Shown: positions 1-33,521 of the stretch, one piece after another
Layout: every line of letters starts with the position of its first letter
Numbering within the stretch: position 1 is the stretch's first letter
Origin: Clostridia bacterium
Lineage (GTDB): Bacteria > Bacillota > Clostridia > Christensenellales > Aristaeellaceae
Direction of reading: 5' to 3'
NCBI GenBank assembly: GCA_017552535.1
Contig: JAFZPV010000007.1
Span: 1 to 33,521, forward strand
DNA: 33,521 nucleotides
Translations under genes and position numbers: made by a program
The notes under the pieces: generated by a model
The model's input: only the letters and a program-made list of their open reading frames with translations
Database searches by the model: none
Told to the model about the DNA's origin: nothing

Positions 1-106
1 AGCAAGAGGGAACCACCTGTACCCATCCCGAACACAGAAGTTAAGCCTCTTAGCGCCGAAGGTACTTGGCTGGCAACGGCCCGGGAGATCAGGACGCCGC
101 CGGATC
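1..106 (+). rRNA. rrf: 5S ribosomal RNA, 3' part (5' end outside window)
   Basis: The stretch matches the conserved body of bacterial 5S rRNA: the CCCATCCCGAACACAGAAG block around 23-42, the TTAAGC and AGCGCCGA segments after it, and the AGGACGCCGCC 3' helix at about 91-101. Roughly the first dozen bases lie before the window, so this is the end of an rRNA operon. The 3' end is estimated from helix I. Confidence 0.93.
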
Positions 107-111
107 CCATC

Positions 112-146
112 AAGGCAGAAGCGTGAATGCTTCTGCCTTTTCCTTT
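112..146 (+). terminator. Intrinsic terminator of the rRNA operon
   Basis: A perfect 11-bp stem (112-122 with 129-139) closes a 6-base loop and runs into TTTTCCTTT. It sits directly after the 5S rRNA, as expected for the end of an rRNA transcript. Confidence 0.85.
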
Positions 147-153
147 GCAGGCA

Positions 154-182
154 TTGACACTCAGGCAGCCAGCCGCTATCAT
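154..182 (+). promoter_or_regulatory. Sigma-A type promoter for the DUF3795-GNAT pair
   Basis: TTGACA at 154-159, a 17-base spacer, then TATCAT at 177-182. The predicted transcription start near 189 lies about 36 bases before the DUF3795 start codon. The -10 box overlaps the hairpin at 169-194, so that hairpin would not be intact in RNA started here. Confidence 0.55.
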
Positions 183-204
183 ATAAGCGGCTGGTTTTAT
201 TTTT
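169..204 (+). terminator. Second terminator-like hairpin after 5S rRNA
   Basis: CCAGCCGCT at 169-177 pairs perfectly with 186-194 across an 8-base loop and is followed by TTTTATTTTT. It looks like a back-up terminator for the rRNA operon. It overlaps the -10 region of the next promoter. Confidence 0.7.
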
Positions 205-224
205 GGAGCAACTGGGAGGGACCT

Positions 225-566
225 ATGAACCGGTATATCGCTTACTGCGGACTGAACTGTGAGACTTGCGAAGCGCGGCTGGCTACGAAAAACGGCGATC
301 AGGCGCTGCGGGAAAAGGTGGCGGCGCTGTGGTCGGAGCTGAACGGCGTAACGATTACGCCGGAGATGATATCCTGCGACGGCTGCCGGTTAGACGGAGC
401 GAAGACGCCCTACTGCGATTCGCTGTGCCCGATCCGTCAATGCGCCCTGGCCAGGAACGTGGAGACCTGCGGAGACTGCTGCGAAATGGACGCGTGCGGC
501 AAGCTTGCAGCCATCACCGCCAACAATCCTGACGCGCTTAAGAACCTGAAGGAAAAGCCGCAATGA
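225..566 (+). CDS. DUF3795 cysteine-rich protein
   Basis: This 113-residue protein resembles the DUF3795 family, whose function is unknown. It opens with MNRYIAYCGLNCETC and carries 13 or so cysteines in clusters (CGLNCETC, CDGC, CDSLCPIRQC, CGDCC), which suggests a bound metal ion or Fe-S cluster; that is inference. The start at 225 is chosen because GGGAGGG lies just upstream and the family's N-terminal CGLNC motif begins close to it. An in-frame extension to 66 would run back through the terminators and 5S rRNA and is rejected. The stop overlaps the next start codon (ATGA), so the pair is probably co-translated. No membrane segment or signal peptide is seen. Confidence 0.85.
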   Translation: MNRYIAYCGLNCETCEARLATKNGDQALREKVAALWSELNGVTITPEMISCDGCRLDGAKTPYCDSLCPIRQCALARNVETCGDCCEMDACGKLAAITANNPDALKNLKEKPQ

Positions 567-1072
567 GGATCGAGACCGAGCGGCTTTGCATCGCGGTTTT
601 GACGCAGGATATGGCGCGGGACGTACACCTGAACTCGCTGGACGAAGACACCGCCCGGTTCGTACCGGACGAAGTGTTTGAAACGGAAGAGGCGGCGCGC
701 GAGGCCATCGGCTTTCTGGCGGGCCGGTATGCATCGGCGGAGGGACCCTTCGTATACGCTGTGACTGAAAAGGAAGGCGGGCGGTATATCGGGTACCTGC
801 AAATGGTCCGGATAAGCGACGGCGCCTGGGAGATCGGCTACCAGATCGGGAAAGCGCACAGAGGCCGCGGATTCGCTTTGGAAGCGGTACAGGCGTTTCT
901 GCCGGCCATGGCAGAAGCGCACGGCATACGGGAAGTTTTCGGCGTTTGCCTCGCGGAGAACAAAGCGTCCCGCCGCGTTCTGGAGAAATGCGGTTTTGAA
1001 AAGATATATGAAGGCACGGGGGAGTATCAGGGCAGCTCACGGGAGATCGTAAAGTATCTACGGAAAATTTAA
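563..1072 (+). CDS. GNAT-family N-acetyltransferase (RimJ/RimL-like)
   Basis: A 169-residue GNAT acetyltransferase that would move an acetyl group from acetyl-CoA to an amine; the substrate cannot be read from sequence. The N-terminal IETERL segment is typical of the RimJ/RimL subgroup. The acetyl-CoA loop is HRGRGFALEAV (about residues 98-108), and the C-terminal motif B is ENKASRRVLEKCGF. It starts inside the DUF3795 stop codon (4-base overlap), indicating translational coupling, and it is followed by a hairpin before a convergent gene. Confidence 0.85.
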   Translation: MRIETERLCIAVLTQDMARDVHLNSLDEDTARFVPDEVFETEEAAREAIGFLAGRYASAEGPFVYAVTEKEGGRYIGYLQMVRISDGAWEIGYQIGKAHRGRGFALEAVQAFLPAMAEAHGIREVFGVCLAENKASRRVLEKCGFEKIYEGTGEYQGSSREIVKYLRKI

Positions 1073-1073
1073 C

Positions 1074-1106
1074 AGCACGGGCGCGATGCCGCGTCCGTGC
1101 TTAAAA
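1074..1106. terminator. Hairpin between convergent genes
   Basis: A 12-bp stem with one G-T wobble (1074-1085 with 1090-1101) and a 4-base loop lies between the convergent GNAT and phosphorylase genes. The tails (TTAAAA on plus, GTTAAATTTT on minus) are only moderately T-rich, so it may be a weak bidirectional terminator. Confidence 0.5.
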
Positions 1107-1128
1107 GAGACGGGCTGCCTTCCGGCTG

Positions 1129-1893
1129 TTACAGTTCGTCTGCCAGTTTTTTGCAAAGCGCTACCAGGTCGTAGCGGATGCCCTTGCGGCTGCGCCAGCT
1201 GCGGGAAGACCATTCCTGGCCGGTCAGGTCGTCTCCGCCGTAAATGAGGGCGGCGTAGGAGAAGTTCCGGAAGCGGGCCACGGCGATGCATCCGGCCTGC
1301 TCCATCTCCACCATCTTCGCGCCTTCCGCCCTGCGCAGGGCGATCCTGTCCGCAGTCTCGCGGAAGATGGCGTCGGTGGTCCAGGTGAGCCCGCGCAGAT
1401 AAGGGATATCGTGGGCGTCCAGGTATCGGGCAATTTTCTCGGTGTCTTCCGGCCGGTTGTATATCACGCGGGACGGGGCAAAATAATGGTAGGAAAAGCC
1501 TTCGTCCCGGATGGCGCCGTCTACCAGCAACAGCCGGCCCACTTCGATGGTTTTGTCCAGTACGCCTGCGCCCCCGCAGAACACCGCGCGGCGTATGCCC
1601 ATGGCGTTAAAAAGGTCCAGGTTTCCCGCGCAGGCGGGGCAGCCGACCTGGCCCAGGGTGATGAGGATATCCGGGCGGTCGGCAAAAGCATAAAGCTGCA
1701 CCGGGTTTTCGCCCGGGATCTGCCGGCAGGGCAGTATGGCACCCTCCGACAAAAGGGCGTCGAGCACTTCCGGAAAAAACGTGATCACGAGCCTGTCGGT
1801 GTCAAAGGGAACGCTGCCGAAATCGCCGGGATTCAGTTTGGCGACGGGCACGTCGTCGAATTCCAGTATGGGCGCTGGATTACGTTCTATCAA
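1129..1893 (-). CDS. Nucleoside phosphorylase (PNP/UDP phosphorylase superfamily)
   Basis: A 254-residue member of the purine/uridine phosphorylase superfamily, which splits a nucleoside with phosphate into base and ribose-1-phosphate. Visible family features are the LITLGQVG and VFCGGAGVLDKTIEVG glycine-rich segments, the LLLVDGAIRDEGFSYHY stretch, and VEMEQAG near residue 195, matching the ribose-contacting VEME motif. The closest subgroup looks uridine-phosphorylase-like, but specificity is not readable. GGGGAGG sits nine bases before the start. It lies 32 bases downstream of the DtxR-like regulator on the same strand, so both are probably on one mRNA, an unusual pairing. Confidence 0.8.
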   Translation of the reverse strand: MIERNPAPILEFDDVPVAKLNPGDFGSVPFDTDRLVITFFPEVLDALLSEGAILPCRQIPGENPVQLYAFADRPDILITLGQVGCPACAGNLDLFNAMGIRRAVFCGGAGVLDKTIEVGRLLLVDGAIRDEGFSYHYFAPSRVIYNRPEDTEKIARYLDAHDIPYLRGLTWTTDAIFRETADRIALRRAEGAKMVEMEQAGCIAVARFRNFSYAALIYGGDDLTGQEWSSRSWRSRKGIRYDLVALCKKLADEL

Positions 1894-1925
1894 GGCGGTA
1901 CCTCCCCGGTATCTGGCAAGGCTGG

Positions 1926-2318
1926 CTATTGCCGGCCGTTTCGCTGCTTAGCGAACTCTAGGGCGTGCTTTTTGAGGGCTTCAAAGGTCTCTGCGCTGAT
2001 GACGTGCTCGATGCGGCAGGCGTCTTCCACGGCGTTTTCGTGGGAAACGCCCAGAGAAACGAGGCAGTCGGTGAGCAGATTGTGGCGCTCGTACATGCTT
2101 TGGGCGATGCGAAGGCCCTTTTCCGTGAGGGTCACGTGGCGGTTGCCGTCCACGTTGATGTAGCCGTCCTGCTTTAAGTATTTCAGGGCGCGGCTCACGC
2201 TGGGGCGGGAAAAACTCATATACTCGCAAATATGGACGGCGTGCACATCCTGCTGGGTCTTGGACAGGATGAGGATCGTTTCCAGATACATTTCGCGGGA
2301 TTCGGACATGGCTGACAT
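1926..2318 (-). CDS. DtxR/MntR-family metal-dependent transcriptional regulator
   Basis: A 130-residue regulator of the DtxR/MntR type, which senses Mn(II) or Fe(II) and represses metal uptake genes. The N-terminal winged helix-turn-helix shows the family pattern MYLETILIL, then SRPSVSRALKYLKQDGYI and LTEKG. The C-terminal half (ERHNLLTDCL, ENAVEDACRIEHVIS) matches the metal-binding and dimerisation helices, with Glu and His residues where MntR binds metal. There is no SH3-like third domain, as in MntR. A GAGG lies eight bases before the chosen start; a second Met three codons in is possible. No metal transporter gene is adjacent. Confidence 0.85.
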   Translation of the reverse strand: MSAMSESREMYLETILILSKTQQDVHAVHICEYMSFSRPSVSRALKYLKQDGYINVDGNRHVTLTEKGLRIAQSMYERHNLLTDCLVSLGVSHENAVEDACRIEHVISAETFEALKKHALEFAKQRNGRQ

Positions 2319-2352
2319 GGGGGATACCTCGTGTTTTCATCGATTTTTCCCC

Positions 2353-2381
2353 ATAGTAACATAAAAAGGAAGAAATTGCAA
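2353..2381 (-). promoter_or_regulatory. Promoter for the DtxR-like regulator
   Basis: Reading the minus strand, TTGCAA (2376-2381) is followed by exactly 17 bases and TACTAT (2353-2358), about 35 bases before the start codon. The same TTGCAA-N17 layout recurs at three other genes in the window. Confidence 0.5.
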
Positions 2382-2497
2382 GCTCCCCGCGCCGCAGCGC
2401 GTTCCAGGCCGGACAGGCGGGCGGATAGGACCAAACTGAGCCGTAGACGGGAGGCTCGGAGAGCTTGGCTGTTTTACAGAAAGAAGGAGGCGGGCGC

Positions 2498-3490
2498 ATG
2501 AGGATACTGGTTTTGGGCGGCACTGGAGTGATCAGCCGGGCGATCGTCCGCGAAGGACTCTTGGCGGGGCATGATATGGTGATGCTCAACCGGGGACGGC
2601 GGAAAGCGTCTTTTGATTTTCAGCCGGAGACCATTGCGGCGGACTGGAGCGATCCGGAGCAATTTTGCGAAAAGACCGCGGGCGTGGAGGCGGACGCGGT
2701 GATCGACATGCTCAGCCGCACGCCCGAGGACGCCCGCCGCACGCTTACGGCCTTTGGCGGCGAGACCGGGCAGTGGATATTCACCTCCACCACCTGCGCG
2801 TACAAAAAGCCCTTCGCGAAGTATCCGATCCGGGAGAGCGAAGCGGAGCGCTGGGACGATCCCGCGTATCCGTACGCCTACGGCAAGGCGCGCATGGAGG
2901 AGTACGTGCTGGGGCAGGACCGGGCTGCGTGCGCGCCCGTCACCGTCATAAGGCCGTCCCTCACCTTCGGGGAAGGCTGCGCAAATATCGGCCTGCTCAG
3001 GCAAAACGCCAACATCCTGCGGCGCATACGGCAGGGCAAGCCTCTTTTGCTGTACGACGACGGCTGCACGGCTTTGACCTTTACCTTTGCGCCGGACCTG
3101 GCGCGGGGATACCTGGCGTGCTGCCTGAATCCCAGGGCATACTGGCAGGACTTTCACATCACCAGCCGCAACTGCGTGCCTTTTTACCGGCTGTACGAGG
3201 CCCTTGGCAAGATCGCGGGCCGCAAGCCGCATTTTCGCTATATGAAAAGCGAAAAGCTGTTTGCCCTCGACCCGGCACGTTTCGACCACGTCTGGTACGA
3301 AAAGCGGTTTGACCATATCTTCAGCCTGGACAAGATCAAAACCGCCGCGCCGGACTGGAAACCGGTGATCTCCCTGGAAGCGGGGCTCAAGCACATGGCG
3401 CAGTGGTGGGAGACGCTGGATGACCCGTACGACGATGAAAAGGACGCGCTGGAAGACCGGCTGTGCGCGATGGCAGAAAGCAATGACTGA
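2498..3490 (+). CDS. NAD-dependent epimerase/dehydratase (extended SDR family)
   Basis: A 330-residue Rossmann-fold protein of the extended short-chain dehydrogenase family, likely acting on a nucleotide sugar or related alcohol; the substrate is unknown. It opens with the NAD(P)-binding motif GGTGVIS (residues 7-13). It has a serine-rich FTSTTCAY strand where the catalytic Ser/Thr lies, and the YxxxK pair Tyr126/Lys130 (YAYGK). GGAGG lies seven bases before the start at 2498, so an in-frame 11-codon extension is not needed. It is divergent from the regulator upstream and is followed by a strong terminator, so it is probably a single-gene unit. Confidence 0.8.
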   Translation: MRILVLGGTGVISRAIVREGLLAGHDMVMLNRGRRKASFDFQPETIAADWSDPEQFCEKTAGVEADAVIDMLSRTPEDARRTLTAFGGETGQWIFTSTTCAYKKPFAKYPIRESEAERWDDPAYPYAYGKARMEEYVLGQDRAACAPVTVIRPSLTFGEGCANIGLLRQNANILRRIRQGKPLLLYDDGCTALTFTFAPDLARGYLACCLNPRAYWQDFHITSRNCVPFYRLYEALGKIAGRKPHFRYMKSEKLFALDPARFDHVWYEKRFDHIFSLDKIKTAAPDWKPVISLEAGLKHMAQWWETLDDPYDDEKDALEDRLCAMAESND

Positions 3491-3507
3491 CGAAAACGGT
3501 TTTCCAG

Positions 3508-3540
3508 GAATCGGAGGGGCACCGCCCCTCCGATTCTTTA
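3508..3540 (+). terminator. Intrinsic terminator after the epimerase gene
   Basis: A perfect 13-bp GC-rich stem (3508-3520 with 3524-3536) with a 3-base loop is followed by TTTA. It separates the epimerase gene from the polA promoter. Confidence 0.8.
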
Positions 3541-3584
3541 CGATTCTGCGAAGGCACGCAACCTTTCCGTTATATTTATATAAT

Positions 3585-3613
3585 TTGCGTTTTTTTCTGC
3601 AATGCGATATAAT
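3585..3613 (+). promoter_or_regulatory. polA operon promoter
   Basis: TTGCGT at 3585-3590, 17-base spacer, consensus TATAAT at 3608-3613, in an AT-rich patch. The predicted start near 3620 leaves a leader of about 32 bases before polA. Confidence 0.75.
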
Positions 3614-3651
3614 ACTATAGAAAATGTGTGCTTTTGCACCCGGAGGTACGG

Positions 3652-6225
3652 ATGGAGCGAAAGATCGCGCTGATCGACGGTTACAGCCTTTTGTTCAGGG
3701 CCTTTCACGCGCTGCCGCTGATGGACAACGGCGAGGGCGAGTATACCAATGCGGTATACGGCTTTATGAGCATGCTGCTCAAGGTGCTTCAGACCGAGCA
3801 GCCGGACGCGCTGGCCGTCGCTTTCGACGTGGACAAGCACACCTTCCGGCACGAAAGCTACGACGGATACAAAGCCGGGCGCGCGCCCACCCCGGAAGAG
3901 ATGAAGGGGCAGATCGACCTGGTAAAGGAACTGCTTTCGCTGATGGGCGTGCCCATGCTGGCGGTGCAGGGCTACGAAGCCGACGACGTGCTGGGCACCG
4001 TGAGCCGCATTTGCGAGGAAGAAAAGATCCGGGCCCTCATCGTGACCGGAGACCGGGATTCCTACCAGCTGGCGGGAGAATATACCTCGATCCTCTACAC
4101 AAAGAAGGGCATCACCGAGACGGAGCTCGTGACGCCCGAATGGATAAAAGACAAATACGGGCTTGCCCCTTCCCAGCTGATAGACGTAAAGAGCCTGATG
4201 GGCGACGCCTCCGACAACATCCCGGGCGTGGCGGGCATCGGCGAAAAGACGGCGGTCAAGCTGATCGGCCAGTACCGGACGCTTCAGAACGTGCTGGACA
4301 GGGCGCCGGAAGAACAGAAGGGCGCGCTGCGCGAAAAGCTGATCTCCGGGCGGGACAGCGCTATGATGAGCCGGTTCCTTGCCGAGATCAACCGCTATGT
4401 GCCCCTCGCGTTCGATTTTGACGCCTGCAGGGTAGGCTCATTCGAAAAGGCGCTGCCGCTGCTTGGGCGCCTGAAGCTGCGCTCTGTGATAGACAGGATG
4501 CATGAGGCGGGCCTGTGCGAAAAGCAAAGCGACGCTGCGGAAGCGGCTGCCCCTGCTTTTGAGCCGGAGACCGTAAGCGCCTCAGACCTTCCGCAGGCAC
4601 TGTCGCGTCTGGCAAAAGGCGCGAAGTATATCGCCCTGGACGTGGGGGCAAAGTTCAGCGCCGCCGCCGATACGGGCGCGTGCCTGTGCGCGTCCCTTGG
4701 GGGAGACCTGCTGGACCCGGGCTTTGGCGAAAAGGAGCTGTTCGAAATCCTGGGGCCCGTGCTGGGCGACAGAAGCGTCACCAAGCTCGCCCACAACGTA
4801 AAGGCGCTGGAAACGGACATCGGCGTTATGGAAGGCCATTGCGAAGACACCATGCTGGCGGCTTACGTGATCAACCCCCAGGCGGACTGCCGGGGCCTGG
4901 CGGACGCCTGCCGCACGCTGGATGTAAAATGGATCGAGGCCTGTCCTGCCCAAAGCGTGCTTACGCTTTGGCAGAAGGCGGAAAAGCGCCTGGAGGCAGA
5001 CGGCCTTATGCGCCTGTACCGCGAGGTGGAGCTGCCTTTGTGCTTCGTGCTCAGAAGCATGGAAAACGAAGGCTTCCGCGTGGATACGGAGTATCTGAAG
5101 GAACTGGGCGAGATATACAAACAGCGCATCGAAGAGGAGAGCCAAAGGATATATGCCCTGGCCGGGCGCAGCGTGAACCTCAATTCCCCCAAGCAGCTCA
5201 AGCAGCTTCTGTTCGAGGAGATGGGGCTTCCCGTGCCGGGCGGAAAGAAAAACGCGGGCAGCACCGCAGCGGACGTGCTGGAGGTGCTGGCCGGCGACTA
5301 TCCCATCTGCGCCCGCATCCTGGAATACCGCAAATACCAGAAGCTCTATTCCACCTATGTGGAGGGCCTTCTGTCCCAGGTGGGCGGTGACGGGCGCGTG
5401 CATACGCGCTTCGAACAGGCGGTAACGGGCACGGGGCGCATCAGCTCCCGCGAGCCGAATCTGCAGAACATACCCGTGCGCACGGAGCTGGGCCGGGAGA
5501 TCCGCCGCGCCTTTATCCCCCGGGAGGGCTGGGTGCTGGTGGACGCGGACTACAGCCAGATCGAGCTGAGGGTGTTGGCCGCCATGAGCGGAGACGAGAC
5601 CATGCGCCGCGCGTTTTTAAGCGGGCAGGACATACACGCCTCCACCGCCGCGGAGATATTCAAAACGCCCATCGAACAGGTGACGGGCGAACTGCGTTCC
5701 CGGGCCAAGGCCGTGAACTTCGGCGTGGTGTACGGGATCAGCGAATACGGCCTGGCCAAAAACACGGGCGTGGGCGTAAAGGAAGCCGCCAGCTTCATTT
5801 CGTCTTACTTTGCCCGGTATCCGGCCTTAAAGCGCTTTATGGACGAAAAGGTGGCGGAGGGAAAACAAAACGGCTACGTCAAGACCCTGATGGGCCGCCG
5901 CCGCTATCTGCCGGAGCTGGCTTCCGGGGCGTATCAGATGCGCTCCTTCGGCGAGCGCGCCGCCATGAACAGCCCCATACAGGGCACCGCCGCCGACATC
6001 ATCAAGCTGGCCATGGTGAACACCGCCCGGGAGCTCAAAAGGCAGGGGCTGAAGACGCGCCTGATCCTGCAGGTGCACGACGAACTGATCATGGAAGCGC
6101 CTGCTGACGAAGCGGAGCGGGCGATGGAGATTTTGAAAACATGTATGGAGGGCGCTTTGGACCTGCCGGTGCCGCTCCTGAGCGAGGCGAAGATGGGAGG
6201 CAACTGGAATGAGTGCAAACCGTAG
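3652..6225 (+). CDS. polA: DNA polymerase I
   Basis: An 857-residue DNA polymerase I for gap filling and RNA-primer removal. Residues 1 to about 290 are the 5' nuclease domain (AFDVDKHTFRH, YKAGRAPTPEE, GDASDNIPGV). A 3'-5' exonuclease-like fold spans about 315-480. The polymerase domain carries motif A DADYSQIELR (631-640), motif B KAVNFGVVYG, and motif C QVHDE (807-811). The exonuclease region looks inactive: the first motif reads ALDVGAKF, keeping Asp330 but lacking the paired Glu, and the HN.K.D motif is HNVKAL. This resembles the proofreading-dead Bacillus-type enzymes. The start at 3652 has GGAGG five bases upstream. It overlaps coaE by 17 bases, the same polA-coaE order seen in many Firmicutes. 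Confidence 0.97.
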   Translation: MERKIALIDGYSLLFRAFHALPLMDNGEGEYTNAVYGFMSMLLKVLQTEQPDALAVAFDVDKHTFRHESYDGYKAGRAPTPEEMKGQIDLVKELLSLMGVPMLAVQGYEADDVLGTVSRICEEEKIRALIVTGDRDSYQLAGEYTSILYTKKGITETELVTPEWIKDKYGLAPSQLIDVKSLMGDASDNIPGVAGIGEKTAVKLIGQYRTLQNVLDRAPEEQKGALREKLISGRDSAMMSRFLAEINRYVPLAFDFDACRVGSFEKALPLLGRLKLRSVIDRMHEAGLCEKQSDAAEAAAPAFEPETVSASDLPQALSRLAKGAKYIALDVGAKFSAAADTGACLCASLGGDLLDPGFGEKELFEILGPVLGDRSVTKLAHNVKALETDIGVMEGHCEDTMLAAYVINPQADCRGLADACRTLDVKWIEACPAQSVLTLWQKAEKRLEADGLMRLYREVELPLCFVLRSMENEGFRVDTEYLKELGEIYKQRIEEESQRIYALAGRSVNLNSPKQLKQLLFEEMGLPVPGGKKNAGSTAADVLEVLAGDYPICARILEYRKYQKLYSTYVEGLLSQVGGDGRVHTRFEQAVTGTGRISSREPNLQNIPVRTELGREIRRAFIPREGWVLVDADYSQIELRVLAAMSGDETMRRAFLSGQDIHASTAAEIFKTPIEQVTGELRSRAKAVNFGVVYGISEYGLAKNTGVGVKEAASFISSYFARYPALKRFMDEKVAEGKQNGYVKTLMGRRRYLPELASGAYQMRSFGERAAMNSPIQGTAADIIKLAMVNTARELKRQGLKTRLILQVHDELIMEAPADEAERAMEILKTCMEGALDLPVPLLSEAKMGGNWNECKP

Positions 6226-6847
6226 CATATATATCGTGGGGCTTACGGGAGGCATCGCGTCGGGCAAATCGGAGGCCGCGAAGTATCTGGAGGGGCTGGG
6301 CGCGCACTGCGTCGACGCCGACGAGATCTCCCGCGCCCTGACCGCGGACGGCGGCCCGCTTCTGCCTTCCATCCGCGAGGAATTCGGCGACGGCGTGTTC
6401 TTTCCGGACGGCTCGCTGGACCGCCCCGCGCTGGCAAACCTGGTGTTCTCGGACCCCGAAAAGCGCCGCCGCCTGGACGCGCTCACGCATCCTTCCATCC
6501 AGAAAGCCATGCTGGACGAGGTGGACGAAGCGGAGCAGGCGGGCGAGAAGCTGGTGTTTCTGAACGTGCCGCTGCTGTTTGAAACGGGCATGGACGTGCT
6601 GTGCGACGAGACCTGGCTGGTGAGCGCGGACGAGGACGTGCAGAAGGAACGGCTCATGCGCCGGGACCACATGTCGCTGGATGATGCCGAAAAGCGCATC
6701 GACGCGCAGATGTCACTGGAAGAAAAGCTCCGCCGCGCCAAAGTGGTGATCGACAACAGCCGCTCTATCGACCGCATGTACGGCGAACTGCAGAGCCTGT
6801 ATGCCGGCCTGCTCAAGCGGGTGAGCCGCATGGAAAACGATAAATGA
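6209..6847 (+). CDS. coaE: Dephospho-CoA kinase
   Basis: A 212-residue dephospho-CoA kinase, which phosphorylates the ribose 3'-OH of dephospho-CoA in the last step of coenzyme A synthesis. Family marks are the P-loop GLTGGIASGKS (residues 11-21), DADEISR for substrate binding, the LTHPSI segment, VPLLFETG, and the lid region RLMRRDHMS. The start lies within the end of polA (17-base overlap) with GGGAGG at 6195-6200. Its own stop overlaps the next start by four bases (ATGA), so translation is coupled on both sides. Confidence 0.96.
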   Translation: MSANRSIYIVGLTGGIASGKSEAAKYLEGLGAHCVDADEISRALTADGGPLLPSIREEFGDGVFFPDGSLDRPALANLVFSDPEKRRRLDALTHPSIQKAMLDEVDEAEQAGEKLVFLNVPLLFETGMDVLCDETWLVSADEDVQKERLMRRDHMSLDDAEKRIDAQMSLEEKLRRAKVVIDNSRSIDRMYGELQSLYAGLLKRVSRMENDK

Positions 6848-8379
6848 AACGAATACTGACTTTTTTCCTTTTGCTGGCGCTGCTTTTGTGGGTGCCGGGC
6901 GAAGCGCGCGCGGCCACCGAAGAAAAATTCATCTTCGGCATGGTGTACGAGGGCGGCGCGGCCATCAACCCGCTGTACTGCAACCAGCGCGACCTGACGA
7001 GCCTGAACGAGCTGGTGTTCGAGAGCGTGGTCACGCTGGACGACGAGCTGAAGCCCGTGTGCGAGCTGGCCCTGTCCTACACCGTAAAGGACAGGGAATA
7101 CACCTTCGAGCTCAGGCAAAACGTGCGTTTTCACGACGGCACGTATATGGGCGCCTACGACGTGGTGGCCACCTACGAGCACATCATGAGCCTGGGCAGC
7201 CGCTGCCCCTACTACGCGCGCTGCTCCAACATCAGCAAGATCGAAGTGGTGGATATGTACACCATCCGGGTCACGGGCAAGCATAAAAGCTTTCTCACCA
7301 TGTACGCCATGACCTTCCCGGTGCTGCAGCACGATTCGCTCACCATGAACCTGCCCACCGGCACGGGCCCCTACTGGTACATGTACTCCGACACCGAATG
7401 GGTGCAGATCGACGCCAATCCCTATTGGTGGAAGCGCGCGCCTGTAGTGGACACGGTGTACGTGTTCCGCTACGACGACACAGCCTCAGCGCTCAGGGCC
7501 CTGAGCACGGGCGAGGTGGACGCGGTGCCCACGCGCTCCCAGACCGCGGCGCTGGGCAGGCTGCTCAGCGATCGGATGAGCGTGGACTATTCCACGCTGA
7601 CCTACGAGATGCTGGTGCCCAATATCCGCAGCGAGCTGTTTAAAGACGTGCGCACCCGCAAGGCCCTGATGTACGCCATAGACGTGAGCACCGTCGCCCA
7701 GAACATCTATATGGGCATGGTGATGAAGAGCGAGGTGCCCGTGATCACGGGTTCCTGGCTGTACGAGCCGCAAAGCGCCATATACTACCATTCCATGGAG
7801 CGCGCGCTGCAATTGCTTTTGGAGGCGGGCTGGGGAGACTACAACGGCGACGGAATCCTGGACAAGGTCGTAAACGGCGTACTGGAGCAGCTGGACTTTA
7901 CGATCCTCACCTATGTGGACGACGCCGCCAACACCCGCACCCACGCCGCCCAGCTGATCGCAGACCAGCTGGCACCGCTGGGCATACACATCGAGGTCAA
8001 GGCCCTGTCCAAAAGCTCGGTGCAGAAGAGGCTGAAGAACCGGGACTTCGACATGGTGCTGTGCGGCATCAATATGGCCATCACGCCCGATCTTTCCCAT
8101 CTGCTCAACGGCGGAGACACGCTGAACTATTCGGGCTACTACAGCACAGCCATGAACGAGCTGATGCAAAAGCTCTACGAGACTACGGACGAGGCGGAAT
8201 TCAAAAGCCTGATGAGCCGCGCGCAGATCCTCCTGGCGGACGATCTGCCGTTCCTGGGGCTGTTTTTCCGCAAGGGCACGCTGATGACCACGGCGGATAT
8301 CAGCGGCCTGTCTGCGGTGATCGAGGGAGACGTGCTGAGGGGATTTGAATACATCCAGTTCCAGCAGGTCAAAAAATAA
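6844..8379 (+). CDS. Family 5 extracellular solute-binding protein (Opp/Dpp-like), orphan
   Basis: A 511-residue secreted binding protein of the SBP_bac_5 family (OppA/DppA type), which usually delivers peptides or small solutes to an ABC importer. Residues 1-23 form a signal peptide ending ARA-A. There is no lipobox cysteine, unlike most Gram-positive binding proteins, so membrane attachment is unclear. Family features include LNELVFESVVTLDDELKPV near the N-terminus, FELRQNVRFHDG, and GTGPYW. No permease or ATPase genes are nearby. It overlaps coaE by four bases and sits 16 bases before galK, inside a housekeeping operon. Its solute is unknown; it may share an importer encoded elsewhere or act as a sensor. 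Confidence 0.85.
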   Translation: MKRILTFFLLLALLLWVPGEARAATEEKFIFGMVYEGGAAINPLYCNQRDLTSLNELVFESVVTLDDELKPVCELALSYTVKDREYTFELRQNVRFHDGTYMGAYDVVATYEHIMSLGSRCPYYARCSNISKIEVVDMYTIRVTGKHKSFLTMYAMTFPVLQHDSLTMNLPTGTGPYWYMYSDTEWVQIDANPYWWKRAPVVDTVYVFRYDDTASALRALSTGEVDAVPTRSQTAALGRLLSDRMSVDYSTLTYEMLVPNIRSELFKDVRTRKALMYAIDVSTVAQNIYMGMVMKSEVPVITGSWLYEPQSAIYYHSMERALQLLLEAGWGDYNGDGILDKVVNGVLEQLDFTILTYVDDAANTRTHAAQLIADQLAPLGIHIEVKALSKSSVQKRLKNRDFDMVLCGINMAITPDLSHLLNGGDTLNYSGYYSTAMNELMQKLYETTDEAEFKSLMSRAQILLADDLPFLGLFFRKGTLMTTADISGLSAVIEGDVLRGFEYIQFQQVKK

Positions 8380-8395
8380 CGCAGGAGAGAACAAC

Positions 8396-9619
8396 ATGGA
8401 TCTCAAATATCTGTACGGTTCCGAAAAAGCCGCTTTGATGCAGCAGGCGCGCTTTGCGGTCATGCGGGAGCGCTTCGCTGAAAAGTTTTCCGGCGCGGAC
8501 GGCGCGGTGTTCGTATCCGCCCCCGGACGCACGGAGATCGCGGGCAACCACACCGACCACAATCACGGCTGCGTGCTGGCCGCCAGCGTGGACATGGATA
8601 CCGTGGCCCTGGCCAGGGCCAACGGCACCGATCAGGTGACGCTGTATTCGGACATGTACGCCGAGCCCTTCCGCGTGGACCTCAGGCAGCTCGAACCCGT
8701 GCCGGAGGAAAAGGAGACCACCCTGAGCCTCATCCGGGGCGTGGCGGCGGGGCTGAAGCAAAAGGGCTATGCCGTGGGCGGCTTCGACGCCTGGGTCACC
8801 AGCACCGTGCAGAGGGGCAGCGGACTGAGTTCTTCCGCGGCCTTCGAGGTGATGCTGGCCAAGATCTTCAGCGTGCTGTTCAATAACGATACCCTGCCCG
8901 CCCAGGAAAACGCGAAACTGAGCCAGTGGGCGGAGAACCGCTTCTTTATGAAGCCCTGCGGCCTGATGGACCAGATGGCGTCGGCTGTGGGCGGACTTGT
9001 ATATATCGACTTTGCGGGCGGTTCCGCCCAGGTGGAGGCCATCTCCTACGACTTCAGCCGCAGGGGACTGGGCGCCTGCGTGGTGAGTGCCGGCGGCGAC
9101 CACGGAGACCTGACCAACGAGTACGCGGCTATTCCCGCCGAGATGAAGGCCGCGGCGCATGTGCTGGGCGGCGAGACGCTCAGGGACGTGGAAAAGAGCA
9201 TCCCCTCTTCCGTTGCCCTGCTCAAGGGCAGGGTGCCGGACCGGGCGATCCTGCGGGCGCTGCACTTTGCGGACGAAAACGCCCGGGTGCGCCGCATGGC
9301 GGAGGCGCTCAGAAATGACGACATCGACGCCTTCCTGCAGGGTGTGATCGCCTCGGGCGAGAGCAGCTGGAAGCTGCTGCAGAACCTGTACGTGCCTTCC
9401 GGAAGCAACCAGGAAATGCCCCTGGCGCTGGAGATGAGCCGGCGCTACCTGGAAGGCAGGGGCGCGTGGCGCATCCACGGCGGCGGCTTTGCCGGAACGA
9501 TCCTGGCTTTCGTGCCCCTGGACGACATGGCCGGGTATACGAAGTACATGGAAGACGTGTTCGGCCCGGGCTCGGTAAAGCCCCTGTTCATCAGGCCGGA
9601 AGGCGCGGTCAAGCTGTGA
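8396..9619 (+). CDS. galK: Galactokinase (GHMP family)
   Basis: A 407-residue galactokinase, which phosphorylates galactose at C1 in the Leloir pathway. The galactokinase signature reads PGRTEIAGNHTDHNHG (residues 43-58), the clostridial variant of the usual GRVNLIGEHTDY. GSGLSSSAAFE (139-149) is the GHMP phosphate loop, and a GGGFAGT motif closes the C-terminal domain. The start is set by GCAGGAGAG upstream; a 17-codon in-frame extension would overlap the preceding gene and lacks a better site. No galT, galE or galactose transporter is nearby. Its stop overlaps the tsaE start. A related sugar kinase specificity cannot be excluded. Confidence 0.85.
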   Translation: MDLKYLYGSEKAALMQQARFAVMRERFAEKFSGADGAVFVSAPGRTEIAGNHTDHNHGCVLAASVDMDTVALARANGTDQVTLYSDMYAEPFRVDLRQLEPVPEEKETTLSLIRGVAAGLKQKGYAVGGFDAWVTSTVQRGSGLSSSAAFEVMLAKIFSVLFNNDTLPAQENAKLSQWAENRFFMKPCGLMDQMASAVGGLVYIDFAGGSAQVEAISYDFSRRGLGACVVSAGGDHGDLTNEYAAIPAEMKAAAHVLGGETLRDVEKSIPSSVALLKGRVPDRAILRALHFADENARVRRMAEALRNDDIDAFLQGVIASGESSWKLLQNLYVPSGSNQEMPLALEMSRRYLEGRGAWRIHGGGFAGTILAFVPLDDMAGYTKYMEDVFGPGSVKPLFIRPEGAVKL

Positions 9620-10104
9620 GGCTTTTGAGCCAAAGCGCGGAGGATACCGCAGCGATCGCCGCGATTCTGGGAAAGGAACTGGTCTCGGGGGATACGGTGC
9701 TTCTGTACGGGGACCTCGGCGCGGGCAAGAGCGTGTTCGCCCGGGGCTGTGCCGGCGGCCTCGGCGTTCACCAGACCATGGCGAGCCCCAGCTTTACCCT
9801 CATGCAGCCCTACCGGGGCGACAGGGAAGAGGTGTACCACTTCGACCTGTACCGGCTGAGCAGTCCGGACGAACTGTACTTTTCCGGACTGGAGGAGCAC
9901 ATCGGGGGAGAAGGTGTGGCTTTGATCGAGTGGCCCCAGATGGGGGACGTGGAGCCGGACAGGCGGGTGAGCGTGGTCATTTCGCGGGGACGGAACGAAC
10001 AGGAGCGCGTGATCGACCTGATGCTGCACGGCATGGAAGACCGGGCGGAAGCCATATACCGGGCGCTGAGCCCGTTTGAAACGGATACGGAGAAACAAGC
10101 GTGA
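9616..10104 (+). CDS. tsaE: tRNA t6A37 threonylcarbamoyl transfer ATPase TsaE
   Basis: A 162-residue TsaE, the ATPase that drives turnover of the TsaBD complex making N6-threonylcarbamoyladenosine at position 37 of ANN-decoding tRNAs. It shows the P-loop GDLGAGKS (residues 32-39), then ASPSFTLMQPY, YHFDLYRL and LIEWPQ, all family hallmarks. The chosen start is GTG at 9616, overlapping the galK stop (GTGA); a TTG three codons later is an alternative. The stop overlaps the tsaB start the same way. Confidence 0.93.
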   Translation: MRLLSQSAEDTAAIAAILGKELVSGDTVLLYGDLGAGKSVFARGCAGGLGVHQTMASPSFTLMQPYRGDREEVYHFDLYRLSSPDELYFSGLEEHIGGEGVALIEWPQMGDVEPDRRVSVVISRGRNEQERVIDLMLHGMEDRAEAIYRALSPFETDTEKQA

Positions 10105-10802
10105 CCATATTGGGTATAGACACCTCCTCCGCGGCCTGCTCCGCCGCCCTGTGCAGGGACGGAAAGCTGCTGGGAGAGACGGTGATGAATTCGGCCCTCA
10201 CCCATTCCCAGACCATCATGCCCGCCGTGGAGGCGCTTTTGGAAAAGGAGGGCCTTACGCCGAACGACGTGAACGTGTTCGCGGCGGTGGCGGGGCCCGG
10301 CTCCTTCACGGGCGTGCGCATCGGCGTGTGCGCCGTCAAGGCGCTGTGCCTGGCTGCGGGCAGGCCCTGCGCCCGGGTGGACGCGCTGGAAGCCATCGCG
10401 GAGGGTGCGGCGTACGAAGGCCTGATCAGCCCGATCCTGGACGCCCGGCGCGATCAGGTGTATACGGCGCTGTTCCGCCGCGAGGGCGGAAAGCTTTCCC
10501 GCGTCTGGGAGGACCGGGCGGAAAAGCTGGACGAGCTGCTCAACAGCCTTCCGGCGGATGAAACGGTATACTTTACCGGCGACGGCCTGAACACATATGA
10601 AGGCCGCATACGCGAGAAAATGGGCGAAAGGGCGCTTTCGGCGCCGATGCACCTGAGGGTGCTGCGGGCTTCCGCCGCCTGCCTGATCGCCATGACGCGG
10701 CCTGAAACGATCATGGACGGCTCGCGCCTGACGCCCGCCTACCTGCGCCTGCCGCAGGCGGAGCGCGAGCGCAACGAGCGCCTCGGCAAAAGCGCCCCAT
10801 GA
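10101..10802 (+). CDS. tsaB: tRNA t6A37 modification protein TsaB
   Basis: A 233-residue TsaB, the inactive ASKHA-fold partner that forms a dimer with TsaD in t6A synthesis. It opens MTILGIDTSSAACSAAL and contains the hallmark AVAGPGSFTGVRIGV. The start is GTG at 10101, overlapping the tsaE stop, with GGAG eight bases upstream. The stop overlaps rimI by four bases. TsaD, which usually follows in this cluster, is not in the window. Confidence 0.95.
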   Translation: MTILGIDTSSAACSAALCRDGKLLGETVMNSALTHSQTIMPAVEALLEKEGLTPNDVNVFAAVAGPGSFTGVRIGVCAVKALCLAAGRPCARVDALEAIAEGAAYEGLISPILDARRDQVYTALFRREGGKLSRVWEDRAEKLDELLNSLPADETVYFTGDGLNTYEGRIREKMGERALSAPMHLRVLRASAACLIAMTRPETIMDGSRLTPAYLRLPQAERERNERLGKSAP

Positions 10803-11284
10803 CGGATATTCACTATATCCTGGACGACCGGGACCTTGCGCGCATGATGGAGATCGAGCGGGCGAGCTTTCCCTCCCCCTGGCCGGAAGAGGACGTCAGG
10901 CAGGGCATACAAAGCAAAAACGCCCGCTGCCTCGGCATATTCGAAAACCGGACCCTGGCGGGATGGGGCATGGCGTTCGTGGGCCTGTGGGAAGCGCACC
11001 TGATGACCATCGCCGTGCATCCGGACAAAAGAAGGCAGGGCCTCGGCAGAAAGCTTCTGCGCGCCCTCATGCAGGCGGGCGCGGACGCGGGCGCCGCGTA
11101 TATGGAACTGGAATGCCGCGAGGGGAACCTGGCGGCGCAAAAGCTGTATGAAAGCGAAGGTTTCGTGCGCGCGGGCGTAAAGCGCGGCTACTATCAGGAC
11201 AGCGGCGAAGACGCCTGTGTATACGTGAACCAGGACCTCCCCGAAGGGAACGAGGAGAACGACCCGTATCTTGTACGGGAGTGA
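10799..11284 (+). CDS. rimI: Ribosomal protein S18 alanine N-acetyltransferase RimI
   Basis: A 161-residue GNAT enzyme matching RimI, which acetylates the N-terminal alanine of ribosomal protein S18. The ERASFPSPW segment, MTIAVHPDKRRQGLGRKLL (acetyl-CoA loop) and EGNLAAQKLYESEGF followed by GYY are characteristic. It is the last gene of the coupled run that begins at polA, overlapping tsaB by four bases. A hairpin-rich repeat element follows at once. Confidence 0.92.
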   Translation: MTDIHYILDDRDLARMMEIERASFPSPWPEEDVRQGIQSKNARCLGIFENRTLAGWGMAFVGLWEAHLMTIAVHPDKRRQGLGRKLLRALMQAGADAGAAYMELECREGNLAAQKLYESEGFVRAGVKRGYYQDSGEDACVYVNQDLPEGNEENDPYLVRE

Positions 11285-11285
11285 G

Positions 11286-11442
11286 AGTTAGGAGTTAGAA
11301 GTTAGGAGTTAGGAGTTGCGGTGGAAATGCCTTCGGCATTTCTATAGGTTTAAAGGGGCTGGTGCCCCGTAACCCTTTGATCAAAGAAAAGCGGTACGCT
11401 TTTCTACCAGAACTCCTGACTCCTGACTCCACACTCCATACT
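11286..11442. repeat. Nested inverted-repeat element with GTTAGGA tandem motif
   Basis: The outer arms 11286-11317 and 11411-11442 are inverted repeats agreeing at 25 of 32 positions; two of the differences are G-U compatible on the plus-strand RNA. The left arm is built of short GTTAGGA/GTTAGAA units. Between the arms lie three more hairpins: an 8-bp stem at 11324-11342 with a TTC loop, a 5-bp stem at 11355-11368, and a 9-bp stem at 11385-11405. No reading frame is convincing. It fills most of the gap between rimI and the hydrolase and probably ends the upstream transcript; it may belong to a dispersed family. Confidence 0.75.
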
Positions 11443-11489
11443 CTTCTTCTCCCCTCCTCTCCCAATTCTTACCAATAAAGGAGCAGCCG

Positions 11490-12257
11490 GTGGAATTTCA
11501 GCATAACGGTATCCGGATGTACTACGAAACGCAGGGAGCAGGCGCGCCCGTACTGCTTTTGCACGGCTGGGGCGGCTCTTCCCAGAGCTGGCTGCCCGTT
11601 CAGCGGGACCTGGCCGGCACGCGCCGCGTGATCAATCTGGACTTTCCGGGCTTTGGAAACAGCGCTGAGCCGGACGCGAACTGGTCGATGGACGAATACC
11701 GGGATATCGTGCTGGCACTTCTGGACGAGCTCCGGGTGGAAAGCACGGACCTGATCGCCCATTCCTTCGGCGGGCGCGTGGCCCTCATGATCAGCCAGAT
11801 GCAGCCGCACCGCATAAGGCGGCAGGTGCTCACGGGCTGCGCGGGGCTGATCCCCAAAAACGACGCGCCCCGGGGCGGCGCCGTGCACTCTCTGAGCCGC
11901 TTGTACGACAATCCCCTGAGCCGCAGGGTGCTGGGGGACAGGGCGGTGAACGGATTGCGGGATTTCATCCGCAGCCACGTGGGCAGCGCGGATTACAAAA
12001 ACGCCTCCCCGCGCATGCGCGAGGTGTTCAAAAACGTCATCGCGCAGGACCTGTCGTACTGCCTGGAGAGCGTGAAGGCGCCAACCCTGCTCATCTGGGG
12101 CGAAAACGACACCGCGACGCCCCTGTGGATGGGCCGCGAAATGGAAAAGCGCATTTCCGACGCCGCGCTGGTGCTGTTTGAAGGCTGCGGCCACTTTGCC
12201 TATCTGGAGCAGTACGGGCGCTTTATCGCCATCGTGAAGAAATTTTTGGAAGACTGA
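11490..12257 (+). CDS. Alpha/beta hydrolase
   Basis: A 255-residue alpha/beta-hydrolase-fold enzyme. The oxyanion segment is LLHGWGG (about residues 23-29). The nucleophile elbow is AHSFGGR with Ser92, the acid is Asp207 in GENDTATP, and the base is His235 in GCGHFAYLE, so the catalytic triad is complete. The substrate is not readable; the family includes esterases and C-C bond hydrolases. The start is GTG with AAAGGAG upstream. It lies 14 bases before the MurF gene on the same strand, so it is likely co-transcribed with the cell-wall genes. No signal peptide is seen. Confidence 0.85.
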   Translation: MEFQHNGIRMYYETQGAGAPVLLLHGWGGSSQSWLPVQRDLAGTRRVINLDFPGFGNSAEPDANWSMDEYRDIVLALLDELRVESTDLIAHSFGGRVALMISQMQPHRIRRQVLTGCAGLIPKNDAPRGGAVHSLSRLYDNPLSRRVLGDRAVNGLRDFIRSHVGSADYKNASPRMREVFKNVIAQDLSYCLESVKAPTLLIWGENDTATPLWMGREMEKRISDAALVLFEGCGHFAYLEQYGRFIAIVKKFLED

Positions 12258-12271
12258 CGGAGGAAGAGTGT

Positions 12272-13906
12272 ATGTGGGGATTGCTCATCGCTGAACTGGC
12301 GCTGGCATTCATCGCGATCCTGGGCGCGTCTGTGCACTATATGCATATGCTGCAGCTGGAAAGCTATCAGCTGGACGGTTATCTGCGCCACCTGAAGCGC
12401 TACAAAGAGGAATGGAAGGGCTGGACGCTCTATACGGGCGTCTTCGCGCTGCTGGCGGCGCTGGTGCTGCCTGTGATCATGACCATGTTCACGGGCGAGC
12501 GCACCAATTCCATGATCGCGGCGCACGTAGTGATCATGGCGGTCTACGCCGCTTTGGCGGGCTATTACATATACAAAGAGCTCAGAACGCCCAAAAAGAA
12601 GCCCCTGGTGTTCACCAAGCGCATGAAAAGGCTGTGCGCGGTGCACGCCGCCGCGGTGCTCTTTGCGCTTCTGATCGCGCTTTTGATCCTGGGCTATACG
12701 GACACCGAAAGGCGCCTGCACCTGATGCGCATCACGCCCCTGGCGCTGATCGCCGCCGCGCCCTGGCTGCCCCTGGCCAGCGGATATCTGGCTGCCCCCA
12801 TCGAAAACCGCATCAACAAGGGCTTTTTCGAGCAGGCGCGCCAGGCGCTTCAGGCGCGCCCGGACCTGATCAAGATCGGCATCACCGGCAGCTACGGAAA
12901 GACCGGCACCAAGTTCGCGCTGGCCTCCATACTCTCCGTAAAATACAACGTGTTCACCTCCGAATCCTCGGTCAACACGCCTATGGGCTTGAGCAAGCTG
13001 ATCAACACCCGCTTAAAACCCGAACACCAGGTGTTCATCGCCGAGATGGGCGCGCGCCACACGGGCGACATCAAGGAGCTCACGGTGCTGGTAAAGCCCA
13101 CCATCGGCCTGATCACCTCCATCGGCCCCCAGCATCTGGAGACCTTCGGCGACATCCGCACCGTGGCCGCCACCAAATTCGAGCTTCTGCAGGCACTGCC
13201 CAGGACCGGCACGGCCATCGTGGCTTCCGACGGGGCCTGGGCCAACAAGCTGTACGAAAAGGCCGCCTGCGAAAAACTGCTTACGGGCGTGGGCGAGGGC
13301 GAATTCGATATGAGCGCGGACGAGGTGGAAGTGGGCCCGTTCGGCTCCCGCTTCACCCTCAGCGACAAAACGGGCGAAAGCGTGCGCTGCGAAACGGCGC
13401 TGCTGGGCCGCCACAATATTTCGAACCTGGTTTTGGCCTGCGCCTGCGCGCGGAAGCTGGGCATGACCATGAGCGAGATCGCCGAGGGCGTAAAGCGCGT
13501 AAAGCCCGTGGAACACAGGCTGCAGCTGATCCCCGGCGAGCTCAACGTGATCGACGACGCCTTCAACTCCAATCCCGTGGGCGCGAAGGAAGCCCTGCGG
13601 GTGCTGCACGATTTCCCGGGCCGGCATCTGATCATCACCCCCGGCTTCGTGGAGATGGGCGAGGACGAAGACAAGTACAATTACGAGCTGGGGCGTGAGA
13701 TCGCCTCCGCCTGCGACGCGGCCATCCTCGTGGGTCCGCGCCACACCAAGCCGATTTTGCAGGGCCTGCTCAAGGAGGGCTTCGCGGACGCCAACATCCG
13801 CACCGTGAACAGCCTGAGCGAAGCCACCGCCATCATACGTCAGTTCGTGGGCGCGGGGGACACCGTGCTGTTTGAAAACGACCTGCCGGACAATTACGCA
13901 AAATAA
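12272..13906 (+). CDS. murF: MurF-type Mur ligase with N-terminal membrane domain
   Basis: A 544-residue Mur ligase resembling MurF, which adds D-Ala-D-Ala to UDP-MurNAc-tripeptide using ATP. The first 175 residues hold about five hydrophobic helices (near 3-24, 52-72, 82-101, 119-142, 151-172), absent from ordinary cytosolic MurF. The ligase part follows: P-loop GITGSYGKT (203-211), NTPMGLSKLIN, EMGARHTGDI, SIGPQHLETFG, then GRHNISN, EHRLQL and the MurF-like DDAFNSNP. GGAGG lies eight bases before the start. The D-Ala-D-Ala ligase gene follows directly, supplying the dipeptide substrate. Another Mur-family ligase role is possible but less likely. Confidence 0.82.
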   Translation: MWGLLIAELALAFIAILGASVHYMHMLQLESYQLDGYLRHLKRYKEEWKGWTLYTGVFALLAALVLPVIMTMFTGERTNSMIAAHVVIMAVYAALAGYYIYKELRTPKKKPLVFTKRMKRLCAVHAAAVLFALLIALLILGYTDTERRLHLMRITPLALIAAAPWLPLASGYLAAPIENRINKGFFEQARQALQARPDLIKIGITGSYGKTGTKFALASILSVKYNVFTSESSVNTPMGLSKLINTRLKPEHQVFIAEMGARHTGDIKELTVLVKPTIGLITSIGPQHLETFGDIRTVAATKFELLQALPRTGTAIVASDGAWANKLYEKAACEKLLTGVGEGEFDMSADEVEVGPFGSRFTLSDKTGESVRCETALLGRHNISNLVLACACARKLGMTMSEIAEGVKRVKPVEHRLQLIPGELNVIDDAFNSNPVGAKEALRVLHDFPGRHLIITPGFVEMGEDEDKYNYELGREIASACDAAILVGPRHTKPILQGLLKEGFADANIRTVNSLSEATAIIRQFVGAGDTVLFENDLPDNYAK

Positions 13907-13960
13907 CCCAAGTAACGCCGCGCGGAGGCTGATCCTGCGCGGAACGGAAAGGAAACGCAT

Positions 13961-15172
13961 ATGAAACTCAAGGTAGCCGTGATCTACGGAAGCCGCACCT
14001 GCGAACACGACGTGTCCATCATCTCCGCCATGCAGGCCGCTTCGAATCTGAACAAGGACGAATACGACATCGTATACGTGTACATCGACCGCAAGGGCGA
14101 CTGGTACAGCGGCTGGCGGCTGGGCGACATCAGCGTGTACCGCTCCTTCGACCCCTCCGTGGCCACCCGCGTGATCCCCATGGGCGAGAACGGCAAGCTG
14201 GTGCTCATGCAGCATCCCGCCGACAAGCTCCTGCCCGTAGGCCATTTGAGGCGCGTGGCGGAGGCGGACGTGGCGCTCACGGTGATGCACGGCATGAACG
14301 GCGAGGACGGCGCCCTGCAGGGCATGCTGGAGATGTGGCAGGTGCCCTACACCTCCTCCGGGATCCTCGGCAGCGCCCTGGGCATGGACAAGATCGCCAT
14401 GAAGCAGGTGTTCCGCGCCAACGGCCTGCCCGTGGCGGACGACGTGTGGGTGGACCGCAACAGCTGGAAAAACGCGCGCGAAGACACGCTGGACCGCATC
14501 GAGAAGGCGCTGGGCTATCCCGTGTACGTAAAGCCCGCGAACCTGGGCTCCTCCATCGGCATCAGCCGGGCGGAGGACCGCGCCCAGCTGGCAGACGCCA
14601 TGGACGTGGCCGCCGCCTACGACAGGCGCATCCTGATCGAAAAGGGCGTGGAAGACCTGATGGAGATCAACTGCGCCGTGCTGGGCTTTGACGGAAAGGC
14701 CGAAGCGAGCCTTACCGAGATGCCGGTAAAGTGGACGGAGTTTTTGAGCTTCGAGGACAAATACCTGCGGGGCGGCAAGGGCTCGAAGGGCGCGCCCTCC
14801 AAGGGCGCCGGTTCCAAGGGCGGCATGGCTTCCCTGAAGCGCAACATTCCCGCGCCCATCGGCGAAGAAAAGATAAGCAAAGTGGAAGAGATGGCCGTGG
14901 CCGCCTTCAACGCCCTGGACTGCAAGGGCGTGGCTCGCGTGGACTTTCTGTACGATCAGGCCAACGACGTGATCTACGTGGGCGAGATCAACACCATTCC
15001 CGGCTCCCTGAGCTATTACCTGTGGGAACAGAAGGGCATCTCCTTTTCCAAGCTTCTGGACAGGCTCATCGAGTACGCCTTCCAGGCCGCCGCTGAAAGG
15101 AACGCCAACGTGTTTTCCTACACCTCGCCGATCCTGAACGGCGCTTCCGGCGCAAAGGGCGGCAAACGCTAA
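13961..15172 (+). CDS. ddl: D-alanine-D-alanine ligase (ATP-grasp)
   Basis: A 403-residue D-Ala-D-Ala ligase. N-terminal GSRTCEHDVSIISA supplies the conserved Glu, KPANLGSSIGIS the Ser, and FEDKY the Tyr of the Glu-Ser-Tyr triad. MHGMNGEDGALQG and GEINTIPGSLSYYLW are further signatures. The retained Tyr in the omega loop argues for D-Ala rather than D-lactate as second substrate (inference). The omega loop is expanded by a low-complexity Gly/Lys/Ser stretch of about 20 residues near positions 270-290 (GGKGSKGAPSKGAGSKGG). AAAGGA precedes the start. It is 54 bases after murF. Confidence 0.9.
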   Translation: MKLKVAVIYGSRTCEHDVSIISAMQAASNLNKDEYDIVYVYIDRKGDWYSGWRLGDISVYRSFDPSVATRVIPMGENGKLVLMQHPADKLLPVGHLRRVAEADVALTVMHGMNGEDGALQGMLEMWQVPYTSSGILGSALGMDKIAMKQVFRANGLPVADDVWVDRNSWKNAREDTLDRIEKALGYPVYVKPANLGSSIGISRAEDRAQLADAMDVAAAYDRRILIEKGVEDLMEINCAVLGFDGKAEASLTEMPVKWTEFLSFEDKYLRGGKGSKGAPSKGAGSKGGMASLKRNIPAPIGEEKISKVEEMAVAAFNALDCKGVARVDFLYDQANDVIYVGEINTIPGSLSYYLWEQKGISFSKLLDRLIEYAFQAAAERNANVFSYTSPILNGASGAKGGKR

Positions 15173-15224
15173 GAACAGGCGCCCCTTGCGGGCAAAAGAC
15201 ATACAGCGCCGGGAGGGCACGCAT

Positions 15225-16568
15225 ATGAAACGCGTCATTTCCGAGCTTAAGCCGCTTTTGGCGGATATCTACTCTCCCCGGGACGAACACTCCCGGGGAC
15301 GGCTGATATCGCTTTTCAGCAGCCTGATCACTTCCTTCTACAACGTTTTTATCACGGGTATATTCTACACGGGCTTTCTGTCCATGTACGGCATCAGCAT
15401 CACGGGCGTGGGCATCGTGTCGTTCATTCCGTACATCGGCGGCTGCTTCGCGCTGTTCAGCCCGTTCGTGCTCAGGCGCTTCAAAAAGCGCAAGACCGTG
15501 ATGCTGGCCAGCAAGATCACGTTCTACGCGCTCTACATCGTGGCCACCACCCTGATGCCCCAGTTCGTCACGTCCGCCCGCGGGCGGCTCACCTGGCTGA
15601 TCGCCATCCTGTTTGTGGCCTACGCGCAGTACGCGCTGTTCAGCCCGGGCATCACCGTGTGGTTTTACAATTTTTACCCCAAGGACAACGAGCGCCGCAC
15701 GCGCTATATCTATTTAAACCAGATGTTCTCCTCCATTATGTCCAGCGCGGTGCTCCTGATCAGCGGCATCGTGACGGACGCCGTGGCGGCGTCCAGCCGG
15801 GCGGGGGAGCTGATCCTCGTTTTCCGCTACGCGGCGTTCGCGCTGGTGCTCATCGACGTATCCGCCCAGTGGCGGGCAAAGGAATATCCCTACGAAGAAA
15901 AGGCCAGGCTGCGCCTGGCGGACATTTTCACGATCCCCCTCAAAAACCGCAAGTTCATGATGTGCATGGTGCTCATGTTCTTCTGGAACTTCATCTGCAC
16001 CCTGAACAACGGCACCTGGAGCTATCACCTGCTCAACCACATGCAGTACAGCTACACGCTGATCAACCTGATGAGCGTGATGTACACGGTGATTCTGGCC
16101 TGCTCTTCCAAGATGTGGCGAAAGCTGCTGCGCCGCTACTCCTGGGTAAAGACCTTCGGCATATGCAACCTCCTGTTCATTCCCACGGAGCTTATCTACT
16201 TCGCAATGAGCCGCCGCACCGCCATGCTGTACGTGCCCCTGAGCCTGTGGCAGAACATCCTGAACGCCGGCTTCAATCTGAGCTACGCCAACATCCTGTA
16301 CATGAACCTGCCGGACGAGGACTCCACGGCCTACATCGCGTTTTATTCCGTGGGCGCGAACCTGTGCGCCTTCATCGGCATGATCACGGGCACCTGGATT
16401 GTGTCCCTGCACGCGGATACGCCCTTCCTGTTCCTGGGCTTTGAGATCTACATGGTGCAGGTCACCTGCCTTCTGCGCGCGGTGTTCATGACGGTCATGG
16501 GCCTGATGTGCTTCTTCGGCTGGCGCGCGTTCACCAGCCGGCAGGAGATCGAACTGGTGGAAGGATAG
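15225..16568 (+). CDS. MFS-like multi-spanning membrane transporter
   Basis: A 447-residue integral membrane protein with about 12 hydrophobic helices, best read as a major-facilitator-type carrier. The basic loop VLRRFKKRKTVMLASK after the second or third helix resembles the MFS loop 2-3 motif, though the strict GxxxDRxGRR form is absent. The chosen start at 15225 has GGGAGG eight bases upstream; 13 extra in-frame codons lack a site. It is 52 bases downstream of ddl and four bases before the next gene, so it belongs to the cell-wall operon. Substrate unknown. Confidence 0.7.
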   Translation: MKRVISELKPLLADIYSPRDEHSRGRLISLFSSLITSFYNVFITGIFYTGFLSMYGISITGVGIVSFIPYIGGCFALFSPFVLRRFKKRKTVMLASKITFYALYIVATTLMPQFVTSARGRLTWLIAILFVAYAQYALFSPGITVWFYNFYPKDNERRTRYIYLNQMFSSIMSSAVLLISGIVTDAVAASSRAGELILVFRYAAFALVLIDVSAQWRAKEYPYEEKARLRLADIFTIPLKNRKFMMCMVLMFFWNFICTLNNGTWSYHLLNHMQYSYTLINLMSVMYTVILACSSKMWRKLLRRYSWVKTFGICNLLFIPTELIYFAMSRRTAMLYVPLSLWQNILNAGFNLSYANILYMNLPDEDSTAYIAFYSVGANLCAFIGMITGTWIVSLHADTPFLFLGFEIYMVQVTCLLRAVFMTVMGLMCFFGWRAFTSRQEIELVEG

Positions 16569-16572
16569 GCGT

Positions 16573-17475
16573 ATGTCCGGAGGAAGCATGAAAAACGATT
16601 CAGCATTTCCGGCATATCTCACCGGCGGACGGGCGCGGGCGATGGGTGCATTTCTGATCGCGGAAGGCATCCTGGGTTCGCTCATGATACCGCTGGGGCT
16701 GCTTCTGGGCTGGGGAGCGGCGGAAGGAGGCAGGCTCCTTAAGCTTCTGGGCTGGCCGGACCTGGGCTTTGGAAACGCGCCGGCGTTTATATGCGCCTTC
16801 CTTTCGGTGTGGTGCGGCGCCGCGGCCCTGATCACGGCGATTGGCGCGGCGGGGCTGATGCGCGGGCGCAAGGCGGCATTTCAGTTCCTGCAGGCGGGCT
16901 GCGGGCAAAAATGCGCGATTTGTCTGGCCGCCGCTTTGGCGGCTTTGGCGCTGCAGGCGATGCGCTTAATTGGAAACAGCCAGGTCATGAGCCGCAAAAA
17001 CATCGCGGTGTCCGCAGCCGTTCTGGCGCTGAGCGCTGCCGGATTTGCGCTTGGGTTTCTGTATTTGTGCGGCGCGCTCAGGGCGGTCCGCCGGGCACGC
17101 CCGTACGCGGATGGCTCCGCGCCGTCCCGAAAGTCTGCCGCCCGGCACACGGCGGGCATCGCGGTATGGCTGGGCTGCGCGCTGGCGCTGGGCGCGGCGG
17201 CAACGGTCGGCCTGAAGTACAGCCTGTCCAGGGTGTACTCCTATCGGGCGCTGGGCCAGTTTTTGCAGTCGTACTGGCAGATCGCCGCGTTTGGGCTGTT
17301 CGCGGCGGCGGGGCGTTTTTTCGTGGCCGCCGGCTTGTTCCGGGAAATGAAAGAAGCTGTGGATAAACCGGCTTCGCTGCGCCCGGAGGATACGCATAAA
17401 AGCCTGACGGTCCTGGGAATCTTTGGCGCACTGTCGCTTTATGGCTTTCGTTTATGGGCGCGAGCGAGCTGGTGA
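16573..17475 (+). CDS. Hypothetical membrane protein (possibly 5' part of a frameshifted gene)
   Basis: A 300-residue Ala/Leu-rich protein with about six or seven hydrophobic helices (for example near 24-48, 70-93, 113-131, 143-168, 194-214, 236-253). I do not recognise the family. Two starts compete: 16573 (GGAAGG upstream) and 16588, which has GGAGG four bases before it. It ends in the middle of a hydrophobic stretch, LGIFGALSLYGFRL, and another membrane frame opens at the same place in a different phase. Either this is a complete protein or the two are halves of one. Confidence 0.6.
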   Translation: MSGGSMKNDSAFPAYLTGGRARAMGAFLIAEGILGSLMIPLGLLLGWGAAEGGRLLKLLGWPDLGFGNAPAFICAFLSVWCGAAALITAIGAAGLMRGRKAAFQFLQAGCGQKCAICLAAALAALALQAMRLIGNSQVMSRKNIAVSAAVLALSAAGFALGFLYLCGALRAVRRARPYADGSAPSRKSAARHTAGIAVWLGCALALGAAATVGLKYSLSRVYSYRALGQFLQSYWQIAAFGLFAAAGRFFVAAGLFREMKEAVDKPASLRPEDTHKSLTVLGIFGALSLYGFRLWARASW

Positions 17476-18014
17476 ACAGCTGGGAGTGGACATCCCGCGC
17501 GGACATCCTTCTGGCTGTACTGAAGATCGCCGCTCTCGGCCTCATGGCTGCGGGACTGCTGTGCCGCGGCAAAAACGCGTCCGCGGCGTTTCTGGCCCTG
17601 GGCTGTGCGCTGTATCTGGGACTGTCGGTACGGGATATTTCGGACGCGGTATTTCAGACGGCTCACAACCGGGGAGCGTACCTGCGCTACCTGTATGCGG
17701 TACTTACGGCAAACGGCCTGAAGGCCCTTTTGCTGGCCCTGTGCGGGGCGATGTGCCTGGCAAGACTGTTTTCAGCGCGCCAAAGCGCCTTAAGCGCCCT
17801 GCGGCTGCCGGCGGCAATCCTGGCCGGAATGTATATGGTGGCGCTTGCGCTGAGCTGTATCCTGAAACAGCAGGTATACAGCCGGCGGTTCGACTGGTAC
17901 TTTGATGTGGTGCTTACGCTGCTTTCCTTCGTTCCCGCCGCCGTGGGGGCTTTTTCGCTGGTCTTCAGCGCGCCGCGCAAAGGACCGGTGCTTCAGGCGG
18001 ATGCCAAGCGGTGA
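17454..18014 (+). CDS. Hypothetical membrane protein (possibly 3' part of the same gene)
   Basis: A 186-residue protein with about four or five hydrophobic helices and no recognisable family. The ATG at 17454 lies inside the preceding frame (22-base overlap), shifted by -1 relative to it, and has no clear Shine-Dalgarno sequence, unlike almost every other gene here. Residue style (Ala/Leu/Gly-rich helices, Arg-rich loops) continues that of the upstream protein. A single 480-residue membrane protein broken by a one-base indel is the simplest alternative. Confidence 0.55.
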   Translation: MGASELVNSWEWTSRADILLAVLKIAALGLMAAGLLCRGKNASAAFLALGCALYLGLSVRDISDAVFQTAHNRGAYLRYLYAVLTANGLKALLLALCGAMCLARLFSARQSALSALRLPAAILAGMYMVALALSCILKQQVYSRRFDWYFDVVLTLLSFVPAAVGAFSLVFSAPRKGPVLQADAKR

Positions 18015-18022
18015 ATTCATAC

Positions 18023-18051
18023 TTGCAATTTCAGCCGGATTTCGGTATAAT
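18023..18051 (+). promoter_or_regulatory. Promoter of darA-holB-ricT
   Basis: TTGCAA (18023-18028), 17-base spacer, consensus TATAAT (18046-18051). It starts nine bases after the previous stop codon. The predicted leader before darA is about 58 bases. Confidence 0.8.
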
Positions 18052-18115
18052 GGATGCATAAAGGGCACTCAAACGGTACAAAACCGATAAACCATATACA
18101 AAAGGAGCAGAAATA

Positions 18116-18445
18116 ATGAAACTGTTGATAGCGATCGTGCAGGACGAAGACGCTTCCCGGCTGATCGGCGAGCTGATGAGCGAGGGCTACGGCGTGACCA
18201 AACTGGCCACGACGGGCGGATTTTTGCGGGCGGGCAACACCACGCTTCTGATCGGCGTGGACGACGCGAAGCTCGACGGCGCCATGGGCGTGATCGAAAA
18301 GGTATGCCGCAGCCGCAAGCAGATCGCCACCACGCCCACCCAGATGACCACGGGCATGAACAGCTTTGCCCCTTATCCCGTTGAAGTGGTGGTGGGTGGG
18401 GCCACGGTATTCCAGCTGAGCGTGGACCAGTTCAAAAAGTTCTGA
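18116..18445 (+). CDS. darA: Cyclic-di-AMP receptor DarA/PstA (PII-like)
   Basis: A 109-residue PII-like signalling protein of the DarA/PstA (YaaQ) family, a trimeric cytosolic receptor for cyclic di-AMP. Characteristic parts are MKLLIAIVQDEDA, LATTGGFLRAGNTTLLIG (ligand loop with the TGGF motif), and the C-terminal VGGATVFQLSVDQF. AAAGGAG lies eight bases before the start. Its stop overlaps the holB start by one base (TGATG). In B. subtilis the same gene sits just upstream of holB and ricT, with yaaR between; that gene is missing here. Confidence 0.95.
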   Translation: MKLLIAIVQDEDASRLIGELMSEGYGVTKLATTGGFLRAGNTTLLIGVDDAKLDGAMGVIEKVCRSRKQIATTPTQMTTGMNSFAPYPVEVVVGGATVFQLSVDQFKKF

Positions 18446-19377
18446 TGCAGCCTTTTCCCATCAAGGCGCGTGAAGCCCTGATCACACAGATCATGCGTCC
18501 GGTGAGAACCGGACGCATTGTGCATGCCATGATCTTCGCGGGGCCCGCGGGCACGGGCCGGAAGACGGCTGCGAAATACGTTGCCCAGACCCTGTGCTGC
18601 GACGCCAAGGCCGGCAGGCCCTGCGGCGTATGCGCCAGCTGCAGGCGCTTTCGGGATTCCAACGCGCCGGAGCTGATCACCCTCGCGCCGGACCCCAAAG
18701 AGATCAAGATCGAAGCGGTGCGCGCCCTGCTGGAAGGGATATCCCTCCGGCCCGAGGGCAAAATGAAATGCGTGATCATCGAAGAAGCCGACCGCATGAA
18801 TCCGTCTGCCCAGAACGCGCTGCTCAAGACCCTGGAGGAGCCGCCGGAATACGCGGTTTTCTTTCTGATCACCCAGCATCCATCCGTGCTTCTGCCCACG
18901 ATACGCTCCCGCTGCACGCTGGTGCGCTTCGCGCCGCTTGAGGACGAAGAAGTAGAGGAGATCCTGATAAATCACGGCGTTTCCGAAGAAAGGGCCCATT
19001 CTATCGCGCCCATGGCCAGGGGCTGCGCGGGCAAGGCCATCGCCATCAGCGGGGACGCGGAGTATCCGCAGAAAACAGAAACGCTCTTAAACGCGATGAA
19101 AGACCTGAAGACCGAGCGGGACGTGGCGTCGGTCGGACCGGCGATAGCCGGCATGCGCGACGACGAAAAACTGCTTTCGGAGCTGCTGGAAGAATGCGCG
19201 CAGGAGCTCATGCATGAGGACGTGCGCACCCCGCTGGCCCGCACCCTGCAGGAAAACGGCATCGACGGCGCCGCGCTGATGCAGGCCGTGATCGGCTTTG
19301 TGAGGATGCGCGCTTCGAACGTTTCGTTCCAGTACGCGGCGGAAATGCTTTTATACAATATGCTCAAACCCGTTTGA
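18445..19377 (+). CDS. holB: DNA polymerase III subunit delta'
   Basis: A 310-residue clamp-loader subunit delta', part of the complex that opens the sliding clamp. It has the AAA+ layout with a degenerate Walker A (GPAGTGRKT, one residue off the consensus), a four-cysteine zinc module (CC, then CGVCASC at about 60-66), EEADRMNPSAQNALLKTLEEPP, and the arginine-finger TIRSRC motif. Degenerate nucleotide binding is also known in E. coli delta'. The start is the ATG sharing a base with the darA stop. Confidence 0.92.
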   Translation: MQPFPIKAREALITQIMRPVRTGRIVHAMIFAGPAGTGRKTAAKYVAQTLCCDAKAGRPCGVCASCRRFRDSNAPELITLAPDPKEIKIEAVRALLEGISLRPEGKMKCVIIEEADRMNPSAQNALLKTLEEPPEYAVFFLITQHPSVLLPTIRSRCTLVRFAPLEDEEVEEILINHGVSEERAHSIAPMARGCAGKAIAISGDAEYPQKTETLLNAMKDLKTERDVASVGPAIAGMRDDEKLLSELLEECAQELMHEDVRTPLARTLQENGIDGAALMQAVIGFVRMRASNVSFQYAAEMLLYNMLKPV

Positions 19378-19390
19378 CCAGGAGGAACAC

Positions 19391-20398
19391 ATGGCAACAG
19401 TTGTATGCGTACGTTTTAAAAACACCGGAAAAGTATATTATTTTTCTCCCGCCGACGTCTGGCCCGAGCCCGGCGAACAGGTGATCGTGCAGACGGTGCG
19501 CGGCCTGGAGATCGGCGAGGCCGTTACCGGCGCGCGCCAGATCAGCGACGACAGCGTGGTGGGTGAGCTCAAACCCGTGATCCGCCGCGCCACGCAGGAA
19601 GACATCCAGACGGACGAAAACAACCGCAAGCGCGAGAAGGAAGCCTTTCCCATCTGCGAAGAGCGCATCCGCGCCCACAAGCTGGACATGAAGCTGGTGA
19701 ACGTGGAATACACCTTCGACGGCTCCAAGATCGTGTTCTACTTTACGGCGGACGGCCGCGTGGATTTCCGCGAATTGGTCAAGGACCTGGCGGGCGTGTT
19801 CCATACCCGCATCGAACTCAGGCAGATCGGCGTCCGGGACGAAGCGCGCTTTCTGGGCGGGCTGGGCGTGTGCGGGCGGAAGATCTGCTGCGGCGCCTTC
19901 CTGAATGACTTTACCCCCGTATCCATCAAGATGGCCAAGGAGCAGAACCTGTCCCTCAATCCCACCAAGATCTCTGGCCAGTGCGGCCGGCTCATGTGCT
20001 GCTTAAAATACGAGCAGGATTTCTATGAGGAGACCCTCAAAAAGCTGCCCCGCGTGGGCAAGGACATCATGACCCCCGACGGCGTTGGCACGGTGACGGA
20101 GATCAACGTGCTGAGGGAAAAGGTGCGGGTGCGCGTGCAGAGCGGAGACGATTTTGAGATCAGGGAATACGGCGTCGACGATGTGCGCCGCCTCTCTCCG
20201 GGCGAAAAGCCCGCTTTCCGCCGCGAGGAGCCTTCCAGGGAGAAGGAACCCGCTCCCGCTGCCGAGAAGCCCGCGGAGGACAAGCCCCGCTATCCGCGTC
20301 CCAAAAAGAACAAAACCATGAACACCGACGAGTACATGGCCAAAAACGCCGGCACCGCCTCCGAAGCGGAAAATGCAGAAGCGCCAAGCGCCGAGTGA
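19391..20398 (+). CDS. ricT: PSP1-domain protein RicT (YaaT)
   Basis: A 335-residue PSP1/RicT protein. In B. subtilis RicT joins RicA and RicF in a complex carrying [4Fe-4S] clusters that promotes RNase Y maturation of mRNAs and helps sporulation, competence and biofilm formation. The core shows VCVRFKNTGKVYYF, IELRQIGVRDEARFLGGLG, and the cysteine motifs CGRKICC and QCGRLMCCLKYE that bind the cluster. A Pro/Glu/Lys-rich, probably disordered tail follows from about residue 275. GGAGG precedes the start, and it is 13 bases after holB. Confidence 0.94.
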   Translation: MATVVCVRFKNTGKVYYFSPADVWPEPGEQVIVQTVRGLEIGEAVTGARQISDDSVVGELKPVIRRATQEDIQTDENNRKREKEAFPICEERIRAHKLDMKLVNVEYTFDGSKIVFYFTADGRVDFRELVKDLAGVFHTRIELRQIGVRDEARFLGGLGVCGRKICCGAFLNDFTPVSIKMAKEQNLSLNPTKISGQCGRLMCCLKYEQDFYEETLKKLPRVGKDIMTPDGVGTVTEINVLREKVRVRVQSGDDFEIREYGVDDVRRLSPGEKPAFRREEPSREKEPAPAAEKPAEDKPRYPRPKKNKTMNTDEYMAKNAGTASEAENAEAPSAE

Positions 20399-20429
20399 AG
20401 CTGACGTAACAAAATTAACATATAAGACC

Positions 20430-20458
20430 TTGACATCCAATGCCGCTTTCGATAAAAT
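20430..20458 (+). promoter_or_regulatory. tRNA-Trp promoter
   Basis: Consensus TTGACA at 20430-20435, 17-base spacer, TAAAAT at 20453-20458, about 23 bases before the tRNA 5' end. Confidence 0.8.
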
Positions 20459-20481
20459 ATCATCCGTTGCGAAAGCGACAA

Positions 20482-20552
20482 AGGGGCATGGTGTAATGGT
20501 AACACGTGGGTCTCCAAAACCTTTGTTGAGGGTTCGAATCCTTCTGCCCCTG
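20482..20552 (+). tRNA. tRNA-Trp (CCA)
   Basis: A full cloverleaf folds: a 7-bp acceptor (20482-20488 with 20545-20551), a GTGT/ACAC D-stem with a GGTA loop, and a 7-base anticodon loop CTCCAAA at 20512-20518 giving anticodon CCA. The 5-bp T-stem carries loop TTCGAAT. The first pair of the anticodon stem is a T-T mismatch. Discriminator base G73 is the bacterial tRNA-Trp identity base. The CCA tail is not encoded. Confidence 0.94.
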
Positions 20553-20556
20553 TTGT

Positions 20557-20590
20557 AAGAGCGGTTCAGTCAGAACCGCTCTTTTGCTTT
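20557..20590 (+). terminator. Intrinsic terminator after tRNA-Trp
   Basis: A perfect 11-bp stem (20557-20567 with 20573-20583) with a 5-base loop runs into TTGCTTT. The 136 bases from here to the GH2 gene end show nothing else convincing. Confidence 0.85.
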
Positions 20591-20726
20591 GACAGGGCCG
20601 GTATGCATATCGACCCGGCAGAACTGATTTCCAAAGCCTTATGTGGCTTCCTTTCCCTGCTGACAAAATGAGAGGGAGAAAGGGAGATTTCTGCAAGATA
20701 TAACTGACAAAACTCAGGAACGCGTT

Positions 20727-22424
20727 TTATGTCAGGTAAGGGTGCGATATGATCCGGGTTTGGTGGTATTTCTCTTGCGCGAATCTGCTTTTCACGGTGA
20801 AGTAGGCAAGCTTGGGCCTTCTGTATTCGTCTACCACGCCTTTGTTGTTCATCGTGCGGGGCCTTCGCATAGCCCATTCCTCAGAGACCTTTACGTCGGC
20901 GAACTGCCAGATGTATACGCCGCTGACCCTTTCGTTGCCAAGAACAGCCTGCAGCTGCTCGTCCAGTATGTCGGCCTGGCGTTCTTCGCTCCACTTGGCG
21001 CGGCGGAAGGCGTCGTGATATCCGGCGATCGCGCCTGCGCCGATCTCGGTGATCAGCACCGGCTTGCCCTTGGCGCCGTTTTCTTCCATCCATGAAAGCA
21101 GACGGGCCAGAAAGTCCGCGACCGGCTCGTTTATGTACCAGGCCGGATAGATATTGAAGGACACCACATCCACCAGGTCCAGGCAGACATCGTTGAAGAT
21201 GCGGCAGGAAGCAAAGCTTACGGGGCGGGTGGGATCGAGGGCACGCAGCTGATCAAGGTTCTTCTTGTACAGTGCATGGCCAAACTCGGTTTCGCTTTCG
21301 CATTCATTCAGCACGCCCCATATGTAAATGCAGGGATGATTTACGTGCTGACGGATCATTTCTTCGTTGCAGTCAGAGATCTGCTTGGCGAACAGTTCCT
21401 TTCTGAGGATCTCGCCGGGCAGCGCGCGGGCGTGGTGCTCCTCCCACACCAGTATGCCGAGTTCGTCGCAGAGATCCAGAAATTTGGGATCATTCGGGTA
21501 GTGGCAGGTCCTCACGGCGTTTGCGCCCATATCGAGCATCAGCTGCAGGTCGCACACCATGGCGCCGGCATCCATGCTCATGCCCAGTTGGCCGTGATCT
21601 TCGTGCCGGTTGAAGCCCAGGATCTTTACGCGTTTATGATTCAGCAGGATGCTTTCCCCGTTTATCTCCACTGTCCTGAAGCCCACTCTGTCCGCAAGGT
21701 CATCGATGATCTCCCCATCCTTGCGCAGCGTGCCGGTCAGCGGATACAGCTGTCCGCTGTGTACATCCCAGGCAAGCACTTTCAGTTTTTCAAGAGTGAT
21801 ATCGATCTGCTTTGTATCGCCTTTTTTCATGCTCCCAAGCTCTGCAGTTTTGCCCGCACCGGCAAGTTCCACGCAGTAGCGTAGAGAACCGGTGTCATTC
21901 AGGGCGCGGATATCGGCTCTGATATGGGCATCAAATGTACCGTCTTCGTTTTCGGCTGCATAGAAGGTCTGGGAAGAGATCATGGCCCCCTTCAGATAGT
22001 GCAGTTCCGCGGAGCGGTTGATCCCGCCGTATGTGAAATAGTCGTTGGGGATGTGCAGCGTTGAATTCTCGCTGAAGGAATTGTCCACCTCTATGCGCAG
22101 TTCATGCCGGCTGGCTGACACCTGGTCGATGATAACGTCAAAGCCGGTGAAGGCGTTGTAGTGGCTGCCAACGGGTTTGCCGTCCCAGAAGACCGCGGCA
22201 GTGTGGCTGACGCCGCCGAACCTGAGCATAATGCACGAATCGCGGTCGATCATGACGCTGCGTGCATATACCGCCTTTCCCTCGTAAGATGCAAGCTCCG
22301 GAACAGTCTCCCATACGCCGGGCACGATCATGGGAAAGGTCCTTCCGTCGGGGAGCGCGATAGTCCACAAGCCGTCGAGGCTCTCCGTACGGCGGGCGTA
22401 ATGCTCCTGGAATAATCTGATCAT
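20727..22424 (-). CDS. uidA: Glycoside hydrolase family 2, beta-glucuronidase-like
   Basis: A 565-residue GH2 enzyme without a signal peptide, so probably cytosolic. Domain order is a sugar-binding jelly roll (about 10-160), an Ig-like domain, and a TIM barrel from about 265. GFNRHEDHG and AVRTCHYP are GH2 signatures. The acid/base is Glu374 (LNE), the nucleophile Glu460 (ITEIG). WQFADVK is followed by Arg523 and Asn526-x-Lys528, matching the N-x-K motif by which beta-glucuronidases hold the uronate carboxylate. It lies next to uronate genes. The Shine-Dalgarno is weak (GCAGGT). Beta-galacturonidase or beta-galactosidase activity remains possible. Base use looks less GC-biased than in neighbouring housekeeping genes. 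Confidence 0.8.
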   Translation of the reverse strand: MIRLFQEHYARRTESLDGLWTIALPDGRTFPMIVPGVWETVPELASYEGKAVYARSVMIDRDSCIMLRFGGVSHTAAVFWDGKPVGSHYNAFTGFDVIIDQVSASRHELRIEVDNSFSENSTLHIPNDYFTYGGINRSAELHYLKGAMISSQTFYAAENEDGTFDAHIRADIRALNDTGSLRYCVELAGAGKTAELGSMKKGDTKQIDITLEKLKVLAWDVHSGQLYPLTGTLRKDGEIIDDLADRVGFRTVEINGESILLNHKRVKILGFNRHEDHGQLGMSMDAGAMVCDLQLMLDMGANAVRTCHYPNDPKFLDLCDELGILVWEEHHARALPGEILRKELFAKQISDCNEEMIRQHVNHPCIYIWGVLNECESETEFGHALYKKNLDQLRALDPTRPVSFASCRIFNDVCLDLVDVVSFNIYPAWYINEPVADFLARLLSWMEENGAKGKPVLITEIGAGAIAGYHDAFRRAKWSEERQADILDEQLQAVLGNERVSGVYIWQFADVKVSEEWAMRRPRTMNNKGVVDEYRRPKLAYFTVKSRFAQEKYHQTRIISHPYLT

Positions 22425-22520
22425 GGCGTTTTACCTGCTTTCATAGCAATCGTTGTCGGGCTTAAATCGGTGGGAAACTCAAATGAATGAACCGTTTTTC
22501 CCACGGACAAGGCGAATGGG

Positions 22521-23789
22521 TCAGAATGTATCCGCAAACCTGCGGTTCTCCAGCCAGGCTATCATGTTGAGCACCAGGTAGTTCCAGTTTTCAAAGCCGT
22601 GGGTCACGATGGGATCGCAAGTATCCGGATCGTAATACTCGTGCAGGCTGCCGTTCTGCTCCAGGTCGCGCCCGAACAGCAAAACGGTCTTTTTCGCCGT
22701 TTCCGCCGCGTCCTGATTGAAACCGTATTTGAGCAAGCCTGAAAAGACCATGTAATTGCTTATGCCCCACACGGGCCCGCGCCAGTTCGACGGATTGTTC
22801 GATGCGCGCAGATCGTACATCTTCTCCAGGCGCGACAGCGTGCGCACGCCGCCGCGGCAGGAAAATGTGCTTGGGTCGCGGAGCCTGGATACCATCCTCT
22901 CAGCCTGCGCAGATGTGCAGATGCCGGCCCACAGGGGCATAAAACTCGTCCAGCAGTCGATGCGCATGATCATGCAGGGATAGTCCCGCGGCGCCCCGCT
23001 GTGCAGCCAGGCGCCTTCGACCACCGGCAGAAGCCCAAAGTCCACGCTGTAGAACGTGCCGTCGCGCTCGTCCCAGCAGTACGCCTGCACCGCGTTTCTC
23101 AGATCGGTTGCCCGGTTCCGCCAGCTGTTGGCTTTCTTCATGTCGCCCAGCATCTCAAATATATAGCCCATGGCCAGCAGTTCCCTGTACATCAGGCTGT
23201 TTAGGTATATGGAGCCGCAGCTGTTTGGCGGACGGAAGAACACCGCGGGATCATTGTCCACGCCCACCGCGAAGTCGTCCTTCCAGCGCAAAAGCCCGGT
23301 CTGAGGCTCGCGGAATTCGTTCATGTAACGCCGGATGAACGTCTCCAGTTTCGGTATGGAGGACCTGATCCACTCAGCATCCGGGTCCCGCTGCAGTATG
23401 GAGGCGACCTGCTGCGCCAGCACAGGCTTGTGCATGTTGGTCTGGCGCATGTCTTTAAGGCCGGGTATGTTCAGGTCTTTTTCCGGCGTCACGCATATCG
23501 GGATGTATCCGTCATCCGCGCACAGGTCCATGAAATTCAGCACGCTCCCGCGTTCCCAGTCCATGTACCGGCCTTTTTGGCCGCTGTCCGCTTCGAGTTG
23601 GGCAAAGGTGATACCTGTGAGCCATGAATCCCAGTCCCAGAGGTTGTCGGAATAGTACGGGCTGTCCTCGGACGTGGGCGTGATATAGGGATAGCGCAGC
23701 CTCCCGGCGGGACTGTGCGTCATGCTGCTGCAGGATGCGTGAATGTGCTGCCTGAGAAGGTCCTGGTAGCGTGCGAGTCTGTCTTCCAT
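22521..23789 (-). CDS. GH63/MGH1-like (alpha/alpha)6 glycoside hydrolase
   Basis: A 422-residue protein resembling the clan of GH63/GH37/MGH1-like hydrolases built as an (alpha/alpha)6 barrel. Visible signatures are [10 protein letters not shown] (47-56), [17 protein letters not shown] (165-181; its Asp residues are candidates for the general acid), [11 protein letters not shown] (337-347), and [10 protein letters not shown] (379-388) with Glu384 as likely base. The linkage cut is unknown; relatives act on alpha-glucosides, mannosylglycerate or glucosylglycerate. No signal peptide. The start at 23789 has GGAGGG just upstream; longer in-frame versions run through the promoter. It precedes the GH2 gene by 96 bases on one strand. 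Confidence 0.7.
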
Positions 23790-23810
23790 GCTGCCCTCCG
23801 AATACATAGA

Positions 23811-23823
23811 TGTCATCTTGACA
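23811..23823. promoter_or_regulatory. Candidate operator TGTCA-N3-TGACA
   Basis: A perfect 5-bp inverted repeat sits at about +1 to +13 of the minus-strand glycosidase promoter, a good place for a repressor. No regulator gene is adjacent, so the binding protein is unknown. Confidence 0.35.
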
Positions 23824-23829
23824 GGCTTA

Positions 23830-23858
23830 AGTATACCGCCAAACGCGAAAACATTCAA
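23830..23858 (-). promoter_or_regulatory. Promoter of the glycosidase pair
   Basis: On the minus strand TTGAAT (23853-23858), 17-base spacer, TATACT (23830-23835), giving a leader of roughly 34 bases before the GH63-like gene. Confidence 0.6.
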
Positions 23859-23979
23859 GAGCCGGCGCTGCAAAGCGGCGCGTTTATGTGACCGTATCTG
23901 TCTGCACTGTGCCGGCTGCAAAGCCCGGCACAGGGTGTGTTATGTTCCGGCCTTTGTCGGTTACGTTTGCGTCCTCCGC

Positions 23980-24008
23980 TTGCAATCCGGGGGCGGGCGT
24001 GGTACAAT
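23980..24008 (+). promoter_or_regulatory. Promoter of kdgK-kduI
   Basis: TTGCAA (23980-23985), 17-base spacer, TACAAT (24003-24008), about 30 bases before the kinase start. It is divergent from the glycosidase promoter 120 bases away. Confidence 0.7.
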
Positions 24009-24045
24009 ACGGGCAGGATACGAATTGAGAAAGGACAGAAGCAAG

Positions 24046-25083
24046 ATGGGAAATCGTTTTGTGAGCTTCGGCGAGATCATGCTCAGGCTCAAAAACCTGG
24101 GTTCCGAGAGGCTGTTTCAGAGCCCCATGCTGGAGGCCACCTTCGGCGGCGGCGAGGCGAACGTAGCCGTAAGCCTGGCCAATTACGGCCTGGACGCCTC
24201 CTTTGTTACGGTGCTTCCCGACAACGACGTCACGGCGGCCTGCCTGCGGGAGCTGCGCTCCTTCGGGGTGGACACGAAAAACGTGGTGTTCCGGCCCGGG
24301 CGCATGGGCGTATATTATCTGGAGTCCGGCGCGGTGCAGCGCCCCAGCAAGGTGATATACGACCGGGCGTACTCCGCCATCTCCCTGGCGGGGAAAGGGG
24401 ACATCGACTGGGATAAGTGCTTTGAAGGCGCCAAGTGGTTTCACATCACCGGCATCACGCCCGCCATCAGCGACGGCGCGCGCGCCCTGGCGGAGGAATC
24501 CGTCGGGGCGGCCAAGCGCCTGGGCCTCACGGTGAGCTGCGACCTCAACTACCGCAAGAACCTGTGGAAATACGGCAAGACCTCCGGCGAAGTGATGCCC
24601 GGCATCGTGAAATACACCGACGTGGTGATCGCCAACGAAGAGGATGTACAGAAGGCGCTGGGCATTTCCGCCGAATCTGCCCAGGGCGCGGAGGAAGGCA
24701 AGCTGGACACCGCGCTGTACGAAAACCTCTGCAGGCAGGTGATGAGCGCCTACCCCAACGTGAAAAAGGTGGCCATCACCCTGCGCGAAAGCAAAAGCGC
24801 CAACCACAACGACTGGAGCGCCTGCCTGTTTAACGGCAGCGAGTTCATTCTGTCCCGCAAGTACGCGATCACCCACATCGTGGACCGCGTGGGCGGCGGA
24901 GACAGCTTTTCCGGCGGCCTGATCTACGGCCTCAATACCTACGACAGCGACAAAGACGCGCTGGAGTTCGCCGTGGCGGCCAGCTGCCTCAAGCACACCA
25001 TTCCCGGGGACTACAACCGCGTTACCGCCAAAGAGGTGGAAGCCCTCATGCGCGGCAGCGGCTCCGGCCGGGTACAGAGATAA
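24046..25083 (+). CDS. kdgK: PfkB-family sugar kinase, probable 2-keto-3-deoxygluconate kinase
   Basis: A 345-residue ribokinase/PfkB-family kinase. It begins [11 protein letters not shown] and carries [15 protein letters not shown] (substrate and dimer region) and the anion-hole motif [12 protein letters not shown] near residues 282-293 with the catalytic Asp. Adjacency to kduI points to 2-keto-3-deoxygluconate, giving KDPG for aldolase cleavage; the family alone does not prove this. AAGGA lies ten bases before the start, and the promoter at 23980 excludes the 86-codon in-frame extension. KduI follows after 17 bases. No KDPG aldolase is in the window. Confidence 0.8.
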
Positions 25084-25100
25084 TCGCAGGAGGAACGCAT

Positions 25101-25934
25101 ATGAAACTGGACATCCGTTATCCCAGCCATCCGGACGACGCAAAGCACTACACCACAGACGAGCTGCGCCGCCAGTATCTGATCGAAAAGGTCTTCGAGG
25201 CGGACGAGGCGCTTCTGACCTACAGCCACTTTGACCGCATCATCGCGGGCGGCATCATGCCTGTCCATAAGGCTGTGGCGCTGACCGGCGGCAAGGAGCT
25301 GGCCAGCGAATACTTTCTGGAGCGCCGGGAGATCGGCATCATCAACGTGGGCGGCGCGGGCCGCGTGACCGCGGACGGCGACGTGTACGAGCTGGCCCCG
25401 AGGGACGGCCTGTACGTGGGCATGGGCGTGAAGAAGCTGGAGTTCGAAAGCCTCGATCCCGCCTGCCCCGCCAAGTTCTGGATCAATTCCTGCCCCGCGC
25501 ACAAGACCTGGCCCAACAAAAAGATCAACATCAAGGATGCCGCCAAGCGCCCCCTGGGCACCGTGGAGCAGTGCAACAAGCGCGTGATCAACCAGTATAT
25601 CCATCCCGCCGTGCTCAAGACCTGCCAGCTGTGCATGGGCCTTACCGAGCTGGAACCCGGCTCCAACTGGAACTCCATGCCCTGTCACACCCACGAGCGC
25701 CGCATGGAAGTGTACTTCTACTTTAACCTGGACGACAAGATCATGTTCCACATGATGGGCCAGCCGGAGGAGACCCGCCACATCGTGATGCACGACGAGC
25801 AGGCGGTTATCTCTCCCTCCTGGAGCATCCATTGCGGCGTGGGCACCGGCAATTACGCGTTCATCTGGGGCATGTGCGGCGAAAACCAGGAATTCGACGA
25901 CATGGACAACATCGCTCCCAAGGATCTTCGGTAA
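25101..25934 (+). CDS. kduI: 5-dehydro-4-deoxy-D-glucuronate isomerase
   Basis: A 277-residue KduI, a cupin isomerase converting 4-deoxy-L-threo-5-hexosulose uronate to 3-deoxy-D-glycero-2,5-hexodiulosonate in breakdown of pectin or glycosaminoglycans. The zinc ligands are in place: His196 and His198 (CHTHE), Glu203 and His244 (SIHCG), matching the known KduI site. Length equals the usual 278. [17 protein letters not shown] and [18 protein letters not shown] are diagnostic. AGGAGG precedes the start. KduD, the next enzyme, is not in the window. Confidence 0.96.
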
Positions 25935-25940
25935 ACGAAG

Positions 25941-25984
25941 CATACAAACGGGAGGAGCCGCTGAGGGCTCCTCCCGTTTGTATG
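25941..25984. terminator. Bidirectional terminator between kduI and the histidine kinase
   Basis: A perfect 19-bp stem (25941-25959 with 25966-25984) with a 6-base loop lies between convergent genes. The base of the stem (CATACAAAC/GTTTGTATG) supplies T-rich sequence in both directions. Confidence 0.85.
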
Positions 25985-25989
25985 TGCTT

Positions 25990-27234
25990 TCAGCTCTTTA
26001 TGCCTTTCGGCAGATGGCAGATGAACGCCAGGCGGCTGCCCTGCATCTCGGCGCTGATACGGCCGGAATGCTTTTCCACGATGGCTGCGGCGATGGCGAG
26101 GCCGATGCCGAAACCGCTCTTTTTGTCCTTGCTGCGGGAGGGATCGGCCCGGTAGAAGCGGTCGAACAGCTGGGCGCACTGCTGGGACGTAAGCGGCTCT
26201 GAAACGGGATTTGACAGGGTAAAGCGCACCCAGCGGCCTTCGGCCCGGGCCTTAAGTTCGATGGCGCCATCGCCGGAAGCGTACTTGAGGGCGTTGTCCA
26301 GCAGGGTGGAGGCCAGGCGCTGCAGGCTGGCGTAATCGCCTTTCACGTACAGGCCGTCCGCGATGTCCAGCTTCATGTCCCGCCCGGTAAACTCCGCCAT
26401 GCCCATAAAGGGCTCCGCAGCCTCCCGCAAAAGGCTGTCCAGGCGGAGGCTCTCCATGCTGAGGGGGGCGTTTTCTTCCTCCAGGCGGCTCAGGTACACC
26501 AATTCGTCCACCAGGCGGCGCATGATGCCCGTCTGCTTGAGCGTGCCCTTTACCCAGGTGTTGTCCGGAACGTCCATGCCCAGAAGCTCCATGTTGGCGG
26601 CGATCACCGTGAGGGGCGTTTTGAGCTCGTGGGAAGCGTTGGTGATGAACTGCTTCTGCTTTTCCATGTTGCGTATGGTGGGCATCACCGCCCGGCGGCT
26701 GGCCAGCGCCAGGATGGCAAACGCCAGCAGGATGCCGCCCAGGCACGCCAGGAAGGAGATCGATACCAGCCTGCGCACGGCGCTGAGGCGGGTCTCGCAG
26801 TTCAGGAACGTGATCACCTCGGACCCGCTCGGGGTCCGGCGCGCCGTATACAGGTAATCCCCGATGAAGGCGCCCGTCTTTCCGTTCTGCCGGGCTTTTT
26901 CAGCCAGAAGGCGCGCGCTGTCCTCGTCGGTCTCCACGGCGTTTGCAAAGTTGATATTGCGTATCTCTCCCGAGGAGGCGCTGTAATACACGGTGAACCA
27001 GTTGGATTCGCTCAGTGTGTTCCTTTCGTGCTTGCTGCGTGCCAGCGGCCGCATATCCGCCATGGCCATCGGCCCGCGCAGGTCGTTTTCGGAGATGAAA
27101 TCCAGGGTATCCTTCAGCTCCGCACGCACGCTAAGCCAATTGGTCAGGTTCACGATGCCCACCACCAGCACCATGGCCACGGTCAGGGCGACCAGGGATA
27201 TCAGCACGAACCGCCGTTTCAGTTTTCTGATCAT
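25990..27234 (-). CDS. Sensor histidine kinase
   Basis: A 414-residue membrane histidine kinase. Helices at about 9-30 and 155-177 flank a 120-residue extracellular sensor region with no recognised domain. No HAMP domain is evident. The H-box NASHELKTPLTVI has His202, the N-box is LLDNALKYA, and the G-box region reads FDRFYRADPSRS then GFGIGLAIA. Its start overlaps the response regulator stop by four bases, so the two are a coupled pair. The signal is unknown; the cluster upstream suggests an envelope cue (inference). Confidence 0.93.
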   Translation of the reverse strand: MIRKLKRRFVLISLVALTVAMVLVVGIVNLTNWLSVRAELKDTLDFISENDLRGPMAMADMRPLARSKHERNTLSESNWFTVYYSASSGEIRNINFANAVETDEDSARLLAEKARQNGKTGAFIGDYLYTARRTPSGSEVITFLNCETRLSAVRRLVSISFLACLGGILLAFAILALASRRAVMPTIRNMEKQKQFITNASHELKTPLTVIAANMELLGMDVPDNTWVKGTLKQTGIMRRLVDELVYLSRLEEENAPLSMESLRLDSLLREAAEPFMGMAEFTGRDMKLDIADGLYVKGDYASLQRLASTLLDNALKYASGDGAIELKARAEGRWVRFTLSNPVSEPLTSQQCAQLFDRFYRADPSRSKDKKSGFGIGLAIAAAIVEKHSGRISAEMQGSRLAFICHLPKGIKS

Positions 27235-27905
27235 GCCTTATTCTCCAGCGAATAGCCGCTTCCTCGGTGCACGTGGATCTCCGCGCCGGCGTCCAGCTCG
27301 CTCAAGCGCTTGCGCAGCTGGGAGATGTTCACCCACACCACGTTGATCTCCGCCTCGGAATCCCAGCCCCACACGCGTTCCATGAGCTGGTTCACGGAGA
27401 ACAGCACGTGGGGGTTCTCCATGAACAGCTCCATGAGCTGGTAGGTCTTGCCCGTGAGGCGCAGCGTTTTGCCGTTGCAGCTCAGCTCGTTTTTGCCCTT
27501 GTCCAGCGACAGATCGCTGAAGGAAACGATATCCGGCACGTAGCTTGCGCGCCTGCGCAGCATCGCCCGCACCCGGGCCATGAGTTCCTGCGCCTCAAAG
27601 GGCTTGGGCAGATAGTCGTCCGCGCCGGCGTCCAGCCCCTGCACCTTGTCTTCCACAGAATCCCGGGCGGTGAGCAGCAGGCAGGGGATGGCCACGCCCT
27701 TTTCCCGCAGCACGGACAGGGCCTCCACGCCGCTTTTTTCGGGCATCATCCAGTCCAGGATCATGCCGTCGTACCCGCCGGCCAGGGCGTAGTCCACGGC
27801 GCTCTGCCCGTCGTATACCGCGTCCACGATATAGCCGGAGCGCTCCAAAAGCGCCTTCACAGCCCGGGAAAGGTCCCTGTCGTCCTCCGCAAACAAAAGC
27901 TTCAT
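27231..27905 (-). CDS. OmpR-family response regulator
   Basis: A 224-residue two-domain regulator. The receiver (1-115) has acidic FAEDD, phospho-acceptor Asp51 in LDWMMP, Thr/Ser-containing LLLTARDS, and the conserved Lys in LPKPF. A winged-helix DNA-binding domain follows (LSLDKGKNEL to GSGYSLENKA). The start at 27905 is set by the promoter immediately upstream; a 30-codon in-frame extension would cover the promoter. It is the first gene of the kinase pair. Confidence 0.94.
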   Translation of the reverse strand: MKLLFAEDDRDLSRAVKALLERSGYIVDAVYDGQSAVDYALAGGYDGMILDWMMPEKSGVEALSVLREKGVAIPCLLLTARDSVEDKVQGLDAGADDYLPKPFEAQELMARVRAMLRRRASYVPDIVSFSDLSLDKGKNELSCNGKTLRLTGKTYQLMELFMENPHVLFSVNQLMERVWGWDSEAEINVVWVNISQLRKRLSELDAGAEIHVHRGSGYSLENKA

Positions 27906-27945
27906 GGCGCACCGCCTTTTTTCAGGATTTGGGTCTGATAACTGT

Positions 27946-27974
27946 ATTGTAGCCGCAGCCGGCGCTTTTTGCAA
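27946..27974 (-). promoter_or_regulatory. Promoter of the two-component system
   Basis: On the minus strand TTGCAA (27969-27974), 17-base spacer, TACAAT (27946-27951), about 40 bases before the response regulator start. It allows expression independent of the upstream surface-protein genes. Confidence 0.7.
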
Positions 27975-28006
27975 GAAAAACATGAAAGCGCGCACGGTCA
28001 GGATGA

Positions 28007-28037
28007 CGGGCTGCCGCCAGAACGAGGCGGCAGCCCG
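28007..28037 (-). terminator. GC-rich hairpin downstream of the DUF4353 gene
   Basis: A perfect 12-bp stem (28007-28018 with 28026-28037) and 7-base loop. No T-tract follows directly on the minus strand, so it may be a weak terminator or an mRNA-stabilising end. Confidence 0.45.
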
Positions 28038-28071
28038 GGGAATATGTGAACGCCCGCGCGCGGCGCGATCC

Positions 28072-29784
28072 TCAGCGGCCCCTGCCGCCGCGTCCGCCCT
28101 GGCTGCCGAAGCCGCCGGGATTGCCCCAGCCGCCCTGGCCGCCGAAACCGCCGGGATTGCCCCAGCCGCCCGCGGAGGAGGCGTAATTGTCCGTCATCTG
28201 GCCGGAGTACACGGTCTGTCCCGCCGCGGTCACGCTCATCTGGTCGCCGGCGCTGAGCGAAGCGCAGGACACGGTGAGGGTATTAAAGGTGCCCTTTGGC
28301 GTAAAGGAAGCCAGCACGTTTCCGTCTGCGTCGCTGACCGCCACCTCGCTGCCCGCCGCCTGGGCGGAGGGGAGGGTGATGTACATCATGGCCTGGCCGG
28401 AGAGGGTGCCGCTGTCGAACATGCTGCCCTGGGTGCTTGCCACGATGAGGGTGCCGCCGGTGATGGAGCCGGTGCCGGTAAAGTCGATGGTGCCTTCGCC
28501 GCCGTTGGTCACAGCCCATACGCCGGTCACGCCGCCGGTGATCAGGATGCTGCCGTTGCTGTCCAGGCCGTCGCCGCCGGCGCTTACGTACAGCTCTCCG
28601 CCGCTGATCGCAAGCGTTCCGTCGCCCGCGCCAAAGCCGCCGCGCTGTCCCCAGCCGCCGGCAAAGCCGGAGCCGTCCGATCCGCCCGAGGCGTTCACGG
28701 CGTCGTCTGAAGATACCACCGTGATGTATCCGCCGCTGACGGAAACATCCTTGCCCTCGATGCCTTCGTAGCTCTGGGCGATGTTGACGGTGCCGCCGCT
28801 GACCAGGGCCAGCTCGTCGGCGTGGATGCCGTCGTCCCCGCTCAGAATGCTGAGGGTGCCGCCGGACACGGTGACGTTCACGGCGTGCAGGCCGTCGTCG
28901 GCGCAGTCGAGGGTGAGCGTACCGCCCTGTACGGTCAGGTCTGTGGCGGCCTTGATGCCCTTTTGCGATACGCCCGAATCCGAGGAAGCGCCTGCATAGC
29001 TGTTCCGGCCGTTCCAGCCGCCCCGGCCCATCTGGCTGTTGGCGGAGGGGCGCACCTCGCCCGCGCCGCTGCCGGTAGTAATGGAGAGGCTGCCGCCCGC
29101 GATAAGCACCCAGCCCTTGCCGTCCTTGTCGTCTCGGGTGGCCGCGATACCGTCGCCCCCAGCGATTACGGTAATCGAGCCGTCCAGCACCAGCACGGAG
29201 TTGCGCCCGCGTATACCGTCGCCGCCTGCCTGGACCTGGATGAACCCGTTTGCAATAATGAGATCCGCCTTGCTCTGGATGCCGTGCTTTTCGCCGCTCA
29301 CGGCGTACAGCGCGCCTTTGCCGTTCAAGCTCAGGTCGTCTTCGGCGTAGAGAGCCGCGCCGACGGTGTCGTCGCCGTCCGTCACGGGGGAGCCGGCAGT
29401 CAGGGTGTTCACGCTGCCTTCCGCCAGGGTGACGATCAGCTTGTCCGCCTGCTTTTCGTATACGGCGGGGCCGGAAGCAGAAGTCACGGTCACGCCGTTC
29501 AGGATCAGGCGCACCTTGGCGTCCTTCGGGGCTTCCACCACGATCTGCCCGTCCAGGGAGCCGCTAAGCAGGTAGTCGCCCGCCTGGCTGACGGTGAGCG
29601 CTCCGTCGGTGACATCCGACAGGTCGATATGCACGGCTTCACTGTCGTCCCAGGTATCCGTGACATCTTTGGCCTTATACAGGGTGCTTACGTCCGTTTC
29701 TTCGCCCGCGAAGGCGGGAAGGCCCAGGGCTGCCAGCAGTACCGCCAGCGCGGTGAGCAGACAAATGATCTTATTGGTCTTCAT
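28072..29784 (-). CDS. Secreted DUF4353 carbohydrate-binding beta-helix protein (Cthe_2159-like)
   Basis: A 570-residue secreted protein of the DUF4353 family. Clostridium thermocellum Cthe_2159, from this family, is a calcium-binding beta-helix that binds acidic polysaccharide and cellulose. Residues 1-27 are a signal peptide (ALGLPAFA). The body is built of short repeats with GGDGI, DDGLHA, GDDGIHA, SYEGIEG and GGDGLDS turns; their acidic residues suit calcium binding. The tail is a Gly-rich tandem repeat, GGWGNPGGFGGQ, ending RGGRGR, with no sortase motif or anchor. Start 29784 overlaps the upstream stop (ATGA) and has AAAGGAG nine bases before it. Confidence 0.85.
   Translation of the reverse strand: MKTNKIICLLTALAVLLAALGLPAFAGEETDVSTLYKAKDVTDTWDDSEAVHIDLSDVTDGALTVSQAGDYLLSGSLDGQIVVEAPKDAKVRLILNGVTVTSASGPAVYEKQADKLIVTLAEGSVNTLTAGSPVTDGDDTVGAALYAEDDLSLNGKGALYAVSGEKHGIQSKADLIIANGFIQVQAGGDGIRGRNSVLVLDGSITVIAGGDGIAATRDDKDGKGWVLIAGGSLSITTGSGAGEVRPSANSQMGRGGWNGRNSYAGASSDSGVSQKGIKAATDLTVQGGTLTLDCADDGLHAVNVTVSGGTLSILSGDDGIHADELALVSGGTVNIAQSYEGIEGKDVSVSGGYITVVSSDDAVNASGGSDGSGFAGGWGQRGGFGAGDGTLAISGGELYVSAGGDGLDSNGSILITGGVTGVWAVTNGGEGTIDFTGTGSITGGTLIVASTQGSMFDSGTLSGQAMMYITLPSAQAAGSEVAVSDADGNVLASFTPKGTFNTLTVSCASLSAGDQMSVTAAGQTVYSGQMTDNYASSAGGWGNPGGFGGQGGWGNPGGFGSQGGRGGRGR
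28105..28171 (-). repeat. 36-bp direct repeat coding the Gly-rich tail
   Basis: About two copies, at 28105-28140 and from 28141, nearly identical, encode the 12-residue unit GGWGNPGGFG plus GQ or SQ. The near-identity suggests recent duplication or slippage. Confidence 0.75.
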
Positions 29785-29987
29785 TTTCGGTTTCTCCTTT
29801 GGCGCAGTTTCCAAGCGGTTATGCTTTGTCCGGCGGCGCTTATGCACAGAAGCGCCAGCATGCCGCGGGAATAGGGATTGTCCACGAAGTTCATCATGGG
29901 GTTGAACAGATCCAGGATCAGAAATACGATCAGGACCATCGAAAGAATCACTGAGAGATGGCTGAATACGGAGTTCATTTTACGCAT
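29781..29987 (-). CDS. Small two-helix membrane protein
   Basis: A 68-residue protein of unknown family with two hydrophobic helices (about 10-28 and 43-61), a short loop between them (NPMMNFVDNPYSR), and a basic C-terminus RQRRNRK. It overlaps the phosphodiester glycosidase gene by eight bases and the DUF4353 gene by four, so it is translationally locked between them. GGAGG lies nine bases before its start. It may anchor or help export the flanking proteins; this is inference from position. Confidence 0.75.
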   Translation of the reverse strand: MRKMNSVFSHLSVILSMVLIVFLILDLFNPMMNFVDNPYSRGMLALLCISAAGQSITAWKLRQRRNRK

Positions 29988-31185
29988 CCTTTTTCACCTC
30001 CGCGATCAGAAGTGCGTCGCTGGATTCGCGGCCGCCGCCGGAGGGGGCGTTGATCACTTCGCCCTGCCACACCATGATGGAGGAGTTTCCGCCGTCCAGG
30101 TTGTACGCCGCCCGGCAGCCCAGGCTCTCGAACAGTTTGGAAAGCTCTGTCAGCGTGAGGCCGTCCGATTCGCCCCGTCCGTCCACCACCACCATGCAGT
30201 AGTGGCCGGGCTCGTAATAGCCGATGGCGGTGCGGGGATTGGCTCGGGCGATCATGCCGGTGGTTGAAAAGCTACTGATGGCCTGCCCGTTCTGGTCCAG
30301 CAGCGCGGGGCCGAAGGTCCAGGCCTGCCAGGCGCCGTCCTCGATGGCCTCATCCACCGAGAAGGAAGACCCGCTCATCACCCGCATCGTGCCGTCGTAA
30401 TACAGCACGCACACGTCGTTGGTTGTAGGGTTCGCCCGGTAGATCACGCCGTTTCGGATCACCACGCCCTCGTTCGTGTTGCCGTAGTAATCGCCGTTTA
30501 CGGCCAGCAGCGCGCCGTTCACGGAAGCCATGTCCTCGATGGAGTCGCGGTAGCCGCTGCCGTAGGTATCCTGGGCCAGTGCGGTCTGAAAGCAGGTGAT
30601 GTCCCTTACATAGATGTCCGCCAGGTAATAGGTGACGCGCCCGCCGTCATAGCTTAGTTCGTTTACAGTAACGGATACATTCGGACTGGTGTAGCCCGTG
30701 TCGGTGACCACGGTCTCTTCGGTAAACGCCCAGGCGAATTTTTCATCAAGCGGCGTGATGTCATTCTGGGTGTTTTCGATTTCACCCGCCGTCTCTCCGG
30801 CCAGGCCGCTTCCGCCCTTGGAGTTCATGCCGCCCCTGGAGGAAGACGAGGGGCTGCGGCGGCTTCGGGAGGAAGAGGACTGTCCCGTGCCGGTGCCCGT
30901 CCGGGACCTGGAGGCGGTCTGCGCGTCTGCCCACACGGTTTTTGGGGCGGTGGCGCCGGAATCGGAATCGGAATCGGTGTTTTCCGGCTGGGCCGCGGGC
31001 TGCTCCTCTTTGGCGTTTGCGCCGGAAGAGGAGACGTAGGGGTTTTCAATCACGATGCCCGAGGCCGCTTTCTCGCGGGGCAGCACGTGGTGAAAGAAAG
31101 CAAAAACAAATATCACCAGGGCGGCGCACAGCGCGTCGGCGGCCAGTTTTTTCAGCACGGGATGGCTTTGTGTGTTCCCTGCCAT
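29980..31185 (-). CDS. Membrane-anchored phosphodiester glycosidase (NAGPA/DUF2233 domain)
   Basis: A 401-residue protein with an N-terminal membrane helix (about 14-35). A low-complexity Ser/Arg/Gly/Glu linker to about residue 130 follows, then a NAGPA domain facing outside. Family marks are LLAVNGDYYG, GYYEPGHYCMVVVDGRG, AAYNLDGGNSSIM and the C-terminal SDALLI. NAGPA enzymes remove N-acetylglucosamine or related sugars from phosphodiesters; bacterial members are thought to act on cell-wall or exopolymer phosphodiesters. The start at 31185 has AAAGGAG seven bases upstream, which beats an in-frame ATG 15 codons earlier. Confidence 0.87.
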   Translation of the reverse strand: MAGNTQSHPVLKKLAADALCAALVIFVFAFFHHVLPREKAASGIVIENPYVSSSGANAKEEQPAAQPENTDSDSDSGATAPKTVWADAQTASRSRTGTGTGQSSSSRSRRSPSSSSRGGMNSKGGSGLAGETAGEIENTQNDITPLDEKFAWAFTEETVVTDTGYTSPNVSVTVNELSYDGGRVTYYLADIYVRDITCFQTALAQDTYGSGYRDSIEDMASVNGALLAVNGDYYGNTNEGVVIRNGVIYRANPTTNDVCVLYYDGTMRVMSGSSFSVDEAIEDGAWQAWTFGPALLDQNGQAISSFSTTGMIARANPRTAIGYYEPGHYCMVVVDGRGESDGLTLTELSKLFESLGCRAAYNLDGGNSSIMVWQGEVINAPSGGGRESSDALLIAEVKKDA

Positions 31186-31201
31186 ACGATCACTCCTTTG
31201 G

Positions 31202-31224
31202 GTCAGCCGCTTTTTCCGGCTGAC
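31202..31224 (-). other. 5'-leader hairpin of the phosphodiester glycosidase mRNA
   Basis: An 8-bp perfect stem (31202-31209 with 31217-31224) and 7-base loop lies at the predicted 5' end of the transcript and just before the Shine-Dalgarno. It may protect the mRNA or affect initiation. Confidence 0.4.
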
Positions 31225-31230
31225 AGGCAC

Positions 31231-31236
31231 AGTATA
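31231..31236 (-). promoter_or_regulatory. -10 element for the phosphodiester glycosidase operon
   Basis: TATACT on the minus strand lies about 46 bases before the start codon, next to AT-rich sequence. The -35 element is poor (a TTGATT only 14 bases upstream), so activator dependence is possible. Confidence 0.4.
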
Positions 31237-31346
31237 GCGGCGGAAGCTAAAATCAAATTAAAGCCGGATGTGCGAATATATTAAGCGTGGGTAAAGTTTC
31301 ACGCCTGTCCGCCTGCCGGGCGCACATGAATTTTACGCTGGACGTA

Positions 31347-31375
31347 TTGCCTTTTTCAGCGTATGCGCGTATAAT
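31347..31375 (+). promoter_or_regulatory. Promoter of dapA-dapB
   Basis: TTGCCT (31347-31352), 17-base spacer, consensus TATAAT (31370-31375). The predicted transcript starts at about 31382, exactly where the lysine riboswitch begins. Confidence 0.8.
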
Positions 31376-31382
31376 GGCTTCA

Positions 31383-31540
31383 GGATAGAGGCGCGGGAAA
31401 GATGGCGCGGCAGCGAGTCGGCGGACGTTTGAGCTGCTGCAAGGGCGATCCCGCCGAATCCGGCGGGGAGGCGTTCCTGCCGGGTGGTATTGCGGAAAAC
31501 ATCCGCCGTACTGTCCGCGCAAGCGGGAGGGCTATCGCAC
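31383..31540 (+). promoter_or_regulatory. Lysine riboswitch (L-box)
   Basis: The leader carries the L-box landmarks in order: GATAGAGGCGCG at 31384-31395, GCGATCCCGCCGAA at about 31444-31457, GGTATTGCGGAA near 31486-31497, ACTGTC at 31510-31515, and GGAGGGCTATCGC at 31526-31538. GATAG (31384-31388) pairs with CTATC (31532-31536) as helix P1. B. subtilis lysC has near-identical blocks. It binds lysine and lowers expression of lysine/diaminopimelate synthesis. The open frame running through it in phase with dapA is coincidental. Confidence 0.9.
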
Positions 31541-31553
31541 GAAAGGCATTTTC

Positions 31554-31591
31554 AGCCGGCCGGAGCGCTATAGCCCGGTCGGCTTCTTTTA
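31554..31591 (+). terminator. Riboswitch expression-platform terminator
   Basis: A 10-bp stem with one G-T pair (31554-31563 with 31575-31584) is followed by TCTTTTA. It lies between the aptamer and dapA, so lysine binding should favour early termination. Confidence 0.8.
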
Positions 31592-31653
31592 TCGGAAGCG
31601 GCCAGGACTCATCGACTGGCGGCACGTCCGCCGCAGAAAAAGGAGAGATATGT

Positions 31654-32538
31654 ATGACTCTGAAGGGCAGCTATGTGGCGCTGATCACGCCGTTCCACCA
31701 GGACGGCAGCGTGAACTTTGAAAAGCTGGAAGAACTGATCGAAATGCAGATCCGGGGCGGCACCGACGGCATCGTGGTGCTGGGCACCACGGGCGAGAGC
31801 AGCACCATGAGCCACGAGGAAGACGAAGACGTGGTGCGCTGCGCTTTGAGCGCCATCTCAGGCAGATGCGCCCTGATCGCCGGCAGCGGCTCCAACAGCA
31901 CCGAGACCGCGCTGATGAAGTCCAAAGCCTACGACAAGCTGGGCGTGGACGCGCTGCTTCTGATCACGCCTTACTACAACAAGGCCAACCAGACGGGCAT
32001 GGTGCGCCATTTCACCATGGTGGCCGACCAGGTGGATTCGCCGGTGATCGTATACAACGTGCCGGGCCGCACGGGCTGTGCCCTGAGCGTAAAGAGCGTG
32101 GAAGCCCTGTCCAGGCATCCGGGCATCATCGGCATCAAGGAAGCCAGCGGCGACATGAGCTTCATGATGAATATCGCGCATCTGGCCAGCAAAGACTTTG
32201 CCATCGTGTCCGGCAACGACGATATCACCCTGCCCATCATGGCGGCGGGCGGCACGGGCGTGATCAGCGTGCTGGCAAACGTGTGCCCCGAGGTCACCTA
32301 CAGGATGACCCACGCCTTCCTGGAGGGTGACATCCTTACCGCGCGGGAGCTTCAGCTCAGGTACCTGGATCTCATCCACGCGCTGTTCATGGAAGTCAAT
32401 CCCATCCCCGTAAAGGAAGCCATGAACCTGATGGGCCTGAACGTGGGTCCGCTGCGCATGCCCCTTTGCGAAATGGAGCCGGAGCACAGGCAGGCGCTGT
32501 CTGCCGTGCTGCACAGATACGAGCTGGTGAAGGAATAA
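31654..32538 (+). CDS. dapA: 4-hydroxy-tetrahydrodipicolinate synthase
   Basis: A 294-residue DapA, which condenses pyruvate with aspartate semialdehyde as the first committed step to diaminopimelate and lysine. TTGES (45-49), Tyr108 in PYYNK, Tyr134 in YNVPGRTG and the Schiff-base Lys162 in GIKEAS are all present, with NPIPVKEAMNLMG near the C-terminus. The start at 31654 has AGGAG eight bases upstream and follows the riboswitch terminator. dapB follows after 22 bases. Confidence 0.97.
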   Translation: MTLKGSYVALITPFHQDGSVNFEKLEELIEMQIRGGTDGIVVLGTTGESSTMSHEEDEDVVRCALSAISGRCALIAGSGSNSTETALMKSKAYDKLGVDALLLITPYYNKANQTGMVRHFTMVADQVDSPVIVYNVPGRTGCALSVKSVEALSRHPGIIGIKEASGDMSFMMNIAHLASKDFAIVSGNDDITLPIMAAGGTGVISVLANVCPEVTYRMTHAFLEGDILTARELQLRYLDLIHALFMEVNPIPVKEAMNLMGLNVGPLRMPLCEMEPEHRQALSAVLHRYELVKE

Positions 32539-32560
32539 TCTGCTTTCGGGGGAAAACGAT

Positions 32561-33274
32561 ATGACCAAACTGCTTCTGATCGGCTATGGCCACATGGGCA
32601 AAATGATCGACGACGTGGCGGGCGCCAGGAGCGACGTGCGCGTCGTGGGCAGGATCGACCCGCTTCTGCCCGCTTGGGACGAAAAGGAAGCGCCTGACGC
32701 GATACTGGATTTTTCCGCGCCGGAAGGCTTGACTTTTTCTGTGGAGACGGCAAAGCGCTTTCATTCGGCGTTGGTGATCGGCACCACGGGCCTTGACGAA
32801 AAGGCGCGCGCGCTGCTGGACGATGCCGCGAAGGCGGTGCCCGTGATCTGCTCGGCCAATTATTCCCTGGGTGTCGCGGTGCTCAAAAAGGCCGTGGCCC
32901 TCACCGCCCGGGCGCTGGGCGAGGATTTCGACGTGGAGATCGTGGAGACCCATCACGGCAAAAAGGCGGACGCCCCCAGCGGCACCGCGCTGGCCCTGGC
33001 CAAAGCCGCGGACGCAAACGGCGACAAGCCCCGCGTGTATGGCCGCGAGGGACGCGTGGGCGAGCGGGGCCGGGAGATCGGCATCCACGCCGTGCGCGGT
33101 GGCACCGCGGCGGGAGAGCACCGCGTGCTGTTCCTGGGGGACAACGAAACGCTGGAGCTCCGTCACGAAGCCCAGAGCCGGCGCATTTTCGCCGCCGGCG
33201 CGGTAAAGGCCGCCGTGCTTCTGGCGGGCCGGGCGCCGGGCCGCTACGAACTGGAAGACCTGATCGGGCTGTAA
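32561..33274 (+). CDS. dapB: 4-hydroxy-tetrahydrodipicolinate reductase
   Basis: A 237-residue DapB, the NAD(P)H-dependent reductase following DapA. GYGHMGKM (8-15) is the nucleotide-binding loop, GTTG (74-77) a further cofactor contact, and HHGKKADAPSGTA (131-143) the catalytic His-His/Lys signature. It is slightly shorter than the usual 245-270 residues. GGGGG precedes the start. It shares the riboswitch-controlled transcript with dapA. Confidence 0.96.
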   Translation: MTKLLLIGYGHMGKMIDDVAGARSDVRVVGRIDPLLPAWDEKEAPDAILDFSAPEGLTFSVETAKRFHSALVIGTTGLDEKARALLDDAAKAVPVICSANYSLGVAVLKKAVALTARALGEDFDVEIVETHHGKKADAPSGTALALAKAADANGDKPRVYGREGRVGERGREIGIHAVRGGTAAGEHRVLFLGDNETLELRHEAQSRRIFAAGAVKAAVLLAGRAPGRYELEDLIGL

Positions 33275-33334
33275 CCTTTCCGGCCCGACCGAAGACGCGT
33301 CCGCCGACCGGCGAATACGGGAGCAAGTTTTTAT

Positions 33335-33478
33335 ATGCTGGTTTCGATCCTCAGGGTACTGCTGTTTATCATCGGGATACTTCTGGACGCCATCCTGCTG
33401 CTTTTCGTTCCGGCGGCCGGTATCGTTCTGGCCGTCATCCTGATCGCCGCGTTCCTCTTTTTCCGCAGCCGCGGCTGA
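33335..33478 (+). CDS. 47-residue membrane microprotein
   Basis: A short reading frame encodes MLVSILRVLLFIIGILLDAI and a second hydrophobic stretch ending FFRSRG. Two helices are separated by a VPAAG turn. GGGAGC lies about ten bases before the start, and it is 60 bases after dapB on the same strand. No family is recognised; it may be an uncharacterised small membrane protein. Confidence 0.5.
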   Translation: MLVSILRVLLFIIGILLDAILLLFVPAAGIVLAVILIAAFLFFRSRG

Positions 33479-33513
33479 CGTAAGGCAATCAGAAAAACAA
33501 AACTTCCGGACAC

Positions 33514-33521
33514 AAGGAGGA
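33514..33521 (+). promoter_or_regulatory. Shine-Dalgarno of a gene beyond the window
   Basis: AAGGAGGA at the very end of the window is a strong ribosome binding site; its start codon would fall just outside. Confidence 0.55.

Follow-up and report, generated by a model that had tools for sequence, protein, structure and literature searches.

A NAGPA-domain enzyme paired with a 68-residue membrane protein, and a promoter element suggestive of a scattered surface regulon, in a Clostridia bacterium

The human uncovering enzyme is the type member of the NAGPA family, and direct-repeat operators of the PhoB/OmpR type consist of two half-sites 11 bp apart that overlap the −35 position. Among the bacterial systems closest to the locus analysed here, genes for the polyphosphate polymerase VTC, DUF4956 and CotH form an accessory group adjoining Gram-positive pel operons, whose role is left open in the parts of the pel study that deal with it (PMC7112168); a Clostridium perfringens locus with VTC and CotH genes is described in another report (PMC2879425), and Clostridium thermocellum Cthe_2159 has been described as a binder of cellulose and polygalacturonic acid (PMC6712302). 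We analysed a 33,521-nt stretch (the window) from a gut or rumen bacterium of the Aristaeellaceae, in which the genes for a NAGPA-domain enzyme, a small membrane protein (SMP), a Cthe_2159/DUF4353 protein, an OmpR/PhoB-type response regulator (RR) and a membrane sensor histidine kinase (HK) all lie on the minus strand, with the following features:

31231..31263, minus strand: promoter element upstream of NAGPA, 11-bp direct repeat CTTTAATTT-GA-TTTTAGCTT, then 7 nt and a −10 box TATACT
31202..31224, minus strand: 5'-leader stem-loop GTCAGCCG/CGGCTGAC (8 bp), immediately preceding the ribosome-binding site
29980..31185, minus strand: NAGPA gene, ATG at 31185, stop at 29980, 401 aa
31078..31095, minus strand: FHHVLP (motif [HD]HVx[PQ]) at the predicted outer end of the NAGPA anchor
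29781..29987, minus strand: SMP gene, 68 aa, predicted two-helix membrane protein
28072..29784, minus strand: Cthe_2159/DUF4353 gene, ATG at 29784, stop at 28072, 570 aa
28007..28037, minus strand: strong hairpin between Cthe_2159 and RR, 12-bp stem, 7-nt loop, no T run
27946..27974, minus strand: sigma-70-like promoter of RR-HK, TTGCAA-17-TACAAT, lacking the direct repeat
27231..27905, minus strand: RR gene, ATG at 27905, stop at 27231, 224 aa
25990..27234, minus strand: HK gene, 414 aa
25941..25984, minus strand: terminator-like hairpin after HK, 19 pairs, T-rich tail

The coordinates bear out the first-pass annotation, which had described three overlapping surface-directed genes followed by a response regulator and kinase on the same strand: NAGPA and SMP overlap by 8 bases, SMP and Cthe_2159 by 4 bases (ATGA) and RR and HK by 4 bases, with 166 bp separating the Cthe_2159 stop from the RR start. 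A search of the window contig revealed no VTC, CotH, DUF4956 or second Cthe_2159 gene, as had also been stated for the first three. A KduI/IolB gene adjoins HK; within ~5 kb there are also a PfkB sugar kinase gene and two glycoside hydrolase genes. A mobile origin was rejected, the plasmid collection having given no match.

The NAGPA protein belongs to the phosphodiester glycosidase family PF09992 of Pfam (E=1.7e-34; 119.9 bits against a curated cut-off of 25) and consists of an N-terminal membrane anchor, a low-complexity linker with an invariant KGGS and an enzyme domain predicted to lie outside (residues 223-394). Among solved structures it matches NAGPA-type chains including 3ohg and 6pki, with the stretches NGDYY, RTxxG (RTAIG in the window), VDGR (VVDGR in the window) and NLDGG aligning with 3ohg and appearing in 6pki as NGGYF, RTAVG, VDGQ and NLDGG; comparison of the window protein with 32 relatives shows no variation in these stretches except at I321. 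Whereas the domain is thus shared with the known enzymes, with exact or close matches in all four stretches, the FHHVLP anchor, the KGGS linker and the conserved small membrane partner are the window protein's own. The Cthe_2159 protein is a member of PF14262 (E=4.3e-77; 259.4 bits against a curated cut-off of 25.8) with a signal peptide-like N-terminus, and matches 4peu/4phb, which we take to be Cthe_2159 of C. thermocellum, at 1e-25 over residues 16-241; the beta-helix family is common to both, but the window protein is longer and carries a Gly-rich cationic tail. RR combines a receiver with a winged-helix effector (PF00072, 2.1e-26; PF00486, 1.1e-19) and HK a HisKA with a HATPase domain (PF00512, 1.3e-11; PF02518, 1.1e-15), as in OmpR/PhoB two-component systems, while in NCBIfam none of the best 25 families listed for each reached its cut-off.

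The small protein had been called unknown, and the window SMP indeed exceeds the cut-off of no family in Pfam or NCBIfam: Pfam gave nothing at E<=0.01, and at E<=1 the only matches were DUF4181, with 14.4 bits where the cut-off is 25.4, and two NCBIfam models, again well under their cut-offs. When 22 members were searched at E<=1, each listed family matched 1-3 of them, the best Pfam E value being 3.1e-4 (MerC, one member); SLATT_5, DUF4181 and MerC, each found in one or two members and below cut-off for the window SMP, were rejected as names. The alignments give SMP a core of LD-x-FNPMMNF-x-x-N, and the window protein has hydrophobic segments around residues 5-35 and 42-59. Nevertheless, 99 of 300 host-family genomes, the window genome included, contained homologues (E<=1e-3). 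Their median dN/dS was 0.23 over 397 all-against-all, hence non-independent, pairs (60-99% identity, dS <2; 466 computed). Judged from these sequences, the SMP frame is a real gene and its relatives a real protein family.

NAGPA lies directly upstream of SMP at all 58 strong SMP sites (matches down to E 1.2e-11, fetched with flanks), and conversely SMP follows each of the 39 NAGPA relatives found in genome contigs, the 8-bp overlap being kept in 33 of these loci. All 11 weaker, more distant SMP matches examined likewise have NAGPA as a neighbour; in two the order is SMP-NAGPA, and in one the two are naturally fused (500-aa frame; NAGPA domain 1.3e-30). A double SMP is accompanied by a tandem NAGPA pair. 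When 115 NAGPA domains were placed on a tree, with L104 and two L097 fragments omitted, SMP status required 3 changes compared with 30.7 when shuffled. The anchor motif [HD]HVx[PQ] occurs in 80 of 81 SMP-paired NAGPAs and in none of 36 unpaired ones (one L097 fragment omitted). NAGPA and SMP therefore constitute a conserved pair, and the gene-order comparison that the first-pass annotation had proposed came out in favour of the coupling, since neither of the findings named as fatal to it, an absence of SMP homologues or of a conserved neighbourhood, was obtained. The gene content beside the pair is variable (18 arrangements in 58 loci). Sixteen loci outside the main clade, some cut by contig ends, show no nearby Cthe_2159, VTC or DUF4956, with CotH at one, which argues that the pair works without the module.

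The relationship of the cassette to the VTC-DUF4956-CotH module was then evaluated by position. The first-pass annotation had placed DUF4353 genes often near CotH, VTC and DUF4956; this held in part, as 20 of the 58 family loci have VTC and DUF4956 adjoining the pair, but CotH is near it in only 3 of 58. The window genome carries VTC-DUF4956 on three other contigs, C34 (VTC-DUF4956-Cthe_2159), C60 (VTC-DUF4956-CotH) and C47 (CotH-VTC-DUF4956), with no CotH at the C34 locus; these are the same families as in the pel-associated group and the C. perfringens locus (PMC7112168; PMC2879425). Mere presence of VTC in a genome is uninformative, because it occurs in all 58 SMP-positive genomes and in 59 of the 60 SMP-negative ones, and genome-level co-occurrence was rejected as evidence. 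The window cassette shares no operon with the module; it is linked to the module but is not a member of it.

The link is provided by the promoter element, which we predict from its sequence to be an OmpR-family activator site of the NAGPA operon. Like PhoB/OmpR-type operators, it has two half-sites 11 bp apart over the −35 position, at a near-fixed distance from the −10 box, while its putative half-site, TTTWARSTT, is its own. In the window genome, two matches with <=3 mismatches were found, at the window operon (C11) and before VTC-DUF4956-CotH on C60 (control pattern, 3 matches); the repeat and −10 box also precede VTC-DUF4956-Cthe_2159 on C34, and the third VTC locus, on C47, has no site with a −10 box. 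Unlike the pel-associated group, the module here is thereby tied to NAGPA-SMP-Cthe_2159 on another contig. Across the family, 36 of 57 NAGPA upstream regions scored >=14/18, as against 1.1% of shuffles, and a scan of 843,948 bp returned 46 sites, 43 of which lie within 350 bp before NAGPA (34) or Cthe_2159 (9), with 7 in the reversed-sequence control. The enrichment before NAGPA arises partly by construction, because the consensus was derived from NAGPA upstream regions, and independent support comes only from other positions. In relatives these include Cthe_2159-first operons. Among 40 loci hand-picked from VTC matches, the site precedes VTC at 6 of 19 VTC-first loci (none at the other 13) and DUF4956 at 0 of 21 DUF4956-first loci. 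A differently phased repeat motif was discarded after it had matched just 6 of the family's 59 upstream regions, that of the window included. Because the element is common to C11, C34 and C60, we favour seeing the window cassette as a component of a split surface regulon over the reduced version suggested earlier.

Some relatives have NAGPA leader hairpins of other sequence, and with no shared sequence seen among relatives the leader hairpin was rejected as a conserved regulatory RNA; the sole Rfam match at the gathering threshold was a lysine riboswitch on the opposite strand. The hairpin between Cthe_2159 and RR is a possible attenuator. Sigma-70-like sites numbered 5 in the region against 1.3 in shuffles, and the terminator after HK is weak as a class because 7 terminator-like sites compare with 5.8 in shuffles.

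Our best explanation, which we regard as probable, is that NAGPA and SMP form a dedicated membrane enzyme that acts with a secreted Cthe_2159 protein within a scattered surface regulon of at least three operons. The adjoining two-component system, which the first-pass annotation grouped with the cassette, does adjoin it in the window but is not a fixed part: RR (>=60% identity) and kinase (>=44%) adjoin the pair at 15 of the 58 loci. These loci, together with NAGPA-SMP-RR-HK arrangements that lack an intervening Cthe_2159 in L104 (same genus) and L153, could suggest that SMP acts in the membrane as a small modulator of the kinase, reporting the state of NAGPA or the polymer, and not a structural partner of NAGPA. 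We consider this quite improbable, as at the other 43 loci such an RR is missing next to the pair (contig ends may contribute), 30 of 58 genomes have no RR ortholog at E<=1e-60, and the fusion and anchor motif point to NAGPA. A somewhat less improbable, though still unlikely, reading is that the genes are merely co-transcribed, with NAGPA and SMP translationally coupled but acting apart and Cthe_2159 serving as a plant-polymer adhesin in a fibre-degrading bacterium. The polymer binding described for the C. thermocellum protein, the nearby KduI/IolB, PfkB and glycoside hydrolase genes and the changing neighbours of the pair would fit this reading; against it, the pairing persists where gene order has changed, where the genes are fused and where they are duplicated in tandem, and the VTC and CotH operons have the same promoter element.

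The identity of the regulator that binds the site is the point on which an alternative deserves most weight. The site is present in 24 of 27 genomes with an RR ortholog and in 17 of 30 without one (Fisher p=0.0086, uncorrected for relatedness; L140, whose contig starts inside NAGPA, was left out and a weak L157 site counted as none), and it precedes RR itself in 5 of 11 loci with RR-HK apart from the pair, although the window RR-HK promoter has no direct repeat. Since 17 of the 30 genomes without the ortholog retain the site, another regulator may bind it; furthermore, in L247, L257 and L258, related RRs (43-50% identity) are divergent to VTC operons with the site between. The repeat might accordingly serve another OmpR-family regulator whose regulon is wider, for example one for phosphate or envelope stress, leaving the adjoining RR-HK as a bystander, a possibility that we hold to be real but doubtful given the association with the ortholog. 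The neighbours of RR-HK loci away from the pair were examined for a signal clue and dismissed, there being no clear conserved ones.

For the dedicated NAGPA-SMP enzyme, a mechanism can be outlined. SMP would form a two-helix membrane hairpin with both ends inside, placing its conserved D26-x-x-N29-x-x-M32-x-F34 turn at the outer face of the membrane, where the turn may pack against the anchor end of NAGPA at FHHVLP and thereby hold or stabilise the enzyme domain outside. NAGPA would then remove a phosphodiester-linked sugar from a surface glycopolymer and Cthe_2159 would bind acidic polymer with calcium; the synthesis and export of a phosphate polymer would fall to VTC-DUF4956 (C34, C60), and the phosphorylation of a surface target to CotH (C60). 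An OmpR-family regulator, most likely the RR encoded in the window, would activate all three operons through the 11-bp repeat. In its broadest and only tentative form, this proposal holds that NAGPA-SMP is an undescribed two-protein enzyme, with a micro-protein docked on the outer end of the anchor, recruited in one gut/rumen family into a two-component-controlled phosphopolymer regulon (NAGPA-SMP-Cthe_2159, VTC-DUF4956-Cthe_2159 and VTC-DUF4956-CotH) that makes, phosphorylates, binds and trims an exported polyphosphate or phosphoglycan.

Taken together, SMP, a small-protein family lacking any Pfam or NCBIfam model above cut-off, gains a named partner along with a predicted contact site, and the VTC-DUF4956-CotH module gains a testable regulon with one DNA motif, one candidate regulator and three operons. 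If this is right, the joint function of the regulon genes would become open to direct test.

The window is an entire contig (C11) of a 2.39-Mb source assembly (62 contigs, 77% complete) and carries the cassette as follows:

31185-29980, minus strand, NAGPA (phosphodiester glycosidase-domain) gene, Pfam match
29987-29781, minus strand, gene of the 68-aa small membrane protein (SMP), without Pfam match
29784-28072, minus strand, Cthe_2159/DUF4353 beta-helix gene, Pfam match
27905-27231, minus strand, response regulator (RR) gene, Pfam match
27234-25990, minus strand, histidine kinase (HK) gene, Pfam match

These coordinates agree with the overlaps of 8 bases (NAGPA/SMP) and 4 bases (SMP/Cthe_2159) claimed in the first-pass annotation, and the RR and HK genes, which overlap by 4 bases, indeed lie downstream of Cthe_2159 on the same strand. 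Between Cthe_2159 and RR lie a promoter (TTGCAA-17-TACAAT) and a hairpin lacking a T run, and HK is followed by a terminator-like hairpin; the region therefore probably comprises two transcription units, with read-through possible. Adjoining the HK gene, positions 20727-25934 encode KduI/IolB and a PfkB kinase (plus strand) and GH2 and MGH1-like glycoside hydrolases (minus strand), possibly a block for uronate/pectin catabolism; divergent from the cassette is a lysine riboswitch (RF00168, 69.6 bits, 31378-31542, plus strand), followed by dapA- and dapB-like genes as judged by eye.

SMP is a real, conserved gene. Matches at E<=1e-3 were found in 99 of 300 Aristaeellaceae genomes. Across Clostridia SMP is rare: 10 of 391 genomes have it, and these 10 belong to five families (source genome counted in both totals). 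Ten positions (H10, F22, L25, D26, N29, P30, M32, N33, F34 and L44) were invariant among 40 sequences (the window and 39 relatives), with H10, N29 and F34 still invariant in a 22-row alignment including distant SMPs; median dN/dS was 0.23 (397 non-independent pairs). Some SMP-like reading frames seem to contain two SMP-type units: L219, as judged by profile, and L076 and L088, as judged by eye.

SMP occurs together with NAGPA. It directly followed NAGPA in all 39 NAGPA relatives found by searching genome contigs, with exactly 8 bp of overlap in 33 and, in the other six, a 4-bp overlap (three), abutting genes (one) or a 1-bp gap (two). NAGPA likewise lay immediately 5' of SMP in 58/58 family loci, that is, the strongest SMP sites of the 300-genome draw fetched with flanks, source genome excluded. 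The 11 weaker matches inspected (27-36% identity) all had an adjacent NAGPA, arranged as NAGPA-SMP (eight), SMP-NAGPA (two) or a fusion (one, a 500-aa frame with the SMP part first); at class level NAGPA was seen at 12 of 14 sites (two of the 14 in the source genome), the remaining two being a contig end and a marginal match. Of 60 genomes negative for SMP by single-sequence search, 47 had a NAGPA match (E<=1e-20). Profiles recovered SMP beside the two most similar of these NAGPAs (50% and 44%), at one locus as a double SMP after two tandem NAGPAs, and SMP was not seen in the short flanks of the other 28 NAGPA loci returned from these genomes.

When 115 NAGPA domains (79 with SMP, 36 without) were placed on a tree, the SMP label required 3 changes versus a shuffled mean of 30.7; certain placements are uncertain, and the bootstrap had not converged. 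The motif [HD]HVx[PQ] ended the NAGPA membrane anchor in 80/81 paired sequences, the sole exception being cut by a contig end, versus 0/36 unpaired ones, which mostly carry apparent signal peptides or other anchors; common descent contributes to this contrast. Most likely, SMP serves NAGPA as a membrane subunit. NAGPA-domain fusions are described in PMC11488536; no NAGPA-small membrane protein pair appeared in titles or abstract openings of the literature searched, which mostly excluded subscription papers. KGGS (residues 123-126 of the window NAGPA), within an otherwise low-complexity linker, did not vary between the window protein and 32 relatives.

The genes beside the pair varied widely. 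Among the 58 family loci, including those truncated at contig ends, Cthe_2159 was nearby in 35, the polyphosphate polymerase VTC in 20, DUF4956 in 20, RR (>=60% identity) in 15, HK (>=44%) in 15 and a gene resembling the L040 PMT_2-type glycosyltransferase in 11, with none of these in 19; at least one was present at 23 of the 34 sites whose flanks reach >=4.5 kb on the upstream and >=6 kb on the downstream side. CotH was found at three (L120, L125, L149), and the most complete order, NAGPA-SMP-Cthe_2159-VTC-DUF4956-RR-HK-PMT, at L106 and L108. At 16 pair loci outside the main clade, some ending at a contig edge, Cthe_2159, VTC and DUF4956 were not seen, and CotH occurred at one; thus the pair is the core, and the VTC-DUF4956-CotH module looks like a later association within one clade. 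A short Gly-rich tail closes the Cthe_2159 proteins of the window (28072-28170) and of L036-L072. It usually bears basic residues close to the C-terminus (RGR, RKGR, RRRR, RGW) and may be an anionic-polymer or sorting tail.

Elsewhere in the source genome, VTC and DUF4956 lie side by side at three places:

contig C34, VTC-DUF4956-Cthe_2159
contig C60, VTC-DUF4956-CotH
contig C47, CotH-VTC-DUF4956

In 40 hand-picked loci (L226-L265), VTC came first in 19 and DUF4956 in 21. CotH, polyphosphate polymerase and DUF4956 adjoin pel in PMC7112168, which leaves their role open, and two further papers describe a C. perfringens locus with VTC and CotH (PMC2879425) and binding of cellulose and polygalacturonic acid by Cthe_2159 (PMC6712302).

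An 11-bp direct repeat (TTTWARSTT-NN-TTTWARSTT), followed after 5-8 nt by a -10-like TANNNT, lies 5' of NAGPA. Scored with G at the position later given as R, 36/57 family NAGPA upstream regions reached >=14/18, versus 1.1% of shuffles; distant SMP-paired NAGPAs (0/24) and the remaining group (1/35) rarely did. A search that also demanded the -10 gave 46 sites in 843,948 bp of family flanking sequence (reversed-sequence control, 7). Of these, 34 lay within 350 bp before NAGPA, an enrichment that is partly circular because the consensus was derived from these regions, and 9 lay before Cthe_2159. Among the three others, L104 apparently also precedes NAGPA, whose match is truncated there. Positions before Cthe_2159, RR and VTC are independent of the derivation: the site preceded Cthe_2159 where that gene leads (L131, L143, L145, L146, L149, L152), RR in 5/11 loci with RR-HK apart from the pair (L202, L204, L206, L211, L213), and VTC in 6/19 VTC-first versus 0/21 DUF4956-first loci. 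In the source genome it precedes VTC on C34 (15/18) and C60 (18/18), and was not found in the scanned C47 VTC locus. A whole-genome scan (<=3 mismatches, 7-nt spacer) returned C11 and C60 only (control pattern, 3 matches); the C34 site, with a 6-nt spacer, was detected by scanning the fetched stretch.

Direct repeats of 11 bp across the -35 position are typical of OmpR/PhoB activators. The site occurred in 24/27 genomes with an RR ortholog versus 17/30 without (Fisher p=0.0086, kinship uncorrected), so the window-encoded RR is the best candidate regulator, though not the only one. The ortholog lay beside the cassette in 15 of 28 genomes and elsewhere in 13; of these 13, one belongs to the same cassette, truncated where its contig stops, another sits behind VTC-DUF4956 and a third is near a Cthe_2159 gene. 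TTCACA-like repeats were seen by eye before NAGPA in several loci without the TTTWARSTT repeat (L111, L117, L130, L132, L136); L111 and L117 have a different RR-HK upstream (RR 43-44% identity), perhaps a regulator swap.

Most likely, the cassette operon on C11 and the operons on C34 and C60 belong to one surface regulon. A tentative and rather doubtful chemistry, drawn from family names, would have VTC-DUF4956 making a phosphate polymer, CotH phosphorylating, Cthe_2159 binding acidic polymer and NAGPA trimming.
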